A stretch of DNA of 64,000 nucleotides from a virus. Position 1 is the stretch's first letter. Each line of letters opens with the position of its first letter. The notes below the pieces were generated by a model. That model saw only the letters and a list, made by a program, of their open reading frames with translations, was not told the origin of the DNA and searched no databases. The translations under genes were made by a program, and so were the position numbers. Positions 1-64,000 of the stretch are shown one piece after another. The DNA lies in the IMG/VR virus record IMGVR_UViG_3300037010_001227, positions 62,001 to 126,000 of that record, one strand, 5' to 3'.

Positions 1-97
1 ATGCGTCTAAATCATCACGTTCGTCTTCTATCATCTGTAAGTAAGCTAACTCATTATAATCAGTATCTTCTGCATCATAGTCATTATAGTTCTTCAT
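1..97 (-). CDS. hypothetical acidic protein (3' end outside window)
   Basis: The ATG follows a good ribosome site (AGAGGAATATAA) and the frame stays open to the window edge, giving 32 residues that begin MKNYNDYDAEDTDY. The visible part is strongly acidic and tyrosine-rich. A GTCCGATAC copy of the recurring promoter-like motif lies about 20 bases upstream. No family is recognised; the C-terminus is missing. Confidence 0.7.
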   Translation of the reverse strand, partial: MKNYNDYDAEDTDYNELAYLQMIEDERDDLDA

Positions 98-117
98 TTA
101 TATTCCTCTATGTTATT

Positions 118-126
118 GTATCGGAC
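118..126 (-). promoter_or_regulatory. GTCCGATA motif, candidate promoter
   Basis: The minus strand reads GTCCGATAC, a copy of the motif found upstream of many genes in this window. It sits just upstream of the ribosome site of the gene at 1-97. Confidence 0.5.
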
Positions 127-183
127 TATAAATATAAAAATATAAATAAAAAGAGCCCCTATGTTAATATAGGGCATTTAATT

Positions 184-270
184 TGGCGCGTAGTGAGAGA
201 TTTGAACTCCCGGTAGACTTTCATCGACGGATTACAAAACCGTTCCAATTGACCACTATGGGAACTACGC
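184..270 (-). tRNA. tRNA-Thr(TGT) with long variable arm
   Basis: Acceptor GCGTAGT/ACTACGC is perfect, with encoded CCA. The D arm is CCA/TGG and the T arm GGGAG-TTCAAAT-CTCTC. The anticodon loop TTTGTAA gives TGT, with a T-T mismatch at the stem end. The variable region is about 15 nt and can fold as GAT-GAAA-GTC. That is unusual for threonine, so a shifted reading as a Tyr-like class II tRNA cannot be fully excluded. Confidence 0.75.
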
Positions 271-320
271 AAGTAAAAATCGCTCCCTGCCTTTGTCAGG
301 GTTTGCGCTCATGTTTGCGC

Positions 321-602
321 TCATGTTTGGTCATTATCTTGTTTATCAAGATTGATACCAAAACGAGCTGCTATCAATTTAATTACATCTTTCAACATTG
401 TAATACTATAACCACCAAGTACTAAATAAAATAAATAATCATTTACTTGACTAATATAGGTTAAAGTGTCAAAAATCTTCCATGGATTTACTGCAATACA
501 CCAATTTAATGTAATAAATGCTATAAACGCGGCGGTACTTATTACTCTTCCATAAGATGCATCAGTATTAGTACTATATACTTTTTTCCACCAATGTAAC
601 AT
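321..602 (-). CDS. two-helix membrane protein (holin candidate)
   Basis: The start at 602 is chosen for its site (AGGTATTTT before ATG) over an upstream TTG. The 93-residue product has hydrophobic segments at about residues 20-38 and 57-71, with a basic region after the second and a polar acidic tail (NDQT end). Small size and two helices fit a holin, but nothing else proves it and the lysozyme genes are not adjacent. A CCGATATCG motif lies upstream. Function is inferred from topology only. Confidence 0.65.
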   Translation of the reverse strand: MLHWWKKVYSTNTDASYGRVISTAAFIAFITLNWCIAVNPWKIFDTLTYISQVNDYLFYLVLGGYSITMLKDVIKLIAARFGINLDKQDNDQT

Positions 603-641
603 AAAATACCTAAACCTTACCAAAACTTATTTAGAACTCTT

Positions 642-650
642 CGATATCGG
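642..650 (-). promoter_or_regulatory. CCGATATCG motif, candidate promoter
   Basis: A minus-strand copy of the recurring CCGATAT motif, about 40 bases upstream of the start at 602. It is weaker than the others (ACCGATATCG). Confidence 0.35.
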
Positions 651-721
651 TATATCTTCATGGAAAAGCTATAGGTGTTTCTTTAAAGATTTTTGGAATC
701 TTTTAAAGAAGACCCCACACC

Positions 722-1798
722 CTAATGAGAACTGAATTGTCTAACCCAAACTTTAATAGATTTTTTCACATAAAAACGTAGTTTAATCAAATTTAATAAC
801 TGAATAATTCTAAAGTTACGTAAAAACCAAACCCTGTTCATTACTTTAACAATATCTTTTGTAGACGTTGGATCAGCTTTTGCAAAATTACTTACCCAAG
901 AAACTTCTGGGGACACAACAATTGGTAATTCTGACATTACCATGTCCGCTGATACAATATTAAAAGTTTCAGTAAAAGATACTTGCATACCCATATCCAT
1001 ATCTTTTATAAATTCTAAAAAATCATCATGAGATAACCATTCATGTGTTACTAAATGATGACGATAGGAATTTTTAAATAATCCTCTAAGATTATTTAAA
1101 GCTGGTTCACTTTTATTTTCTATTCTGGTTCCATTAATATGGAAATAAAGAGTCAACTGGTTTTTATCTGCAAATTCTATAGCTGCTATAGCTTGTGTTA
1201 AGTGATTTTTCAAATGTCTAACAGCACCAAAACACATTATATGAATTTCATTCTCTCTATCTCTGAATCTTACATAAGGTTCATAAAATTCCATAGGATA
1301 ACAATTAGGCAGATATAAAACTTTTTTGTCTATTTTTGATTCATCCCAATAAGGGTGGGCAGATTTAACAATAGTTTTGATATCATGGTAACTGCGCTTT
1401 GAATTACCAGAAACAGAAACATTATCGTAACCTACGTATCGTGAAATCCAATCCATAGCCATACCTTCAGTTGCTAAGAAAGGCATTTCACTATGATTTC
1501 TAATAATCCACTGTACTTTAGGATGAAGTTTATGAAGAATCTCAAATTTTTCTGGGACTACCCAAAAGGCTTCTATAACTACATGAGTAGGTTTATACTC
1601 TGTCACTAGTCTATCAATACAATTATTATCAATAGCATGAACAACTTTTACAGAAAAACCTTTTTTTCTCAAAGCATCTGCAACAAAGTTAGCACTATTT
1701 ACTAACCCAGATGACAATCCAGTTCTACAACTATATGTAGAGTTACCATAAGAGTCTTCTCTAAATTTTAAAATAAATAAAATTTTTGCCATTTCCAT
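722..1798 (-). CDS. glycosyltransferase-like protein (GT-B type)
   Basis: The 358-residue protein begins MAKILFILKFRE after a short leader. It shows the two-domain arrangement of GT-B glycosyltransferases: an N-terminal half with a hydrophobic first strand, and a C-terminal half starting near IHIMCFGAVRHLKNH, where nucleotide-sugar binding domains of family 4-type enzymes begin. The segment around ETFNIVSADMVMSELPIVVS matches the usual acceptor/donor loop. The first of two ATGs is preferred because GAGG stands five bases upstream. It stops at TAG. It could modify phage DNA, virion or host surface; the substrate cannot be told. Confidence 0.7.
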   Translation of the reverse strand: MEMAKILFILKFREDSYGNSTYSCRTGLSSGLVNSANFVADALRKKGFSVKVVHAIDNNCIDRLVTEYKPTHVVIEAFWVVPEKFEILHKLHPKVQWIIRNHSEMPFLATEGMAMDWISRYVGYDNVSVSGNSKRSYHDIKTIVKSAHPYWDESKIDKKVLYLPNCYPMEFYEPYVRFRDRENEIHIMCFGAVRHLKNHLTQAIAAIEFADKNQLTLYFHINGTRIENKSEPALNNLRGLFKNSYRHHLVTHEWLSHDDFLEFIKDMDMGMQVSFTETFNIVSADMVMSELPIVVSPEVSWVSNFAKADPTSTKDIVKVMNRVWFLRNFRIIQLLNLIKLRFYVKKSIKVWVRQFSSH

Positions 1799-1820
1799 TT
1801 CAGCCTCATATTAATGCTGT

Positions 1821-1894
1821 AGCGGGTTAAGAAATTTGAATTCTTATCGTAAGTTTGGTAGACTTTCATGCTAACTGTTGAACATCACACTCGC
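1821..1894 (-). tRNA. tRNA-like gene, anticodon ACC (Gly?), possibly degenerate
   Basis: The T arm AAGAA-TTCAAAT-TTCTT is perfect and the anticodon loop CTACCAA on an AAGT/ACTT stem gives ACC. The D arm is ATG/CAT. The acceptor GCGAGTG/AACCCGC has two mismatches and the 3' end reads TACA rather than CCA. A34 glycine tRNAs are rare in bacteria, so this may be a pseudo-tRNA. Confidence 0.5.
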
Positions 1895-1900
1895 ATAAAC

Positions 1901-2125
1901 TTAAACTTCCTTTAAAAACTCTCTTACTTCATCAGCATAACTTCTAACAATTTTTTGAATGATTAATGTTTGACCTTCATGAGAACAGCTATTAAAGAAA
2001 TGTTTAAACTCTTCTAATTCCTGATCCATACTTTTGGGAACTGCATAAATAGTTTTACCAAATTTATCAGTTGTTTTTACTGTGTCAATATAATCATTAG
2101 GATGGGTATAATCTTCAGTAGTCAT
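1901..2125 (-). CDS. hypothetical protein, 74 aa
   Basis: The start at 2125 (MTTEDYTHPNDYID) avoids running into the tRNA just upstream, with AGAGAC as a weak ribosome site. The product is acidic with a helical C-terminal half (KIVRSYADEVREFLKEV). It lies between two tRNA genes on the same strand and could be co-transcribed with them. No family recognised. Confidence 0.65.
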   Translation of the reverse strand: MTTEDYTHPNDYIDTVKTTDKFGKTIYAVPKSMDQELEEFKHFFNSCSHEGQTLIIQKIVRSYADEVREFLKEV

Positions 2126-2149
2126 AAAAGTCTCTAAAACTAATTCAGG

Positions 2150-2236
2150 CGGAAAACAAGAGGATCGAACTCTCATGCCCTTTCAGGTATCTTGTTTAGT
2201 AAACAAGTGCAACAAACCAGTATTTGCCTGTTTTCC
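2150..2236 (-). tRNA. tRNA-Ser(ACT)
   Basis: Acceptor GGAAAAC/GTTTTCC is perfect. The anticodon stem CTTGT/ACAAG is perfect with loop TTACTAA, giving ACT, which pairs with AGU serine codons. The T arm is GAGAG-TTCGATC-CTCTT and the variable arm is long, as expected for serine. The 3' end reads CCT, not CCA. GCT is the usual bacterial anticodon; A34 is unusual. Confidence 0.8.
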
Positions 2237-2432
2237 ATAAATGACGGGCCGTTTAATCCCGTCTCTCCTTGTCGGTCATGACTCCGACTCATCTTGTAAT
2301 TTCAAGAATGCTTAATCTATGTAAGAACGTATAACACAAATCAATTATCTAGTTAGCTAGCATTTTCAATAATTGAAAACGAACTTGATTACAGCGGTTC
2401 AAACAGGAAGATCGAGGAAACCTATAATTTAA
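2237..2432. other. structured spacer with several hairpins, no gene seen
   Basis: The spacer holds GACGGG/CCCGTC (loop 9), GTCGG/CCGAC (loop 8), CTTG/CAAG and a TTTTCAA-TAA-TTGAAAA palindrome near 2374-2391. The first three resemble a tRNA order of arms but no acceptor stem or normal T loop is found. No coding potential was seen. Confidence 0.35.
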
Positions 2433-3029
2433 TTATAGTAGTTTCAGCCCTTTTATACGAAAAATGTCACCAAAGTTGTTCATCAGAGCTAAAGCAGTTA
2501 CTCGGTTATCTAAATCAGGTTCACTCCATTCTGTATAAAAATCAAACCTACAACTATCATAGCGTTGAAGAATCTGTTTAAGACTCTGAGAACCTTCCGG
2601 TGTTAATAATATAATCGTACCATTAGTCCAAGGCGCTAATGGATGCTCTTTCTGAAATTGAGCAACAGCATGAGCTGACTGAACTGCTTTCTGTGACTCA
2701 GATAAAGTCTCATCACAAATAATATAAAGCTTCTTTGCACCTGGATTGTTAAAATACTCTTTCCAAGTATCAATACGCTCACGTAATTTATCACTCAAAT
2801 CACGTAATCTATGTTCATATGCCTTACTGGCATTTTTTGATATAACTTCAATTGGACCTTTGTGAGTCCTATACTTGCTACGTAATTCTGACATAGCTAT
2901 ATGAAGTGCTCTATACTGAACCGTATTAGTTCCAGCGTAGGTTTTAAGTAACAGTTTAGCCTTTTTCCAAGCTTCTTTTTGTTCAGCAGTGAAATTAGGA
3001 CGAGTTTTAATAGTAGTTTCGATAGCCAT
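2433..3029 (-). CDS. PTH2-like (peptidyl-tRNA hydrolase fold) protein
   Basis: The start at 3029 (MAIETTIKTRPN) follows AAGGAGACC; the upstream ATG lacks a site. The C-terminal ~100 of 198 residues starts with KKLYIICDETLSESQKAVQ and continues SAHAVAQFQKEH. This resembles the KxAxQxAHA signature of the PTH2 family, which frees tRNA from stalled peptidyl-tRNA. The N-terminal ~95 residues are helical and basic and unlike the family, so this is a fusion or a distant relative. Its place inside a tRNA array suits a tRNA-linked role, but activity is inference. Confidence 0.5.
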   Translation of the reverse strand: MAIETTIKTRPNFTAEQKEAWKKAKLLLKTYAGTNTVQYRALHIAMSELRSKYRTHKGPIEVISKNASKAYEHRLRDLSDKLRERIDTWKEYFNNPGAKKLYIICDETLSESQKAVQSAHAVAQFQKEHPLAPWTNGTIILLTPEGSQSLKQILQRYDSCRFDFYTEWSEPDLDNRVTALALMNNFGDIFRIKGLKLL

Positions 3030-3155
3030 TTGATGGTCTCCTTGAAAAATTGGCACTTTATAAAGGTGTAACTCTTCACAAGATCAAGGCGATCTACTTA
3101 CAACCTAAAGATGATTAAAGCTCATAAACATGATGTTACTCCTAATATATAATTC

Positions 3156-3229
3156 TGGTGTTTCTGACAGGAATTGAACCCGTATAAACTATTTTAGAGA
3201 TAGCTGCTCTACCGTTGAGCTACAGAAAC
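3156..3229 (-). tRNA. tRNA with CTA anticodon (amber-decoding)
   Basis: A fully canonical 74-nt tRNA: acceptor GTTTCTG/CAGAAAC, D arm GCTC/GAGC, anticodon stem GCTAT/ATAGT with loop CTCTAAA, T arm ACGGG-TTCAATT-CCTGT, discriminator A and encoded CCA. Positions 34-36 are C, T, A, so it should read UAG. The loop differs from the common Trp loop CTCCAAA by one base, as in tRNA-Trp-derived suppressors. The amino acid it carries cannot be read from sequence. Confidence 0.9.
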
Positions 3230-3319
3230 ATTTTATAGATGATAAAACCAGGGAGGTTAGCCTCGCCAATACCTGCGGTTTTATATTCCGCTATTCTATA
3301 TAGAAAGAGCTATATTAAT

Positions 3320-3410
3320 TGGCGGCAGGTGTCCGATTCGAACGGACGAAACGCTTTCACGTTTGGATGTTTTCAAGACATCTGGGTTGTAACCACTTCC
3401 CTAACCTGCC
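3320..3410 (-). tRNA. tRNA-Ser(TGA)
   Basis: Acceptor GGCAGGT/ACCTGCC, encoded GCCA end, anticodon stem GATGT/ACATC with loop CTTGAAA (TGA), T arm GTCCG-TTCGAAT-CGGAC. The long variable arm CAAACGTGAAAGCGTTTC is typical of serine. A well-formed gene. Confidence 0.95.
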
Positions 3411-3500
3411 TATAGTTCTTCTTTACCGTAATGTTGTAACACATGACAATTAGAACAAATCAATTGTAAGTTATCCAAATCATTTGTGCCAATGTTACAG
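3411..3500 (-). pseudogene. HNH endonuclease C-terminal remnant
   Basis: The minus strand encodes NDLDNLQLICSNCHVLQHYG, the usual end of an HNH domain (N, then LxxLCxxCH), with no start and no upstream partner. It lies directly against tRNA-Ser. Read as a leftover of a decayed homing endonuclease. Confidence 0.65.
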
Positions 3501-3541
3501 GTTTCTACTATATAATAAACAACTAAGTTTTTAGTTGATTA

Positions 3542-3784
3542 TCATACTTCCTCAACTCTAAATTGATTTTTAGCTGGAACCCAACCACCGCGTTTATGCC
3601 TATATTCAATAAAATTATCAATCCAATCATGTGCCTCTAAAGAGGTTTCAAATTCCCAGTACTCCATAGTTGGAGGAATTGGATCAAATATTGGCATTCC
3701 CAACAAATCATATTGCCAACCTAAGACTTTAGGTAGATAACATTCGCCAAATGGTTGTCCTAAGTTAGTCCAAATTCTATACAT
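3542..3784 (-). CDS. hypothetical protein, 80 aa
   Basis: The ATG follows GAGGATTAT. The product is rich in aromatic residues (WTNLGQPFGECYLP, MEYWEFETSLEAHDWID) and ends in acidic EEV; no transmembrane segment. It precedes tRNA-Gln in the array. No family recognised; size and tryptophan content suggest a small folded domain. Confidence 0.75.
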   Translation of the reverse strand: MYRIWTNLGQPFGECYLPKVLGWQYDLLGMPIFDPIPPTMEYWEFETSLEAHDWIDNFIEYRHKRGGWVPAKNQFRVEEV

Positions 3785-3797
3785 ATAATCCTCAAAA

Positions 3798-3871
3798 TGG
3801 TTGGGAAGCTAGGAGTTGAACCTAGGCTAAGACTTTCAAAGAGTCCGGTGCTACCGTAACACTTCTTCCCA
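3798..3871 (-). tRNA. tRNA-Gln(TTG)
   Basis: Acceptor TGGGAAG/CTTCCCA with encoded ACCA, anticodon stem GGACT/AGTCT with loop CTTTGAA (TTG), T arm CTAGG-TTCAACT-CCTAG. All arms are present. Confidence 0.93.
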
Positions 3872-3877
3872 ATAATA

Positions 3878-4171
3878 TTAATCTACTTGCTCATAAGTAG
3901 CTGTAAAGATATCTGGTTTACAAGGATAAATCTCACCAAAAGCACCTTTAATAATCCAATCATTCCAAGAAACCAAAAGATTACCTTCCAGCGTTCCAAT
4001 AGAAAGAGTTCCATCCCTAGTCCCAGCTTCTGTAGGAAATAAGGAACCTTCTGTTCCTCGTTCTAATTGCCAAGCTTGATTTAACCAAGAAGGCCAATCC
4101 GTATTACTTGCTCTACGTTCTTTAGTCATTTGAAATGCTTCAATGACCACTGGTTTCTTTCGAAATTTCAT
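3878..4171 (-). CDS. conserved phage protein, 97 aa
   Basis: Starts MKFRKKPVVIEAFQMT after AGAGGACGAT. Blocks such as GTLEG, NDWIIKGAFGEIYPCKP and PDIFTATYE match a short protein seen in many phages and prophages whose function is unknown to me. The 97-residue length is typical. A GTCCGATATA motif lies 15 bases upstream, so it probably has its own promoter. Confidence 0.8.
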   Translation of the reverse strand: MKFRKKPVVIEAFQMTKERRASNTDWPSWLNQAWQLERGTEGSLFPTEAGTRDGTLSIGTLEGNLLVSWNDWIIKGAFGEIYPCKPDIFTATYEQVD

Positions 4172-4185
4172 ATCGTCCTCTACAT

Positions 4186-4195
4186 TATATCGGAC
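4186..4195 (-). promoter_or_regulatory. GTCCGATATA motif, candidate promoter
   Basis: A perfect minus-strand copy of the recurring motif, followed by ATG-TAGAGGACGAT and the start of the gene at 4171. Confidence 0.55.
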
Positions 4196-4208
4196 TGAAT
4201 AAAAATTT

Positions 4209-4721
4209 CTAAACCTCTTTCAACATCTGTGGGCCTTTTACGATTCCACGATCTTGGAAGAATGAAATATACTTTTTAGTTTCTTCTGGGGCATTTTTAA
4301 GACCTTTTCTGATAACATTTCCACGACCCCAATTATATGCTGCCAAAGCTTCAGAATAGTTTCCAAATGTATCAAGTAAAGATTTTAATGTTTTAGCTGC
4401 CCACTCTGCTGCTTCTAGTGGATTAAATGGATCTCCATTAAATCCACTAATATGTGCTGGCATAATCTGAAATAAACCCTTCGCCCCTCGCTGGGATTTA
4501 GCATGAGGATTTCCCTTTGACTCAATTTCAATCATATGCTTGAGAATACCTGGAGCTAATCCATATGCCTTCTCTAATGAATTCAATCCTAATTTAGCAT
4601 ACCAAACATCAGGTGATTCCTGCTGTTTGTGCGTAATTGCAGGAGGCATTGTTGTAGTTTGGTGAATCTGTTCTTGAATAATATATTGTGATTTAATAAA
4701 TTCTTCTAGTTTTAATGACAT
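4209..4721 (-). CDS. SLT-type lytic transglycosylase
   Basis: The 170-residue protein carries a lytic transglycosylase domain at about residues 40-160. Its motif is EIESKGNPHAKS with the likely catalytic Glu, then GAKGLFQIMPAH and AYNWGRG. These enzymes cleave the glycan strand of peptidoglycan with 1,6-anhydro product formation. There is no signal peptide, and the N-terminal 40 residues are polar and Gln-rich. It could be virion-borne for entry rather than the main lysin, since a GH19 endolysin is at 49338. It stops at TAG. Confidence 0.88.
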   Translation of the reverse strand: MSLKLEEFIKSQYIIQEQIHQTTTMPPAITHKQQESPDVWYAKLGLNSLEKAYGLAPGILKHMIEIESKGNPHAKSQRGAKGLFQIMPAHISGFNGDPFNPLEAAEWAAKTLKSLLDTFGNYSEALAAYNWGRGNVIRKGLKNAPEETKKYISFFQDRGIVKGPQMLKEV

Positions 4722-4746
4722 ATAAATCTCTACTATTTAGTTCTGA

Positions 4747-4830
4747 TGCGAGAATTGGGAGTGGAACCCACACATCACAAGGATATCACTTTCTAAGAAT
4801 GAAACGTCGAGCTAGGTCTGCCATTCTCGC
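4747..4830 (-). tRNA. tRNA-Leu(TAG)
   Basis: Acceptor GCGAGAA/TTCTCGC, anticodon stem TCATT/AGTGA with loop CTTAGAA (TAG, reads CUA), variable arm ATC-CTTGT-GAT. The T stem has one outer mismatch. CCA is not encoded (TCA). Confidence 0.88.
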
Positions 4831-4835
4831 ATGGG

Positions 4836-4917
4836 TGCTGATTACAGGAATCGAACCTGGTTACTTTCACGCCAGATTTACAGTCTGGTACCAAGTCCAG
4901 TAGAGAGCAGAATCAGC
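4836..4917 (-). tRNA. tRNA-Tyr(GTA)
   Basis: Acceptor GCTGATT/AATCAGC, anticodon stem CCAGA/TCTGG with loop CTGTAAA (GTA), medium-long variable arm as in bacterial Tyr tRNAs, T loop TTCGATT. The 3' end reads ACCC, so the final A of CCA must be added. Confidence 0.9.
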
Positions 4918-4922
4918 AAATA

Positions 4923-4948
4923 AAAAGGCCCTAAACTAATAGGGCCTA
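4923..4948 (-). terminator. intrinsic terminator
   Basis: On the minus strand AGGCCC and GGGCCT pair around a loop of about 10 bases, followed by TTTTTA. It lies just beyond the stop of the gene at 4969-5130, before the Tyr/Leu tRNAs. Confidence 0.75.
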
Positions 4949-4968
4949 GTATAGGATATTTAGTTCGC

Positions 4969-5130
4969 TTAACTGATAGGAGTCTTGTCAATATAACCAG
5001 AAGTTTGTTGCCAAGAAATTTCCCGATTTAACTCTACTTGAGTAGGAGTCAGTGGAGTAAAAATATCAGCTGGAACTTCATATTGAAGTTTAAGGGGATC
5101 TTCTTTATCTAGTAGATAGGTTTGTGACAT
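4969..5130 (-). CDS. hypothetical protein, 53 aa
   Basis: Starts MSQTYLLDKEDPLKLQYEVP with GAGGTATTCTAACC upstream and ends TAA just before a terminator. It is a compact, proline-containing soluble peptide with no membrane segment. No family recognised; the site, full codon frame and terminator support a real gene. Confidence 0.72.
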   Translation of the reverse strand: MSQTYLLDKEDPLKLQYEVPADIFTPLTPTQVELNREISWQQTSGYIDKTPIS

Positions 5131-5202
5131 GGTTAGAATACCTCTATAATTTAGTTAAACTTAATTTACTTAATTATTCAAGTAAAATAAGATTTTATTT
5201 TT

Positions 5203-5280
5203 TGGTGGATCTTGTCGGTAACGATCCGACCTGTATTCTCCTTGCAAAAGAGACAACCACCCCGTGCAGTTCCAAGACCC
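5203..5280 (-). tRNA. tRNA-Ala(TGC)
   Basis: Acceptor GGGTCTT/AAGATCC with encoded ACCA, anticodon stem TCTCT/GGAGA with loop TTTGCAA (TGC), T arm GTCGG-ATCGTTA-CCGAC. The D arm is irregular (ACT/GGT). Confidence 0.85.
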
Positions 5281-5344
5281 AAAATTATTTGTGTTTTATG
5301 TATCTACTACTGTCAGTAAGAAAATGTATCTCTTCATGACAGGT

Positions 5345-5870
5345 AGGCACAAAATTTGAAGATTTTCAATACTATTGTTTGTTCTGTCTTTATCTATACG
5401 ATAAACAATTAACAATTCCGGTAACTTATCATATCCGCAATTATTACAGTTATTTGTATTATTTCTTTTTCTATTTCTCTGTAACTATAATCTCCACTTT
5501 TAAAATCTATTCTAACTAATAAATTTCGTTCAGTTTGTTTAGCTAAATCACAACATTTATGAGAACAAAAATGTAGTCCAGATTTTTTAGAATCAAATAA
5601 TTTACTAATATAATAAGATTTTCCACATAATGAACAAACACAATTATGTGGCTTGTCTTATTTTGTAAACAGCTTATTATATAACAATATGTGCAAGATT
5701 TACAACAAAACTTAGCTCTCACTCTATTAAGTTATTTATTTTCAGCTTCAATATATCTTGCAATATAAACATTTTACAATAGTTTTTGATATATTGGCAG
5801 ATATCCTTTGTATTTATTTACAAAGAAGACAGACCATCCACTAAATAAAAGTTTACAGTCAAATACACAA
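5345..5870 (-). pseudogene. decayed HNH endonuclease
   Basis: In several minus-strand frames one can read zinc-finger pieces (FCCKSC, CVCSLCGKSYY, FCSHKCCDLA) and the HNH core CGYDKLPELLIVYRIDKDR followed by TNNSIENLQILC. The usual H-H before the Asp is replaced by Y-R, and the pieces are separated by stops and frameshifts. This is a homing endonuclease relic inside the tRNA array; no intact gene remains. Confidence 0.7.
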
Positions 5871-5907
5871 ACTTCTACAAAAGTCTACCAAGATTAACCT
5901 GGTTAAT

Positions 5908-5982
5908 TGGTCGGAGTAGGAGAGATCGAATCTCCGGCTTCCTGTATCCAAAACAGGCTGTCTACCACTGACTTACACTCCG
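5908..5982 (-). tRNA. tRNA-Pro(TGG)
   Basis: Acceptor CGGAGTG/TACTCCG with encoded ACCA, perfect anticodon stem CCTGT/ACAGG with loop TTTGGAT (TGG), perfect T arm GGAGA-TTCGATC-TCTCC. Confidence 0.93.
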
Positions 5983-6046
5983 TATTTTAACATATTATCA
6001 CATATGTTGGGGAAGAACCTAACGCTTCAAATGTGAAGGTTACAGG

Positions 6047-6119
6047 TTGCCCAAAGTAGGATTGAACTACTAACCTCACGATTATCGGTCGTGCGCTCTA
6101 CCAGTTGAGCTATTAGGCA
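6047..6119 (-). tRNA. tRNA-Ile(GAT), with C33
   Basis: Acceptor TGCCTAA/TTGGGCA, D arm GCTC/GAGC, perfect anticodon stem CACGA/TCGTG with loop CCGATAA (GAT), T arm AGTAG-TTCAATC-CTACT. The base at position 33 is C instead of the near-universal T. The 3' end reads ACCT. A further hairpin (CTTCA-CATT-TGAAG) follows at 6018-6046. Confidence 0.88.
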
Positions 6120-6122
6120 ATA

Positions 6123-6197
6123 TGGTGGGCTAGATTAGTATCGTCTAACCTCTCGGGATTTTCAGTCCACGCGCTAATACATCTCAGCTACTAACCC
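6123..6197 (-). tRNA. tRNA-Phe(GAA), irregular stems
   Basis: Acceptor GGGTTAG/CTAGCCC with encoded ACCA and loop CTGAAAA (GAA). The anticodon stem is only three good pairs (GGA/TCC) and the T loop is six bases. Length and ends are right, but it may be partly degenerate. Confidence 0.68.
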
Positions 6198-6227
6198 ATA
6201 AAATAAACCATTATTTGATTTTCAAAC

Positions 6228-6262
6228 AACAAAAAACCCGCTTTTTTTTGGCGGGTTCTTGT
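6228..6262 (-). terminator. strong intrinsic terminator
   Basis: On the minus strand AACCCGC and GCGGGTT pair across an A-rich loop and run into TTTTTTG. It follows the small gene at 6284-6406. Confidence 0.85.
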
Positions 6263-6283
6263 GAAAGGAGCAAAGATGAAGCT

Positions 6284-6406
6284 TTATGAACAAGAACCCG
6301 CTCTAGTATGAATGGAGAAAATTGCTGGGCTAAATTGGGCATAAAAACTACGACCAACGTTGTCGTTAGTTGCAAGTAGTGATGTCTGTCCAACTTGAAA
6401 GTTCAT
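6284..6406 (-). CDS. hypothetical protein, 40 aa
   Basis: Starts MNFQVGQTSLLATNDNVGRS, with AGGAATTAATTGT upstream as ribosome site, and stops TAA about 20 bases before a strong terminator. The peptide has no membrane segment or known motif. Small size makes it uncertain, but the site and terminator frame it well. Confidence 0.55.
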   Translation of the reverse strand: MNFQVGQTSLLATNDNVGRSFYAQFSPAIFSIHTRAGSCS

Positions 6407-6465
6407 ACAATTAATTCCTATTTGTATACTGGTGGATAGGAAGAAAACTTAAGATATTTATTTTT

Positions 6466-6540
6466 TGGTGCGCCCGGAGGATCTCGAAACCTCAACCCTT
6501 TCGTTAAAAGCGAAATGCTCTTCCTTTGAGCTACGGGCAC
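6466..6540 (-). tRNA. tRNA-Lys(TTT), first copy
   Basis: Acceptor GTGCCCG/CGGGCGC with encoded ACCA, anticodon stem TTTCG/CGAAA with loop CTTTTAA (TTT), T arm GAGGT-TTCGAGA-TCCTC. A second Lys(TTT) gene is at 63865. Confidence 0.93.
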
Positions 6541-6768
6541 AGAATAATGACAGAGATAACCTTGAAGTATTATGTCCAAACTGCCATTCATTAATAGATA
6601 CTTGAAGAGGTAAAACCAAGGAAATTCAAAACAAGGAAAATACCATACCATACCAGATGATACTTTAATTGAGGCACTAAAAGCAACTGAAACAGTAGGA
6701 CAAGTAGGTATTGTAGTAAGATTATCTCCCAAAGGTAATAACTATGTTAGAGCAAAGAGATACATGTA
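6541..6768 (+). pseudogene. HNH endonuclease C-terminal remnant
   Basis: The plus strand encodes NNDRDNLEVLCPNCHSL, the HNH C-terminal motif. After stops and a frame change it continues with DDTLIEALKATETVGQVGIV and GNNYVRAKRYM, which resembles the DNA-binding tail of phage HNH enzymes. No start or intact frame. It is on the opposite strand to its tRNA neighbours. Confidence 0.65.
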
Positions 6769-6781
6769 AACGTTACTAATT

Positions 6782-6864
6782 TGGCTGAGGATATTGGAAT
6801 CGAACCAATCAGGTCAAAGACGAAAGCTTAACAGGCTTTTGTACCACCACTGTACTAATCCTCA
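6782..6864 (-). tRNA. tRNA-Asn(GTT) with long variable arm
   Basis: Acceptor TGAGGAT/ATCCTCA with encoded GCCA, perfect anticodon stem AAAGC/GCTTT with loop CTGTTAA (GTT), T arm ATTGG-TTCGATT-CCAAT. The variable region is about 13 nt (GTC-TTT-GAC hairpin), whereas Asn tRNAs are normally class I. Confidence 0.85.
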
Positions 6865-6875
6865 AAACATTAACA

Positions 6876-6905
6876 ATAAAAAGGGCATCTTTTTGAAGGA
6901 TGCCC
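6876..6905 (-). terminator. intrinsic terminator
   Basis: On the minus strand GGGCATC/GATGCCC pair and are followed by TTTTTATT. It lies downstream of the uvsX operon and upstream of tRNA-Asn. Between it and 7028 a CTAGGGC/GCCCTAG pair encloses about 60 bases with no convincing gene. Confidence 0.8.
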
Positions 6906-7027
6906 AGGGAGAAGAGGAAAATGAAAAGACTCTAGGGCAAAATGAATTTGCTGCGTTTATGGTGACTATTATTAATTGAAAGGAAAGGAAACATAATGTT
7001 ATAACGCCCTAGATATATTTAATTCTA

Positions 7028-7309
7028 TTAATCAGCAAGTGAACGAGGGTCAATTTCTCGGCGAGACTTATTATTTTTTGGAGTCATTCTCCTCCAAGCA
7101 CCGTTTGGCATTACTAAATACTCAGTATCATTTAGAGTTTTCTTCTGTCGTGGCTGGTTAAGATGTTTATAGAAAAGCTTATTAGCCATCTGAGGATTAA
7201 ATTTAGCAATTTGTTTAATAAGTTCCATTGGGTCCATATCAGATAAATTACGTTTTAGAAGCTCTTGCTCTTCAACAGGTAAGACAGGAATATTAGTTTC
7301 AGGATTCAT
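7028..7309 (-). CDS. hypothetical protein, 93 aa, coupled to uvsX
   Basis: Starts MNPETNIPVLPVEEQELLKR two bases after the stop of the recombinase gene, so the two are almost certainly translated from one mRNA. The middle is helical and the C-terminus basic (MTPKNNKSRREIDPRSL). No family recognised. The position suggests a small partner of the recombinase, such as a loader or regulator, but this is only inferred from neighbourhood. Confidence 0.75.
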   Translation of the reverse strand: MNPETNIPVLPVEEQELLKRNLSDMDPMELIKQIAKFNPQMANKLFYKHLNQPRQKKTLNDTEYLVMPNGAWRRMTPKNNKSRREIDPRSLAD

Positions 7310-7311
7310 TA

Positions 7312-8502
7312 TTATTCAGTTCCTTCAAGTAAAAGCTCTTGCTCTGGAGTATCAGTATTAATGTCATCAACTACATTAGTGTCAGAGTTAAAATTCAACT
7401 TACTATTGAAAATGGTTTTCATCAAACCAAGGAAGTGTTGTCTGTTCTCTTCAGACTCTTCAAACAGTTTAAAGAATGTTGCTTCAGAGTTGAATTTCTT
7501 TTCCTCACCATTAGGTAGAATGACTGTTTTCCAAGTATCCCCGCCCCAATATTTAGAATCTTTAAAAATATCGTAAACAATTTTAGGATTATAAAACTCT
7601 CTATTATCATAATAGAAAGCCATTGGTAAGGTTCTATTTAGTGAAGCAGAAGTCTTACACTTAATAATCTTGGTTCGGATCATGTGACCAATAGGATTCT
7701 TAGTGTCAGGACCATCTAAGATAGTTGCACCACGTTCCATAAGTAGGCGAGTGATTGCCTGGAACTTAAGAGCATCTCCACCCGGAGTAGTAATTTCAGG
7801 GCCAGTGAACATATTAGTTGTTCCACCCATTTTAATACGAGTCTGGTTGATGAAAATTACAGTAAGGTTAGATTCTTTGCAAATAGTCTTAGTTCTCTTA
7901 ATACCACCAGAAATCATTTTAGGTGTAACAGGATACTGAGCCTGATCAAGAGATGTTTCGAGTTCTTTTGCGGAAGTCAAGCCAGCAACAGAATCTACAA
8001 CTACAAGAGAAGGAACTTTAATGTTACATTTTACAAGATAGTTAGCATACTTTTCAATAATACCAAATACTTTTTCAACCCTATCTTCGCTAGATACAAT
8101 ACAGCGTTCAGTATCAACACCAAAGGTATCAAATCTAAACTTATCTCCAGCACCACCAGCTTCTGTATCAATTAAACCAGCAAGACCACCTAACTTCTGA
8201 ACTCTTCCAAGCATGTGAATACCAAAAGAGGACTTACCAGTTCCATAACCACCAGCTACTTCAGTTAGTCGACCAACTGGAATACCACCACCAAGATAGT
8301 AATCTAAAGGATCAATACCTGTAGCAATAAATTCAGTAACAAAATCATCATCAGTTACAGCTGCATCAGCACCAAACTCTTTACGTAGAACTGTCTTAAA
8401 TGAGTTCAAGTCATCAATACTAAGTAAACCTGGAACTTTTGATGCAACTAATTCACTCTTAGTAATACCTGTCAAATTGTCTGTCTTCTTTGGACGTGCC
8501 AT
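7312..8502 (-). CDS. uvsX: RecA/UvsX-like recombinase
   Basis: The 396-residue protein has the RecA core: Walker A GGYGTGKS at residues 84-91, the conserved LIDTEAG strand at about 110-115, Walker B LVVVDS at about 166-171 and the INQTR motif near 223. These proteins form ATP-dependent filaments on ssDNA and drive strand exchange and recombination-primed replication. A basic N-terminal tail and an acidic C-terminal tail (TPEQELLLEGTE) are visible. The site AGAGGAAAGTAAA precedes the start. It sits between gp32-like and an unknown 93-aa gene, a sensible recombination operon. Confidence 0.93.
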   Translation of the reverse strand: MARPKKTDNLTGITKSELVASKVPGLLSIDDLNSFKTVLRKEFGADAAVTDDDFVTEFIATGIDPLDYYLGGGIPVGRLTEVAGGYGTGKSSFGIHMLGRVQKLGGLAGLIDTEAGGAGDKFRFDTFGVDTERCIVSSEDRVEKVFGIIEKYANYLVKCNIKVPSLVVVDSVAGLTSAKELETSLDQAQYPVTPKMISGGIKRTKTICKESNLTVIFINQTRIKMGGTTNMFTGPEITTPGGDALKFQAITRLLMERGATILDGPDTKNPIGHMIRTKIIKCKTSASLNRTLPMAFYYDNREFYNPKIVYDIFKDSKYWGGDTWKTVILPNGEEKKFNSEATFFKLFEESEENRQHFLGLMKTIFNSKLNFNSDTNVVDDINTDTPEQELLLEGTE

Positions 8503-8519
8503 TTTACTTTCCTCTAATA

Positions 8520-8564
8520 CATATCGGCACCAGTCATCCTAACCTAAAGGAGTAACTGGTGCCG
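8520..8564 (-). promoter_or_regulatory. hairpin overlapping a GTGCCGATATG motif
   Basis: CGGCACCAGT at 8525-8534 pairs with ACTGGTGCCG at 8555-8564, a perfect 10-bp stem between the gp32-like and uvsX-like genes. Its 3' half on the minus strand runs into GTGCCGATATG, a copy of the promoter-like motif, then the uvsX ribosome site. It may attenuate read-through or control initiation. Confidence 0.5.
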
Positions 8565-8582
8565 AATGTGAGTTTTTATTGA

Positions 8583-9428
8583 TTACTCTTGTAGTGCTTT
8601 ACGAAGTGCTTCGATGTCAATGTCTTCGTTTGTTTCAACTGCTTCAGCCTTTGGAACCTTTGCAGAAGTGTCAGACATAATTGATTTTCGAGTAGAAGCA
8701 GGCTCAGAAACTGTAGGAGCTTGCATAAAACGAGTCATATACTCAGCAAGTTTTTCATCAGTAGGAGAAGCTACTAGAGTAGTAAGGTCAGGAGATAATT
8801 CAATTAGCCGTTCCCAGATTTTCTTACCATCCTTACCAGGGAATGCTACGGAAGCATCGTCGATATCCCAATTTACAGCAATTACATCGCCCTTGCCATC
8901 AGGTTTCTTGAGTTCCCAGTTTCGGCCTTCTGTGAAATCAACGAAGTCCTTACCCTTGGATAGAATACCTTCAATTTTTTCCATGGTAGCTTTGGAACTT
9001 GCACGAACAACCTTTAGATCAGCTTCGGTGATATTATCCTTGTCGATCTTTGAAGGCTCATAACCCACTAGAAGGTAGTGAGTCTTTGCCACAAGCTGCT
9101 TGAAAGCAGTCTTGTAGTCTTCATTATCAGTAGCCAAGAACTTCTTGTAAGTATCGTTAGCGAGCTTGCAGAAAGGACAGTCTCCTTCGCCCTTACGTTG
9201 GCGGCAAGCAAAAGACTCGAAACGACCATCAGGAAAGTTAATAGCGTGATGATGGTAAAACTCGATTGGAAGTTCCATATTCTGGGACTTCAGAGGTAGG
9301 AATCTGAAATTATAAGAGACTCCTTTTTCCGCTTTAAACCAGTTAGGCCCGGTTTTCTTTGGAGCTTTTGCGGCAGCTTTCTGCTCCATTAGCTGCTTAA
9401 ACTTATCAAAGTTAGTAGTTGTGGCCAT
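8583..9428 (-). CDS. gp32: ssDNA-binding protein, gp32-like
   Basis: The 281-residue protein has the T4 gp32 plan. A basic N-terminal B-domain (about residues 1-25) comes first. The core carries a zinc site from HHH at 59-61, C75, C84 and C87 (CPFCK), spaced as in gp32. The C-terminus is acidic (NEDIDIEALRKALQE). Such proteins coat ssDNA cooperatively and recruit the recombinase, and uvsX-like lies directly downstream. The start follows AAGGAGCCTTAA. Hairpins in the leader suggest translational control, as known for T4 gp32. Confidence 0.93.
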   Translation of the reverse strand: MATTTNFDKFKQLMEQKAAAKAPKKTGPNWFKAEKGVSYNFRFLPLKSQNMELPIEFYHHHAINFPDGRFESFACRQRKGEGDCPFCKLANDTYKKFLATDNEDYKTAFKQLVAKTHYLLVGYEPSKIDKDNITEADLKVVRASSKATMEKIEGILSKGKDFVDFTEGRNWELKKPDGKGDVIAVNWDIDDASVAFPGKDGKKIWERLIELSPDLTTLVASPTDEKLAEYMTRFMQAPTVSEPASTRKSIMSDTSAKVPKAEAVETNEDIDIEALRKALQE

Positions 9429-9429
9429 T

Positions 9430-9479
9430 TAAGGCTCCTTAAAGACTGGAACTTAATCCAGTGAGATGACCTGGGATCG
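9430..9479 (-). promoter_or_regulatory. structured leader of the gp32-like mRNA
   Basis: The minus strand just before the start has CCTGGG-CGAT-CCCAGG, then CTGGA/TCCAG, then TTTAAG-GAGC-CTTAAA, which buries the ribosome site and reaches the start codon. Such nested hairpins fit autogenous translational repression. Confidence 0.5.
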
Positions 9480-9506
9480 CCCAGGCAATAGTAATGATAT
9501 TAAGAA

Positions 9507-9579
9507 TGGTAGCGGGAGCCAGATTTGAACTGGCAGCGTATGAGATTATGAGACTCAACTAGCACCGTGCTGTCCCGCT
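9507..9579 (-). tRNA. tRNA-Met(CAT), reduced D arm
   Basis: Acceptor AGCGGGA/TCCCGCT with encoded ACCA, perfect T arm GCCAG-TTCAAAT-CTGGC, anticodon loop CTCATAA (CAT) on TGAG/CTCA. Only about 15 bases lie between acceptor and anticodon stem, several fewer than normal. Elongator Met or a lysidine-type Ile tRNA cannot be separated by sequence alone. Confidence 0.8.
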
Positions 9580-9893
9580 ATAGTATTAAATTAATTCTGT
9601 CACCCGGTTGCTTTTTCGTGCCAACCGTCTGCCATACTACTTAATCGTCCCATCATGGTCCTGGCTGAAGAAGAATTTTTGACCTTTCTCAAAACCGTTA
9701 TAGGTCGATAGTATTTTATTGGACGTAACAGCCAACGCTATAGCTAGGATGTAAAGTGTTGCAAAAGCTAGACAAAAAATTATTAAAAAATTTTACTTTA
9801 GTTTTTACGATTTAGATACGATATAACCCTGTAGGGTTTGAAAATCCTAATAAGAATAAACTGCTGAAAGCAAGATAAGCCTTGAGCCAAGCA
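9580..9893. other. spacer with a start-less reading frame
   Basis: On the minus strand (about 9780-9600) one frame without ATG reads a hydrophobic stretch (LAFATLYILAIALAV), then GQKFFFSQDHDGTIK, an amber TAG, then YGRRLARKSNR before TAA. It may be a decayed small membrane protein or an amber-read gene. Nothing else convincing is seen. Confidence 0.3.
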
Positions 9894-10077
9894 AGAAATA
9901 AAAACCTGAGAACAGAAGATAAAGAAAAAAAGAAATAAAAACCTGAGAACAGAAGATAAAGAAAAAAAGAAATAAAAACCTGAGAACAGAAGATAAAGAA
10001 AAAAAGAAATAAAAACCTGAGAACAGAAGATAAAGAAAAAAAGAAATAAAAACCTGAGAACAGAAGATAAAGAAAAG
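9894..10077 (+). repeat. five tandem copies of a 37-bp repeat
   Basis: The core CCTGAGAACAGAAGATAAAG recurs at 9905, 9942, 9979, 10016 and 10053, an exact 37-bp period with near-identical, purine-rich units and no spacers, so it is not a CRISPR array. It lies at the divergence point between the minus-strand tRNA/recombination block and the plus-strand replication operon. Iterons or a control region are possible roles. Confidence 0.9.
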
Positions 10078-10127
10078 AGTTTCTGGCTTCGCACTCCGGG
10101 GGGTCGCGCAAATTTTTAGATGGTAAG

Positions 10128-11381
10128 ATGCTTTTCAGACATTTGCTTACTCAAAACTACTCAGTAGGTAAAAGAGGTCAACATATAAGTAAACGGTCAC
10201 TCTCCAAAACTGACCGGAATCTTCATTCTCTGATACTTATAGATATATCTTACCTGTGTTACATTCTGGAATCAAAACATAACTCAAAACAATCTAAACT
10301 ATACAATGCTTTTACTGAAAGTACACTCCAGACTCTACACAAAAATTCACGGTTTCTGACCCTAAAACAAAAACGCATCCTCTATTATATGCGTGAAACA
10401 ATTTTAGGCATGATTTCTGACATAACTTCTTTGGTTAGACCGAAATACATACTTCTGGTATATGGATCTTCTGAGACTTTAGTTGAGAATAAGTATATAG
10501 AAGAAATAGTAAGGACTATATTATGCCCTCTCCAGTTTGATTCATATAATTTAACTGGAAATACTTTCTCTGACTTTCTATTCTCCTATTGCCAGTCTTT
10601 AAAGAATCTATCTACTTATAATATAATCTCTGTAACAAATTCTATTACAGCTTGGGCTTGTAATTCTCATACCACTCAGATGGGTTACATAGCATTCTCA
10701 AAAAACTTAAGACCTTTATATTATAATAACAAAACAGGTATTGATATTGTTTGTAAGTTTATTAATACCAGTAAAATTGTTAATAAACTTAATATAGATG
10801 AGTTGAAATATATTAACTTACAATACCTGTATCTTCTGTTATTATATACCAGATTTATGCATCATGTAGATACAAGTAAAGAATTTTATTTCGATGCTAA
10901 ATACTTTAAAACTGTTAAACAAATAGATTATTCTGTATTTCTGAACTCTAAAGGTTTAGGACTTCAAATGATAGCTGAAGCTCACAAATCTTTATCTTAT
11001 ATATTTCTTACTAAGCCAGATTTAATGGATCAGTTTTTATTTTACAATACAAATACTTTTCTACTAAATATACAACGATTACATAAAATAATAAAGTTTG
11101 ATACTGATTTTATGTCTTATTTTTCTAACTATTATTGTATGAATGATATGTTACGTAAGATCCCATTATCTGAAATCAAGCTATCACCTATATATAATAT
11201 GTCACTATCACGACCTAGCTTGTATCCAAAGCAATATGATGACTTACTTAAAGTGTTGCACACCAGAAAGATATGTGAACCCTCTGATGAAAAACAGTCA
11301 GGGCTTCAGGATACAACGTCCGATATATCTTCAGGCGTTTCTGACGCTATTTGTAACATTTTAAGGCGCTTGCTATGGTAG
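10128..11381 (+). CDS. FEN/PIN-like fold protein, probably inactive paralogue
   Basis: A 417-residue protein of unknown family, but its order of strands resembles the FEN nuclease encoded next door. LILIDISYLCYILESK mirrors the neighbour's YLLVDGSN. KYILLVYGSSETL matches ALVAMDLGGS, and YNIISVTNSITAWACNS matches CIILSNDTDFLQL. The acidic active-site residues at EADD and SNDTD are absent. It overlaps the FEN gene start (ATGGTAG) and first in the operon. I infer a duplicated, catalytically dead structural partner. The ribosome site is weak (GGTAAG). Confidence 0.6.
   Translation: MLFRHLLTQNYSVGKRGQHISKRSLSKTDRNLHSLILIDISYLCYILESKHNSKQSKLYNAFTESTLQTLHKNSRFLTLKQKRILYYMRETILGMISDITSLVRPKYILLVYGSSETLVENKYIEEIVRTILCPLQFDSYNLTGNTFSDFLFSYCQSLKNLSTYNIISVTNSITAWACNSHTTQMGYIAFSKNLRPLYYNNKTGIDIVCKFINTSKIVNKLNIDELKYINLQYLYLLLLYTRFMHHVDTSKEFYFDAKYFKTVKQIDYSVFLNSKGLGLQMIAEAHKSLSYIFLTKPDLMDQFLFYNTNTFLLNIQRLHKIIKFDTDFMSYFSNYYCMNDMLRKIPLSEIKLSPIYNMSLSRPSLYPKQYDDLLKVLHTRKICEPSDEKQSGLQDTTSDISSGVSDAICNILRRLLW
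11318..11327 (+). promoter_or_regulatory. GTCCGATATA motif, candidate promoter
   Basis: A perfect copy of the recurring motif, 48 bases upstream of the FEN gene start and inside the end of the preceding gene. Confidence 0.5.
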
Positions 11382-12433
11382 TTTCTCAACGATTTATTGA
11401 CAGTCATCCCTATCTTTTAGTGGATGGTTCTAATCTATTAATGCGATTATTATATGTAAAACAGAAAGAGTCTACACTTTACACAGAACCAGAGCTTATT
11501 GCATACACCGCAGATTGGTTTATTCAGCAAGTGTCGAAGATTGTAAAGGATAATTGTTGTTCAGGTGCTTTAGTTGCCATGGACTTAGGTGGTTCAATTA
11601 GAAAGCATGCACTATATAGTGAATACAAAGCTAATCGTAAGATGGCTGCAATGTCATCAGGATTAGGTGATGATCGAGGTAATTTTCTAAAAGAGCTTTA
11701 TCCTAAACTTCGTCAGAAGGTAGTTGAGCTATGTAGACTCTATAACATTCCAACATTCTTTGAGTCCGGTATTGAGGCTGATGATATTTTAGGTTTGCTT
11801 GCAGAAGCACTAAACAATGCTGGTAAGGATTGCATTATTCTGAGCAATGATACAGACTTTTTACAACTTTGTGCGTTTCCTAAAATCTCCTGTATAATCC
11901 CTTATAAGAAGGCTGTAGTTGACATGCACACCTTCCCAGCATACTTTGAAAGTAGCAATAAAAACTATGCAGGTGTTAAGATTCACGCTTGTGAGTATAT
12001 CTTCTATAAGTCTGTTTGTGGGGATAAAGGAGACAATATCTTTGGTATTAATGGTATCGGATACAAGACTCTTCATAAAAAGAAAGAGGCTTATTTCACA
12101 GCTTACCCTGAAATGGCTAAACTTTTTACTGCTGACCAAATTCAGTTTCTAGAAGTTTGCAACACTATGCCAAACAACCATGAATTTGAAAAATTGATCC
12201 ATGATCATTACGATACTATTATTCTAAACTACAAACTTATCGACCTGTCCAGTAAATATGCTTCTGCCACTTTGATAAATGAATCTTACAAGATCCTTAA
12301 ACAGAAGCGCGAGCCTAAACCAGACAAAATGACTATTATTAAAGAGTTCAACAACATATTTAACGTAGCTCCTAATGTAATGGCTGTTGTATCGTCTTTA
12401 ACAGGCTTGAAAGCGATATACCTTCAGGACTAG
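11375..12433 (+). CDS. 5'-3' exonuclease / flap endonuclease (T4 RNase H-like)
   Basis: The 352-residue protein has the FEN signature: LLVDGSNLLMRLL near residue 12, YSEYKANRK after the first strand set, GIEADDILGLLAEA, CIILSNDTDFLQLC, and the helix-hairpin-helix block CGDKGDNIFGINGIGYKT. The Asp/Glu residues that bind metal are present. These enzymes remove RNA primers and flaps during lagging-strand synthesis. It is followed by primase, in keeping with a replication operon. It ends in TAG, with the primase frame in phase downstream. Confidence 0.9.
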   Translation: MVVSQRFIDSHPYLLVDGSNLLMRLLYVKQKESTLYTEPELIAYTADWFIQQVSKIVKDNCCSGALVAMDLGGSIRKHALYSEYKANRKMAAMSSGLGDDRGNFLKELYPKLRQKVVELCRLYNIPTFFESGIEADDILGLLAEALNNAGKDCIILSNDTDFLQLCAFPKISCIIPYKKAVVDMHTFPAYFESSNKNYAGVKIHACEYIFYKSVCGDKGDNIFGINGIGYKTLHKKKEAYFTAYPEMAKLFTADQIQFLEVCNTMPNNHEFEKLIHDHYDTIILNYKLIDLSSKYASATLINESYKILKQKREPKPDKMTIIKEFNNIFNVAPNVMAVVSSLTGLKAIYLQD

Positions 12434-12441
12434 CCTTCATC

Positions 12442-12451
12442 GTCCGATATG
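12442..12451 (+). promoter_or_regulatory. GTCCGATATG motif, candidate promoter
   Basis: A copy of the recurring motif 16 bases before the primase start. It contains an ATG that could be mistaken for that start. Confidence 0.5.
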
Positions 12452-12466
12452 CCTTTCGAGGTTACC

Positions 12467-13357
12467 ATGTTTGAACTAACTGGCGAAGAGATAATTCTTA
12501 AATGCCCAAGATGCCCACAGCATAGTGAGCCTAAATTATATGTAAATCCTGAAAAGGGTGTATTTAACTGTTTCAGATGCAGTGATTTTAGAGGTCCACT
12601 TTGGATACTATCTCGACAGTATCCAAAGCTTTACGCAGAGATTGAAGATTCCGTTTCTTTATCTGTTTATACAAGGTTGAAGAATAACTCTGCTAAATAT
12701 GAACGTCCTACTTTAGATGATTCAGTTTTTTCAGATTTAAAATCTGTTCAACAAATAACAGAAGAAGATCCACAATATCTATATCTTTTAGGTCGTGGTT
12801 GGTCAGATGATATTATTGCACTTTATAGACCTTTAAAATCTACTACCCCAAAGTTCAAAGATCGTGTAATAATTCCAGTAGTTTCAGGTAATAAAATTGT
12901 GTATTTTACAGCAAGAGATATTACCGGAAAGGCAGATCAGAAATATATTAATCCTGTTAAAGAAAAAGATTTTATTTTTACAGCAAAAACTCCAGTAGAT
13001 TCTATTTATAACAAAGATGCATTTATTTGTGAAGGAGTTTTTGATAGTTTTAAAATTCCTGGTTGCTGTTCTCTTCTTGGTAAGACCTTAAATAAGACTC
13101 AACACAAGCCTTTGTATGAGTTCTTGAAGACAAGAGATAACATTTATATATGCTTGGACCCAGGAACTAAGAAAGATGCATTAAAACTCGCATCAGAGAT
13201 TGATTCTTGGTTCATGGATAAAAATATTTACATTATGAATTGGGTGAAAGACGCTTCAATTACAATAGACCTTGGTGATATATCTAAAAAATATAACTAC
13301 AGACAGATCCTAAAGTTTATTAAACGTGAATCATCTCCTTACGAATCTTACAAGTAA
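12467..13357 (+). CDS. DNA primase, DnaG-type
   Basis: The start at 12467 (MFELTGEEI) is preferred because GAGGTTACC precedes it and the earlier ATG is part of the promoter-like motif. A zinc-binding module (CPRCPQH then FNCFRC) lies at about residues 11-40. A Toprim domain follows with CEGVFDSFKI and YICLDPGTKKDA, the acidic metal-binding strands. Primases make RNA primers on ssDNA. The length (296 aa) is short for DnaG and close to T4 gp61; no helicase-binding domain is recognised. Confidence 0.87.
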   Translation: MFELTGEEIILKCPRCPQHSEPKLYVNPEKGVFNCFRCSDFRGPLWILSRQYPKLYAEIEDSVSLSVYTRLKNNSAKYERPTLDDSVFSDLKSVQQITEEDPQYLYLLGRGWSDDIIALYRPLKSTTPKFKDRVIIPVVSGNKIVYFTARDITGKADQKYINPVKEKDFIFTAKTPVDSIYNKDAFICEGVFDSFKIPGCCSLLGKTLNKTQHKPLYEFLKTRDNIYICLDPGTKKDALKLASEIDSWFMDKNIYIMNWVKDASITIDLGDISKKYNYRQILKFIKRESSPYESYK

Positions 13358-13371
13358 CTAAAGATGTTGCC

Positions 13372-14691
13372 ATGGTAATTAAGTTTACTATGGCAATTTT
13401 TTTAATTCCTGAGACATTAGATTTAGTTCAGTATAGTGAAGATCCTACTGAACCTGCTATCCTTATGGAAAACTTTACATGGCTTATAAAAGAGCTAAAT
13501 GACTTCGATCCCTCTCATGTATTAGCAGGAGAGCGTGGTAAGAAGTTTCCTACAGCCGGTAGAGGTAAACGTAGGATAGAAAGAGCTAATGCAGCTCCTG
13601 GATTAGGATACTCCTATATCTCTTATGCCCAGAATCCAACTACTAAAATAACCAACAAAGGAACTATTTCAATCAATTCTTCTTTTGGTTATACTATTCA
13701 TGTAGAAAAATGGAAAGTTGAATCAGCTGTTAAACCAGTAAAAGATGCAAGTAAAGGTGAAACATATGATGGTGGTCCTTACGAATGTCTAATCACAAGT
13801 AGAGCAGACTTAGCTCGTAAAAAGCGGACTAGATGTTATGTTTCTTGCAATTGCTCTGACTTCAAATATACTTTTAAAGCTAGACTACAGGAAAAAGGAT
13901 ATACTAATCCAGATGAGAAAATCCCTGCGCCTGGCTCAGGTAAAACAGGAAAAATAAATCCTACACAGCCAGCTATTTGCAAGCATATTTATGCTATTCT
14001 ACAGAATATAAAAGAGTATAAAGATTATATTGAAACAGAGATGGGCCCAGTAGAAAGTGCTGAACTTTTCGGTAAAAATAAAGAAGCTCCTGTTACTATC
14101 GGTAAGAAAAAGCCTGTAATAAAAAAGCCACCTGTCGCAAAAGTGCCAAAACTACCTACAACTCCTGTTGCTCCACCTCCTGTAGTTCCTACAAAAGTAG
14201 AGTTAAAAAAGCAAGCAAAAGAAGCTATGCAACAACTTATTATCAATACACTTCAGGCAGAAGATATGTCTATCCCCTCAAACAGACCTGAATCGTATCA
14301 AGATACTAGAAAATTTAGTAAGTCTAAAAATCCTCCACAACATTATTATAGATACAAGTTTGTAGTTCGCGTTGAAGACCCTGAAGGTCATGGAGCAATT
14401 TACTACGCAAACCCTTCAAAAGCTGGTTCTACCTCAGGACAGAAAATGGTAGTTATTCCTAAGGCTACCAAACAACAGTCTTATTATTTGTTTACTACAA
14501 AAGAATTACATGAATTGATTAAGAAATTTACTACTGAAATGCCAGCTTCTGTTGAAACTGAAATTGAGCGGATGAGAGACTCTGGCAAAATCGTAATGTT
14601 TTATGAATCTATTTTAGAACTGTCAGATGAAATGAAAATACTAACTGAAAGTTCTTTAATTAAACAACTTCTAATGAGACTGACGAGCTAA
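13372..14691 (+). CDS. SWIM-type zinc protein, 439 aa
   Basis: The protein contains CYVSCNCSDFKYTF and, about 55 residues later, AICKHIYAIL, the CxC...CxH pattern of a SWIM zinc finger, known for DNA or protein binding. An Ala/Pro-rich linker (PPVAKVPKLPTTPVAPP) joins it to a C-terminal domain. The ATG used has no clear ribosome site and an in-frame ATG 18 bases later is equally possible. It sits in the primase operon, so a role in DNA metabolism is plausible but unproven. Confidence 0.65.
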   Translation: MVIKFTMAIFLIPETLDLVQYSEDPTEPAILMENFTWLIKELNDFDPSHVLAGERGKKFPTAGRGKRRIERANAAPGLGYSYISYAQNPTTKITNKGTISINSSFGYTIHVEKWKVESAVKPVKDASKGETYDGGPYECLITSRADLARKKRTRCYVSCNCSDFKYTFKARLQEKGYTNPDEKIPAPGSGKTGKINPTQPAICKHIYAILQNIKEYKDYIETEMGPVESAELFGKNKEAPVTIGKKKPVIKKPPVAKVPKLPTTPVAPPPVVPTKVELKKQAKEAMQQLIINTLQAEDMSIPSNRPESYQDTRKFSKSKNPPQHYYRYKFVVRVEDPEGHGAIYYANPSKAGSTSGQKMVVIPKATKQQSYYLFTTKELHELIKKFTTEMPASVETEIERMRDSGKIVMFYESILELSDEMKILTESSLIKQLLMRLTS

Positions 14692-14694
14692 AAT

Positions 14695-15339
14695 ATGGCA
14701 CTTAAAGAATACAAACTATTTAAACAGCTTATTAAATCTTCTGCTGATTCTAATGATCAAAGTGATTTAACTTCTTTGCTACGATTTGATATAGATTCCA
14801 CCTTTGTTAATGCTGATGATGAAGACTCTATTGAAGTATCTTTAAATGGACAGCAGATTGTAAAACATAATGGAGAACCAACTGAAACCTTTGCAAAATA
14901 CTACTATTCTTATAGCATACTTGTCCCTAAATGTAAGGGTATTTCTCTCGCTGTTTCTGGGCCTTCAAAGACTATAACTCGAAGTTCTGGCTCATTTTTA
15001 CTTGATGGCTTTGCCGTTGGTCAGACAATAGTTACTACTGGATTTACTGAAAGTGCAAATAATGGAACTTTCATTATTTCTAATATCAGTGATAACGGTT
15101 TAGTAATAACTTGTAGTACAGCTACTGGTTTAACTACTGAAACAACTTCAGCTGGTATCGTAACATTAGATACAACATCGGCGAATTCAGATTTGTATTG
15201 CACGCTAAGTATTACCATAAATGCTAACCAAAGTTTTACTGCCCCGGGTTACGCAGTTGGTCAACATGGCTTAGTAAACTTCATTGCTGATGATACATTC
15301 TACATATCATTCTATAAAACAGTAACTAGAGATATATAA
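14695..15339 (+). CDS. hypothetical beta-rich protein, 214 aa
   Basis: The middle (about residues 80-170) is rich in Ser, Thr, Gly and Ile/Val (GQTIVTTGFTESANNGTFII), typical of beta-structured virion or tail parts. No cysteines apart from two central ones and no membrane segment. Its stop overlaps the next start (TAATG), so it is coupled to the following two genes. A structural role is an inference. Confidence 0.7.
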   Translation: MALKEYKLFKQLIKSSADSNDQSDLTSLLRFDIDSTFVNADDEDSIEVSLNGQQIVKHNGEPTETFAKYYYSYSILVPKCKGISLAVSGPSKTITRSSGSFLLDGFAVGQTIVTTGFTESANNGTFIISNISDNGLVITCSTATGLTTETTSAGIVTLDTTSANSDLYCTLSITINANQSFTAPGYAVGQHGLVNFIADDTFYISFYKTVTRDI

Positions 15340-15815
15340 TGGCAAATATTCCCCAAGATGTGTTCTTAGCAGACACTAAAACTAAAATACGACAATACCT
15401 GTATAGAAGCCTTGAGGGTACCTTTGACCCTATGATACTTTTTATGCAAGATATTTCTGGAGTCGGTCCTTTGAATTGGTTTAATCCAACAAACAAAGTT
15501 CGATTGCAACGTGTATTTGCTGCTTTAAACGTGGCTATCGGAGCATATGAGCTTACCAATGGAGATTTTAGGACTTACATACTACTAAAATATGTGGACA
15601 TCCTATACGATGAGTTTAAAGACGAGTTGTTTAAAATATATGTTCAATCGAGTTATAACGTCTTACCGGAATCTGTAGTAGGTAATATAGATAATATCAC
15701 TCCATTAGCGCCTCCACAGACTACTAATTTCCCAGGGTTACCAAACACTTCGTTAGATATAAATCCCATAAATAGAACATTAATACCAAAGTCTCTATAT
15801 GATTCTGATATGTAA
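15339..15815 (+). CDS. hypothetical protein, 158 aa
   Basis: The start overlaps the preceding stop. A mixed alpha/beta protein (FAALNVAIGAYELTNGDFRT, ILYDEFKDELFKIY) with a Pro/Asn-rich tail. No family recognised. The gene string 14695-16108, all joined by TAATG overlaps, looks like one translational unit, perhaps virion neck or baseplate parts. Confidence 0.7.
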   Translation: MANIPQDVFLADTKTKIRQYLYRSLEGTFDPMILFMQDISGVGPLNWFNPTNKVRLQRVFAALNVAIGAYELTNGDFRTYILLKYVDILYDEFKDELFKIYVQSSYNVLPESVVGNIDNITPLAPPQTTNFPGLPNTSLDINPINRTLIPKSLYDSDM

Positions 15816-16108
15816 TGGTAAACCTTAGTTTAGATTTACATGAATACATGGCAAAGTCAGCTAAAACGTCTTTGTCTATATTAGAATTTTTAAATTTATC
15901 AGAGGATTTATTTTCTTTTTTACACGAACTTGATGAACATTTTAGTTTCTTTTATATTAATGAAACAGCATATGATTCTGTTGTATATACTGGAGGAAAT
16001 AATATTTATTTTTGCAGTGATTTCAATGTCACAACTGGACGAGTAACTAGCGAAATCTTACTTATTCTTTCCGTTTTAAAAATAGACAGAACATCCGATA
16101 TTAACTGA
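15815..16108 (+). CDS. hypothetical protein, 97 aa
   Basis: Coupled to the previous gene by TAATG. The product starts MVNLSLDLHEYMAKSAKTSL and is acidic with several aromatic residues. It ends TGA, inside a copy of the GATCCGATATT-like motif region. No family recognised. Confidence 0.68.
   Translation: MVNLSLDLHEYMAKSAKTSLSILEFLNLSEDLFSFLHELDEHFSFFYINETAYDSVVYTGGNNIYFCSDFNVTTGRVTSEILLILSVLKIDRTSDIN
16093..16102 (+). promoter_or_regulatory. ATCCGATATT motif, candidate promoter
   Basis: One base from the consensus, upstream of the zinc protein gene at 16153. A 12-codon open frame starts at 16112 after GAAGG and may be a leader peptide. Confidence 0.4.
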
Positions 16109-16152
16109 AGGTATGTCAAAAATAGTATTTACAGTATCATTAAAGGATTAGC

Positions 16153-16560
16153 GTGGGTAAAAATTCGAAACGTATTGTTGATGATTTATACGATTGTTCC
16201 ACTTTAGATGAATTAGAACCTTTAGAAGATGCTATTAGTTCTAATAGACTCGCTAAAAGATTACAACAGAATATTAAAAAAATAGATTCACAGAATAAAA
16301 AAGAAAATAAAATGAAGAAATCTTCGGATTCTGCAAATAAAGCCAGTATTTATATGTCCACGGTAGAAGTTCCTGCTAAATGCAACGGATGTGGAAAACA
16401 AATGACAGGTAAATTATTAGATTATTTTTATCAACCTGATGCAAGAATTGTTATCCCTTTTATAGAATACACTTGCTGCCATTGTGGAAAACATGGAAAG
16501 CGTGCTGTAACTGCAGCTGCTTTGTCCCCACACGATTTTGATATGAAATACTTTAACTAA
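16153..16560 (+). CDS. small zinc-ribbon protein, 135 aa
   Basis: GTG start with AAGGATTAGC upstream. The N-terminal half is charged (NIKKIDSQNKKENKMKK); the C-terminal half has CNGCGKQM and CCHCGKHG, two CxxC knuckles making a likely zinc ribbon. Such proteins often touch RNA polymerase or DNA; T4 late-transcription factors are a loose comparison only. The following gene is 13 bases away. Confidence 0.7.
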   Translation: MGKNSKRIVDDLYDCSTLDELEPLEDAISSNRLAKRLQQNIKKIDSQNKKENKMKKSSDSANKASIYMSTVEVPAKCNGCGKQMTGKLLDYFYQPDARIVIPFIEYTCCHCGKHGKRAVTAAALSPHDFDMKYFN

Positions 16561-16573
16561 TAAATTAAGTTTT

Positions 16574-17026
16574 ATGGTTAAAATTCAAACAGGAAATGTA
16601 TACCAATTAATAGGGACTACTAGACTGTGCATTGTTGAAAGTCTAATGATATTAGACAACAATAAATTCGCTGTTGTCTATCCACTATCCAATGCTGTAT
16701 ACATGGCTTCTGATATGGATTTTATAATGTTAGATGAACCCTGCTTTAATAATATTTCAACTATGGCAGAAAGCTGGAACAGTTTAGCATTGCCAGTAGA
16801 ATGTTTAGATAACTTAGTAGGAAAATTAAGTTCTAAGTATAAACAATACTTTTCTTCTTTTATTTATTTTAAATATCAGAATGCAAAAAATAAAACTTTA
16901 CGAGTTTTAACTGGTCCTCCACTTAAGAGTAATACTGATATCAGATACTTATTTAGAGCACAGGAACTAGAAGACATTTCTGCAATTAGGGACCAATTAA
17001 TATCGACCGTTTCGCTATCCGAGTAG
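16574..17026 (+). CDS. hypothetical protein, 150 aa
   Basis: Starts MVKIQTGNVYQLIGTTRLCI with only a weak site (TTAAGTTTT). The N-terminal half reads as a small beta-barrel (GTTRLCIVESLMIL, FAVVYPLSN). Stops TAG, four bases before the next start. No family recognised. Confidence 0.65.
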   Translation: MVKIQTGNVYQLIGTTRLCIVESLMILDNNKFAVVYPLSNAVYMASDMDFIMLDEPCFNNISTMAESWNSLALPVECLDNLVGKLSSKYKQYFSSFIYFKYQNAKNKTLRVLTGPPLKSNTDIRYLFRAQELEDISAIRDQLISTVSLSE

Positions 17027-17030
17027 TATA

Positions 17031-17360
17031 ATGGGCATTTCTTTTGTCACACGAAAATATATTTGTAATGATTGTAACCACCATGGATTTGTTTCCTCAG
17101 CAATAAAAAATCATAGTGATATTTCACTATATTTTACTGAAGAGAACAGACCAAAGAACATATCGACAGATCGGCTGTATGTAGAAGTTTTAGAGCGTGA
17201 TGAGATTGGTATAGTTTCAAAACGTGAAATTGTTGAAGCAGTCTGTGAAAATTGTGGTTCTTCAGATTATACACCAGAAGTAGTTCAGAGGTTTGAGAAT
17301 GTTTTGAACTTCTATCCTCTTTGTGAAGCAGCTAAATGGTATAATGGCTTTAACAAGTAA
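17031..17360 (+). CDS. zinc-ribbon protein, 109 aa
   Basis: Two CxxC pairs, YICNDCNHHG near the N-terminus and VCENCGSSDYTPEVV at about residue 77, form a probable rubredoxin/zinc ribbon knuckle. Nearest idea is a small DNA-, RNA- or polymerase-binding protein. It is the third zinc protein in this run, together with 13372 and 16153. Confidence 0.7.
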   Translation: MGISFVTRKYICNDCNHHGFVSSAIKNHSDISLYFTEENRPKNISTDRLYVEVLERDEIGIVSKREIVEAVCENCGSSDYTPEVVQRFENVLNFYPLCEAAKWYNGFNK

Positions 17361-17410
17361 TCCAATTACTCAATTAAGTCAGTATAAGCTAAATTCTTGG
17401 AAAGTTGTAA

Positions 17411-20400
17411 ATGTCAAAATCATTGATCTCTGCGTTATTCGCTAATAGAATATATAAAGATAATTTCTTAAAGACTTTTCTAAAAGAAGACGTTAAAAAG
17501 CCTTCTATCGGTCAAGATACTTGGGAACGCCTAAAAGCAAGTAAGTTAGTATATATCAATATACCAGCTACTGATTTTATTGCAAATATTTCAGCAACTA
17601 TTGACGCTATCCAAGCATATGCAGCAAAATCTGTTGAACTCAAGAAGTTTAAAGATTATCTAGACACTCTCCGTGCTGATATTAAAGATAGACTTACACC
17701 CAATAGTAATTTAGTAGCTTTTCCAAGTAAGGACGTAAATGAGGATACTCCAGAACATGAAGTTCTAGCATCCGCCAATTTTCCAGTCTCTTTACGAACT
17801 GTATATAGAGATATTATAACAAATTCAAAAGGTATTGATTTTGCTAACTACGGTGTTTCAAAGTTAGCTGTAGAAAGACTTAAGAGTTTCATAGAAACTC
17901 AACTAGAGTATATGAAATCAGAATATGAGAAGCCTGATCGTCAAAGTTTACAGGCCGTTATTAAGAATCCAGAACAGTTCTATAAAGTAATAGTTCCTGT
18001 GAGACCTGATGAATCTACCGTATTAAAACCTCTAAATCTAAATCATTATGCTGAAGAGAAATCTAAAGAAGGTAGAACTTTAAAGAACGCTATTTTTAAT
18101 ATCACTCAAGATTTAGATTCTTTACTTGCATCACCCGCAGTAAAAAATGTTGTTAATAGAGAAACTGGTAAGCATGTCTGGCCAGAAATTGAGAAATATT
18201 TTAGCAAAGGTAAAGTATTATTTACTGACTATCTTAAAATTGCATTATTTTTAGCCTCTCCAGAAGATTTTAAAGCCTTTATAGAGAATAACAACTTAAT
18301 CAATATTATTGGTCAGACTGAAAAAGAGTTCCGAGCACGAGCTGGACAGAGATATACAAATTCTATCTATTCAATCCGAACCGGAGGACAGGATAATATC
18401 TTTAAGGATGCTAATGTTGCTTATCTTTTCACAAGAATCAAACATAGTGAACCAAAAGAACGTAATGGTGTTGTAGTAAATCAATCATTAATTGACCAGA
18501 GAAATGATATTGCAACTTCTGTAAAAGAAATAGCTTCACTTCCAACTGAATTTTATAGGGGTAGATTTTCTTCTTCAACTAATACAAATATTGCTGATAA
18601 CATCTACTATTCTATTATTAGTTCCTTCGGAACCTCTAAAGACTTACAGAAACTTGAAAAGCTACCAGGAATTCCTGATAAGACAGAGGGTTTCTTAACT
18701 CCTGATGCGCGTAGGCATTTACAAAAAGATCTTGGTTATGTAAGTTCTAAACGTAAGTTAGGTGAAAAAGTAACTGATATTATTGACACTTCATTCTCTT
18801 CTGACTATCAAGTAATCCGAGACGTTGCTCAAACTCTTCGGATGAGTTTAGAAACATTACACTCTGAGACAAATAAAGGATATGAATATATTTTCAAGGC
18901 ATTAAGCCGAGCATTAGAACAACATAAGATTTTAAGCCTTGTTGAAAATATTAAGACTCTGAAAGACCAAGCTCTAGTAGATGCTTTCAGAGAAGGTATG
19001 TTCCATAACATTGAAACTGAATTAGGACTAGTAGGCGCGAATTCATTAAAACTAATGTTTGCTTCTAGCTCACGTAAAGAGCTCCTATCACCAGGTTCAA
19101 AAAACATATTTGATGTTTCCAGAGCTGTTAAAAATAAGCTAATTGAAACAAAGAAAGCTATTGAAGCACTAACTGCTAAAGATTTAACTACAATAGTTTC
19201 TGTCTTATCAAAGTCAAATGAGATTTTAGACTATTCAAAAAAGATGCAGAAACCTCTTGAGTTCTCTACTGAATTTTTGGATGAGGCTTTAGCTACCTGC
19301 AATAAATTACACATGCTTGTAATGGATGTTAATGATAATGAAGCAGTTCAAAAAGTTATCATGGATTCAGCGGAAGCTCTACGCAAAGGAGAATATTCCT
19401 TACGAACATTAAATATTATTAAAAATGCTATTAACAAAGATCCAGAGTTAACCTCAAATGAAGGTATCGCTACTTGTTTAGTAAAATTAGACAACATTTT
19501 TGGTTCTTCTACTGAAATTGAACAATATAATGAACTTGTTAAGCAATACTTAGAAATTAAAACAAGTATTAAAAATCTTATTTCTTATAAAACTAACGAA
19601 AAAATTAGTTCTGACTCAGATCGTAGTTTAGGATTTGATTTAGTTATCCATCCTTTTGATAAACTACTTCAAAATATCAACAACTGGATTGAACTTTTAG
19701 ATGAAGATGAAATAGAATCCTGGAGAGAACAGCGTAAAGAAGGCGTCATTAAGTCTGAAGAAGATATTAAAGATGCTATAATTTCAGCTCAGATCCGAAT
19801 GAATACTGAACGAGCACAGAAAGAAGCTGCGAAAAGACGGCTTGTTCCTGGAAGTTCTCTATCAGGAAATGCTTATACTACTACTGAGCAAGAATTACGT
19901 AAAGTTTTTGAAGCTAACCTACGTCAAGCAGGTGATAGAGCCAAAGAATTTTATAATGACATTCTCAAGATAGTTGAATCAGACAAGAAGTTCCAAGAAT
20001 ACTTAAAGTATGCTGGAAAAGAAGAGTTCGACGAAGAGACTGGCGAAAAGAAAGATGCCTTCAATGATGAAGAATTAAAAAATTATCTTTTCGATACTTT
20101 TAGTAAGGTTATTCAAAAGTTCCAAAGTGGTCTAGCTACAGAAAATCCTGAACTTGAAGCTGAAATGGCTCCAATACAAGCACAAGCTCTTCAGAAAACT
20201 GATAGACCTGGAGGAGTATTACGTGATGGTATTTCTGGTAAATCTCGCACTATTACAGAGTTTCCCGATGGTTCTGCTCTAACAATTTTTAAAACTACTC
20301 CAAGTAAGGAACTTCTAGATAATTTTTCTGATCTATTCCCAGATGCAACAGTTGACACATTCACTGATTACCGAAATGGTAAAGCTTTTGGTCATGATGG

Positions 20401-23344
20401 ACTACGTTTAGCTGATTTCGTTACAATTTTACCTGAAGCCGAGTTCAAAATTTTTAAAGAACGTTTACGTGCTATTGAGAGCAAGAAACGTATTATCAAA
20501 ACAAAAGCATTCACAACATTTAGCACAATTATTAAAAATGCTATTGATACTGGAAATATTGTATATCCAGTTAGAGTAGAAATAGCTTCAACTATCACTA
20601 ATCTTGATCTAAAGAGTTCCGCATTTTTAAATATTGCAACTGCTATTTCTCATTATGAGGATATTAATAATTTTACATTAGGTAACCATGGTCGTTCAGC
20701 TGATGTAATCAATGCATTATTTAATATGTCAGAATATCCTGTTATTCTTAACCAGGATCGTTGTGTTGCATTAGCTGTTAAGTGTTATATTCTTGAACTT
20801 CTTTTAGATGCAATCAAAAAATCATCTGTAGATAGTTTAATATCTGCAGCCTCTATAAACTTCTTAGATACTTCAACCACAGAAAACGTCAAACTCAATA
20901 AAGAAGCTACTGACATTTTTCGTTCAAGTGTTGCTAAAGCAATTGAAAAAGACTTTAATCCTACTTCAGGCACTTTTGCCAAAGAGTATGAAGTTACCAA
21001 AAAGATGCTACTGTCAGCTATTGATGGTTCAGCAAATGCTGTATCTATTCTAGTAGCTTCTGGTTCTATTGTAGGTAAGACTACTATAAATCCAAAAAAT
21101 GAAAGTCAAGTAGAAGGTATCATTAAGTCTCGCGGTATTGCTGGTCTATCAATCATTAAGAATAGTGACAAGACTTCAGATTCTGTTAAACTGTTTATTA
21201 CTAAGCTAATGGCAAATACCTCCACAATAGCAGACAATTTAAAGGCTACTGTTAATATCATCACAAGCGGTATTTCATATACTTTAGCCAGACAAGCTCT
21301 CATCACCTCAGCACAGAAAAATAATGAGAGAGTTAGTGATAAATTAGAAGAATTTGATCGAAACGAAAAGTGGGTTCAGTTTACTAGTAAGTTCAAACTT
21401 ACTAAAGATAAGATAGCAAACAAGAGTGTTATCGTTCAAGACGATGATTCAGGTGCTTCTAACCTACGAAATATTTATCTGAATTCTTTCTTAACAGATT
21501 TTGAAAGACTATTCAAAAATATTCAAAAACTGAAGATTGACAGAGAAACACAAGAAGTTGAAGAGACAGAAGATCAGTCCGCCTTTGATGAAAAGCAAGA
21601 AATTGAAGCTACTGGAGTTGCTATTTTAGGTTTATACCAGTCTGGTGAAACCGAGAAACTACAAAGTGGCTCTATTCTCCCTGGAAGTGAGGCAGAGAAG
21701 CTAGTAAATAAACAACGTTCTAAGCAAGGTGATAGTTCAGTTAAACGGGCTATTAAACAGGGTGGTACGGTAACTCTTCCAAAGTCAATGGTTAAACCTT
21801 CTAAATCTGGTGGTTTAGAAGCAGTAGTAAATCTAAGCGTTGGTAGAACTTACAAGAATGTTACAAAGGAATTACTATCTGGCCAATCTCGTTCTATGGA
21901 TATGACTGGGATTAAGGGAGTTGCAAAAGCTTCCTTCAATGAACATAAAAACATTAAGCAGATTTATGATAGTATTGAAGCTGAGTTAGTAACAATTAAC
22001 AAAATATTATCACTATCTTGTGGCGCATTTGAAAATCCAGAAAAGGCCAAAGCTGATCTGTTTGAATATAGTAACAATATTTCTAGATCAGTAACTATTG
22101 TAGAAAGCGCTTTGCGAGACTTTTATATAGATGGTAAGGTAGTTTTCAATAAGAAAGAAGTTCAAGCAGCAGCAAGACAAAAATTAACCGCCATCCCGCA
22201 TCCTCTAATATCTCCAGAAAGTTCTTTCGCTTTCTTACTACACCCAGATTTAGGTAAACAAGCTCTTGCTACACATGAATCTTCTTATAAAAAGATTGAT
22301 GAGGGTATTAAAGAACATTGGAAGATTTTAATCAATTCCTTACTTGTAGATGGTAAAGCTTCAATAGACGAAATTTTTACTGCAATCCGAACTAAATTTG
22401 AAGTTGTTGAAGCACCTCTCGGAAAAACCGAATTACCAGAAAAACCAGCTCAAGAAAAAGTTAAGTTTAGCGTGGAAGATTTAACCAACTTTGAAGACTC
22501 TTTCTTTAGTAATGCAGTATCTACAAAAGTTTTAAATACTTTTGTTGTTGCTTTACTTGACAAATATAAAGATGTTGAAAAAACTAGTCCTGATAAATTA
22601 GCGAAAACTAAGGAAGCTGTTAATGCAAGTTTAGTAAAAATACTAGAATTCTGTGGACAAAAGATTAAATTCTTTAAAAACTTACTAACTTCTGATATGG
22701 ACGCAGTTAGTCTACAAACCAAGTATAATGATTCTATTCAACCCATAGTAAACCACTTGTTTACTCTTGAAAACATTATAAATGCTGTAGGGTTAGATGG
22801 TAGTTTGTCTTCTAGTGTTGATGCAGTTGAAAAAGAATTAGATACACTTCAAAAAGAAATGGATTCACGTAAGACAGTAGAATCTATTTTATATAATTTC
22901 TTCAAAGTTATTAATGAAGTAAATGATGCTGGAAATGATGAAGCTGCAATAATGCAGAAAGATTCAGAGCTACTCCCAACTGCTGGAAAATCAGAAGAAG
23001 CTAAGTCAAAGAAATATGACTTCAGTAAAAACTCTACAATAGATGATATAGCAAAAGATTATAAGTTCATCTATAAAAATTCTGCATGGGATATAATTTT
23101 CCCAAATATTAAGAATGAATTTATTGCAGTATTTGTAACAGAGTTTGTCCGTGGTCCTCTCTACAGACACTATATGCAAAGCTTATTCAAGAGTGCATAT
23201 TACATTAAAGTATTAGCAAAAGCTGGTACTATAAATGAAGAATCTGTTACTGGTAAATTCTTAATTAGTATAGGTGATTTCGAGTTGCTTCATGATTTCG
23301 CTAATGGCGAAGATTTGACAGATAGAGCAATAGCAACCAAGTAA
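17411..23344 (+). CDS. giant 1977-residue protein, function unknown
   Basis: A single uninterrupted frame of almost 6 kb, starting MSKSLISALFANRIYKDNF after GGAAAGTTGTAA. It is rich in Lys, Glu, Ser and Ile, largely predicted alpha-helical, with no membrane segment, no cysteine clusters and no enzyme motif I can recognise. Short acidic stretches occur (EEVEETEDQSAFDEKQEIE). Size and composition suit an internal virion protein or a tape-measure-like part, but tape measures normally have hydrophobic stretches. A terminator follows, so it ends its transcription unit. Confidence 0.85.
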   Translation: MSKSLISALFANRIYKDNFLKTFLKEDVKKPSIGQDTWERLKASKLVYINIPATDFIANISATIDAIQAYAAKSVELKKFKDYLDTLRADIKDRLTPNSNLVAFPSKDVNEDTPEHEVLASANFPVSLRTVYRDIITNSKGIDFANYGVSKLAVERLKSFIETQLEYMKSEYEKPDRQSLQAVIKNPEQFYKVIVPVRPDESTVLKPLNLNHYAEEKSKEGRTLKNAIFNITQDLDSLLASPAVKNVVNRETGKHVWPEIEKYFSKGKVLFTDYLKIALFLASPEDFKAFIENNNLINIIGQTEKEFRARAGQRYTNSIYSIRTGGQDNIFKDANVAYLFTRIKHSEPKERNGVVVNQSLIDQRNDIATSVKEIASLPTEFYRGRFSSSTNTNIADNIYYSIISSFGTSKDLQKLEKLPGIPDKTEGFLTPDARRHLQKDLGYVSSKRKLGEKVTDIIDTSFSSDYQVIRDVAQTLRMSLETLHSETNKGYEYIFKALSRALEQHKILSLVENIKTLKDQALVDAFREGMFHNIETELGLVGANSLKLMFASSSRKELLSPGSKNIFDVSRAVKNKLIETKKAIEALTAKDLTTIVSVLSKSNEILDYSKKMQKPLEFSTEFLDEALATCNKLHMLVMDVNDNEAVQKVIMDSAEALRKGEYSLRTLNIIKNAINKDPELTSNEGIATCLVKLDNIFGSSTEIEQYNELVKQYLEIKTSIKNLISYKTNEKISSDSDRSLGFDLVIHPFDKLLQNINNWIELLDEDEIESWREQRKEGVIKSEEDIKDAIISAQIRMNTERAQKEAAKRRLVPGSSLSGNAYTTTEQELRKVFEANLRQAGDRAKEFYNDILKIVESDKKFQEYLKYAGKEEFDEETGEKKDAFNDEELKNYLFDTFSKVIQKFQSGLATENPELEAEMAPIQAQALQKTDRPGGVLRDGISGKSRTITEFPDGSALTIFKTTPSKELLDNFSDLFPDATVDTFTDYRNGKAFGHDGLRLADFVTILPEAEFKIFKERLRAIESKKRIIKTKAFTTFSTIIKNAIDTGNIVYPVRVEIASTITNLDLKSSAFLNIATAISHYEDINNFTLGNHGRSADVINALFNMSEYPVILNQDRCVALAVKCYILELLLDAIKKSSVDSLISAASINFLDTSTTENVKLNKEATDIFRSSVAKAIEKDFNPTSGTFAKEYEVTKKMLLSAIDGSANAVSILVASGSIVGKTTINPKNESQVEGIIKSRGIAGLSIIKNSDKTSDSVKLFITKLMANTSTIADNLKATVNIITSGISYTLARQALITSAQKNNERVSDKLEEFDRNEKWVQFTSKFKLTKDKIANKSVIVQDDDSGASNLRNIYLNSFLTDFERLFKNIQKLKIDRETQEVEETEDQSAFDEKQEIEATGVAILGLYQSGETEKLQSGSILPGSEAEKLVNKQRSKQGDSSVKRAIKQGGTVTLPKSMVKPSKSGGLEAVVNLSVGRTYKNVTKELLSGQSRSMDMTGIKGVAKASFNEHKNIKQIYDSIEAELVTINKILSLSCGAFENPEKAKADLFEYSNNISRSVTIVESALRDFYIDGKVVFNKKEVQAAARQKLTAIPHPLISPESSFAFLLHPDLGKQALATHESSYKKIDEGIKEHWKILINSLLVDGKASIDEIFTAIRTKFEVVEAPLGKTELPEKPAQEKVKFSVEDLTNFEDSFFSNAVSTKVLNTFVVALLDKYKDVEKTSPDKLAKTKEAVNASLVKILEFCGQKIKFFKNLLTSDMDAVSLQTKYNDSIQPIVNHLFTLENIINAVGLDGSLSSSVDAVEKELDTLQKEMDSRKTVESILYNFFKVINEVNDAGNDEAAIMQKDSELLPTAGKSEEAKSKKYDFSKNSTIDDIAKDYKFIYKNSAWDIIFPNIKNEFIAVFVTEFVRGPLYRHYMQSLFKSAYYIKVLAKAGTINEESVTGKFLISIGDFELLHDFANGEDLTDRAIATK

Positions 23345-23362
23345 CAATATAAAGGTAACTTT

Positions 23363-23396
23363 AAAGCCTCCGACAAAAAGGAGGCTTTAATTTTTA
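23363..23396 (+). terminator. intrinsic terminator
   Basis: AAAGCCTCC pairs with GGAGGCTTT and is followed by AATTTTTAATT, 18 bases after the stop of the 1977-aa gene. Confidence 0.9.
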
Positions 23397-23406
23397 ATTA
23401 AATGAT

Positions 23407-25542
23407 ATGAATACAGTAACTTTCCACGTCGATAATATATTAAAACGATTAGATGAAACTCTGATGAATCTAAATATCCCTAATAAGTTAGACACAGGGA
23501 TGGATACTTCTACCACAGCACAAAATATGAAAACTGGTTCAACATTCAAGAACTGGATTGGCCCAGATTATAATCCTGGTGAGGTTCATTTGAATAAACC
23601 TCGATCATATTCTGGCGGAGCCTTAACAAGTATGTCAAAAAATGTAGCTTCTATATTATTTGATAATAATGTTAGAAAACAAAAAGTAACTTTGTTACGT
23701 ATTTTAAAAACTGTTCCCATGCGAGAATTTCATACTCCAGTATTAAATTACAAGTTTATTAATTTAATGGAAGCTTCTAATATGTATCCATTAAGTAATA
23801 AATTTTTTCAATCTTTTGGTGATGCACATAATGTGTATGTAGAATACAAAGGAGCTTTAGCTACAGTAGTTTCTGGTGGTACCTATCGGAATTATCTAAC
23901 TACTAGTCAGGGAAATAATAGTAGCACTCATGAATATCTTCAAAAGATTAGTGATCCAATTCTACAACAAATTAAACAAAAAGCATTGCAGTTGTTTAAA
24001 CATCCTGAAGATATTGAATTTATTAACACTGCTATAGGAACGGAAGTCATACCTTCTGTGGTGTATGATGGTATATCTCTTGGTGTTATTGATACGGCAA
24101 ATCTAAATATTTCTAATAATGCCCTATCAACGTCTCCGATTAAAAATATCTTACCAGCACATTTACGAAATAAAGCATCGGTCATTATGCATGCAAATTA
24201 TACTTCATCTAGTGAATTTGCGAGTTTGTCACAGGAAATTATTAATGACTTACATGCACACTTACACGCTGTAGATACAATGTCACCAACAGTTTATAGT
24301 AACAACATAATGGATGATATGAATCAGGTGTTCCAGTTAAGTAAACGAGATCCTTCAAATACATACAGAACTATTTACAAATCTACAGTTACTGTTTGTA
24401 ACTGGATAGTAAATGACTTGAACAATGCTATTGATTCAAGCACTAATAAGCCTGACTTATATTTTAGTAATCCACCGATGGAAAAAATCATTCCTTTACT
24501 TAAAAAGGGTAAGAATGATAACATGCCGTTTATTGTTGTTAGAGCATTGACTGAACGAGATGGTAAAAATGATCCTCTTCAGATTCGATGTTTTGGAACA
24601 GAATGTCAGAAACGAGCAGAAACTGGATACAAAGCATATAAAAAAGTAAACAAAGTAGCTATCATTCCACCTGGATTTAATAACTATATTACTTCAAAAG
24701 CTAATGGTGCAGCTTCTGTAGAAGACTATATTAATCAATTAAGACAGCTCCTTCCCTCAGAAGCTAACTCATATAAAGGTAGTTCAGAAGGAACTGAAAT
24801 TTTTTATACTGCATTACGTAGTTGCTATGCTGGAAACGGTAAGTTCAAGTCAATGCCTTTGTTTAAATATCTACCTCCTATTCTCTATCAAGATACTGAA
24901 AACAAATTTGAGTTATACACTTCGTTTAAAGATTTATCTATGTCAGCTTTACCTTATATGGAAAAACTCAAAGACAAATCTTTACTTAATGCTGAACAAT
25001 TTCAAGCACTTCCAAGAAATATGAACCAAGCTGCGTTCATGTTATTTGTGCCTTTAGATAAACAGGATAATCTTTCGACTACCATACGTCCTATTCAACC
25101 AGATTCTGTTGATTCTATTGAAGCGCAACGTGCAATAACTATGTCTGATGAAGAAACACCTTCTGGAAATAGAATTCCTACAATGATTCCTATGAAAGTA
25201 ATCAGAGAACAGTTATCAAAAGATCTAGATCGAGTAAGAGATTTAAATGACTTAATGACTGTAAGTACAAAATTTTCAATAGTTCTTAAGAATCTATCTA
25301 GAGGTTTTTGGACCGCTAAGGGTGGAACATTAGAAGGTATTAAAAACCTAGAAGAAGGAACTCTTCTGGGTATGTATAATATTTTACTTCCAGATAACGT
25401 AGCAACTTCAGATAAACCAGTAGACATTGATGTTCTTGGTGGAAGATTAAATATTTTAAGCTTACAAGATGCTGCATATTTCAAAAAATTAAGAGATGCA
25501 GCTATAGAGTCCGCCAGCGCTTCTTTTAGCAAGGGTCAATAA
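23407..25542 (+). CDS. 711-aa protein, function unknown
   Basis: Starts MNTVTFHVDNILKRLDETL just after the terminator. It is a mixed, soluble protein with several His/Asn-rich stretches (SSSTHEYLQKI) and an acidic, Ser/Ala-rich end. No family, membrane segment or metal motif is recognised. The next gene starts within its stop (TAATG). Length and position beside the 1977-aa gene suggest virion or portal-type parts, which I cannot confirm. Confidence 0.8.
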   Translation: MNTVTFHVDNILKRLDETLMNLNIPNKLDTGMDTSTTAQNMKTGSTFKNWIGPDYNPGEVHLNKPRSYSGGALTSMSKNVASILFDNNVRKQKVTLLRILKTVPMREFHTPVLNYKFINLMEASNMYPLSNKFFQSFGDAHNVYVEYKGALATVVSGGTYRNYLTTSQGNNSSTHEYLQKISDPILQQIKQKALQLFKHPEDIEFINTAIGTEVIPSVVYDGISLGVIDTANLNISNNALSTSPIKNILPAHLRNKASVIMHANYTSSSEFASLSQEIINDLHAHLHAVDTMSPTVYSNNIMDDMNQVFQLSKRDPSNTYRTIYKSTVTVCNWIVNDLNNAIDSSTNKPDLYFSNPPMEKIIPLLKKGKNDNMPFIVVRALTERDGKNDPLQIRCFGTECQKRAETGYKAYKKVNKVAIIPPGFNNYITSKANGAASVEDYINQLRQLLPSEANSYKGSSEGTEIFYTALRSCYAGNGKFKSMPLFKYLPPILYQDTENKFELYTSFKDLSMSALPYMEKLKDKSLLNAEQFQALPRNMNQAAFMLFVPLDKQDNLSTTIRPIQPDSVDSIEAQRAITMSDEETPSGNRIPTMIPMKVIREQLSKDLDRVRDLNDLMTVSTKFSIVLKNLSRGFWTAKGGTLEGIKNLEEGTLLGMYNILLPDNVATSDKPVDIDVLGGRLNILSLQDAAYFKKLRDAAIESASASFSKGQ

Positions 25543-25892
25543 TGGATAACAGTATTGCTAATTTACCAACCCATCCCGCGCTAATACTCTACGCTCTAAC
25601 AGTATATGGCTATTGCCTGGCTGCTGAGAAAACCAAGACAGATATTCAGTCCAATGATCCGACTGCAAATGGCCTTTTTTATTCGACAGAAGCCAATTAC
25701 AAGACTTTGCAGACATACGACACCACTGAAACACGAGATGCAGATGAAGACTTGGATGACATAATAAACGGCTTGGACCCTGAAATAGCTGAAACATATA
25801 GGAAAGCCATGGAGGAAAATGAAACTCCTCAAGCTGGCGAGGAATCGTCCGATATAGAACAACGGGACTATGACCCGGCCATGGGCACGTAA
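25542..25892 (+). CDS. hypothetical acidic protein, 116 aa
   Basis: The start overlaps the previous stop and AAGGGTCAATA serves as site. The protein is very acidic (DADEDLDDIINGLDPEIAE) with a hydrophobic N-terminus (HPALILYALTVYGYCLA). It may be a chaperone or scaffold-like partner of the 711-aa product; this is inferred from coupling only. Confidence 0.7.
   Translation: MDNSIANLPTHPALILYALTVYGYCLAAEKTKTDIQSNDPTANGLFYSTEANYKTLQTYDTTETRDADEDLDDIINGLDPEIAETYRKAMEENETPQAGEESSDIEQRDYDPAMGT
25847..25856 (+). promoter_or_regulatory. GTCCGATATA motif, candidate promoter
   Basis: A perfect copy of the recurring motif, 58 bases upstream of the PD-(D/E)XK nuclease gene. Confidence 0.5.
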
Positions 25893-25913
25893 TCCGCTTC
25901 TATATAGGTTCAG

Positions 25914-27314
25914 ATGATAACCCGAGAGACACTTGAATACCTTTCAGTTGGTACATTTTATTCTATTAAAGAATACCTACCAGTTGAACAGAAAAGTCTA
26001 TTACTGGATATTTTATATTTTCTATCAATTAAAACAAAAACTCCACAACTTTGTATTGAAAATGATATTAAGTCAATAGAGATTCTGTTTGAATATTGTA
26101 ATCAAATGAATATTGAACCAGAAAATTATGTTTCTTGTGCATATGACTATATTGGTAAATTTGTAAATAAAGGTCATAAGATTCATGTATCATATTTACT
26201 AAATGAAAAAGTTATTGAGTTTTGTGCAAAGCATATTAAATCATGTTCTAGTGATGCTTTGATTTTTAACCAAATAAGAACAGATATTCTTGTAACTGAA
26301 AAACAAATCAGAAACTATAGTAAAGAGCAAGGTATTTCATATACGGATTCTTTACTATTTTTCTATAGAACTGGAAAAGTATCTGAAATATTTCTACTGT
26401 ATAAAGTCTATATGGGAGTTGAACCATTTGTAGATATTAAATTATCTGAAACTTTAGATAAGATGTTCATTCTTGTGAAACCTATTTTTATTCAAATGAC
26501 TTCACGATATGGATTATATCCAAGTAATAAAATTCAGGAATGGAACAATTCTAAAATTGAATCTTTTAGTTTTTGCCCTATTTACTTTAGAGATGTTTAT
26601 CTGAATGAAGAAATTCCACATAGCTATCTTGGAAATGAATCTACCAGAATTGGAACTAATGTTCACAAGATTTTTGAAGATGTTATTTACAAATATACTA
26701 AAGCAAAAGTAAAAGACTTTGAAGCTATTTATAAAAGACATTTAACCTGTAAAGCATTTTTAGAAGTTGAACACAGTATTATGGAACATAAGAAAGGTTT
26801 AGATGATTTCTTTCTTGGACCTAACAGTATAGTTAAGAAGTATTTTAAACCTGACACACAAATTTTTATTGAAGAAACAATGCATTACACAGATCCTATT
26901 ACTGGTTTAAAGTTTTATGGAACTGCTGACTTGATTCTGATAAATGGCGATGAAGCAATTCTTCTTGACTATAAAACTTCTAAAATCGACGACCAGAAGT
27001 GGATTGATAAAAATAATGAAAAGTATCACAAGCAGTTAAGTTTATATGCAAAATTTATAAAAGAACGTTTTAATGTTTCTTCTGTTAAAGCAGTTATTAT
27101 TTACACGCGTGGTTTAATTCATGAGTTTCCGAGTATAAACGAGTTCATTATAGAAGAACGAGCAGTAGATATTCAAAAGATTAAAAACGCCATGAAAATG
27201 AATAGCTTCAGAAGCAACACAAGCTCATGCACACTTTGTCGCCATCCAAATTGTAAAGATAGAGCAAGAATTTCTATGTGGGATACTAATGGTAATCGTA
27301 AACCAAAAAAGTAG
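25914..27314 (+). CDS. PD-(D/E)XK nuclease, Cas4/RecB-like, with Cys cluster
   Basis: The core is GTADLILINGDEAILLDYKT followed by SKIDD, the D...ExK metal-binding strands of the RecB/Cas4 group, preceded by the conserved GTNVHKIFEDV helix near residue 245. Cys at FSFCPIYF and CTLCRHPNCKDR near the end match the split iron-sulfur cysteine set of Cas4/AddB nucleases. These enzymes resect DNA ends. The N-terminal 200 residues are helical and unknown. The start follows AGGTTCAG. It ends TAG. An exonuclease or packaging/recombination helper role is likely. Confidence 0.82.
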   Translation: MITRETLEYLSVGTFYSIKEYLPVEQKSLLLDILYFLSIKTKTPQLCIENDIKSIEILFEYCNQMNIEPENYVSCAYDYIGKFVNKGHKIHVSYLLNEKVIEFCAKHIKSCSSDALIFNQIRTDILVTEKQIRNYSKEQGISYTDSLLFFYRTGKVSEIFLLYKVYMGVEPFVDIKLSETLDKMFILVKPIFIQMTSRYGLYPSNKIQEWNNSKIESFSFCPIYFRDVYLNEEIPHSYLGNESTRIGTNVHKIFEDVIYKYTKAKVKDFEAIYKRHLTCKAFLEVEHSIMEHKKGLDDFFLGPNSIVKKYFKPDTQIFIEETMHYTDPITGLKFYGTADLILINGDEAILLDYKTSKIDDQKWIDKNNEKYHKQLSLYAKFIKERFNVSSVKAVIIYTRGLIHEFPSINEFIIEERAVDIQKIKNAMKMNSFRSNTSSCTLCRHPNCKDRARISMWDTNGNRKPKK

Positions 27315-27319
27315 CCAGA

Positions 27320-27870
27320 AGATTTATTGTGGTTGTAAACAATTAAAAGACATAATAGAATTTTATGTGGCAAATAACAGAAAGTATAAAGATAAAGTGC
27401 AAGGTCAATGTAAAATGTCAATCCACTAAAGCAAAAGCAGCTAGGAAAGCTAAAAGAAACCTAAAGTAGTTAATAACATAACTTGTATTTGTAGTAAATG
27501 TAAAATAGAAAAACCTATCTCAAACTTTATTAAAGCTAAATCTATGTTGAATGGTCATAGGCCAAAATATAAATCTTGTTATAAAGTAATCAATACTCCT
27601 ATTAGAAGAAATAGATTACTACAGCAAAACTTTGGTATAGACCTAGAGATATATAATCAAATGTTAGAAAGTCAAAATAGTGTTTGTGCTATTTGTGGTG
27701 GTGAAGAAAAACCTTGTTCTGGTTTAGCAGTAGATCACGATCATGCTACTGGAAAAATTAGAGCATTGTTATGTAGCCATTGTAATCTGCAATGGATTCT
27801 ATTGATATACTCAACGCTGCTATATAGTATTTGATAAAGCATGCAGAAAAGTGAAGTAATTAAGTTTTGT
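27320..27870 (+). pseudogene. decayed endonuclease VII/HNH-type gene
   Basis: Two zinc-knuckle blocks in different frames (CGCKQLKDIIEFYV and CICSKCKIEKPISNF) are followed by CAICGGEEKPCSGLAVDHDH and ATGKIRALLCSHCNL, the endonuclease VII/HNH core. Downstream a frameshift and an in-frame TAG interrupt a tail NAAI-YLIKHAEK. It sits in an otherwise tight operon between nuclease and structural genes, as a homing endonuclease insertion would. Confidence 0.75.
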
Positions 27871-27893
27871 TAGCATATATGTAGGAATAATAC

Positions 27894-28412
27894 ATGTCCT
27901 TATTTAGTCCAAAATCAACCATTCGGCAATTAATACAAGAAACTGAAGAGTTCACTGTTACACCTGAAATGGAAATGCCTTCAGATACTGGCGTTGACGT
28001 TGGTGATATTACAACTGATTTAGCTTCCCGACCATCAGCACCTCAACCTGGAAATGGTGCTCCTCAGATTCAAATTAGTTCTATCCCACAACCACAGTCT
28101 AATGTTCCTACTACTATGACAAAGACTGTTTCTAATGCCGAAGCCATTAGAACCCAACTTACACAGTTAAAGAGTGTAATTGTAACTTATGAAAAAGAAT
28201 TCCAAGATAACGATCTTTCTCCAGAAAGTGCTAAAGTTGCAATAGGTGGATTGCTTAACGTAATAATTTATCATGCAAAAGAATTAGAAAAATATCTTAG
28301 TATTGGAGAAGCTTCAGCAGAAGAACCAGTAGCTCCTGATACTGAAGCCTCTCCAATGCCTCCTATGAATGCAGCTCCAGCAAAAGAATCAACTAGCGGA
28401 GATGTTGTTTAA
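27894..28412 (+). CDS. hypothetical Pro/Ala-rich protein, 172 aa
   Basis: Starts MSLFSPKSTIRQLIQETEEF after AGGAATAATAC. An amphipathic N-terminal helix is followed by a low-complexity Pro/Gln/Thr linker and a helical domain (EAIRTQLTQLKSVIVTYEK), ending in another Pro/Ala-rich tail. The stop overlaps the next start. No family recognised; possibly virion-associated. Confidence 0.72.
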   Translation: MSLFSPKSTIRQLIQETEEFTVTPEMEMPSDTGVDVGDITTDLASRPSAPQPGNGAPQIQISSIPQPQSNVPTTMTKTVSNAEAIRTQLTQLKSVIVTYEKEFQDNDLSPESAKVAIGGLLNVIIYHAKELEKYLSIGEASAEEPVAPDTEASPMPPMNAAPAKESTSGDVV

Positions 28413-28675
28413 TGGCTACTTTAACTACAAAATTTGGTATTGGCGATACTCTTTATCTGTTCGATTCTGAGACTGGTATAATTTCCAGAGATGTAGTTTA
28501 TGGTATTGCTGTTTTCTCTAAGACTTTAGATTGTCAACCAGAGATTCAATATATTCTTAGGACTCATGGAAAGATTTCTGAACAAGATACATTTACAGAT
28601 GTAGAAGTAAAAGATTTAGGTAATGCTTGGCTGGCTGAACGTTCAGTAGCTATGTTCTCTTCTGTAGGAATTTAA
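28412..28675 (+). CDS. hypothetical protein, 87 aa
   Basis: Coupled by TAATG to both neighbours. Reads as a small beta domain (TLTTKFGIGDTLYLFDSETG), length and composition similar to the next gene's product, so the two may be diverged duplicates of an SH3-like fold. No known family. Confidence 0.7.
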   Translation: MATLTTKFGIGDTLYLFDSETGIISRDVVYGIAVFSKTLDCQPEIQYILRTHGKISEQDTFTDVEVKDLGNAWLAERSVAMFSSVGI

Positions 28676-28962
28676 TGTCTGCTCCAGTTCCTAAGTTTCT
28701 CGAGGGCCAGCGTGCTTATTATGTATTATTTTCTACAGTAGAAATAGTGCCAGTAGAGATTATTACTACTCACTTTTATTCACATAATAGTGCAGAGCCT
28801 GTGTCCTATAAAGTTCAATTTGTTAATAGACTAAAACCAACGTTTGTTGATTTTGTTGAAGAATCTAAACTTCTAACCTTTTCGCAAGCTAAACTATATT
28901 TACTTTCTTGGTTAGAAACTCAAAGAGTAAGAATTACCAACCTAACAGAACCTACAATATAA
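28675..28962 (+). CDS. hypothetical protein, 95 aa
   Basis: Coupled by TAATG overlaps. Like its neighbour it begins with a loop-rich beta region (GQRAYYVLFSTVEIVPVE) and has a C-terminal helix (FSQAKLYLLSWLETQR). The parallel with the 87-aa product is visible by eye but weak. Function unknown. Confidence 0.7.
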   Translation: MSAPVPKFLEGQRAYYVLFSTVEIVPVEIITTHFYSHNSAEPVSYKVQFVNRLKPTFVDFVEESKLLTFSQAKLYLLSWLETQRVRITNLTEPTI

Positions 28963-29642
28963 TGGCTACTTTTAAAAAGAAACATCGCATTGGCTCGGAC
29001 TCAAGTATCTTTGAGTCCTTTTCCGCGTTATCTAAAAAAGATGTATCAAATGGAAATATCGCTGGAGTAGAAAGTCCCTATTCAGCTAGTCATAAACAGA
29101 GTGTGAGTTTAGCTCTTTTAAATGCTGATGAACAAGCAACAGAATTATCAAGTGACATAGTAAAATTACATAATAAACTTGAGGAATACATTAAGTTAGG
29201 CTCTGTAAAATATTTTGAAGGGTTTAACAGATTTTCAATGTTATTACTTCAGGCGTTAAAGATAAATGATGTTCTTTCTGGTGATGATTTAGTTTTAAAG
29301 AAATTAGCAGATATTGTTACTTATTCATATCTAAGAAAAAATAAAGGTAAGTTTAAAATTTACACCGACTTTGATGAAGCTAAATCAGTTACCATGCTGG
29401 TATTTGAAGCTGCACAAAAATTAGGATTGACTTTTTTGACTTCTGATATTGAAGACCTCCTTCAAAAAATTGTCTTTTCTGTTCTCTATAAACCAAAGGA
29501 TGAGGATAAAAAAGATAAGAAATCAGAGACTCAGAAAGGTGACAAAAAAGAACCTTTACCAAATCCCACATCAGACGATAAACTTGAAGAGAAACCTGGA
29601 GAGGTAATTCCTAATGACCCCAACAAGCTTGATACTAAGTAA
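28962..29642 (+). CDS. hypothetical protein, 226 aa
   Basis: The start at 28962 (MATFKKKHRIGSDSS) overlaps the previous stop and is preferred over an upstream TTG-type frame. Central part is helical; the end is a highly charged tail (EDKKDKKSETQKGDKKEP). Its last 29 bases overlap the next gene in another frame. No family recognised. Confidence 0.72.
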   Translation: MATFKKKHRIGSDSSIFESFSALSKKDVSNGNIAGVESPYSASHKQSVSLALLNADEQATELSSDIVKLHNKLEEYIKLGSVKYFEGFNRFSMLLLQALKINDVLSGDDLVLKKLADIVTYSYLRKNKGKFKIYTDFDEAKSVTMLVFEAAQKLGLTFLTSDIEDLLQKIVFSVLYKPKDEDKKDKKSETQKGDKKEPLPNPTSDDKLEEKPGEVIPNDPNKLDTK

Positions 29643-30312
29643 ACCAATACAGATTGTTATTTCAGTAGTTATAGCTGCAGCTCTTGCGGCTTTTACGGTT
29701 TCTTATGTTAAAGACCAGAGTTGGAAGAGGACTGTTGAAAGTAAAACACAACAAATTCAACTTTTAGAAGAGTCTGTTGCTAAGAAAAATATGGAAATTG
29801 CTGCATTAAATATAAAGATTGGTGAAGCGACTATTGCTACAGCTGAAGCTACCAAAATTGCTAAGAATGCTCAGGCTAATACAAATGAGCTACTTAAAAA
29901 ATGGAAAGAACTACAAGCGCAATTACACCCAAATATTCCACCTGATTCACTGCCATCTATTCCACCAGTAGAAAGTGATTATACACCTATCGCTAATATA
30001 ACTACTTTAACTGACTGCACAAAGACTTTAGAAGCAGAGAGAAAACAATGCACTGAAGAAAAGACTGTATTAGTTGAAGAGATTGTTGCGGATAGAAATC
30101 TTATCACAACAGTTACAACAGAGAAAGACTTGATCTCTCAAAAAGCTGATATTCTTACTACTGAAGTAACTGGCTTAAAAGAAATTAAAACAGAGCAGGA
30201 AGTTATTATTGATACCCAAGGTAAACAAATAAAATCTGAAGTTCGAAGAAAGAAGATTTATAGAGGCGCGTCTGGCATCTTGGCCCTGATAGTCACTGTT
30301 TTATTACTTTAG
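29614..30312 (+). CDS. membrane-anchored coiled-coil protein (spanin-like?)
   Basis: The 232-residue product has a transmembrane helix at about 12-31 (IVISVVIAAALAAFTVSYV), a long coiled-coil middle (KTQQIQLLEESVAKKNMEIA) and a second hydrophobic segment at the C-terminus (GASGILALIVTVLLL). It starts inside the preceding gene after GGAGAGG. Two anchors joined by a coiled coil recall spanin-type proteins that link membranes at lysis, but a virion or replication-anchor role is equally possible. It ends in TAG TAA. Confidence 0.7.
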   Translation: MTPTSLILSKPIQIVISVVIAAALAAFTVSYVKDQSWKRTVESKTQQIQLLEESVAKKNMEIAALNIKIGEATIATAEATKIAKNAQANTNELLKKWKELQAQLHPNIPPDSLPSIPPVESDYTPIANITTLTDCTKTLEAERKQCTEEKTVLVEEIVADRNLITTVTTEKDLISQKADILTTEVTGLKEIKTEQEVIIDTQGKQIKSEVRRKKIYRGASGILALIVTVLLL

Positions 30313-30325
30313 TAAAATTAAAAAC

Positions 30326-30335
30326 GTTCGATATA
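30326..30335 (+). promoter_or_regulatory. GTTCGATATA motif, candidate promoter
   Basis: One mismatch from consensus, followed directly by TAAGGTGAGG, the ribosome site of the gene at 30357. Confidence 0.5.
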
Positions 30336-30356
30336 TAAGGTGAGGATACAAAAAAT

Positions 30357-30587
30357 ATGGAAGAAAATCACGTAAACACTCTACTACTTAGCGATGAAGA
30401 ACTCAAGGCTCTAAGCGATGCAATTCGAGCTAGTAAAGTTACCGCCACTACAGAAGAGATCATTCTTGTGAAGATGGGTAAATCAGCTGCTCCACTTCTT
30501 GATGTTACCTTTAAGGTAGTTTCTGCTTGGGAAGCTCGATATCAGGAACTCCAGGCTTCCGTAGCAGCTTCTAAAGCAGAAGCTTAA
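30357..30587 (+). CDS. hypothetical protein, 76 aa
   Basis: Starts MEENHVNTLLLSDEELKALS with AAGGTGAGG upstream. Helical, Ala/Glu/Lys-rich throughout (AWEARYQELQASVAASKA). No family recognised; a small dimerising helical protein is likely. Confidence 0.75.
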   Translation: MEENHVNTLLLSDEELKALSDAIRASKVTATTEEIILVKMGKSAAPLLDVTFKVVSAWEARYQELQASVAASKAEA

Positions 30588-30628
30588 TTTGTAAGTGAAT
30601 TAAGTTAATATCATTTATAGGAATTCAT

Positions 30629-30775
30629 ATGGATAAGATTAAGCCAGTAACCACTGCACCCGCCACAGGAAAAGGAAAGATTTTTTCCACTCCCAAGACT
30701 CAAGCAGGTATCACTAATGCTAAGAGTCATAAGAACGGTAGAGTAACCACCAGCGGTATGAGCGGAAGCAAGTAA
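30629..30775 (+). CDS. small basic protein, 48 aa
   Basis: Starts MDKIKPVTTAPATGKGKIFS with AGGAATTCAT upstream and ends before a strong terminator. It is Lys/Thr/Gly-rich (KSHKNGRVTTSGMSGSK), basic and probably unstructured. It could bind DNA or RNA; nothing specific is recognised. Confidence 0.68.
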   Translation: MDKIKPVTTAPATGKGKIFSTPKTQAGITNAKSHKNGRVTTSGMSGSK

Positions 30776-30794
30776 ACCAGTTAAATAGCGACAG

Positions 30795-30825
30795 AAGTGG
30801 CACCTGAGTGGTGCCACTTTTTTTG
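30795..30825 (+). terminator. strong intrinsic terminator
   Basis: AAGTGGCACC pairs with GGTGCCACTT around TGAGT and ends in a run of seven T. Confidence 0.95.
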
Positions 30826-30854
30826 TCTATTTTCCTATATGTAGTGCGGGTTTC

Positions 30855-30864
30855 GGACGATATA
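30855..30864 (+). promoter_or_regulatory. GGACGATATA motif, candidate promoter
   Basis: A copy with two changes from consensus, directly after the terminator and 33 bases before the reductase start. Confidence 0.45.
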
Positions 30865-30896
30865 CCTTTACGACGTTTTTTATGAGGCATCAAGGA

Positions 30897-33800
30897 ATGA
30901 CATTTCAAACACTACAGCAGCAATACTTAGAAGCTAAAGGCAAAACATTAGAGACTGCATCGGAGGCTATGATAAGCGATGCAACTGCGTATGCTTCTTG
31001 TTATGATTGGTATATTACTAAGCAGTTAGTATCAGATAGTACCGCAGATTTGGCCTCTAAAGTATGGGTTAATAAGTATGCTCTGCATGATAAGAATGGT
31101 ATTTGCAGAGAGCGAACACTAGAAGATACTTGGAAGCGTATTGCTAAAACTCTGGCCGAAGTAGAAGTAGCCAACAGTGGTGATTCCGCTAATGAGTTTT
31201 CTAAATGGAATGATATTTTCTTAGACGCTCTTCAGGATTTTAAGTATGCTCCGGGTGGTAGTGGACTATACAGTATTGGAAACCCGTATACCTGTTCCAG
31301 CGTTTCTAACTGCTTCGTAATGAATCCTCCACAGGATAATCTTGAGTCTATCTTTGATGTTGCTAAAAGTATGGCAAGAGTTTACGCTAACCGTGGGGGC
31401 TGTGGTGTAGATATTTCTAATCTACGCCCCTGTAATGCTCCTACAAATAACGCTGCAAAGTCTTCTACTGGCGCTGCTAGTTTTATGGACTTCTATAGTT
31501 ATGTTACAGGAAAGATTGGTCAAGAAGGCAGACGTGGTGCCCTTCTGATGTCAATGCGTATTGACCATCCTGATATTTTTAAGTTCATTAAAATGAAACG
31601 TGACGAAGACAAGCAATGGTTTATTACTGAACTTGAAGAGGCTGGAATTGATCTTAAAGATTATAAATATTCAGCTATTGCTGATAGACTCAAGTCTTGC
31701 TCACAGTCAAACGTATCTGTAAAAATTACAGATAAGTTCATTTCTGCATTAGAAAAAGATGAGATGTTTGAACTTTGGTTTGAATATGATAATGGCTACC
31801 CAAGATACTCTGAATTTGTGAGAGCAAAAGATATTTGGGATGCTCTTATTGAAGGTGCTTGGGCTTCTGCTGAACCAGGAATGTTTAACTGGGATCATAT
31901 CCTACGAGAGTCTACTTCTGGAAAATACGATGGAGTAATATATAAAGGTAAGAAAGTTCAGGGTAAAGAAATTACAAGTAATCCTTGTCAACCGGGGTTT
32001 GCTACTGTTCTTACTCCAAATGGGATCAGAACCTTCGATGACATCACTGTTGGCTCTACAATTTGGTCTGGTAACCAATGGACAAGAGTTGTAAATAAAG
32101 TAGCAACTGGGATTAAAAAAGTTTTTCGTTATACCACTAATGCTGGTGAGTTCATCGGCACAGAAAACCATCGTGTTGTAAGTAATGGTACTAAAGTTGA
32201 AGTTGGAAAAACTGATAGTATTGATATTTGTATTGGTAACCCTTCTTTTCTACGGTTGGATATTGAAGGGTGTAGAATGGCTGAAAATAGTCAAACTATT
32301 ATGGATGGTTGGGTAATTGGAGATGGTTCTGTTCATACTGCAAGTAACAATTTAGTTTTTATCTGTGTTGGAGAAAATGATTACGACATTCATACAGCAT
32401 TACCAGAGTATCTGATAAAAGCTCGCCCTGACATTAAAGAGACCGCTTGGGAAGTTAACACTACTATTACAGCAGATGAGCTTTCTCTTACTTATAGTAG
32501 AAGAGTTCCAAGTAGATTTAAATTTGGTAGTTTTGATACTGTTGCAGATTTTCTTTGCGGATTATACTCGGCTAACGGATCTATTACTGAAAATAGAGTA
32601 ACGTTAAAGTCAGCTTCTGTTGGATTAATTAAAGATGTTCAAGAGATGCTTTCTTCGTTAGGTATTTCTTCTTACGTTACTATAAATAAGGAAAAAGAAG
32701 TAGAATTTTCTGAAGGTTCTTATACCTACAAAGAACCTTATGTTTTAAACATCGGTGACATAGTTAATAAAACTAAATTTTGTAAGCTTATAGGATTTAA
32801 GCAAGACTATAAACTTGATAACTTAATCAACGTTATTAAGGATGAGTCTCATGGTGGAAAAACTACATATGATATCACCACTATTACTGAAGTAGGAGAC
32901 TTAGAAGTATTTGATATTACCGTAGATGCAGATGAGCATACCTATTGGACTGGCGGACTTTTAGTGTCAAACTGTGGCGAAATTGTAATGCCTCCAGATA
33001 GTTGCAACCTTGGTCAGATGTATCTTCCTGCTTTCGTAGAATATCCTTATACCCCAGAGGCATATTTTAACCGGGAGAAATACGAGAAGTACGCTGCTAT
33101 TGCAGTTAGAATGCAAGACAATATTAAACAACTTGATATTGATTCTGGTCTACTGCTTCCTGAACATCAGTTATCTGCTGAAGCTTTTAGACGTTTAGGA
33201 CTGGGTAATACTGGTTATGGTGATATGTTTGCAATGCTAGGAATCAAATATGGTTCTGATGAATCTATTGCTTGTGCTGAAAACATTGCAGAAATTTATA
33301 AAGAGGTTGTCTATAATGCTTCTGTAGATCTAGCAATTGATAAAGGTTCTTTCCCTGTTTTTGATTGGGATCGTCATAAGCAAAGTCCGTTCATTCAGAG
33401 ACTGAAACCAGAAACTCAGCAGCGTATTGCATCTTTTGGTATTAGAAATATTGCACTACTAACACAAGCTCCTAATGGAACTGGTTCTATTCTTTGCAGA
33501 AACACTACTTCTGGTCTTGAACCAATGTTCTTTGCTGAATCAAATAGAAATGTTAAGAATCCTGACGGTTCAATTACTCGTTATACTGTTTACCATCAGG
33601 GAATTGAAGATTGCAAACGTGCTGGTGGCGATCCTTCTGTTTATGTTGCTGCTCATGATGTTTCTTATGAGAAGAAGATTGAACTTCAGGCAGCAATGCA
33701 GAAGCACATTGATCACTCAATCAGCGTTACAGCTAATCTTCCAGCAGAAATCAGTAAAGAAGAAATTGGAAGTCTTTATCTAAAAGCTTTTAAACTTGGT

Positions 33801-34445
33801 TGTAAAGGTTTCACAGTGTATCGTGAAGGTTCAAGAGGAAGTGTTTTATCTGCTTTAGATGAAAAGAAAGTTGTAAAGCGGTTACTCGATAAACCACTTG
33901 AACGTCCTAAGACAACTGAAGTTGATATTCATAAGGTAAAATATAAGGATAAGCCTTGGTCAGTTCTTGTTGGAAGTCTTGATGGGATTCCAATTGAAGT
34001 ATTTGCTGGTATTGAAGAAGACACTCCGCTCCCAAATAAATACCATAAGGCCGAACTGACTAAGAAGTCTAAAGGTCATTATTCCCTAACTGTTTATCTT
34101 TCTGCTGATTCACAAGAAGATGTTATTAAGATAAACAATATTGGCGCAAGATTCCCATCACCGGAAGGTTTAGTTCTTACACGGTTCATTTCATTATTAC
34201 TTCGTAATCGTGTTCCAATTTCTGATATTGTTGAGCAGCTTCAGAAATCAGCAAGTTCTATGTTTGATTACCCAGCTGTTCTAGCAAGAGTTCTTAAGCA
34301 GTATGCTTCGGATGAAGAGTTAGCTGCTAAAATTAAAGGAACACCATGTCCTGACTGTGGTAAAGAACTTAAAATAAAACGAGAGAGTGGTTGCTCTGTA
34401 GTATATTGTGAAAATTGTAATTACGTAGATAGTAAGTGTGGTTAA
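30897..34445 (+). CDS. nrdJ: class II ribonucleotide reductase with intein
   Basis: The 1182-residue frame has NrdJ features: YTCSSVSNCFVMNPP with the early cysteine, NRGGCGVDISNLRP, GRRGALLMSMRIDHPD, CNLGQMYLP after the intein, NTTSGLEPMFFAES near the catalytic loop, and a C-terminal zinc ribbon with CPDCGKE and CENCNYVDSKCG. Class II enzymes reduce ribonucleotides with adenosylcobalamin. The start at 30897 (MTFQTLQQQ) is preferred because GAGG lies nine bases upstream; an ATG at 30882 has no site. The host would need to supply B12. The Tad2-like gene follows 10 bases later. Confidence 0.92.
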   Translation: MTFQTLQQQYLEAKGKTLETASEAMISDATAYASCYDWYITKQLVSDSTADLASKVWVNKYALHDKNGICRERTLEDTWKRIAKTLAEVEVANSGDSANEFSKWNDIFLDALQDFKYAPGGSGLYSIGNPYTCSSVSNCFVMNPPQDNLESIFDVAKSMARVYANRGGCGVDISNLRPCNAPTNNAAKSSTGAASFMDFYSYVTGKIGQEGRRGALLMSMRIDHPDIFKFIKMKRDEDKQWFITELEEAGIDLKDYKYSAIADRLKSCSQSNVSVKITDKFISALEKDEMFELWFEYDNGYPRYSEFVRAKDIWDALIEGAWASAEPGMFNWDHILRESTSGKYDGVIYKGKKVQGKEITSNPCQPGFATVLTPNGIRTFDDITVGSTIWSGNQWTRVVNKVATGIKKVFRYTTNAGEFIGTENHRVVSNGTKVEVGKTDSIDICIGNPSFLRLDIEGCRMAENSQTIMDGWVIGDGSVHTASNNLVFICVGENDYDIHTALPEYLIKARPDIKETAWEVNTTITADELSLTYSRRVPSRFKFGSFDTVADFLCGLYSANGSITENRVTLKSASVGLIKDVQEMLSSLGISSYVTINKEKEVEFSEGSYTYKEPYVLNIGDIVNKTKFCKLIGFKQDYKLDNLINVIKDESHGGKTTYDITTITEVGDLEVFDITVDADEHTYWTGGLLVSNCGEIVMPPDSCNLGQMYLPAFVEYPYTPEAYFNREKYEKYAAIAVRMQDNIKQLDIDSGLLLPEHQLSAEAFRRLGLGNTGYGDMFAMLGIKYGSDESIACAENIAEIYKEVVYNASVDLAIDKGSFPVFDWDRHKQSPFIQRLKPETQQRIASFGIRNIALLTQAPNGTGSILCRNTTSGLEPMFFAESNRNVKNPDGSITRYTVYHQGIEDCKRAGGDPSVYVAAHDVSYEKKIELQAAMQKHIDHSISVTANLPAEISKEEIGSLYLKAFKLGCKGFTVYREGSRGSVLSALDEKKVVKRLLDKPLERPKTTEVDIHKVKYKDKPWSVLVGSLDGIPIEVFAGIEEDTPLPNKYHKAELTKKSKGHYSLTVYLSADSQEDVIKINNIGARFPSPEGLVLTRFISLLLRNRVPISDIVEQLQKSASSMFDYPAVLARVLKQYASDEELAAKIKGTPCPDCGKELKIKRESGCSVVYCENCNYVDSKCG
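31986..32972 (+). other. intein inside NrdJ
   Basis: A 329-residue in-frame insertion splits the conserved NPC-GEI motif. It starts with Cys (CQPGFATVLTPNG, block A), ends HTYWTGGLLVSN with +1 Cys, and restores a NPCGEIVMPP junction. Homing endonuclease motifs are WVIGDGSVHT and FLCGLYSANGSI, where the second should read DADG-like. The Asp is Asn, so splicing looks intact but endonuclease activity is doubtful. Confidence 0.9.
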
Positions 34446-34455
34446 GGAGAACCAA

Positions 34456-34728
34456 ATGAATTTTAGTGATGCTCTTATTAGTGTAAAAGCAGGTAATCGT
34501 ATTGCTCGTAAAACTTGGAATGGTAAAAATATGTTTATTGTTTACCAGCCGGGATATCCAAAAGGAATTAGTATTAATGAAAATACTCAAAAAGCTTTTA
34601 ATCTTCCAGCTGGATCTATTTTAGCATTCAAACCTTACTTAACAATGTATACCGCTCAAGGTGATTGTGTCCCTTGGGTTGCGTCACAAAGTGATTTGTT
34701 AGAAGATGATTGGTATATTTTAGAATAA
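34456..34728 (+). CDS. Tad2-like anti-Thoeris protein (DUF2829)
   Basis: The 90-residue protein starts MNFSDALISVKAGNRIARKT after AAGGAGAACCAA. It carries the DUF2829 hallmarks: basic RKxWNGK, and a C-terminal run of MYTAQGDCVPWVASQSDL then EDDW. Family members include Thoeris anti-defence 2, which binds the cyclic ADP-ribose signal made by ThsB and blocks ThsA. The 90-aa length is typical. It ends at a strong terminator and could be co-transcribed with nrdJ. I infer sponge function from family alone. Confidence 0.85.
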   Translation: MNFSDALISVKAGNRIARKTWNGKNMFIVYQPGYPKGISINENTQKAFNLPAGSILAFKPYLTMYTAQGDCVPWVASQSDLLEDDWYILE

Positions 34729-34733
34729 ATAAT

Positions 34734-34756
34734 TAAGCCCTCGAAAGAGGGCTTTT
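34734..34756 (+). terminator. intrinsic terminator
   Basis: AAGCCCTC pairs with GAGGGCTT round GAAA and runs into TTTT, just after the Tad2-like stop. Confidence 0.9.
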
Positions 34757-34876
34757 TGCAGCTACCAATAGATTATAACTATTTTGATTTCTAGTTGTTT
34801 AAGATAGTAATCTGACCTGGAGATAACCTGCTAAAAACCTCGTACGCCGTAGGATCCCAGTTATCTGTACCTTGAT

Positions 34877-35281
34877 TTATTCTTCAGTCTCATCAATTAC
34901 AACTTCCTCTTCTGGTTCTTGAAGGGCCGTTGTAGTAGATGCTTGAATGTCTAGTTTAATACCATGTTTCTCGGCTTCAGCAACTAAATCTTTAATAGCA
35001 GCTTTAAGAGCTTTATATTTAGCATTTGCTGGTTTTTTAGCGGATTTGATATTATGAAGTTTACTGATATGATGACCTAACACACCAAAAACTCTTCCTA
35101 CTTCTCGTTGAACATCGTCGTAATCAGACTTAGTAGATGGTGAGAAAGTATCTTCTGGAGTAATGGATGCTTCTGGTGCTGGACCTGAAGAAGGAATTGG
35201 AAACAAAGTAAATTCTTCTTCTACAGCATCATATTGCTGCTCTAGAAACCTATCGAGTTTATTGTTGTGTAGTTGCGCCAT
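34877..35281 (-). CDS. hypothetical protein, 134 aa
   Basis: Starts MAQLHNNKLDRFLEQQYDAV with AGAGAAAC upstream. An acidic amphipathic N-terminal helix, a Pro/Ser linker, a Lys/Ala-rich helical middle and an acidic end (EPEEEVVIDETEE) are seen. It resembles two other small proteins here (27894, 35497) in layout. Downstream, out of frame, is a further reading stretch that may be a lost C-terminus. Confidence 0.7.
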   Translation of the reverse strand: MAQLHNNKLDRFLEQQYDAVEEEFTLFPIPSSGPAPEASITPEDTFSPSTKSDYDDVQREVGRVFGVLGHHISKLHNIKSAKKPANAKYKALKAAIKDLVAEAEKHGIKLDIQASTTTALQEPEEEVVIDETEE

Positions 35282-35283
35282 AG

Positions 35284-35463
35284 TTATTTATGTTTCTCTA
35301 TAAAAGCTTCAATCTCTGATTTGGAGATAATTGCTTTTGAGGACTGCACTTTTTCTACTAACTCATTTATGATGAGTGTAGCCTTTGCATTGTTCTTTCT
35401 GAACACTAATGCGATACCGATTCCACCAATGACCAGACCTAAGATAAGTCCAAATAAAAACAT
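35284..35463 (-). CDS. small membrane protein, 59 aa
   Basis: Starts MFLFGLILGLVIGGIGIALV with AAGGAGAAGAA upstream; the first ~20 residues form one glycine-rich transmembrane helix, and the rest is a charged cytoplasmic helix. Two bases separate its stop from the next start, so it is coupled with the gene at 34877. A holin-like or anchor role cannot be decided. Confidence 0.78.
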   Translation of the reverse strand: MFLFGLILGLVIGGIGIALVFRKNNAKATLIINELVEKVQSSKAIISKSEIEAFIEKHK

Positions 35464-35496
35464 TTCTTCTCCTTATTAATTTATTGCTTTATTAAT

Positions 35497-35835
35497 TTAT
35501 TTCTTTAGTTCAGCGGCTTCTTCATTCTTTAGTTTAGCTGAGTCAATTTCAAGAGCTCGGATTTCTTCCTCTAATTTTTCTAGAGATTCTAAAACAAGTC
35601 TTGCTAATTTTAAATTGCCAGTTTCTAAATGGCTTTTAACTGCATTAAGTCCAGCAGTCAATTCACCTTTTACTCGTTCAAGTTGCTGTGAAATATGACC
35701 TAGCTTAACTTCATGCTCATGATTTGGAGCTACTTTTACTTCTTTGGTCATAGGAATAGAAGCTCCAGTTTCAGAACCTAATGGATTTGAAAATCCATCC
35801 AATTCCTCAATAATTGTATCAATAAATCGTTTCAT
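35497..35835 (-). CDS. hypothetical coiled-coil protein, 112 aa
   Basis: The start at 35835 (MKRFIDTIIEELDGFSNP) follows GGTGGCACTA; upstream ATGs lack sites. A short amphipathic N-terminus is followed by a linker and a long coiled coil (SHLETGNLKLARLVLESLEK). Three minus-strand genes in a row here share small size. Function unknown. Confidence 0.72.
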   Translation of the reverse strand: MKRFIDTIIEELDGFSNPLGSETGASIPMTKEVKVAPNHEHEVKLGHISQQLERVKGELTAGLNAVKSHLETGNLKLARLVLESLEKLEEEIRALEIDSAKLKNEEAAELKK

Positions 35836-35895
35836 TAGTGCCACCAAAAAAAAAAGTATCTTCAAAAACTTAATTACCAAGTTTAAATTAAGTTT

Positions 35896-36285
35896 ATGGC
35901 TACTATTAACTACAATAAAACTATCTATTCAGGAATTAGTTTCCCTCCTCGTAAAGATGGCAACGCAGGATTTTTTGCTATTTCTACTGACTTAGAACTA
36001 ATCAAAGAGAGTGTCTATATTATTTTAAACACTCGTAAAGGGGAAATGGTGATGTATCCTGAGTTTGGATCGGCAGCTATGGACTCTCTGTTCGAGAACA
36101 TGGACACAAATTCTCAGGCTATTTTATGCCAACAGATTAAGAAAGACATCGAAACTTTCGAAAAACGCATAACCGTTAAATCAGTGGCGGCTTATTCAAA
36201 AGACAATACTCGAATTATTATAGTAACCGCCTTAGTAAACGTAACCGGGCAGGAAACGACCCTAGAATACAACCTGGCCGCATAA
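35896..36285 (+). CDS. gp25: gp25-like baseplate wedge protein
   Basis: The 129-residue protein shows the GPW/gp25 domain pattern, with LKESVYIILNTRKGEMVMYP reading close to the ILNTxxGERVMRP core and then EFGSAAMDSLFEN. In T4, gp25 is a small lysozyme-like protein at the wedge-sheath junction that starts sheath assembly. The start has a weak site (TTAAGTTT). It lies upstream of the gp47/gp46 genes and apart from the other baseplate genes at 43-46 kb. Confidence 0.87.
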   Translation: MATINYNKTIYSGISFPPRKDGNAGFFAISTDLELIKESVYIILNTRKGEMVMYPEFGSAAMDSLFENMDTNSQAILCQQIKKDIETFEKRITVKSVAAYSKDNTRIIIVTALVNVTGQETTLEYNLAA

Positions 36286-36309
36286 ATCCCTTGAGTCCTG
36301 GCCACGAAG

Positions 36310-36319
36310 GCCCGATATA
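36310..36319 (+). promoter_or_regulatory. GCCCGATATA motif, candidate promoter
   Basis: One mismatch from the consensus, about 55 bases upstream of gp47. Confidence 0.5.
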
Positions 36320-36372
36320 CTTGTAGATGATTGGCAGGAATCGCATCCTGCCTGCATTCTATGAGACTGGAT

Positions 36373-37416
36373 ATGACAAAGGTTCTAATTTGCTCAGATT
36401 TACATTTTAACTTCAATTCTCCTTTTAGTAAGACCAATAATGATGGAATCTCAAGCAGACTGCAAGAGATTCTTGATTCGTTATTATGGGCTGCTGAAGT
36501 TGGTAAAAGTAAAGATGCAAAACTATTTGTAATCACTGGTGATCTATTTGAACGCGCTGAGAAGTTGCCTACCAAAGAAGGTCTTGCTATTATAGATGCT
36601 TTTAAGAAGATAAAATCACTATACGCTGGCAAATTCTATGCTTTGGTTGGTAATCACGATCAGATTAGTTCTGATAATAACATTCTTGATTTGTTTAGTA
36701 ATATAATGACTGTAATTAGTAAGCCTACTTTCTTAGATATAGACGGAGGCAGACTTTTCTTTATTCCGTATATTCGAGAACCTGATGAGCTTTACAAGAC
36801 TGTTCAATCCTTTGAACAGCATGACTGTATAGGCAGAAAGTATCTATTTGGTCACTTTTGGGACTCCACTGTAATGGGAGTAGATGCAGAAGCTATTGAT
36901 ATCACAAAGATAAATACTGCTTTCTTCGATAGAATTTTTCTTGGTCACTATCATGTTCCAACTATAGATTTGAATAACCTTATTATCTATTCTGGAACTC
37001 TTCTTAATCACAAGTTCAGTGAGACTGGTCCTAAAGGTTGTTGGGTATTAGAGACTGATACCAATGCTATTGAGTTTATTAAGAATCCACACTCGCCTGA
37101 GTTTTATTCTACCCAAGATGACATTTTACTTAGTGACCCTTCTGTAGTGGAGTCAAGAGCATATTACAGAGTATATTGTGACGCTAATAATGTTGTAGAT
37201 ATCTCTAAGATTCTTACTCTTGCTAAAGGTTACGAGATTCTTTCCAAGAAAGCTGCAAGCGCCGATTCTTCTGCCGTATCTATTGATTCAGTAGAGAAAC
37301 GTAACTCTCTTACACTAAAAGAGTTTATCTTTAAAAACTGCACTCTATTTACTCCAGAAGGTGTTTCTGAAGATGATTTTAAAAAGCGTGGTTTAGAATT
37401 ACTATCTGACTTATAA
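36373..37416 (+). CDS. gp47: gp47-like recombination nuclease (SbcD/Mre11)
   Basis: Starting at MTKVLICSDLHFN it shows the five Mre11/SbcD motifs in order: DLHFN, GDLFER, GNHDQ, GHFWDS and GHYHVP. These bind two metals and act as a dsDNA exonuclease/hairpin endonuclease with gp46. The start at 36373 (GAG seven bases before) is chosen over an upstream ATG. The partner gene follows after nine bases. A 346-residue length is typical. Confidence 0.92.
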   Translation: MTKVLICSDLHFNFNSPFSKTNNDGISSRLQEILDSLLWAAEVGKSKDAKLFVITGDLFERAEKLPTKEGLAIIDAFKKIKSLYAGKFYALVGNHDQISSDNNILDLFSNIMTVISKPTFLDIDGGRLFFIPYIREPDELYKTVQSFEQHDCIGRKYLFGHFWDSTVMGVDAEAIDITKINTAFFDRIFLGHYHVPTIDLNNLIIYSGTLLNHKFSETGPKGCWVLETDTNAIEFIKNPHSPEFYSTQDDILLSDPSVVESRAYYRVYCDANNVVDISKILTLAKGYEILSKKAASADSSAVSIDSVEKRNSLTLKEFIFKNCTLFTPEGVSEDDFKKRGLELLSDL

Positions 37417-37425
37417 GGTAATGTT

Positions 37426-39210
37426 GTGAGCTATAAAATAAAATCATTAACCGTAAAGAACTTTGTAGTTTTCGTGGATGAGGTCACTGTTGACTTCTCT
37501 GCCATAACTTTAAATCAGATAGAAGCTATTTTCAAGACTGACACCAAACAATCAAATGGCGCTGGTAAATCTGTTTTGTTATGTGCTATTTCCTTGGCTT
37601 TGTTTGGTAAGGGAATACGAAGTAACTATATTTCTGATTACATTGCACCTACTAATCCTACTGGCGGTATCTATATTGGTTTGGAATTAGTCGATGACTC
37701 TGGTAATATCTTAAAAATAGAACGTTGGCGTAGACCAGGATCTGATATTAATAAGGCTAAAGTTTGGTTTAACTCTGCTCATATCTCTAAGGATATGACT
37801 ATTTCAAAGATTGATGATCTAGTAGCTTCTTATGCTGGAGTTACACATTCCAACTTTCTTTCTTGTATTTTCTCTGTAATGCTTCCAGGTTTTCTAGCTC
37901 TGCGTCCAGCACAACGATTTGAAGTGTTGGAAAATGCTTTAGCGGTAAAGAAAATGGAAACTATTATTAAAAAGCTAAACACTGCTCAGAAGGTTGCAGA
38001 AGAAAAGCTTACTAACACCAATCTTGCATTAACTGAGAAACACCAGTTACTAGGACAGGAACTTGCCAAACGAGATATTTACTCTCAAAATAGGGATGCT
38101 CTTGTTCGATCTATTGCTTCTCAAGAAGAAGAATTACGTGGTTTATATAAGGAAGAGGAGAAGCTAATTAAGAAACGAAATGATTATGCTGTTTTGATTG
38201 ATCTAGCTACTAACAAACTCAAAACTCAAAGAGAAAAGTTATCTTCTGCGTCTTCTGAGAAGTTTTCTCTTGATTCTTCAAAGTCAAAATTAGTTTCTAC
38301 CATAAATTCTCTCGCAAAGAATTTCAAGTCGGTTAGTGACGCTGAGATAGAGTGTTTAGTGTGCCACTCCACCCTCGATAAGACCTCAGAAGTGTCTATC
38401 AAGCGTCATTACCAGTCTGAACTTTCGGACTTATTAGGTAAGCTCGCTATAGTGGAGACAACTATCACTACTATAATGGAGGCTATAGAACGTGACGAGA
38501 AGTCCTTAGCATTAGCACAGAAAAGTTTATCAAAAGTTGTTAGTGATATGAACATTAATAGTGCTTCCGCTATGGCTTGCGAACGAACTATTAAGTCAGC
38601 TAAAGAATCTTTATCTATTGCCGAGTCATCTTTTGATACAACTTTACTAGATTTTCTAAACGTTGACATCAATAATCTGAATACTCAAAAAGATGCTTTG
38701 TTGAAAGAAACAAAAATTGTAGCTTCTTGGAAACAAGCAATGTCAAAAAACGGTTTGCGTCTTGCTTATCTGAGAGAAGAAGTAGGGACTCTTAGCGCAA
38801 TTGCTTCTAAGTTTGCATCTTCTGTTTATTCTAAACCTACTCAAGTTGAGTTCTTTATTAATGAAGAACGTGATACACCACAGCTTGATTTCACTGTAAA
38901 TGGTAATGGTTCTGGAACATTCTCTACTGGAGAGCGAAGACTATTAGAAGTAGCTATTACGTTATCTTTGATGACTCTGTTGAAATCAGCTGGAATGAAC
39001 TTAGAGTTCTTGATTTTAGATGAGGCATTAGATGGGCTTTCTGAGACAAGTAAGCACAATGTATTATCTATAATTGGAGAGTTATCTAAAGAATATCAGG
39101 TCATAATGATTTCTCACGATGACATGATTAAGAAGACTTCTGGTAATATTATTAGAGTTATTAAGGATGATGCAACTAAGACTTCAACTATTGAACAGTA
39201 TGTTCGCTAA
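37426..39210 (+). CDS. gp46: gp46-like SMC ATPase (SbcC/Rad50)
   Basis: GTG start with AAGGTAATGTT upstream. Walker A QSNGAGKSVLL lies near residue 43, a coiled coil spans about 180-450 with a zinc hook (ECLVCHS), and the C-terminal lobe has signature STGERRLLEVA and Walker B LEFLILDEALDGLS. With gp47 it resects DNA ends for recombination-dependent replication. The last 23 bases overlap the convergent RusA-like gene. Confidence 0.93.
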   Translation: MSYKIKSLTVKNFVVFVDEVTVDFSAITLNQIEAIFKTDTKQSNGAGKSVLLCAISLALFGKGIRSNYISDYIAPTNPTGGIYIGLELVDDSGNILKIERWRRPGSDINKAKVWFNSAHISKDMTISKIDDLVASYAGVTHSNFLSCIFSVMLPGFLALRPAQRFEVLENALAVKKMETIIKKLNTAQKVAEEKLTNTNLALTEKHQLLGQELAKRDIYSQNRDALVRSIASQEEELRGLYKEEEKLIKKRNDYAVLIDLATNKLKTQREKLSSASSEKFSLDSSKSKLVSTINSLAKNFKSVSDAEIECLVCHSTLDKTSEVSIKRHYQSELSDLLGKLAIVETTITTIMEAIERDEKSLALAQKSLSKVVSDMNINSASAMACERTIKSAKESLSIAESSFDTTLLDFLNVDINNLNTQKDALLKETKIVASWKQAMSKNGLRLAYLREEVGTLSAIASKFASSVYSKPTQVEFFINEERDTPQLDFTVNGNGSGTFSTGERRLLEVAITLSLMTLLKSAGMNLEFLILDEALDGLSETSKHNVLSIIGELSKEYQVIMISHDDMIKKTSGNIIRVIKDDATKTSTIEQYVR

Positions 39211-39616
39211 TATCTACGGTAACTAATACAGGCTCACCAAACTCTTTAATGAACGAAAGTTTCCAGATGTAGCAATCGTCTAGATCTGGAAATTTTTCTT
39301 TGAACTCAGTAAAAACAGAGTCTATTAATGCTTTACCTTGGTTTTCAATGTCTTTCTTTCTAACGCTTTTTTTATCTTTGAGTAGCCATGTTGGTGATCT
39401 TACTGTGATACAAACTTCTAAAGGTTTGTCCACAAGGTTCGATAAGATAGTAAGGTTTGGCTTTGTCAGTTGTTCCAGAACAGCATCTTTGACTTGCGCT
39501 TTAAATCGTTTACCATCTGTTGATATGAATCGTCTTGATTGTCCAGGAATATTACAATACAGTTTGTTCATACTAATAGGTTCAAAATCAAAATTTATAG
39601 TAAGTTTATTAGTCAT
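39188..39616 (-). CDS. RusA-like endodeoxyribonuclease
   Basis: The 142-residue protein has the RusA order: MNKLYCNIPGQSRRFISTDG, then KKDIENQGKALIDSVFTEF (RusA acidic DxDN-type helix) and LDDCYIWKLSFIKEFGEP. RusA proteins resolve Holliday junctions as dimers and need three Asp. It is convergent with gp46 and overlaps its end, the only minus-strand gene in this run. It fits the recombination set around it. Confidence 0.82.
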   Translation of the reverse strand: MTNKLTINFDFEPISMNKLYCNIPGQSRRFISTDGKRFKAQVKDAVLEQLTKPNLTILSNLVDKPLEVCITVRSPTWLLKDKKSVRKKDIENQGKALIDSVFTEFKEKFPDLDDCYIWKLSFIKEFGEPVLVTVDISEHTVQ

Positions 39617-39641
39617 ATAAAATTAATTTGAGGAATAACAA

Positions 39642-40205
39642 ATGTTTTGGAACAAGCCAATTAAGATTAAAGTAACAAGGACTCATGAATTTGCTACTTT
39701 GCCACGCAAAACTCATACTAATATGTTTGCTGATGCTGCTTATGATTTATTTCCTTTTGAAGCCGCCCCAACATACCCATTAGAAGCTATAGATGCGTTA
39801 ACTGGTTCTTCTTTGTGGAGAACCCCCTCAGTTGATATAGAGTTTCCAGAAGAGAAGACTTTTGTTTTAGAAGCTAACTCAAGGAAACTAGTTGGAACTG
39901 GGATACGGTTAGCAATACCAGATGGCTATTGGGTTAAGTTTCATGAACGTTCTGGTCTTGCTAATAAAGGTATTCATATTCTTGGTGGAGTTATTGATTC
40001 AGGTTATACTGGTGAATTAAAAGTTATTATGTATAATTCCAGTAATAGTGCTTATGAGCATGATTGCTCTAAAGCGATTTGTCAGTTTACTGTAGAGAAG
40101 GTGACTGATTCTGTATTAGAACTTGTTTCTATTGAAGACATGGACTACCAGGCAGAACTAAGAGAACGTAAAGATAAGGGTTTTGGTTCTTCAGATGGGA
40201 AATAA
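39642..40205 (+). CDS. dut: dUTPase
   Basis: The 187-residue protein has the trimeric dUTPase motifs: MFADAAYDLFP (motif 1), HERSGLANKGI (2), GGVIDSGYTGELKVIMYN (3) and CSKAICQFTVEKV (4), and a Gly/Ser-rich tail with GFGSSDGK (motif 5). It hydrolyses dUTP to dUMP. Ribosome site GAGGAATAACAA. The final 11 bases overlap the next gene. Confidence 0.94.
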   Translation: MFWNKPIKIKVTRTHEFATLPRKTHTNMFADAAYDLFPFEAAPTYPLEAIDALTGSSLWRTPSVDIEFPEEKTFVLEANSRKLVGTGIRLAIPDGYWVKFHERSGLANKGIHILGGVIDSGYTGELKVIMYNSSNSAYEHDCSKAICQFTVEKVTDSVLELVSIEDMDYQAELRERKDKGFGSSDGK

Positions 40206-40662
40206 GTTACTTCCACTCGATAAGTGCATTGAGATAGTTAATGCAGCTATCGAGAATAAAGAAATTAATTTTGTATTTTTAGAGGATGCTCCGAAATTAG
40301 TAAAACTATTAAGTTCAGGAGAGTATTGTGCTTACAAGAATACAGTATACGTTCCATCAATTCACCTTAAACTATCTACTTCCGCCAATGAATCAGACCG
40401 TGCTGTTGCTACTGCTAAGTTATTACCTTGGATAATGGCAATAAAAGATGGTAAAACTAGCTCTCTATATCAAATGAGGAAGTTATTAACAGATTATAAG
40501 CTGCGTTCATTTTATTTTATGTATGAGTATGTCTTTCTAGTAGCGTCAGAAAATCCTTATGCAGATACTATATTCGGAGGCTTTGTTTGTTCTAGAAAAG
40601 GTTGGTTAGGTAAAAGATACCCGACAGAGCAAATAATAGATTATCTTCAAACACTCTTATAA
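40195..40662 (+). CDS. hypothetical protein, 155 aa
   Basis: ATG at 40195 (MGNKLLPLDKCIEIVNAA) overlaps the end of dut; an upstream TTG is less likely. The product is mixed alpha/beta with four or more aromatic C-terminal motifs (FYFMYEYVFLVASENPY). No family recognised; it ends its transcription unit before a terminator. Confidence 0.72.
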   Translation: MGNKLLPLDKCIEIVNAAIENKEINFVFLEDAPKLVKLLSSGEYCAYKNTVYVPSIHLKLSTSANESDRAVATAKLLPWIMAIKDGKTSSLYQMRKLLTDYKLRSFYFMYEYVFLVASENPYADTIFGGFVCSRKGWLGKRYPTEQIIDYLQTLL

Positions 40663-40668
40663 TAACAA

Positions 40669-40692
40669 AGCCCTCTTTCGAGGGCTTTTGTT
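40669..40692 (+). terminator. bidirectional terminator
   Basis: AAAGCCCTC pairs with GAGGGCTTT across TTTC, with T-rich sequence on the plus side and AAAACAAAAG making a weaker T run on the minus. It separates convergent genes at 40662 and 40693. Confidence 0.85.
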
Positions 40693-43245
40693 TTAGATAT
40701 CATCGTCGAAAAGTTCTAATTTTTGTAGATCTTTTCGGCGTTTTGCTTTTAATCCTCTAGCTTCTCTAGTCTTTAAAGTAGCATCAATTCTACCTTGATA
40801 GTCTGGATGAATATCGCCATCTTTATTAATAATATAGGCAATATTTTTGGAAACCAATTCAATAATTTCTGTTGTCTCAGGATCTTTAGCAGTAGCTTCA
40901 GCCTGGACTAAGTAAGCTTTATCTTCTTTAGGTAGCTGTTCGATAGAGTCAGTGAAAAGGTTTACAATTTCTTCTACATAATCACTAAACTCTTTGATGG
41001 CTACTAAGAAAGTTAATCGAGTGTGAAGGATACCTAAGAAAAGTAGTTTTCTATTTCTGGTTTCTGTGTTAGTCACCTTCTGTGGTTGCTCTACTACTTC
41101 AGCTTCAGCTTCAGTAGCAGGTTTCTTAGTGCATAAACCTAGTAATAATGGTGTAGATTCATTGCGAATGTAGTTAAAGTAAGATTTTGAATCACTTACT
41201 TTATTATTGATTAAGTCTATTACTACAGGGTTTGGCAATAACAGATTTGCAATAGTTGCCTTAGAATTTGTTGTAATACATCTAGATAAGGCTTTTAGAG
41301 CTGGCCCAAAAGCAGTTTCAAAAATATTTCTAATAATTTCTGAAACTTTATTAGGATCTGTCGCTGCTAAAAGTTCCCCGTGATTTGATTCTATACTAGA
41401 AACAACAGTATTTACCTTAGAATCAAAATCTTCCTTACTAGGAAATATGAATCTATATTTTTCTGGATTAGGTTGACCAGCAGGATATAAGAAATAATAA
41501 GTTGATGGAGCACTAGCATTTGTGCCAATCTTCTGCTTCACAGCAACTGGAATAGCTTCTAAATTTGCTTTTACTCTATTCTTGTAGGTTTCAATTACAG
41601 TATCTTTATTTACAGCAGTAGATTTTGATGCTGACTTAAATTCTTTAGATACAATATTAAAGGTAGAATTTAAGTCATCAGCTAAAGCTGAGTTAAAAGG
41701 TCTTTCTGCAATATTTAGAGAAAAGATGTCAGTAAAATCATCTTTTATTCTAGATACTTTATCACCAGTATTGTTCAATACTTTATTAAAAGTATAATAA
41801 GCTACTTTAATACCTTCATTACTATTTATGAAGTTTGCAAAACTTGTGTTATCTCTTGAGATATCTACATCATCAACATTTTTTGGTAGGTCATATAAGA
41901 ATCGTTTTAATTCATTGACTGAATATGGTAAGTTATTATCAATACCGTTATATAACTGGTTTACAAAAATAGCACCTTCGGGTGAATACGCGAAGGAAGC
42001 AAACTTACTATCAAAGAAGTCATAAAAAAGGTTTCGTTTTTCTAAGTTACCGATGTTATTTATAACGATAAAATCGAAACTAGTTCTAACTGGAGAACCA
42101 GTTGTTTTACATAGAAGTTCTAAGGTATTTCTAACAGCACTTGTAACATATTCTCTATGAATATCACCAAGAATACGATTAGAATCTATGTTGATATAAT
42201 CTTCGTAAGTGGCATAATCTTCATAAGTATCAGTATCTCCCTTACCATCTACTTCGGAAGGATCTAACTCACCACTTTCAGGTTTTCTTTTCTCTTCTGC
42301 TTCTTTCTTACTTAACCCATTATCGGCTTGTTTTAATACAGATTTTAATTCTGTAATAGGAGTATTAGATAATAATGCTTTTAAAAAGAAAATCAAAGAA
42401 AGAACTGGGTATTCAGTAATAGACAGTAGCATTTTGTTGCCAATATCTGTTGCAGTTTCAGTTCCTTTAGCTTCATATAAATGTTGTTTATCTGCATTCA
42501 TTGGATAAACAGTATTAACATAATCCTCATCTATCTGATAAATATCTTTGATATACTTAACAAAACTTGTGTTGCGATGTAAGAAAATAGATAAAGTTTC
42601 ATTGCTTAAATTAGTAGCAGGAAGTTTCTTTTCCATACCACCCATTGCTGCTTTGGCATACTTTGTAGTATCTAATGGAGAGTTAATGGATTTTAAATTG
42701 AACATATTACGCAGAGATTGTTTCTGCGTATTTTGTGACAACTCACCAATAGCGTCATAAGACATAATAATAAAGATATGGTGTCCTCTAATTACAGAAG
42801 CTATCATTAAATCTCTGACGAGTCTATCAAAGTCATCCTTACTTAAAACATTCTCTACTTTGTAACCACCTAAAGCATTGGTGACTGTTTTAATTACAGT
42901 AGAAAATGATTTTTTAGCTAACTGGTCTTCTTCATCAATCTCCTCAATATCAGTTTCCACTTCAGATTCATCTTCGCCAGTGTTCTCTGGAAATGTTAGT
43001 TCTCCTGAAATTGGATTCCCAGGATTATTAATAAACGCTACACAATCAGTGTAAATTTTATATAATTTATCAATTATCTGTGTAATTGCAATAGTTTCTT
43101 TTGTATTCTGAGATTTGTAAAAAGTTGAGTAAGAAGATAGTTTCTCTAACTCTTTTACAAAGCCTCTGTTTTTATTACAGAAGAAAACTTTGTTTAGGAC
43201 GGCAGTAATTTTTCCGTGGTGCTTTGTTTCTAATTGTATGCTCAT
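40693..43245 (-). CDS. 850-aa protein, function unknown
   Basis: Starts MSIQLETKHHGKITAVLNKV with AGGAAATTAAATTTC upstream. Largely helical and soluble, Lys/Asn/Ser-rich like the 1977-aa product. An acidic low-complexity block (EDESEVETDIEEIDEEDQ) lies near residue 93, and a second charged block near 330. No motif recognised. It follows the hub gene by 23 bases on the same strand, so it may be a virion protein co-expressed with it. Confidence 0.8.
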   Translation of the reverse strand: MSIQLETKHHGKITAVLNKVFFCNKNRGFVKELEKLSSYSTFYKSQNTKETIAITQIIDKLYKIYTDCVAFINNPGNPISGELTFPENTGEDESEVETDIEEIDEEDQLAKKSFSTVIKTVTNALGGYKVENVLSKDDFDRLVRDLMIASVIRGHHIFIIMSYDAIGELSQNTQKQSLRNMFNLKSINSPLDTTKYAKAAMGGMEKKLPATNLSNETLSIFLHRNTSFVKYIKDIYQIDEDYVNTVYPMNADKQHLYEAKGTETATDIGNKMLLSITEYPVLSLIFFLKALLSNTPITELKSVLKQADNGLSKKEAEEKRKPESGELDPSEVDGKGDTDTYEDYATYEDYINIDSNRILGDIHREYVTSAVRNTLELLCKTTGSPVRTSFDFIVINNIGNLEKRNLFYDFFDSKFASFAYSPEGAIFVNQLYNGIDNNLPYSVNELKRFLYDLPKNVDDVDISRDNTSFANFINSNEGIKVAYYTFNKVLNNTGDKVSRIKDDFTDIFSLNIAERPFNSALADDLNSTFNIVSKEFKSASKSTAVNKDTVIETYKNRVKANLEAIPVAVKQKIGTNASAPSTYYFLYPAGQPNPEKYRFIFPSKEDFDSKVNTVVSSIESNHGELLAATDPNKVSEIIRNIFETAFGPALKALSRCITTNSKATIANLLLPNPVVIDLINNKVSDSKSYFNYIRNESTPLLLGLCTKKPATEAEAEVVEQPQKVTNTETRNRKLLFLGILHTRLTFLVAIKEFSDYVEEIVNLFTDSIEQLPKEDKAYLVQAEATAKDPETTEIIELVSKNIAYIINKDGDIHPDYQGRIDATLKTREARGLKAKRRKDLQKLELFDDDI

Positions 43246-43268
43246 GAAATTTAATTTCCTAATCTTTC

Positions 43269-45839
43269 TTACAAGCGAGAATAGATCCAGTTTAGTGTTG
43301 GAACATATTCTAAATGGACTTGCGCATTATTGCTGAAAGGATGCGCTGCTTTGTAACTAGCCTCAACTGCTGGGTATGTTACAGTCTGTTCGATATTGTT
43401 AGAAATTCTTCTTCTCACCTCTCCAGAACCAACGTTATAAACGAAGAAACAAATATTTCGTATATCTTCTTTGTTTATTTCAGAGAAAGGTGTAGCATTG
43501 TTGATTCGACTGTTTCTATCTTCAATTGCTTTCTTAGCATGATAGTAACATCTAGTCATAAATTGAATACCAAGATCAATATTAGCTTTTGGATCAAAAT
43601 AATAGTTAAAGGAAGCTGTTCCAATATTTACCATACCTTTAACTTCTTCAACTGCTGATGGGCCTATCTGGAATAATCCAATAGTTCCACCTGATTTAGC
43701 TTTAGGATCTCCGTTACTTTCAAGTAACATTTGAGCCTTAAAATATTTCCAATTTGGGAATACTTGTTGTAACTCTCCAGTAATATATGTATTATAAGCT
43801 TTTTGAATTTCATCATCATAAGTAGTTAAATTAAAATTACGTGGAGTTGTTTTAGCTGCTGTAGCAATACCTTTGCAAGTTTCTGAATATGAGTTAAGAA
43901 TTCGCATTGGTGAAGAATCTTTATTTACATAAAACGCATTACCAAGAGTTGACCTGACAGCATTAGCCATATCAATTTTTCTAAACTCTTCAGCTCGTTT
44001 AAAGAAGTCTGGGTATGAATTATCAGCAACAGGTTTGTTTTTAAGCTGTGAAAATATTTTAGCCCAAGTTCTTGTTACAGTCTTGATTCTGCTGAATTTT
44101 GCATAGCAACTTTCTAATATTCCGCCTAAAACATCCCAATTAACAGAACGATTTACTCTGTGATTTTCGTCACCTGGAGTATATGATTGTAAATTACCAT
44201 CAACATCAAACCCAATAAAGGCTCCTGATGGATGTCTTAAATATACTGTTTCTTGTCCTGGAACAGTTGAGATTTCAAGTCCAATAGGTTTAGAAAAATT
44301 AACGTCGCTAGAATTTGCATACAAGGTTGTATGATCAATATAGCTTCTAATCTGTTCTGGAGTCCCTTGGATGATTGTTGTCGGTGTAGCTATACTTCCT
44401 ATCCATTCCAAAGGATTATAGAAAGCTGAGGTTCCTATTACTTGAGCTTTATTACGAATTGCTAATAGACTGTTGGCATCTATAGTCTCACCAGCCCCTT
44501 TAAAGATTTCCCAATGTAAGTGGTATCCACCATTGTTACCAAATACGTGTCCTGTATTACCACAGAATCCTAATGGTGTTCCAGCCTTTACTAAGGTTCC
44601 AGCATGATTTTGTATAATCTTAACAATACTGTCATTTATAGCAGCTAGGTGGAAGAAACCGTGTCCAGTCCCATCAACTGCTCTACAGAATAAAGCATTT
44701 CCCATAGAATTATTATTATATATAAAAGTAACAGGATACATGTCAATAGGAGCAAGGCAAATAGTGCTGTTATCTGTAGCTGCCGATATATCAATACCCA
44801 TATGACGTTTTTCAGCGTTTCTATAATAAGGCCGAGGTGCGCCGAAGTTACCTTTGATTGGATCTCCCGATAATGGTGGTGTTGGGCGCCCAGGTCCAGG
44901 TTTAATAGGCCACATTTTTATTACATGAGTATCAACTGGTGTAGTTTTTTCTGGCGTTGGTTCTGCAACAGGAGCTGGTAAAGCTTGTCGTAATGCTTCA
45001 GGAATAACTAAAGTATCTGTAGGAGCAACATATGTTGTTGTTTCAGGAACTGTTAAAGTGACAGCATCTTTACTTAAAATAACACGTTTGGCAAAAGGCG
45101 CAGAAGCAGTTGTTGGGAATCCAGGATATGCAGCAGTAATTTTACTGTATTTAGCAGTAGTTAAAGTATCAATATCTGTTAGATTAATTTGGCCGGATAG
45201 AAATATTGCTGACTCGCCAATAGTATCAGAAATGTAAAGCATAGACTTATTTTCTGCTCTAATACTAAAAGCATTTGCTACTTTCGTAACATAATCATCT
45301 TCGTCATTTGTAAGAATCTGTGTATTACTTTCAGTTTCAGTTCTAATAGATTGTTCAGCTACTTCAAGTCCAGGAATGATTTCTAATGGTCTATCCTTAT
45401 CATATTTAAACTCATTGGCATGAATTATTGCACCAACAAGAATAGGTAAGTTTGGATCATCATTTTCAAATATTACATAAACTTCAGTTCCTTGTTTGGG
45501 TGTGCTAAATACTCCGCTAATAGTAGCAACTTCATTTTCATTCTTTTTTGGACCCCAATTTTGAGATAGTGGTTTTGCCCAAGGTAATAAATCTTCTGCA
45601 TCAGAAGCTTTCCAAGTATTGATATATTTGGCTCCATCAGGTATAGAAATACTATTAGGACTATCTTGAGCCGTATCAATAAACTCATCTGGAAATGTTC
45701 CATGAATAGCAGGGATCCAAACTTTAACTCTACCACTAAATAAAGGATCTTTATTAGATACAACAATAGCTCTCGTTAAAGAGCCTTTAATTATATTTTT
45801 TAGACTATAATTATATTCATTTATTTCGTGATTAAGCAT
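43269..45839 (-). CDS. gp5: gp5-like baseplate hub with M23 and lytic transglycosylase domains
   Basis: The 856-residue protein begins with a gp5-type OB-fold (GRVKVWIPAIHG, then LPWAKPLS and GVFSTPKQGTEVYVIFENDD). A Pro-rich linker follows. At about 345-445 is an M23 metallopeptidase with HMGIDIS and HLHW zinc residues, cutting peptide cross-links. Near 705-830 an SLT transglycosylase has ESNGDPKAKS with likely catalytic Glu and IGLFQIGP. Such hubs form the membrane-puncturing spike base. Two peptidoglycan activities in one hub chain are notable. The gp53 gene overlaps its start by 8 bases. Confidence 0.88.
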   Translation of the reverse strand: MLNHEINEYNYSLKNIIKGSLTRAIVVSNKDPLFSGRVKVWIPAIHGTFPDEFIDTAQDSPNSISIPDGAKYINTWKASDAEDLLPWAKPLSQNWGPKKNENEVATISGVFSTPKQGTEVYVIFENDDPNLPILVGAIIHANEFKYDKDRPLEIIPGLEVAEQSIRTETESNTQILTNDEDDYVTKVANAFSIRAENKSMLYISDTIGESAIFLSGQINLTDIDTLTTAKYSKITAAYPGFPTTASAPFAKRVILSKDAVTLTVPETTTYVAPTDTLVIPEALRQALPAPVAEPTPEKTTPVDTHVIKMWPIKPGPGRPTPPLSGDPIKGNFGAPRPYYRNAEKRHMGIDISAATDNSTICLAPIDMYPVTFIYNNNSMGNALFCRAVDGTGHGFFHLAAINDSIVKIIQNHAGTLVKAGTPLGFCGNTGHVFGNNGGYHLHWEIFKGAGETIDANSLLAIRNKAQVIGTSAFYNPLEWIGSIATPTTIIQGTPEQIRSYIDHTTLYANSSDVNFSKPIGLEISTVPGQETVYLRHPSGAFIGFDVDGNLQSYTPGDENHRVNRSVNWDVLGGILESCYAKFSRIKTVTRTWAKIFSQLKNKPVADNSYPDFFKRAEEFRKIDMANAVRSTLGNAFYVNKDSSPMRILNSYSETCKGIATAAKTTPRNFNLTTYDDEIQKAYNTYITGELQQVFPNWKYFKAQMLLESNGDPKAKSGGTIGLFQIGPSAVEEVKGMVNIGTASFNYYFDPKANIDLGIQFMTRCYYHAKKAIEDRNSRINNATPFSEINKEDIRNICFFVYNVGSGEVRRRISNNIEQTVTYPAVEASYKAAHPFSNNAQVHLEYVPTLNWIYSRL

Positions 45840-46188
45840 TTTGTAGACTATTTAAAAGTTTTAAAAGATATGTAATGTCAATAATCTTAATAATTTCGCC
45901 ACCACCAGGTCTTCCAAAAGGATCGACAATACCATTACTCCAGTAAATAACCCACCACAAATCAGACGATTGATAAAGTTCGTTAGCAATAAGATCAGGT
46001 CTATCTGCAAAATTATTGGGAACTTTATAATAACCAACCACGGGAACTAGTTTACTATAAATAGGAGCAATTGGAAAATAAGTTACAGTATTATGAACTC
46101 CCTTAAAAGTCCCACCTTTAGTAGTTCTCTCGTATGAAGATTTGGCTGGTTGAATTATTGATCCATCCCAAGAAAAAATCGCTGGCAT
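45832..46188 (-). CDS. gp53: gp53-like baseplate wedge protein
   Basis: The 118-residue protein has the gp53 pattern GYYKVPNNFADRPDLIANEL followed by SDLWWVIYWSNGIVDPFGRP, where the Trp-rich block and DPF loop are diagnostic. In T4, gp53 closes the wedge at the hub. It overlaps the hub gene start by 8 bases, matching the T4 order 53 then 5. No strong ribosome site is seen. Confidence 0.85.
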   Translation of the reverse strand: MPAIFSWDGSIIQPAKSSYERTTKGGTFKGVHNTVTYFPIAPIYSKLVPVVGYYKVPNNFADRPDLIANELYQSSDLWWVIYWSNGIVDPFGRPGGGEIIKIIDITYLLKLLNSLQNA

Positions 46189-46231
46189 ATAATAAATTCC
46201 CTATAAAAGTTAATTGATTTTTTTCTTCAGA

Positions 46232-46241
46232 ATCCGATATG
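46232..46241 (+). promoter_or_regulatory. ATCCGATATG motif, candidate promoter
   Basis: One mismatch from consensus, followed by TAGTAAGAGG, the site for the gene at 46257. Confidence 0.5.
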
Positions 46242-46256
46242 TAGTAAGAGGCTATT

Positions 46257-46673
46257 ATGGATAAACAAACCGGATTGGAAATTAGAGCGTTAAACGAAGC
46301 ATTAAACACAGCCATGCACCGCATTATGTTACTAGAAACCAGAGTTTCCCAACTAGAAACTATTACCAACCAAAATACATTTAAATGGCAACCTCATACT
46401 ACGCTAGATACAATCCAGTATGGAGCACCAGGAGAATTTTCTGGAATGAATTATCCTGTTTATCCTGTTTGGCAACCAGCTACTCCAGAGTATTTCGTTA
46501 CTAAACCAGATCCTAATAAATATTATACTGGAACACCTCCGCAAACGTTTTCATCTGTTTCTTCAGGAACAATATTGGTAGCTGATTCAGAAGGTGGTGT
46601 TCATTGGGAACATTGTGAACCTTTAGTAAGTGGCTCAATAACAACTTCTGAGCCTGTATGGAACCCCGAATAA
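46257..46673 (+). CDS. hypothetical coiled-coil protein, 138 aa
   Basis: Starts MDKQTGLEIRALNEALNTAM with GAGGCTATT upstream. The first ~40 residues are a heptad coiled coil (MLLETRVSQLETI); the rest is Pro/Tyr/Trp-rich (YPVYPVWQPATPEYFV), like whisker or collar fibres. A small fibre or baseplate part is my guess; family not recognised. Confidence 0.72.
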   Translation: MDKQTGLEIRALNEALNTAMHRIMLLETRVSQLETITNQNTFKWQPHTTLDTIQYGAPGEFSGMNYPVYPVWQPATPEYFVTKPDPNKYYTGTPPQTFSSVSSGTILVADSEGGVHWEHCEPLVSGSITTSEPVWNPE

Positions 46674-46704
46674 TCGAAAAAGTCCTTTGTAGTCATGGCC
46701 TTCC

Positions 46705-46714
46705 GTCCGATATG
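46705..46714 (+). promoter_or_regulatory. GTCCGATATG motif, candidate promoter
   Basis: A perfect copy of the recurring motif, 22 bases upstream of the DNA ligase start. It sits in a small inverted repeat (CCTTCCGTCCG...CGGAAGG). Confidence 0.55.
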
Positions 46715-46735
46715 TATGTACGGAAGGTCATTCTC

Positions 46736-47635
46736 ATGTCAACAATACGAAAGCCTATGTTAGCAGGAACCATTAAAGACGTTACCAAGCTTATATTTCC
46801 CTTGGGTGCAACGTACAAATTAGATGGGATTCGTTGTTTACGCCCTGAACCTAAAGACGTAGTTAGTAGATCGTTTAAACCAATTGCAAACGTTTACATT
46901 AGAAACATTCTCAGTAAAGACTTAAAAGTAGGAATGGATGGAGAGATTATATCAGGATTGACATTTCAAGATGTGACTCACGCCGTAATGTCTTATGAAG
47001 GTGAACCAGACTTTAAGTATTATGTCTTTGATTACGTTGTAGATGACCTTACTAAAGGTTACATGGACAGAATGAAGGATCTTAAAGCATGGTATGACGC
47101 TGAAGGTCATAAGTATCCTTACATTGTTCCTCTCTTTCCAACAATTATTAACAATCTTGAAGAACTTCAAGAGTTTGAAGCAAAAGCTCTTGGTGAGGGT
47201 TATGAAGGAGTTATTCTCAGGTCACTTAATGGCCCTTACAAAAATGGTAGAAGTTCTTTTAAAGAACATTATCTGTTAAAGCTAAAGCAGTTCCTTGATA
47301 GTGAAGCAATAATTATTGGGTTTGAAGAACTTCTGATAAATAATAATGTTGCAACTACTAACGAACTAGGTCATACAGAACGATCTTCTTGCAAAGATAA
47401 TCTAGCTCCTGGCTATAAACTAGGTTCTATTTATGTTCAGGATTTGAAATCTCGTTGTTGTTTTAGTATTGGAACTGGATTCGATGATGCACTTCGTTGT
47501 GAGATTTGGAACAATAAAGCTAAGTATCTTGGAAAAATTGCAAAATATTCTTACTTCCCAATTGGTGTAAAAGAAAGTACTGGAGTGCCAAGACACCCAG
47601 TATTTAAAGGTATTAGAGATAAAGACGATATGTAA
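46736..47635 (+). CDS. ATP-dependent DNA ligase
   Basis: The start at 46736 (MSTIRKPMLAGTIKDVTK) follows GAAGG. The 299-residue protein has the nucleotidyltransferase motifs: KLDGIRC (motif I lysine, adenylylated), YVFDYVV (III-like), EGVILRSLNGP (IV) and LLKLKQF (V), then a compact OB domain. It seals nicks during replication and repair. Length fits small phage ligases. An HNH relic follows it. Confidence 0.9.
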   Translation: MSTIRKPMLAGTIKDVTKLIFPLGATYKLDGIRCLRPEPKDVVSRSFKPIANVYIRNILSKDLKVGMDGEIISGLTFQDVTHAVMSYEGEPDFKYYVFDYVVDDLTKGYMDRMKDLKAWYDAEGHKYPYIVPLFPTIINNLEELQEFEAKALGEGYEGVILRSLNGPYKNGRSSFKEHYLLKLKQFLDSEAIIIGFEELLINNNVATTNELGHTERSSCKDNLAPGYKLGSIYVQDLKSRCCFSIGTGFDDALRCEIWNNKAKYLGKIAKYSYFPIGVKESTGVPRHPVFKGIRDKDDM

Positions 47636-48060
47636 TATGACTAATACTTTAAGTGATATTTAACAGAAAATAAATACGCTTTCTACAAACGGTTGTTGGG
47701 TTTGGACTGGTTACAAAACTAATGGTGGGCTATGGTAGAATACAATGGTGAGTCTATATTATCTACAGAGTGATATATTCTATGGAGAATAGACCAATAT
47801 TTCCACTTTTAGATTTAGACTACTTGTGCAAAAACAGAGCTTGTTGTAATCTAGTTCATCTAGAACCAGTTACTTACTTGAAAATGTATTGCGAGGTAAT
47901 CCAGGGAAGCATAACTTAACTAAACCTGTTATCGGCAAGGACATGAATATTCAGATAGTAATATTGCTATAATTACGAGCAAGAACGGTGAGCCTGAACG
48001 TGTTTGTAAACAATGTAGATTGGAAAGTTATAAACGATACGAGCTATTACATCCAAACCG
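47636..48060 (+). pseudogene. decayed HNH homing endonuclease
   Basis: In mixed frames one reads NGCWVWTGYKTNGG (usual N-terminus of HNH enzymes), then LDYLCKNRACCNLVHLEPV (HNH core with H lost) and a C-terminal VCKQCRLESYKRYELL piece. Several stops and frameshifts interrupt it. It is the kind of free-standing homing gene that inserts next to ligase or polymerase genes. Confidence 0.72.
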
Positions 48061-48078
48061 TAAAAGGAATATTAAATA

Positions 48079-48357
48079 ATGGAATATACTAAATTTAGAA
48101 TAGAAGTTGAGACAGTAAATAAAGGCTTCTTTACGAAACCTATTACCAGTGATGTAGAGGATATTAGAGTTTTCGTAGCAAGGACTTTTGCTAATACTGC
48201 TAGTATACCTCTCGACCAATGCTGGAAAATATTAGAACAACATTTATATCAATTGGCTTTGTTTACTCATGAAAAACCGTTAGTTATAAAATTAAACGGA
48301 AATAATCGTTACTTCAATCCAGCAAATGTTGTTAGTCTGGCTATTATTAAGGAATAA
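48079..48357 (+). CDS. hypothetical protein, 92 aa
   Basis: Starts MEYTKFRIEVETVNKGFFTK with AAGGAATATTAAATA upstream. Mixed alpha/beta, basic C-terminus (IKLNGNNRYFNPANVV). No family recognised. Confidence 0.72.
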   Translation: MEYTKFRIEVETVNKGFFTKPITSDVEDIRVFVARTFANTASIPLDQCWKILEQHLYQLALFTHEKPLVIKLNGNNRYFNPANVVSLAIIKE

Positions 48358-48378
48358 AAAGCCCTACTCTGTAGGGCT
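48355..48378 (-). terminator. intrinsic terminator
   Basis: AGCCCTAC and GTAGGGCT pair round a 3-base loop; on the minus strand TTTTTATT follows. The stop codon of the gene at 48377-48523 sits in the stem. It may also end the plus-strand gene weakly. Confidence 0.75.
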
Positions 48379-48523
48379 ATTCAAAGAATGATGATCGTTC
48401 TAGGTTATATTTAGGAGGATTATCCAAGTTAGATATATCGTAAATGGTTTCAGTAATTCTATACATTCTTCCATTTATTAATACGTGATCTTTTTCATTA
48501 TATGTGTAAACACTATCTCGCAT
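48377..48523 (-). CDS. hypothetical protein, 48 aa
   Basis: Its ATG overlaps the stop of the preceding gene (TAAATG) and reads MRDSVYTYNEKDHVLINGRM, a beta-rich peptide like a small SH3 or barrel. The frame ends TAG in the terminator stem. Coupling supports it. Confidence 0.65.
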   Translation of the reverse strand: MRDSVYTYNEKDHVLINGRMYRITETIYDISNLDNPPKYNLERSSFFE

Positions 48524-49051
48524 TTACTTAGCAGCAAGTGATATGAGTTTTGAGATTTCACTAGAGAAGTCTAGTTTAGCTTCGTCTCCACGCTTCTGCA
48601 TATTAGGGACGGTGGATATAATCTTTGTAAACTCATCAAATAAGCCAGCAAGAGTTGGAGAAGCTTTTCTAATAAATATATCAACTTCTTCCTTGCTTAG
48701 ATCATACTTACTCATAATAGTTTTCATAGCTCTCATAGCCTGAATAAAATTATCACCAGTATAGTTAGTAAGAACTTCGTCTCTAATATTCTTGGCAAGT
48801 TCTTGTTCCTGAGCAAATGGAATTAAGAGTCTTCCAGTTTCGATATTAAATACATTGTTAGGAACCTGATTAGATTTAGCTAAGTCCAGTTTAATACCTG
48901 TAGAAGCGTCACCATTTTTTAATGAGATTTGCTTACTATCAACTCTATCATTCCAGATATCATTGAGTAGAGGATTTCGCATCCCAGCTTCATCAAGCAC
49001 AAATTCTGCTTGTTCCATATAACAAAGTTCAAGAAATGTTTCGTTGTCCAT
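48524..49051 (-). CDS. hypothetical protein, 175 aa
   Basis: Starts MDNETFLELCYMEQAEFVLD with AGGCTTAAA upstream. The N-terminal half is mixed; the C-terminal half is a helical bundle (AMRAMKTIMSKYDLSKEEVD). No family recognised; it lies in a minus-strand virion/unknown block. Confidence 0.72.
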   Translation of the reverse strand: MDNETFLELCYMEQAEFVLDEAGMRNPLLNDIWNDRVDSKQISLKNGDASTGIKLDLAKSNQVPNNVFNIETGRLLIPFAQEQELAKNIRDEVLTNYTGDNFIQAMRAMKTIMSKYDLSKEEVDIFIRKASPTLAGLFDEFTKIISTVPNMQKRGDEAKLDFSSEISKLISLAAK

Positions 49052-49109
49052 TTTAAGCCTATTAGTAGTTTGAATGTCTATATAAAGTAATTCACGAAAG
49101 GGAAAGACT

Positions 49110-49307
49110 ATGTTTAAAATTACCCATGAAAATCCAGATGTAAAACGGATTCATCGAGTATCTACAAAAGAAGATAAGATTAGTGGAACCTTTGATTTTG
49201 GAGATCTTACCTTTGATACTGTTGAAGAAGCAAAGGATCTGATAGAATATCATACTAACGAAAGAACAATACTAATGTCAGATCAGCTATCGGTAGTTAA
49301 AACTTAA
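49110..49307 (+). CDS. hypothetical protein, 65 aa
   Basis: Starts MFKITHENPDVKRIHRVSTK with AAGGGAAAGACT upstream; short beta-rich protein ending before a terminator. No family recognised. Confidence 0.7.
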   Translation: MFKITHENPDVKRIHRVSTKEDKISGTFDFGDLTFDTVEEAKDLIEYHTNERTILMSDQLSVVKT

Positions 49308-49315
49308 ATAACTAG

Positions 49316-49338
49316 GGACTCGAAAGAGTCCCTTTTGT
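49316..49338 (+). terminator. bidirectional terminator
   Basis: GGGACTC/GAGTCCC around GAAA, with TTTTGTT downstream, between the convergent genes at 49110 and 49338. Confidence 0.85.
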
Positions 49339-49904
49339 TATTCTTTTATTGCTAAAAGTTTATCAACTACGCTCTTGAAATATTCCCATCCATTTGTGCC
49401 ACCATTTACTTTCTCTCGTACAGCAACCCAATCTTGACAGATAGCTGCCTGATCGACATGATGGGATTCAAAATAGTTAATAGCTTCTTTAGCTGCGGCA
49501 GTAGGTTCTAAAATAAGGTCTGGGTTATTAACTAAATCCAGACCTAATCTTTTGCCTGCAAGCGTATAATTAGCTTTTCCAGTGGTTTGAATAAAACCTC
49601 TTCCGTGATACTTGGCACCGTCATTGATAGCTGTATTTCCTAGTCTCTTCCCAATAGCGGTCATGTAACCATAATGGGTTTCAAAGTAAGAATCACTACC
49701 AAGTTCATTGATAGGTAAAAATCCTTTCTTTACATTACCAACAGTTATATTAGTCTCTGTTGCTACTGTAGCAATCATGGCAATATGAATATTTTTGTTA
49801 GTCCAACCTTTATCATTCATTAGTTTTTCTAATATCGGCCAAGATTGTTGTATGTTCTCTACTGGAATACCAGTAGCTTTTGATATTTGTTCACATGTAA
49901 ACAT
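49338..49904 (-). CDS. GH19 endolysin (chitinase-like lysozyme)
   Basis: A 188-residue GH19 domain: N-terminal FTCEQISKATGIP helix, TVATETNITVGNVK with the likely catalytic Glu, then KYHGRGFIQTTGKANYTLAG and LDLVNNPDLILEPTAAAKEA. GH19 endolysins hydrolyse peptidoglycan glycan chains at lysis. There is no signal peptide, so a holin would be needed; holin candidates are at 321 and 35284. It overlaps the next gene by one base. Confidence 0.92.
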   Translation of the reverse strand: MFTCEQISKATGIPVENIQQSWPILEKLMNDKGWTNKNIHIAMIATVATETNITVGNVKKGFLPINELGSDSYFETHYGYMTAIGKRLGNTAINDGAKYHGRGFIQTTGKANYTLAGKRLGLDLVNNPDLILEPTAAAKEAINYFESHHVDQAAICQDWVAVREKVNGGTNGWEYFKSVVDKLLAIKE

Positions 49905-50476
49905 TATTCAAACCTCTTTAATTGTGCATTATAAATTAAACCAAATTCCTTAGCATATCTTTGTGCCCATTCAGGAGCTGTGGCAATAGTAGATTCAGCT
50001 TTCCAGAATCTTTTATGTGTTAACTTAGTAGCATAAAATGTAGCATACTTAGGACTTTGCATTATGTAATATTCACCATCTGGCCACTCAGTCCCAATAT
50101 CATATTTTGCATGCTCCCATGCTCCTTGTGGAGTTTGATATTTTTCTGGGATCTTAATTATAGTATCTTTAGAACCTTTACGTTGAAATGCTTGTTTAGC
50201 TGGAATAGGAATAAGTTTATCAGATTCTTTTGGTCGATATCTTTCTTGCTGATATATATCTGAATCCCATGTAAATAGCTGTGGAGTTCCACTAGGTCTT
50301 AATATCTTTCCACGTAAAACTTTAAAAGTCCAACCTAATGAAGTCTGTTCTACAGCTTGCAACTCTCTACCGGCATAATAGATAATAGTTCCTGGAACTA
50401 TATCTCCCAAATACTTAGCTAAGTTGGCTTCTGTAATATACTTGAAATTTACGAAGGACAGGATAGATAAGGACAT
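49904..50476 (-). CDS. hypothetical protein, 190 aa
   Basis: The start at 50476 (MSLSILSFVNFKYITEANL) is preferred over a TTG upstream. The stop overlaps the endolysin start. A mixed protein with Lys/Tyr-rich middle (DTIIKIPEKYQTPQGAWEHA). It is not recognised; adjacency to endolysin hints at lysis or a hub accessory. Confidence 0.68.
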   Translation of the reverse strand: MSLSILSFVNFKYITEANLAKYLGDIVPGTIIYYAGRELQAVEQTSLGWTFKVLRGKILRPSGTPQLFTWDSDIYQQERYRPKESDKLIPIPAKQAFQRKGSKDTIIKIPEKYQTPQGAWEHAKYDIGTEWPDGEYYIMQSPKYATFYATKLTHKRFWKAESTIATAPEWAQRYAKEFGLIYNAQLKRFE

Positions 50477-50527
50477 AAAATTAATTGTCAACCGTACTCT
50501 AATTAAGTTCAGAGGACACCTTGAGGT

Positions 50528-52738
50528 ATGTATACAAGCAAGAAATCACTTAAGAGAGTTTCTATACGGTCTATTGTGCCTTATAGCACAAGTTTGTATA
50601 TAAACAGAGATGAATTACTTGTTTTAACTCCAGGCGAAATTGTCCCGTATGATGATTTTGTTGATTCCGATATTGAGAGTTCTGGATATAACTTAGATTT
50701 GATTGAAGGTTATATTAGAGAAAAGATTATTACTGTATTAAATGAAGAAACCTCTGATTTAGTCTTAGTTGAAGATGACGATATTGTTCTAAACCCAAAT
50801 ACAAATATTCCGCAAAGTCCTCCAATTAAAATAAGCACTGATGTATTCAAATGTTTATACTTGAATTCAGTTGCTACCGCTTCTGTAACTACATATGATA
50901 ATGCAACATATACTTGGAAGATTTCCAATGGAATAATTATATCTGGTCAAGGAACTTTTACCATTAAGTTTACAGCTACAGTAGCTGGACTTCCTGTAGT
51001 TTTATCTTGTGCTGTTGTTACTGATAACATAACTAGAAATGCATCTGCTACAATTTTAGGTAGTAATGTATTACCAGCACCCATCCCAGTTACAATTTCA
51101 ATTACTCCTGATAACGTAGAAGTAACACAAAATACATCTATAACCTTAGCTGCACATGTTACTGGAAATGCTAACACTAATGTAACTTGGTATGCTTCAG
51201 CAGGAACTTTCGTTGAAGGCCCAAATAATACAATTGTATATACTGCACCAGATAACGATGGTATTTATAGTGTAACTGCGACTAGCGTAGCAGATCCAAC
51301 TAAAATGGCTAGTGCTAAGATCAATTGCACTAAAGTAGAAATCTCATTATTACCATCCTCATCTAAATCTGTTCAGGTATTGGATACATTACAATACACA
51401 GCTATTGTAAAAGGAACAATAGATCCAACAGTAACTTGGACTGTTGATGAAATTCCTAATGGTAATTTAACGGTAGGAACTATTATTGGTTCTGGAAATA
51501 CTATTAATTACATGGCTCCATACTTTACTGGAACTCATACAATAAAAGCTACCAGTGCTGTTAATCCTACTAAATATGCCGCTGCAACGATTACATGTGT
51601 CCATGCTCCTGTATTAGATGTATCCATATTCCCTTCAAACACTTCTATACAAGTTTCTACATCTTTACAAATGACTGCCAACGTCACTGTAGGAGGTCCA
51701 GGAAGCACAGATGTTATCTGGAAAGTAAATGGAGTTCTTTATGGAACTGCTGAAACCGGAACTATAAGTGTGAGTAGTAATAGTAATTTTGTAGTATATC
51801 ATGCTCCATCTATTCCAGGAACATATGAAATTACTGCAGTTAGCGTTATAGATCCAACTAAATATTTCACTTCCACAGTTGTTTGCACAGCCGTACCTGT
51901 TGTAGCAGTCACATTAACTCCTGCCACACCAGTAAATACCTTTGTAGATGGCTCATTAGCATTTGATGCTGTTGTTACTAATGCTGTTGATACCTCAGTT
52001 GTTTGGAAAGTAAATAACGTTGTCCATGGTAATGAAACTGTAGGAACAATAACGACTGGAGTTGCAAACACTTGCACATATAATGCTCCTTCTACTCCAG
52101 GTATCTATACAATTTCTGCAACAAGTGTAGCAGATCCGACTAAATATGCATCTACTACTATTGTTTGTTCTACTATTCCAATTACAGTTACTGTATTACC
52201 AGCAACAGCAAATGTTCTCTTGTCTGATACACTTCGATTAACAGTTGATGTAACAGGAACTGGTAGCCATAATGTAATTTGGACCGTAGATGGTATAGTA
52301 GATGGTAATACTACTGTAGGTTCAATTAGTTACAGCGAAGGAACTATATGGTATATAGCACCAGAAACTAAAGGTGTTCATGTTATTAAAGCAACTAGTG
52401 TGGAAGACGATTCTAAATTTGATTCTACCATAGTCACTTGTTCAGAAGTAGTAGATATTCAGGTTACTCTAACTCCTAATGGAATACAACATATTCCAGT
52501 TATGACTAGTTTAGAATTTACAGCTGAAGTAACTGGAACTTCTAATACAGTAGTAACTTGGACTGTTAATGGTGTTGCAAATGGTAATGCTACATTAGGA
52601 ACAATTACTTCATTTGCTGGTAACACACAGACATATACAGCACCTTCAACAGGCGGCACAAGAACAATTACTGTAACAAGTGTTGCAGATCCTACTAAGA
52701 GTGCATCAACTACTGTTGACTGCATATTACAATCTTAG
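50528..52738 (+). CDS. Ig-like repeat fibre/adhesin protein
   Basis: The 736-residue frame starts MYTSKKSLKRVSIRSIVPYS with GAGG near the ATG. An N-terminal domain of ~180 residues precedes about six repeats of about 90 residues, each beginning like ITPDNVEVTQNTS and ending SVADPTKxASxxINC, a bacterial Ig-like (BIG2-type) fold of surface binding proteins. The frame breaks at the end: TAG TAA occurs, while a seventh repeat continues one base out of phase. A tail fibre or receptor-binding role is likely. Confidence 0.78.
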   Translation: MYTSKKSLKRVSIRSIVPYSTSLYINRDELLVLTPGEIVPYDDFVDSDIESSGYNLDLIEGYIREKIITVLNEETSDLVLVEDDDIVLNPNTNIPQSPPIKISTDVFKCLYLNSVATASVTTYDNATYTWKISNGIIISGQGTFTIKFTATVAGLPVVLSCAVVTDNITRNASATILGSNVLPAPIPVTISITPDNVEVTQNTSITLAAHVTGNANTNVTWYASAGTFVEGPNNTIVYTAPDNDGIYSVTATSVADPTKMASAKINCTKVEISLLPSSSKSVQVLDTLQYTAIVKGTIDPTVTWTVDEIPNGNLTVGTIIGSGNTINYMAPYFTGTHTIKATSAVNPTKYAAATITCVHAPVLDVSIFPSNTSIQVSTSLQMTANVTVGGPGSTDVIWKVNGVLYGTAETGTISVSSNSNFVVYHAPSIPGTYEITAVSVIDPTKYFTSTVVCTAVPVVAVTLTPATPVNTFVDGSLAFDAVVTNAVDTSVVWKVNNVVHGNETVGTITTGVANTCTYNAPSTPGIYTISATSVADPTKYASTTIVCSTIPITVTVLPATANVLLSDTLRLTVDVTGTGSHNVIWTVDGIVDGNTTVGSISYSEGTIWYIAPETKGVHVIKATSVEDDSKFDSTIVTCSEVVDIQVTLTPNGIQHIPVMTSLEFTAEVTGTSNTVVTWTVNGVANGNATLGTITSFAGNTQTYTAPSTGGTRTITVTSVADPTKSASTTVDCILQS

Positions 52739-53553
52739 TAACTCCCGCTACACCTCCAGCTACCTTTGTTGAAAAGACCACTGAATTTACTTCTCTTGTA
52801 CTAGGTTGCTCAGGTTCTCATGAAGTAACTTGGGACGTTAATGGTATAACTAATGGTAATAGTACTGTAGGAACAATCACAGGCTCTGGAAATACAGTAA
52901 CTTGTACAACACCTAATACTTCAGGAACTTATGTAGTTATGGCTACAAGTGTTGAAGATGCTACTAAGAATGCTACAACATCAGTTACTTGTTAGCTACT
53001 TGTGGAACAACTAAAGTCCATGCAGCAACTCTCAATGATACAGGAACTGGATCATTACGTGATGTATTTCTACAAGTGGTAATCATGTCGTTTCGATGTC
53101 TCTGGAGAAATAGCTTTATCTTCTGCACTTTACATACCTTCTAACACAACTATAGATGGAGCATCAGCCCAAGTTCTGGTATTACTTTAACAGGACATTC
53201 TTTAAATTTGATTACGATTAGTAATATTACTATTAATAATCTTAGACATAGCGGTGGATGGAATTGGTGGAGGCCATACAGATCGTATTAGTATCTATAA
53301 TATTGTATTAGACCATTTATCTCTATCTGGTTCTTATGATGGACGCTTAGGTATATTCCGAGATAACTATGATATAACTGTTCAAAATTGTATAATTAGT
53401 AGTAATGAAGAAACTCCTTATTCTGTAGATGAATATGTTCAAATTACAGCATCTTCTGCTGCTGATGCATTAACTTATGTTAAAGCGAATGCCGGTTGCA
53501 GAGTTGGTGGATTAGATACTTTCGACCAGGCTATTATTGATGCAATGGTGTAA
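52739..53553 (+). pseudogene. frameshifted continuation: Ig repeat plus pectate-lyase-like beta-helix
   Basis: Reading in successive frames gives a seventh Ig repeat (PATFVEKTTEFTSLVLGC, ending SVEDATKNATTSVTC), then AATLNDTGTGSLRDVF, FDVSGEIALSS, SNTTIDGAS, GITLTGHSLNLITI and finally an open piece 53254-53553 with DHLSLSGSYDGRLGIFRDNY. These are the order of a polysaccharide (pectate) lyase. At least four frameshifts separate them. It is either a decayed depolymerase tail-spike or a heavily error-affected locus. Confidence 0.7.
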
Positions 53554-53558
53554 CCTAT

Positions 53559-53834
53559 ATGACATTACCAGAATTACAAGTAGAGATTAAAAGATATATT
53601 CTTGACCGTCCAGGAGTCTTTACAGGTAAAAGGTTGAATGCCTATAATATAGGTGTTTATACCTAGTATATTAGAATCTTAGAAAATATCAGTTCTAGTC
53701 ACGTTCAACATAGTATTAAGTATATAAACTTGACAATAAATCAATTAATGGAATACAAAACAAATAGATGGAGAGAACTTATCAGCGCAAGGTTACTCTC
53801 CATTTCTATTCGGAAAGATATAGTAGTAGATTAA
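53559..53834 (+). CDS. 91-codon frame with one internal amber codon
   Basis: MTLPELQVEIKRYILDRPG runs to a TAG at 53664 (35 residues) and then stays open for 55 more codons (YIRILENISSSHVQHSIKY to RKDIVVD) before TAA. If the CTA tRNA works it is one protein, otherwise a 35-aa peptide. It lacks a clear ribosome site. A hairpin ATGGAGAG/CTCTCCAT lies in the second half. Confidence 0.35.
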
Positions 53835-53907
53835 ACGTGGAACATTACCAAAGAATGTAGACTGTCGCACCTTTTCGCAACAAAGTTCTTATATTCTAGC
53901 CATCATC

Positions 53908-53917
53908 GCTCGATAAG
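53908..53917 (+). promoter_or_regulatory. GCTCGATAAG motif, weak candidate promoter
   Basis: Three mismatches from the consensus, 20 bases before the start of the gene at 53937. Confidence 0.3.
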
Positions 53918-53936
53918 TAAATATCTAGGTGTTTCA

Positions 53937-54125
53937 ATGACGGTCTATAAGCTCTTTACAAGTGAGAATAAGTATGTAGGCGAAATAGAATGCACTTCAC
54001 CCGAAGAGGCTATAACTATGTTCCGTATGCTAACGGGTGACCTATTTGATTCAGCTACTTTAGCGGCTAAAGTAAAGACTGACAGACGTAAGACCCCTAG
54101 AAAGGGTTGGAACTTGCTGCGGTAG
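53937..54125 (+). CDS. hypothetical protein, 62 aa
   Basis: Starts MTVYKLFTSENKYVGEIECT with AGGTGTTTCA upstream; a small beta-alpha protein with a basic tail (KTDRRKTPRKGWNLLR). It ends TAG. No family recognised. Confidence 0.68.
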   Translation: MTVYKLFTSENKYVGEIECTSPEEAITMFRMLTGDLFDSATLAAKVKTDRRKTPRKGWNLLR

Positions 54126-54220
54126 TGATGATATAAGATAATACATTTAGGAACAAGTGCAGAGTATTTAGGTTGTGCTGCTATTCAAGATAAGGCTTAT
54201 GCAGTATTTCTTTAGAACCT

Positions 54221-54430
54221 ATGCCATATACCTTAGTCTACCGGCATCTAATGTTAATAAGGGGTGGTAATGTTGATCACTTTACTCATATCCGTGCGTT
54301 TGAAGCCTATTATGCAGCATTACAAGAAATAGCATTACTTTATCATTATAATAGGATGGCGTTTAAAGAAAACTTAAAAGTAATAGAACCAATTTATATA
54401 AGTGAATTTGATGTAGTGAAGATATGTTAG
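54221..54430 (+). CDS. hypothetical protein, 69 aa
   Basis: Starts MPYTLVYRHLMLIRGGNVDH with poor site. A run of Tyr/Ala helix (IRAFEAYYAALQEIALLYHY) follows. Surrounding sequence is decayed, so this may be a remnant; coding is moderate. Confidence 0.45.
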   Translation: MPYTLVYRHLMLIRGGNVDHFTHIRAFEAYYAALQEIALLYHYNRMAFKENLKVIEPIYISEFDVVKIC

Positions 54431-54557
54431 AAGAGATTGGGTTGATACTTTCTAGTTATTTAATGGTGTGTATCTTAGATGAGTTTTTACCCTAACTAAA
54501 TAACTAGATTTTTTTTAATAAGTGGTGGTAATTATTAATACTAACACGGAGAATAAA

Positions 54558-54740
54558 ATGACTAAAGTAGAAGTAGGATCAGTAGTAAGACTAAAATCAG
54601 GCTCACCTAAGATGGTAGCTTTAAGAGAATCAGGCAATGGTTGGGACTTTATGTTCTTTTATGACGAGAGTCATGGCCCAGTAGAACCAAAGATTCTAAC
54701 AGGTGTTCCAGCAGATTGTGTAGTATTAGCTGGAGATTAG
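54558..54740 (+). CDS. YodC-like DUF2158 protein, 60 aa
   Basis: Start at 54558 (MTKVEVGSVVRLKSGSPKMV) with CGGAGAATAAA upstream; an earlier in-frame start is less likely. The VGxVVRLKSGxPxM block matches the small DUF2158 family seen in bacteria and phages. Function not known. Terminator follows. Confidence 0.7.
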   Translation: MTKVEVGSVVRLKSGSPKMVALRESGNGWDFMFFYDESHGPVEPKILTGVPADCVVLAGD

Positions 54741-54804
54741 CCAACATTAAGTTGAAATAGGCCAATCTAGTTAATGAACTCCGGTAAAGTCACATCACAC
54801 TGAT

Positions 54805-54836
54805 AAAAATCCCAGCCATAATAAGCTGGGATTTTT
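54805..54836 (+). terminator. intrinsic terminator
   Basis: AAAATCCCAGC pairs with GCTGGGATTTTT, followed by ATTC. It ends the DUF2158 unit. Confidence 0.85.
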
Positions 54837-54884
54837 ATTCTCTAATTATAGTTCAACTATAACATACTAAGTTACAGCCGCAAA

Positions 54885-55311
54885 CTTGTGTAGGCATCTA
54901 TCCAGTTCTTTTAGACAACCTATTCATTCCAGATTCAGGTCTTAATTCAATGATACCTGTTCTACCTACCGACCAAAATCCCTCTATTACTTGATCTTTA
55001 GTAAAACTCCATAACCAAGTTCTTGGTTTAGTTTAATAATAGATCAGCTATAATATTCAGTATTAAAGTTAGTACCATGTCAACTTTTATATGTGTATCA
55101 ATAAGTTCTAGTATACTATTCTTTAATGCAGAATAATGTTCAATACGGTATTGTGATTTAATAAACAATTACGCAGGTAACGTAGACATAACCTTAATTT
55201 GAACTACCTTTCATTCTTCGTATTGCTTCTTGTCGTTTAGTAGGGTCTTCCAATAGATTAGCAACAGCCTTGAAACACTGATCATCTGTTAATTGTCTAT
55301 TACATCCTTCT
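54885..55311 (-). pseudogene. decayed protein remnants on the minus strand
   Basis: Out-of-frame pieces read KDQVIEGFWSVGRTGIIELR with ESGMNRLSKRTG then an amber codon (54885-55035), and GCNRQLTDDQCFKAVANLLE with DPTKRQEAIRRMKGSSN (55196-55310). The second piece looks like the true C-terminus of the gene at 55312, lost by a slip in a TATATATATA run. No intact gene. Confidence 0.5.
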
Positions 55312-56343
55312 TTATATATATATAGGGAAATACTGGTTTCGATGTAAATATAGGTTATGAAGCACCAGACTATAATCTATACACTCAGTAATAGGTTTAT
55401 CATACATATTCATGTCTTTAAATGCCTGTATAATCTTAGGATTCACTGGCTCACCATTGCCACGGAATGATACAACAAGGTTTCTATTATTCCCATCGTT
55501 AGGATCAATATAATACTGTGCAATAAGACTAGGGTATTGACATCCTAAAGCTGTGAAAAAGCAGTCAGTTAAACAATTCCAGTCTATATCATCTCTAATC
55601 ATGTCAGAACCTTTAAAGTCCATGGCATACCCAACTAGATTATTACAAGCTTTTACTATAGTCTCTTCTATCTCAGATGATGAATATTCGACGGTACTGA
55701 AGTAACCAACAGACTCATCTGCTGCATTCATAAATTGATTAGATTCGGTATCATATTGATAGGCTGGTTTATCATTAATAAGTATAATACATGCATCTGG
55801 ATAATCTGCACAAGAATTTATTAATTCTATCTTACTAGATTCAAAATTTAGTAATTTAACCTCTCTAGTTTCAAGAACACCAGACTGTAGACTAGGAATC
55901 GATGTACACCATCGTGTTCCAAAACCATATTTAATATAGGTTATTTTATCTAGTGGATGTATAATATCAATACCATCCTTAGAATAAACTAAATCAAATT
56001 TACAATCAGATTTATCAACTATCCATTGCATTAATTGTTGTATAATAACAGATCTATCACCAGCTTCAGGATTATCAATAAATCGTTGTAGGTACTTATC
56101 GACAGGCACTAAACCTTCATTTGGAACAGAATATTGAATACCTTTTAGTTTTTGTCCTAGTTTATCTATAGTATCTGGCAACCGGTCATTAATCATGTTT
56201 AGTTTAACGCCTAAATCCCATATCTGTAACCAACGTAAATATTTATCACAATCCTGTATACCAAATTCAAAACTGTAATGAATACTATTAAGTATATTTG
56301 ACTTATCATTATAGGTTTCAATTTTACTATTTAGTAGTTTCAA
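55312..56343 (-). CDS. hypothetical protein, 343 aa
   Basis: Starts with TTG in the stop of the previous gene (MKLLNSKIETYNDKSNILN) and ends TAA after a TA repeat. A distinctive block GFGTRWCTSIPSLQ is reminiscent of phage proteins with GTxWCT motifs of unknown role. Acidic/Ile-rich elsewhere. Probably part of a two-gene unit with 56327-56650. The real C-terminus may continue in another frame. Confidence 0.6.
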   Translation of the reverse strand: MKLLNSKIETYNDKSNILNSIHYSFEFGIQDCDKYLRWLQIWDLGVKLNMINDRLPDTIDKLGQKLKGIQYSVPNEGLVPVDKYLQRFIDNPEAGDRSVIIQQLMQWIVDKSDCKFDLVYSKDGIDIIHPLDKITYIKYGFGTRWCTSIPSLQSGVLETREVKLLNFESSKIELINSCADYPDACIILINDKPAYQYDTESNQFMNAADESVGYFSTVEYSSSEIEETIVKACNNLVGYAMDFKGSDMIRDDIDWNCLTDCFFTALGCQYPSLIAQYYIDPNDGNNRNLVVSFRGNGEPVNPKIIQAFKDMNMYDKPITECIDYSLVLHNLYLHRNQYFPIYI

Positions 56344-56650
56344 CGTGGTATGAAAAATAATAGATATTCTGTGTATTTATTAGGATTAAATGATTCCTTA
56401 CCCTTACCTTAATAGATGGATATTTTCTATTAGTTAAATAAACTAATTTTTCACAATACAAATCTAAATCTTGTATAGTTTTCATCAATATTTGAGGAAA
56501 TTCTGTACCAGCAAATTTTGTACCAGCAAATTTTGTGAGCTTGTTTTGAATTTGAGCTTTAAAAAAATTGCATTTTTGTTCAGAAATACCCTCTTCCAAT
56601 ATAAAGAAGTTAGATTTAATGAACGAATTGATAGGTAGATTCGTAGGCAT
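56327..56650 (-). CDS. hypothetical protein, 107 aa
   Basis: Start at 56650 (MPTNLPINSFIKSNFFILEE) after AGGAATTAAATTC. It overlaps the 343-aa gene by 17 bases and contains an 18-base exact duplication giving FAGTKFAGT. No family recognised; it may be slowly decaying. Confidence 0.55.
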   Translation of the reverse strand: MPTNLPINSFIKSNFFILEEGISEQKCNFFKAQIQNKLTKFAGTKFAGTEFPQILMKTIQDLDLYCEKLVYLTNRKYPSIKVRVRNHLILINTQNIYYFSYHVETTK

Positions 56651-56679
56651 GAATTTAATTCCTGGCAATAGATGTTCAT

Positions 56680-57480
56680 AATATTTCTAAAGGTTATATA
56701 ACTATAATCAGGGAATTATCTACATAAAACAGACCATAGGTGATTTTATATACTTCGGTAGTAGTTCTACAGATAATTTGTTTTGTATATGTTTACTATT
56801 GCATCTACTAATAGACCAGTAATGTTTAGTACTCAATTAGACGCTGACTACTATCTTGATATTGATAAAATACTGATTCGTAATAGACTGTACAATGATG
56901 ATACAGATACTATACAGATACTATAATAACACCAATATGTAGAGGAGAGTTTGTAATAGTATTGTGTTAATCCAAAGAAGAAGTTAAGAAAAAGCTGGAG
57001 TAGTAAATCAATTAATAAGTTTAACGAGTAATAAGATAAATCCAACCAAAAAGGAATAATACAGGATTACATTAATAAGTCTACCGGCATATACCTACAT
57101 AATCTATTTATAGTATAGTACATCAGTAACACCACCTGGTAATATATAATATAACTATTATAGACCTATCAAAAGTACGATATCTTGAGATTAAATATTA
57201 GTACTACACATGTCTCATAAGTAGAGAAATGAATTCAAATAACACTAAATTTATTAGTATAATTTCTTTAAAATAGGATTTGATTTTATGTGACATTCTA
57301 GTACAATACGATTTAACATCTACAGGATTAGATATCTAATCCTATTAGAACTGTTGATGATTTATATAGATACGAAACTCTTGTAGAAATTTTTAAACCT
57401 TTGGTAGAGATAACCTATAGCGCGCCAAGTTTTGAAGGGTTTATTAAAATAAGAATGTAAGGTTAAAAAAATTATCTACT
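56680..57480. other. gene-poor stretch with short relics
   Basis: Contains a 45-aa frame at 56789-56926 (plus, starts MFTIASTNRPVMFSTQ) without ribosome site and ending in a duplicated GATACAGATACTATA block. It also has a relic ending at 57459 (VDDLYRYETLVEIFKPLVEI with amber upstream). Nothing intact is seen. Confidence 0.4.
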
Positions 57481-57499
57481 GTTATTTCAGTACTTCCAA

Positions 57500-57735
57500 T
57501 AAATTGAATTTTTTTTGAATTTTTTTTTTGAATTTTTTTTTGAATTTTTTTTTTATTGATTTTTTTTTAATTTTTTTATTACCATCTGGAAACCTTTTAG
57601 TTTCCTTTGGAAAATTTTTAGTTTTCTCTGGAAAATTTTTTAAAATTTTTTATTTACCCTCTGGAAACCTTTTAGTTTTCTCTGGAAAATTTTTTAAAAT
57701 TTTTTATTTACCCTCTGGAAAATTTTAAAAAATTT
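57500..57735. repeat. poly-T tracts and TCTGGAAAA repeats
   Basis: Many T8-T10 runs broken by GAA, then near-tandem copies of a unit with CTCTGGAAAATTTTTTAAAA and TTACCCTCTGGAAACC, about 70 bases long. No coding. Such low-complexity sequence is unlike the rest of the window. Confidence 0.8.
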
Positions 57736-57911
57736 TTTGTTGAAAAACGAGTTCATGTGGTGCGAGGACAATTTGCCCAGTCATGAATCTTGCATGGTAT
57801 CCCCATTGCATAACTACGGCAGTTTTTACCTGGAATTTTCTGCCGATTTCATCAAAATTCGTGCCAATTTGAGCGAATGCAACCTTTATGCCAAAATCCG
57901 CTGGAACGTTT

Positions 57912-58160
57912 TGATTACTTCAATAATCCTTGCAATGGCTCCAGGGTATCAAGTGAAGCAAGCAAGCGCGGCACGGCGAGCCTAGAGCATGGCGTGCTGC
58001 AAAGATCATGCCAAGGTGGCGTGATTACTTCAGTAATCCTTGTAATGGTTCCAAGGTATCAAGTGAAGCAAGCAAACGGAACACAAAGGAAAGCTGATTA
58101 CTTCAGTAATCCTTGTAATGGTTCCAAGGTATCAAGTGAAGCAAGCAAACGGAACAAATA
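57912..58160 (+). repeat. three dispersed ~57-bp repeats with hairpins
   Basis: Copies begin GATTACTTCARTAATCCTTG at 57913, 58023 and 58095. Each carries a GATTAC-TTCA-GTAATC hairpin and continues with GGTATCAAGTGAAGCAAGC. The second and third are nearly identical, the first diverged and more GC-rich between copies. They stand upstream of the gene at 58235. Confidence 0.85.
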
Positions 58161-58234
58161 TCACGTTCCAAAGTAACCAAGCTAACATGGGATAAGCTGG
58201 TTACTTAAACCATCCCAAACGAAAGGGGTCTATC

Positions 58235-58822
58235 ATGGCTCTTATCAAGACTGTCTCTCTCTGCGGGCTGACCTGCAACGTCGAAACCAACGACGACAAA
58301 GAGAAGGAAAGTGTTTCCTTCGTTTTCCCCGAACTGACTTTCGAGAAGGGGGTCAGGGGCTCGAAGGAAAAGGAAATCAAGACTGTTTCCATCGGCAAGC
58401 GCAGTTTCAATGCGGTGCTTGATCTTTTCGAGCTGGTGAAGGACCCCGCCAGCAGGGCCGCTATCTCCGATGGCAAGCTGAAGGAATTGAGCCCGGTTCT
58501 TTACAAGGCCGTGATCAATTCGGGGAATGATCCCGAAGAGTTTTACCTCTCTGCTGGCAGTATCATTGCAGAGATGGAATCTGAGGAAGAGAATCTTTCT
58601 GCAAGCAATCCCAACAACATTGCAGCCCGTGCCATTGCTTCCGTGTTTACCATGGAAGATACGGCGGAATCCTGCAATCCGCAGGATCTTCTCCAGAAGT
58701 TTATGGAGAAGCTGGACATGGCAGAAGTGAAGAAACTTCTGTCCAAGTTTGAGGAACTGGGACGGTTCGATGATGGGAGTCTCAGGACCCGCAAGCAGAA
58801 GGCAACCTCGAAGGCCGCGTAA
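58235..58822 (+). CDS. GC-rich hypothetical protein, 195 aa
   Basis: Starts MALIKTVSLCGLTCNVETND with AAAGGGG upstream. Base composition (roughly 50% GC) and codon use differ sharply from neighbours, a sign of recent transfer or separate selection. Mostly helical, acidic middle, basic end (RTRKQKATSKAA). No family recognised. Ends before a terminator; preceded by three hairpin repeats. Confidence 0.8.
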   Translation: MALIKTVSLCGLTCNVETNDDKEKESVSFVFPELTFEKGVRGSKEKEIKTVSIGKRSFNAVLDLFELVKDPASRAAISDGKLKELSPVLYKAVINSGNDPEEFYLSAGSIIAEMESEEENLSASNPNNIAARAIASVFTMEDTAESCNPQDLLQKFMEKLDMAEVKKLLSKFEELGRFDDGSLRTRKQKATSKAA

Positions 58823-58832
58823 CACCTGGAGT

Positions 58833-58880
58833 AATAGCCGGGACTCAGTAATGGGTTCCGGCTATTGCTTTGTCTATTTT
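58833..58880 (+). terminator. intrinsic terminator
   Basis: AATAGCCGG pairs with CCGGCTATT around a 16-base loop; GCTTTGTCTATTTTT follows. Confidence 0.75.
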
Positions 58881-59003
58881 TAGGATGTTTGTTATGTAAC
58901 ATACATCCTGGTTTTAATTCATTAGATACATTCGCATTCTTAAAATACATCCAGGTATCTATACAGTATTAGATACACCGAGGTATTTTAACAATGTGGT
59001 TTT

Positions 59004-59240
59004 ATTAACCCCGGAGAAAATGTCATTAATTAATCCGGATTTTATTAAATATAGTAATATATACACTTACGATTTTTCATCGTAAACCAATTTAAAATAA
59101 TTTTCATTAACCCCGGAGAAAATGTCATTAATTAATCCGGATTTTATTAAATATAGTAATATATACACTTACGATTTTTCATCGTAAAACAATCCGGAAT
59201 AATTTTAATACATCCCGGAAAAATGTCATTAATTAATCCG
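59004..59240 (+). repeat. 102-bp tandem repeat, about 2.3 copies
   Basis: The unit starts ATTAACCCCGGAGAAAATGT at 59004 and 59106; a partial third starts at 59208. Each unit holds a TTACGAT-TTTTC-ATCGTAA hairpin. No gene lies in 58881-59550 apart from these and further repeats. Confidence 0.85.
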
Positions 59241-59250
59241 AATATCTATT

Positions 59251-59310
59251 AATAGCCCGATGATATATGCAGCTGAAGTTATGGCTGATATGTTATCGGG
59301 CTATTTTTGT
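59251..59310 (+). terminator. terminator-like long hairpin
   Basis: AATAGCCCGAT at 59251 pairs with ATCGGGCTATT at 59295-59305, followed by TTTGT. The 33-base loop is itself structured, so a small RNA is an alternative. Confidence 0.6.
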
Positions 59311-59334
59311 ATTGGATTTAATACTTACAATCAG

Positions 59335-59412
59335 AAATACAATTAAGATTTTGGTATGGAAATTGGATGTAATAAATAAATAAATACAATTAAGATTTTG
59401 GTATGGAAATTG
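59335..59412 (+). repeat. 31-bp direct repeat pair
   Basis: The same 31 bases (containing TACAATTAAGATTTTGGTAT) occur at 59335-59365 and 59382-59412, separated by an AATA-rich spacer. A TTACTAAACT/AGTTTAGTAA hairpin and an ATCCGATAAT motif (59422) follow. Confidence 0.75.
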
Positions 59413-59553
59413 CTCGTGTTCATCCGATAATAAACACTCTACAATTTACTAAACTTGCTCATGAGTTTAGTAACTGTGATTATCGCCCATAAGCCAGAAA
59501 TTGCTATTAGTGATTCAGTTAGGGCACTGAATAAATCACTAACAATATACATA

Positions 59554-59563
59554 CCTATGGAGG
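59554..59563 (+). promoter_or_regulatory. CCTATGGAGG leader element, first of seven
   Basis: The 10-mer also occurs at 60331, 60509, 60911, 61175, 61328 and 61777, always 6-15 bases before a start codon. Often it is flanked to give ATCCT-ATGG-AGGAT, a hairpin hiding the ribosome site. Upstream of each is a hairpin of the CAGCACAT or AACACATC type. Confidence 0.8.
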
Positions 59564-59569
59564 TATCAT

Positions 59570-60265
59570 ATGTCACTTGAACAACCCATCGTAGAAAGAG
59601 TAAAGAAACTCTTGGCATTATCTAAATCTTCCAATCCTGCTGAAGCTGAATTGGCAATGATGAAAGCCAATGAACTGATTCAGAAGTGGAATATTAACAT
59701 TATCGAACACCTGGATGAAAAAACTAACAAATGGACATTCCAGGTTCATGATAACGATGGGAAGGATAGTATATTTTATGGTAATAGATTGCAGGAATGG
59801 GAACTATTTCTTATGATGAAATTAGCTACCTACTGTGATGGTAAAATTGTGCAGTACGGTTATTCAGATACAACGCGGTATTGTTTCGTTGGTCTGGAAA
59901 CTGATGCTCAATTGTGCAAGATGCTATTCTGGGATATTAATAATCGTATTCGTAGTATCTTTAACAAAATGAAGAAGGCAATGCAGCTAAAAGATCGAAA
60001 TGCTTTTAGTCTTGGTGTTGTTCTTTCTCTTTGTAATCGAATGATTGAAGCAAAAAAAGTAATGCTTCAAACCCAGATTACTGAACGTGGTCTTATTACT
60101 ATTGACCATAAGAATAATGAATTTGCTGAATACTATTCTAATCTATCTAAGGGTTTTGTTAATTCCAATCATCGATTCAATCAAGAACGAGATTGGGATT
60201 CGTTTAAGGTTGGTACGAAGGTTGGTAATGATATGGAAATGTCCGTTGTTAATCCTACTGTTTAG
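59570..60265 (+). CDS. DUF2786 protein, 231 aa
   Basis: Starts MSLEQPIVERVKKLLALSKS after CCTATGGAGGTATCAT. The first ~45 residues fit DUF2786 (VKKLLALSKSSNPAEAELAM). The rest is the companion domain with a central helix and CNRMIEAKKVMLQ. DUF2786 proteins are common in phages; their role is unknown. The first gene of the small-gene block. Confidence 0.85.
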   Translation: MSLEQPIVERVKKLLALSKSSNPAEAELAMMKANELIQKWNINIIEHLDEKTNKWTFQVHDNDGKDSIFYGNRLQEWELFLMMKLATYCDGKIVQYGYSDTTRYCFVGLETDAQLCKMLFWDINNRIRSIFNKMKKAMQLKDRNAFSLGVVLSLCNRMIEAKKVMLQTQITERGLITIDHKNNEFAEYYSNLSKGFVNSNHRFNQERDWDSFKVGTKVGNDMEMSVVNPTV

Positions 60266-60346
60266 TATTCTAGTCAGCACATTGTATTAGAATGTGCTGA
60301 ATAGTTTACTAATCCCGGTAAACTATATATCCTATGGAGGTATATC

Positions 60347-60424
60347 GTGAGTATTGAGATTTTGTTGGACGGTGAATGGGTTCTGTTGGTTTCGGAATCT
60401 GAACAAGAGTCACACCAGGGTTAA
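60347..60424 (+). CDS. tiny protein, 25 aa
   Basis: GTG start (MSIEILLDGEWVLLVSESEQ) six bases after CCTATGGAGG. It lies in its own hairpin-leader cassette, which supports a real gene despite its size. No family. Confidence 0.5.
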   Translation: MSIEILLDGEWVLLVSESEQESHQG

Positions 60425-60523
60425 ATCTGAAGCTAGTATTCTGGCTAACACATTCAGTTTAAATACTTGATGTGTTAGATAGTTTACTAATCACGGTAAA
60501 CTACACGTCCTATGGAGGACACG

Positions 60524-60853
60524 ATGTCAGCAAACCAGCAGGATATGTTCTACAGTATTCTCAGCGGTAGTGGATTTCTTACCACTACCCAAGCTGAAGA
60601 ATTGGCTGAAAAATGTGCCAATTCTGTTCAGCATTTCACGGATGACCAGGACCCGTTTCCTGTTCTTTACGAGGATAGGAATGTGGTTATCTATACCAAT
60701 GGGTCCAACGAAATCTTCATTAAGGAGAAGAACACACTCTCCGAAATGAGGATGAATTTCGACAACGGGATTCAGTTCACGGCCCAGGGTCACTACGTGG
60801 AACCATACTCCACCAATGGTTTAATTGGTTGGAGGGTGAAGAAGCGGAAGTAG
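60524..60853 (+). CDS. hypothetical protein, 109 aa
   Basis: Start at 60524 (MSANQQDMFYSILSGSGFLT); an upstream ATG belongs to the leader CCTATGGAGG. Alpha/beta, acidic first half; ends TAG TAG. No family recognised. Confidence 0.72.
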   Translation: MSANQQDMFYSILSGSGFLTTTQAEELAEKCANSVQHFTDDQDPFPVLYEDRNVVIYTNGSNEIFIKEKNTLSEMRMNFDNGIQFTAQGHYVEPYSTNGLIGWRVKKRK

Positions 60854-60928
60854 TAGTTCAGTCAACACATCATCTCAACTATTAAGATGATGTGTTGAAT
60901 CAACTACTATCCTATGGAGGATACCATA

Positions 60929-61120
60929 ATGTTTCTCTTAATTACCACTGTCTTTACCAAGAAACGAGTTATTAAACTTGTTGATAAAGTTGGTGAAAGC
61001 GGTAAAGAAACAAGTAATACATTGAAAGCATTTGGCTTTAAAGGGCCGGATGTGCATTCACTATTTGAAGGATATCCAGTAGAAGTAAGTAATAAGACAT
61101 TTTCATTACAGAAACAGTAG
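60929..61120 (+). CDS. hypothetical protein, 63 aa
   Basis: Start at 60929 (MFLLITTVFTKKRVIKLVDK) after the leader cassette. N-terminus hydrophobic, middle basic. Ends TAG TAG. No family recognised. Confidence 0.65.
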   Translation: MFLLITTVFTKKRVIKLVDKVGESGKETSNTLKAFGFKGPDVHSLFEGYPVEVSNKTFSLQKQ

Positions 61121-61192
61121 TAGCTCAGTCAACACATCCTCTTAATATAGATGATGTGTTGAATCAACTACTATCCTATGGAGGATATAACA

Positions 61193-61324
61193 ATGAGAAT
61201 ACAATTCATATGTGGTTGTGGAGTTCGCAACTACAATCTTGGAGATTGGCTCTGCCATTTTAAACAAAGTGGATTTTTGCGTGGAATGAGACACCTGTTA
61301 AAAACAAAGATTCAATTCAAGTAA
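61193..61324 (+). CDS. small Cys-containing protein, 43 aa
   Basis: Starts MRIQFICGCGVRNYNLGDWL after CCTATGGAGGATATAACA. CGC and a later Cys could bind metal, but only three Cys are seen. Basic C-terminus. No family recognised. Confidence 0.6.
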   Translation: MRIQFICGCGVRNYNLGDWLCHFKQSGFLRGMRHLLKTKIQFK

Positions 61325-61341
61325 TATCCTATGGAGGATAT

Positions 61342-61494
61342 ATGTTAACTCTTTATCTAATCAGAGATATATACGGAACGGTGTTAGCTGCATGGAAAAT
61401 GGCTCTAACTACAGAGTCTATTTCTCCGAGTAAAAGAATCAAGGCCGCCGACGATCAGCTGATTGAATATGCAAAACAAGAGTCATATCAGTAA
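61342..61494 (+). CDS. hypothetical protein, 50 aa
   Basis: Starts MLTLYLIRDIYGTVLAAWKM after CCTATGGAGGATAT. Helical with a charged C-terminus (AADDQLIEYAKQES). No family recognised. Confidence 0.6.
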   Translation: MLTLYLIRDIYGTVLAAWKMALTTESISPSKRIKAADDQLIEYAKQESYQ

Positions 61495-61540
61495 GTTAGT
61501 CAATAATTGTAACTCAAAGTTCTATATGAAAGGATAAGTC

Positions 61541-61690
61541 ATGAGTTTAGCTGACATTTGTTCTCAATGCTCAGATAGTCTTACTTGTTTAACAGCATAT
61601 ATAAAACCATGTGCTGTTTTATCACAAAACAACGCATCTCTGGAGACGTGTGATGACAATACAACGAATGTTCAGGATTTGGAACGTTAA
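61541..61690 (+). CDS. Cys-rich small protein, 49 aa
   Basis: Starts MSLADICSQCSDSLTCLTAY with AAAGGATAAGTC upstream. Six cysteines including CSQC suggest a metal or disulfide fold. No family recognised. Confidence 0.6.
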   Translation: MSLADICSQCSDSLTCLTAYIKPCAVLSQNNASLETCDDNTTNVQDLER

Positions 61691-61791
61691 TACTATTAAG
61701 GTTCCAGTTCATAGATTTCATAGATAGTCTTTCATCCTGGATATTCTAAATATATCCAGGCTAAAGGACTATTAATCCTATGGAGGGTTAA

Positions 61792-61833
61792 ATGTAGAAA
61801 GTAAAACTTCTTTGTTACAATAGATGTATCTGA
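61792..61833 (+). CDS. 13-codon frame with TAG as codon 2
   Basis: Behind a full leader (CCTATGGAGGGTTAA) the frame is ATG TAG AAA GTA AAA CTT, ending TGA. It is either a dead cassette or a test case for amber reading. Confidence 0.3.
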
Positions 61834-61853
61834 TTTTTGGTAGTATTATTAAT

Positions 61854-61939
61854 GGCCCTATGGTGAAATTGGTAGACACAAAGCACTCAAAATGCTTCGC
61901 TCACAAAGCGTTTCGGTTCGAATCCGAATAGGGCCACCA
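61854..61939 (+). tRNA. tRNA-Leu(CAA)
   Basis: Acceptor GGCCCTA/TAGGGCC with encoded ACCA, anticodon stem AAGCA/TGCTT with loop CTCAAAA (CAA, reads UUG), long variable arm, T loop TTCGAAT. Plus strand, unlike the array at 0-9.6 kb. Confidence 0.95.
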
Positions 61940-62061
61940 ATTCTATTTAAACAACCACTGTTAATGCTGGTATAAGAATAGTCTTATACTGGTGTGTTTG
62001 TTGATCCTTGTAGTGAGAGAGTGTGGGAACACAACAAGACAGTGGTTATTTAAATAGAATT
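61939..62061 (+). ncRNA. long imperfect inverted repeat, possible structured RNA
   Basis: A 23-base arm beginning at the CCA end of tRNA-Leu (61939-61961) matches the reverse complement of 62039-62061 at 22 of 23 bases. The ~77-base interior holds GTATAAG-AATAGT-CTTATAC and further pairs, so a multi-branched fold is likely. No gene is seen inside. It may be processed with the tRNA. Confidence 0.55.
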
Positions 62062-62180
62062 GCAGCATCTTCTATAAGATGTATGAATGCAAAACAATGT
62101 TAAACACTTTCTATAACTACGCCAGGAAAGTGTTAGGAAGTATATTTGGCGTAGATAAACAATCATTCTATAGGTGTTCT

Positions 62181-62363
62181 ATGAATTGCAGTAATTGTGG
62201 TTCTGAACTGATTTATAACGCTGGTTACGCATGGAATAGTAAGAAACTCTGTGAGGCTTGTTTTCACAATGAGTATTCGAGTGTGATTTCCCTTAAATTT
62301 AAAAGTAACCAGTGCCAGGATACATCCGACACGCTTGTACTGCAATCTGAGACTAGGAGATAA
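62181..62363 (+). CDS. zinc-finger-like protein, 60 aa
   Basis: Start at 62181 (MNCSNCGSELIYNAGYAWNS) with AGGTGTTCT upstream; a longer frame opens at 62079 without good site. CSNC near the N-terminus and CEACFH form a CxxC...CxxC knuckle. Basic C-terminus. Unknown function. Confidence 0.65.
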   Translation: MNCSNCGSELIYNAGYAWNSKKLCEACFHNEYSSVISLKFKSNQCQDTSDTLVLQSETRR

Positions 62364-62397
62364 CCTAGTGTGATTGGAAGTTTTGAAACGGAGAATT

Positions 62398-62487
62398 ATG
62401 CGAGCGACAATCACACATGCAGAGACTAACTGTAATCTGCGCTTGGTTGAAGTAAGAGTAAATGGGTTTCTACAGGAGAATAACTAA
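62398..62487 (+). CDS. tiny protein, 29 aa
   Basis: Starts MRATITHAETNCNLRLVEVR with GGAGAATT upstream; its stop overlaps the next start (TAATG), so it is coupled. No family. Confidence 0.55.
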   Translation: MRATITHAETNCNLRLVEVRVNGFLQENN

Positions 62488-62696
62488 TGCCAAGAGGAAA
62501 CGAAAAGTTTAAACCCGTCTTAAAGTTTGCACTGGTTGTTGATCCTGACGGGAAAGAACCAGATATTGAAGTTTTTGATACCCTTAAAGAACGCTGTGCG
62601 TATGTTAATGTATTGAGGTCAATTGATACTCCATATATATTGTTTCCATCTCCTGCTGTTAGTTTTGAGATGGCTAATTATGAAGAGTTAGCTTAG
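62487..62696 (+). CDS. hypothetical protein, 69 aa
   Basis: Starts MPRGNEKFKPVLKFALVVDP with GGAGAATAACTA upstream. Contains FALVVDPDGKEPD, a beta hairpin, then a helix. Ends TAG. A hairpin CATCCAGAT/ATCTGGATG follows at about 62705. No family recognised. Confidence 0.7.
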   Translation: MPRGNEKFKPVLKFALVVDPDGKEPDIEVFDTLKERCAYVNVLRSIDTPYILFPSPAVSFEMANYEELA

Positions 62697-62864
62697 TTCT
62701 TTAGCATCCAGATTCTTAATATCTGGATGATAAATAACTAACACAAAGAAGGTAAGCTAGTTAAATTAGCAAAAAGCAAAGAATAGAACCATCAACAGAA
62801 GTATTAGTTCTGAGATGGATTGGTTAGAGGATAATTACTACCCACCCACCATACGGAGGATAGA

Positions 62865-63221
62865 ATGCTCTATCTAGTAACAATTCCTATTCCTAATTCC
62901 TACGGGGATGGAGTTTTCGAGCAACCTTATTATTTCAGTGCTGACAAGTTTCCTTCTTGGGAGACAATCAAAACTGAAATTAAGAAGCTACATGAACGGG
63001 ATCTTAATTATCCTGAATATCGTGGTTGTCACGATCATGCACTATACACACTGAAAATGGCAGAAATGAAAAAGATTGAATTGCCGAGATTATGGGGCAA
63101 TCTCTGTCAATCTGCGGTTCCTTACGAACATGCGTGTGGTCATAGTTTTATTTCTGCAAGATCTATTCGACCTATTGTGGTCGAAGAACCTGTTGCAGAG
63201 ATGCAAATGTATTCTGTGTAA
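62865..63221 (+). CDS. hypothetical protein, 118 aa
   Basis: Starts MLYLVTIPIPNSYGDGVFEQ with ACGGAGGATAGA upstream. Several His/Cys (CHDHALYTLK, EHACGHSF) might bind metal. Acidic C-terminus. No family recognised. Confidence 0.72.
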   Translation: MLYLVTIPIPNSYGDGVFEQPYYFSADKFPSWETIKTEIKKLHERDLNYPEYRGCHDHALYTLKMAEMKKIELPRLWGNLCQSAVPYEHACGHSFISARSIRPIVVEEPVAEMQMYSV

Positions 63222-63318
63222 ACAGGATATTCCACATAGTAGTTGTGATAACAACTGATACAGATTATTCAGCACATTCTCTTAGGATGATGTGCTGTAT
63301 TAATTTGTAGGAGGATGT

Positions 63319-63465
63319 ATGGACGTTCTCGTTATCTACCGTATATTGACTGACTTTAGGCAACTACAATTAGACATTCTGGAGGTAGAAGTAACAGATG
63401 TTAAAGCTGAATTTAATGAAAGAAAAGAACAGTTAAAGAAACGGCATCCACAACAAGAAGAATAG
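63319..63465 (+). CDS. hypothetical protein, 48 aa
   Basis: Starts MDVLVIYRILTDFRQLQLDI with GTAGGAGGATGT upstream, after a CAGCACAT-type hairpin. Amphipathic helix with a charged tail (KEQLKKRHPQQEE). Ends TAG. No family. Confidence 0.65.
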   Translation: MDVLVIYRILTDFRQLQLDILEVEVTDVKAEFNERKEQLKKRHPQQEE

Positions 63466-63474
63466 GAGGCAGTT

Positions 63475-63738
63475 ATGAAACTGCATATCTATCAAATCGA
63501 CAAGAAAGAATACACCAGAGATTTAGTTGCACTTCTTACAGTATCCTTGAGGATCATGTTTAATGATTCTCTTGAACTGGAAGAAGTAACTAAGACTTGC
63601 ATTACCGCTACAATCAAACACCTTGGTTTTCAAGAAGAGGATGAGTATTATCTTACTGAGATGTTAAGCAATGTAACTGGAACTGATAACCTGACATTGA
63701 TCTTAACAGAACAGACTGAGGAACAACATGTGGCATAG
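63475..63738 (+). CDS. hypothetical protein, 87 aa
   Basis: Starts MKLHIYQIDKKEYTRDLVAL with AGGAGGCAGTT upstream. Helical, acidic C-terminus. Ends TAG and overlaps the next gene by 11 bases. No family. Confidence 0.72.
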   Translation: MKLHIYQIDKKEYTRDLVALLTVSLRIMFNDSLELEEVTKTCITATIKHLGFQEEDEYYLTEMLSNVTGTDNLTLILTEQTEEQHVA

Positions 63739-63859
63739 AAACCCAAATGTTTATAGAAAGGAACCTTATTGGTATTGTAATCCTACCTTTAGAGTATCCT
63801 TTCTACTCTCTACACTAAGCATATTAACGTTCTTTGGAATGTATTTATTACTGCGGTAA
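63728..63859 (+). CDS. small membrane protein, 43 aa
   Basis: ATG inside the end of the previous gene; MWHRNPNVYRKEPYWYCNPT is basic and aromatic, then a transmembrane helix (VSFLLSTLSILTFFGMYLLL). Possibly translationally coupled. Unknown function. Confidence 0.65.
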   Translation: MWHRNPNVYRKEPYWYCNPTFRVSFLLSTLSILTFFGMYLLLR

Positions 63860-63864
63860 CCAAT

Positions 63865-63941
63865 GGACCCTTAGCTCAGTTGGTTAGAGCATTTCCCTTT
63901 TAAGGAAGTGGTCATCGGTTCAAATCCGATAGGGTCCACCA
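63865..63941 (+). tRNA. tRNA-Lys(TTT), second copy
   Basis: Acceptor GGACCCT/AGGGTCC with encoded ACCA, D arm GCTC/GAGC, anticodon loop CTTTTAA (TTT) on TTCC/GGAA, T arm ATCGG-TTCAAAT-CCGAT. Different sequence from the Lys gene at 6466. Confidence 0.95.
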
Positions 63942-63964
63942 ACTCTTTCTTTCAGGAGGATGTT

Positions 63965-64000
63965 ATGAAACGTCTACTTGGACACGAAACACGAGAAACT
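63965..64000 (+). CDS. hypothetical protein (cut by window end)
   Basis: ATG after CAGGAGGATGTT; 12 visible codons read MKRLLGHETRET. Too short to classify; another of the small-gene block. Confidence 0.55.
   Translation, partial: MKRLLGHETRET

What the first reader, a model, noticed from the sequence alone, without database searches (positions are those of the whole stretch)
3156..3229. Canonical tRNA with an amber (CTA) anticodon
Every arm is intact and CCA is encoded, yet the anticodon reads UAG. The loop is one base from a Trp loop. Many genes here still end in TAG (4209, 11375, 25914, 60524 and others), so TAG is not wholly recoded; the tRNA may allow late read-through or counter a host response. 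Known: suppressor tRNAs occur in some large phages with stop recoding.
Basis: partly seen in the sequence, partly recalled or inferred. Interest (0 to 1): 0.8.

Follow-up and report, generated by a model that had tools for sequence, protein, structure and literature searches.

The report
Amber tRNA paired with gated hydrolase
This phage tRNA, which should read a stop codon as an amino acid, belongs to a recurring phage gene unit in which a linked tRNA-hydrolase-like gene, or its tiny leader, carries exactly the stop codon that the tRNA would read; this looks like a switch that turns the gene on only when the special tRNA is working.

Summary
The tRNA-CUA is real: 3229..3156, minus strand, Rfam 68.4 bits, CCA encoded, identical in a second metagenome contig. 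The phage (213 kb record) is not TAG-recoded, and genes ending in TAG show no excess of coding extension. The tRNA sits directly upstream of ORF 3029..2433(-), a PTH2-like (peptidyl-tRNA hydrolase family) protein, with a short Shine-Dalgarno-led leader ORF between them that carries an in-frame UAG (MFMSFNHL-UAG-VVSRSP-UGA). All four loci found that encode full-length homologues have a CUA tRNA 0.1-0.2 kb upstream. PTH2-like genes of unrelated jumbo phages carry an in-frame stop at codons 2-5, almost always TAG. In 63 clusters of homologues, 25 of 26 TAG-gated genes have a CUA tRNA within 5 kb, against 11 of 32 ungated (p = 1e-6). Gate and anticodon covary: UAG with CUA, UAA with UUA (2/2), UGA with UCA (2/3). 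Best reading: the suppressor tRNA is dedicated to switching on its linked PTH2-like gene, directly or through the leader. In this phage the gate lies in the leader, so its action here is inferred. Read-through, the inserted residue, protein activity and feedback are untested. A literature search found no report of the pairing.

The parts
3156..3229 (-). amber suppressor tRNA gene, anticodon CUA, G1-C72, A73, CCA encoded
3084..3131 (-). leader mini-ORF ATG-TTT-ATG-AGC-TTT-AAT-CAT-CTT-TAG-GTT-GTA-AGT-AGA-TCG-CCT-TGA (MFMSFNHL-UAG-VVSRSP-UGA), TAGGAG Shine-Dalgarno upstream of it; the only SD-preceded TAG mini-ORF with an RxP tail in the genome
   Evidence: counterparts in L097 (MKKL-UAG-VSTRPP-UGA), L099 (MKY-UAG-QRPP-UGA), Lak-B7 (MKLQHW-UAA-VTCDRGP-UAA), LR756501 (MS-UAG-SRPP-UAA):
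3105..3107 (-). in-frame UAG of the leader mini-ORF, the proposed codon read by the tRNA
2433..3029 (-). PTH2-like protein, 198 aa from ATG 3029 with AAGGAG upstream (ORF listed as 2433-3056 from GTG); N-terminal helical domain of unknown function, C-terminal PTH2-like domain (about residues 108-192 in the 207-aa numbering)
   Evidence: phrog_3668 'hydrolase' 5e-8; best PDB fold hit is Pth2 AF2095, probability 0.91, E 0.04, model pLDDT 60; joint profile with phage PTH2 domains finds PDB peptidyl-tRNA hydrolases, 3.5e-5

Best explanation
The tRNA is a dedicated suppressor, not a general recoding tRNA. With a linked gene of the PTH2 (peptidyl-tRNA hydrolase) family it forms a small regulatory unit. 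The linked gene, or a short leader ORF beside it, carries an in-frame stop codon matching the tRNA's anticodon. Without enough charged suppressor tRNA, ribosomes terminate after a few codons; with it they read on. In many phages this directly makes the PTH2 protein (stop at codons 2-5, no standard start behind it in most). In this phage, read-through extends the leader from MFMSFNHL to ...VVSRSP, and leaders elsewhere end in RPP, RGP or RGPP, resembling RAPP/RGPP arrest motifs; I infer that this controls the PTH2 gene behind it. Output would then track charged suppressor tRNA relative to the release factor. Since PTH2 enzymes act on peptidyl-tRNA, the likeliest purpose is feedback: the protein recycles or restrains tRNA when suppression is active. 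Shown: tRNA, linkage, gates, gate-anticodon covariation, ordinary stop use elsewhere. Inferred: charging, read-through, arrest, control of this ORF, enzyme activity, feedback (feedback alone about 0.35).
For: All four loci found with the full-length protein have a CUA tRNA 0.1-0.2 kb upstream on the same strand (one is the same phage), although the unit lies at a different genomic place in L083, where it is the only tRNA on 67.6 kb. PTH2-like genes of XacN1, RAS14, CM1, ME3, XbC2, Kaldavass, CBB, GAP32, BF, Arash, IkeLoa and five uncultured phages have an in-frame TAG at codons 2-4, none TAA or TGA; a CUA tRNA was found in every one that was searched well enough, except two. RaK2, whose gene has no gate, has no CUA tRNA in its whole genome. 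In 63 IMG/VR clusters: TAG gate with CUA 25, TAG gate without 1, ungated with CUA 11, ungated without 21, Fisher p = 1.2e-6. TAA gates go with UUA tRNAs (2/2), TGA gates with UCA (2/3); match 56 to 1 by loci. Control genes (recA, gp32, portal and others): no TAG gate among about 116. Gated phages still end genes in TAG with short extensions. CUA tRNA on the gene's strand in 46 of 46. RxP tails are enriched in TAG mini-ORFs, p = 4e-6.
Against: No expression data. In this phage the PTH2-like ORF itself has no in-frame stop and has its own ribosome-binding site, so gating is by analogy and through the leader; the relative L083/L098 has tRNA and gene but no UAG leader. A simple fold test of an attenuator (leader ribosome freeing the SD) failed in three phages. 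Eleven ungated clusters also have a CUA tRNA. Three CUA tRNAs found independently of PTH2 have no such gene within several kb, so phage amber tRNAs can have other roles. Some seed phages recur in the IMG/VR set, so it is not fully independent. The canonical PTH2 lysine seems not conserved, so the activity may differ.
Confidence: 0.72

Rival explanations
1. General late read-through or partial code switch: the tRNA lets late phage genes be read through UAG, as in TAG-recoded phages.
For: Amber tRNAs are typical of code-15 phages such as Lak (PMC6784885); 28 of 143 genes end in TAG.
Against: No excess coding extension behind TAG compared with TAA in this phage or in gated relatives; structural genes are open without TAG; gates are confined to one gene family and follow the anticodon even when it is UUA or UCA.
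Confidence: 0.08
2. The ATG-x-stop stretches act as short minigenes or leaders by termination, drop-off or re-initiation (like the lambda bar minigenes), with no read-through; the tRNA is linked only because tRNA-related genes cluster.
For: Gates are very short (M-K-stop, M-T-stop), and peptidyl-tRNA drop-off on minigenes is a known source of Pth substrate (established knowledge).
Against: In most gated genes there is no ATG, GTG or TTG between gate and first strand of the domain; termination alone does not explain why the stop's identity follows the anticodon of the linked tRNA or why RaK2 lacks both gate and tRNA.
Confidence: 0.1
3. The suppressor tRNA is a takeover device that spoils host UAG termination, and the stop-gated PTH2 protein is the antidote that is made only when suppression is active.
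For: Tight linkage in cis, conserved pairing and a gate matched to the anticodon fit a self-limiting pair.
Against: No toxicity data; phages with several dozen ordinary tRNAs also carry the pair, where recycling is as likely.
Confidence: 0.14
4. A decayed or mutated Trp-type tRNA without function.
For: The anticodon loop is one base from Trp, and the phage has no tRNA-Trp of its own.
Against: All stems intact, 68.4 bits; CUA anticodon kept next to the same gene in phages of about 50-60% protein identity and at a different genomic site.
Confidence: 0.03

Closest known systems
Suppressor tRNAs of TAG-recoded phages (Lak, crAss-like; code 15)
   Same: Phage-encoded tRNA with CUA anticodon; Lak phages also carry a PTH2-like gene with a suppressor (UUA) tRNA beside it.
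   Different: Here TAG remains a normal stop genome-wide and the stop to be read lies in one linked gene or its leader; in Lak the paired tRNA is UUA and the leader stop is TAA, apart from its recoding CUA tRNA.
Unexplained CUA tRNAs of Xanthomonas phage XacN1 (PMC5852040)
   Same: CUA tRNAs in a jumbo phage without recoding; the authors found no target.
   Different: The likely target is visible here: an HD-PTH2 gene with ATG-AAG-TAG at its true start, annotated as hypothetical ORF364 from a downstream start.
Dedicated stop-decoding systems (tRNA-Pyl, tRNA-Sec)
   Same: A special tRNA serves a stop codon in very few genes.
   Different: Normal tRNA architecture, no tRNA-Pyl features in the sequence; the stop differs between phages and follows the anticodon; the target is a tRNA-metabolism gene next to the tRNA.
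RAPP/RGPP arrest-peptide leaders (ApdA, ApdP, ApcA; PMC10951233, PMC12992588)
   Same: Short upstream ORFs ending in R-x-P(-P), proposed to regulate the next gene.
   Different: The motif lies behind an in-frame stop, so any arrest would occur only after suppression; many are RPP, RGP or RSP rather than RAPP/RGPP; arrest not tested.
Phage-encoded PTH2 peptidyl-tRNA hydrolases (mycobacteriophages IkeLoa, Myrna)
   Same: Same domain family, next to a CUA tRNA and with TAG at the start of the gene.
   Different: Annotated from downstream starts; their link with the CUA tRNA is not described in the papers searched.

Membership tests
Canonical tRNA gene | covariance-model match with intact arms and CCA end | tested here: met
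   Rfam RF00005 68.4 bits, full length; ARAGORN; CCA encoded
Functional amber suppressor | aminoacylated and decodes UAG | not testable with these tools
   CUA anticodon only; G1-C72 and A73 do not settle the amino acid
tRNA-Pyl | reduced D-loop, short variable loop, atypical anticodon stem | tested here: not met
   normal D-arm with GG, 5-bp anticodon stem, ordinary variable loop; PylRS gene not searched for
TAG-recoded (code 15) phage | in-frame TAG across many genes, TAG rare as stop | tested here: not met
   28 of 143 genes end in TAG, no coding extension excess
PTH2 peptidyl-tRNA hydrolase | sequence or profile match to PTH2 | tested here: met
   Phage relatives over the Pfam PF01981 cut-off (XacN1, LR756500, IkeLoa, LR756511); the joint profile including the window protein hits PDB peptidyl-tRNA hydrolases. 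The window protein alone gives no Pfam PTH2 hit but phrog_3668 5e-8
PTH2 peptidyl-tRNA hydrolase | PTH2 fold | tested here: inconclusive
   top PDB fold match AF2095 Pth2, probability 0.91 but E 0.04, model pLDDT 60
PTH2 peptidyl-tRNA hydrolase | catalytic residues and activity | tested here: inconclusive
   Q22, H25, E78 and T86 (first-row numbering) invariant among 18 phage domains; the canonical Lys of archaeal Pth2 (from memory) appears replaced; activity not testable here
Stop-gated PTH2 + suppressor tRNA unit (described here) | suppressor tRNA in cis next to a PTH2-like gene | tested here: met
   window and L097, L098, L099
Stop-gated PTH2 + suppressor tRNA unit (described here) | stop matching the anticodon in the gene start or in a leader ORF beside it | tested here: met
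   window: in the leader ORF only; gene start in most other phages
RAPP-like arrest leader | R-A-P-P or R-G-P-P at the C-terminus and demonstrated arrest | tested here: not met
   window leader ends R-S-P-stop; RGPP occurs in leaders of L356, L357, L373, L378; arrest not testable here

The most novel reading that the evidence does not exclude
A widespread phage regulatory circuit: a natural suppressor tRNA (CUA, UUA or UCA) is dedicated to expressing a linked PTH2/HD tRNA-metabolism gene whose start or leader carries the matching stop codon and, in many, a suppression-dependent RxP(P) arrest leader; the protein in turn controls the tRNA pool, giving a self-sensing loop of stop-codon suppression.
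Probability: 0.5. Interest if true: 0.95.

Novelty: categorically new. Interest (0 to 1): 0.88.

Why it matters
Suppressor tRNAs in phages that do not recode have had no explained target (stated for XacN1 in PMC5852040). Here a specific target is proposed, with codon-anticodon covariation across all three stop codons, which is hard to obtain without decoding. If right, it is a natural suppressor-gated gene circuit, it explains genes that annotation pipelines truncate or split (XacN1 ORF364, GAP32_397 to 399, ME3_194 to 196), and it makes the role of phage suppressor tRNAs directly testable with one reporter. It also offers natural parts for translational control.

Tried and rejected
Genome-wide read-through: extensions behind TAG are no longer or more coding than behind TAA. 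Exonuclease-TAG-primase at 12431 as a read-through fusion: in-frame neighbours are as common after TAA, and the primase has its own GAGG and ATG at 12467. SD-ATG-few codons-TAG-long ORF as a genome-wide signal: not enriched in this phage; in XacN1 and RAS14 the only conserved case is the HD-PTH2 gene. Attenuator by SD sequestration: MFE folds looked suggestive, but blocking folds with a ribosome at UAG or at the second stop gave differences of -0.21, -0.08 and 0.00 against shuffles, so not supported. HD partner gene in this phage: none found. Close phage relatives in GenBank: none. Bacterial genome contigs: no relative. CUA tRNAs found by pattern alone (L033, L034, L035): no PTH2 or convincing gate nearby. 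In the HD set alone, gate and local CUA tRNA are not associated (p = 0.26), perhaps because the tRNA is often outside the 5 kb held. A degenerate CUA-tRNA pattern missed known cases and was dropped.

Full report
OBSERVATION. ARAGORN and Rfam both find a normal tRNA with anticodon CUA at 3229..3156 on the minus strand. It is intact, encodes CCA, and is identical in a second, independent metagenome contig. The window is part of a 213,189-bp virus record with about 17 tRNA genes, distantly T4-like by its head and tail genes, with no close GenBank phage. TAG is an ordinary stop here: in a crude gene genes end in TAA, 28 in TAG and 15 in TGA, and the stretches behind TAG are short and not coding-like. 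The finding is therefore a suppressor tRNA without genome-wide recoding.

THE LINKED GENE. Related phages were found through the capsid protein and RecA. Most carry no tRNA at all on the contigs held. One relative, L083/L098 (RecA 59% identical), has exactly one tRNA on 67.6 kb, and its anticodon is also CUA. It lies directly upstream of a homologue (49% identical) of the window ORF 2433-3056, although that pair sits at a different place in the genome, next to the primase instead of between RecA and the packaging genes. A search with this protein gave four loci in IMG/VR, one of them the same phage; in all four a CUA tRNA lies 100 to 201 bases upstream on the same strand. Two genes that move together over this divergence are likely to work together.

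WHAT THE PROTEIN IS. Its C-terminal half matches phrog_3668 'hydrolase' at 5e-8, and tblastn links it to proteins of Lak phages, XacN1, RAS14, CM1 and others. Relatives pass the Pfam cut-off for PTH2, peptidyl-tRNA hydrolase. A profile of 18 such domains, including the window's, finds PDB peptidyl-tRNA hydrolases at 3.5e-5. An AlphaFold model of modest quality (pLDDT 60) has Pth2 AF2095 as best PDB match, probability 0.91 but E 0.04. The domain assignment is good; the activity is not shown.

THE STOP GATES. In the other phages the PTH2-like gene begins ATG-(0 to 2 codons)-TAG and then runs on in frame: XacN1 MK*TIKAMK, RAS14 and CM1 MK*TLNKLK, ME3 MT*IHENKK, CBB and GAP32 MAQ*NEKTW, XbC2 and Kaldavass MAH*NEKTW, BF MTH*NDKTW, Arash ML*NKHW, LR756500 MK*INNHK, LR756501 MS*IYK, LR745206 MNN*INE, LR756504 MT*ITK, LR756511 MTH*VET, IkeLoa M*VTN; Myrna has GTG-TAG. 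The stop is always TAG in this set. In most there is no ATG, GTG or TTG between the gate and the first strand of the domain, so a full domain requires reading through. Some annotations split these loci into several hypothetical proteins. A linked HD-domain gene, fused to PTH2 in XacN1 and RAS14, is also gated in some phages and has a conserved internal TAG (ELDTG*GDP or GDS) in XbC2, Kaldavass, BF, CBB and GAP32.

THE tRNA FOLLOWS THE GATE. A CUA tRNA was found in XacN1, RAS14, ME3, GAP32, BF, CBB, XbC2, LR756511, Arash, Myrna, IkeLoa, LR756501 and LR756500. CM1 and Kaldavass were not searched to the anticodon, and none was seen in the parts held of LR745206 and LR756504. RaK2, whose PTH2-like gene has no gate, has eight tRNAs in its whole genome and none is CUA. 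In the wider IMG/VR set the PTH2 loci fall into 63 clusters: 26 TAG-gated, 25 of them with a CUA tRNA within 5 kb; 32 ungated, 11 with CUA; Fisher p = 1.2e-6. The strongest evidence is covariation: the two TAA-gated genes have UUA tRNAs, and two of three TGA-gated genes lie on contigs with UCA tRNAs, the third on a 20-kb fragment. Counted over loci, gate and anticodon agree 56 times and disagree once, and all 46 CUA tRNAs of the gated PTH2 loci lie on the gene's strand. Some seed phages recur in this set, so it is not fully independent.

CONTROLS. Other conserved genes examined in the same way (recA, gp32, exonuclease, primase, portal and others) show no TAG gate among about 116 homologues; there are two TGA and two TAA cases. 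Of other ORFs in the same loci, 133 of 1049 have an ATG shortly before the upstream stop, with 55 of those stops TAG. Gated phages still end genes in TAG with ordinary short extensions, so the gates are not a by-product of a changed code. In the HD set alone the association with a local CUA tRNA is not significant.

THE WINDOW VERSION. Here the PTH2-like ORF has its own AAGGAG and ATG (3029) and no in-frame stop. The amber codon is in a leader ORF between tRNA and gene: TAGGAG, then ATG TTT ATG AGC TTT AAT CAT CTT TAG GTT GTA AGT AGA TCG CCT TGA (3131..3084, minus strand). It is the only SD-preceded TAG mini-ORF with an R-x-P tail in the genome. Two of the three relatives have counterparts, MKKL*VSTRPP* and MKY*QRPP*; the third, L098, does not. 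Lak-B7, which reads TAG as an amino acid, has MKLQHW*VTCDRGP* with TAA stops and a UUA tRNA next to it. Leaders of this kind also lie between gene and tRNA in other loci (MK*VSRGP*, MTH*IRSP*, MKET*IHIRPP*), and R-x-P tails are enriched behind TAG compared with all other mini-ORF classes (15 of 927 against 12 of 4696, p = 4e-6). Some leaders contain RGPP, the strongest arrest motif in a recent study (PMC12992588). How the leader acts is open: a simple attenuator model was tested and not supported.

MECHANISM PROPOSED. Charged suppressor tRNA competes with the release factor at the gate; success makes the PTH2 protein directly or, in this phage, extends the leader and so alters expression of the gene behind it. 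The PTH2 family acts on peptidyl-tRNA, so a feedback or recycling role is the natural guess. The first half rests on covariation and linkage; the second half is inference.

NOVELTY. Six full-text searches of the open-access library found no paper linking phage suppressor tRNAs with peptidyl-tRNA hydrolase or with stop-gated starts. The XacN1 paper reports the CUA tRNAs and no target; the Agrobacterium phage Atu_ph07 paper reports a UCA suppressor and two peptidyl-tRNA hydrolases without connecting them. Subscription papers and preprints were not searchable.

Noticed in passing
window 30882-34445 (+): Ribonucleotide reductase large subunit of 1187 aa matches the family in two parts (about 115-344 and 698-1183) with an insertion of about 350 aa between, possibly an intein.
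   Followed up: no
G000 left arm 1-120 kb against 140-213 kb: In the crude gene call TGA stops are absent from the first 120 kb (structural and replication genes) and all 15 lie in the right part of the genome.
   Followed up: no
G000:C1:134109-134191 and 71507-71579: Two tRNA-like genes (apparent anticodons UCU and CAU) with odd D-arms that ARAGORN does not call.
   Followed up: no
L151, L152, L153, L154, L163 (Mimasvirus and Eneladusvirus relatives): Conserved internal TAG in the HD-domain gene, ELDTG-TAG-GD, kept at the same place in five phages.
   Followed up: partly
L356:4474, L357:4522, L373:3944, L378:4184: Another group of ORFs begins M...TAG...RGPP and continues in frame for more than 100 codons, suggesting a second family of suppressor-dependent, arrest-motif-bearing genes.
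   Followed up: no
L357:5815: A SpoT-like HD-domain ORF (VRYFEHVRQVAIVLIDKAKI...) that also starts behind an in-frame TAG.
   Followed up: no
L158 (LR756501) 5424-5577; Lak-B7 (L217, L218): Phages with two different suppressor tRNAs: two CUA in tandem in LR756501; UUA beside the gated unit and CUA elsewhere in Lak-B7.
   Followed up: partly
L194 and LR745206 loci: tRNA-like genes called by ARAGORN with four-base anticodons (tcta, gtag) in huge phages whose PTH2 gene is TAG-gated but in which no CUA tRNA was seen.
   Followed up: no
L033, L034, L035: Phage contigs with CUA tRNAs of similar body but no PTH2-like gene nearby: amber tRNAs with another role.
   Followed up: partly
window 11375-13357 (+): Exonuclease and primase lie in one frame separated by a single TAG; judged a chance neighbour.
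   Followed up: yes
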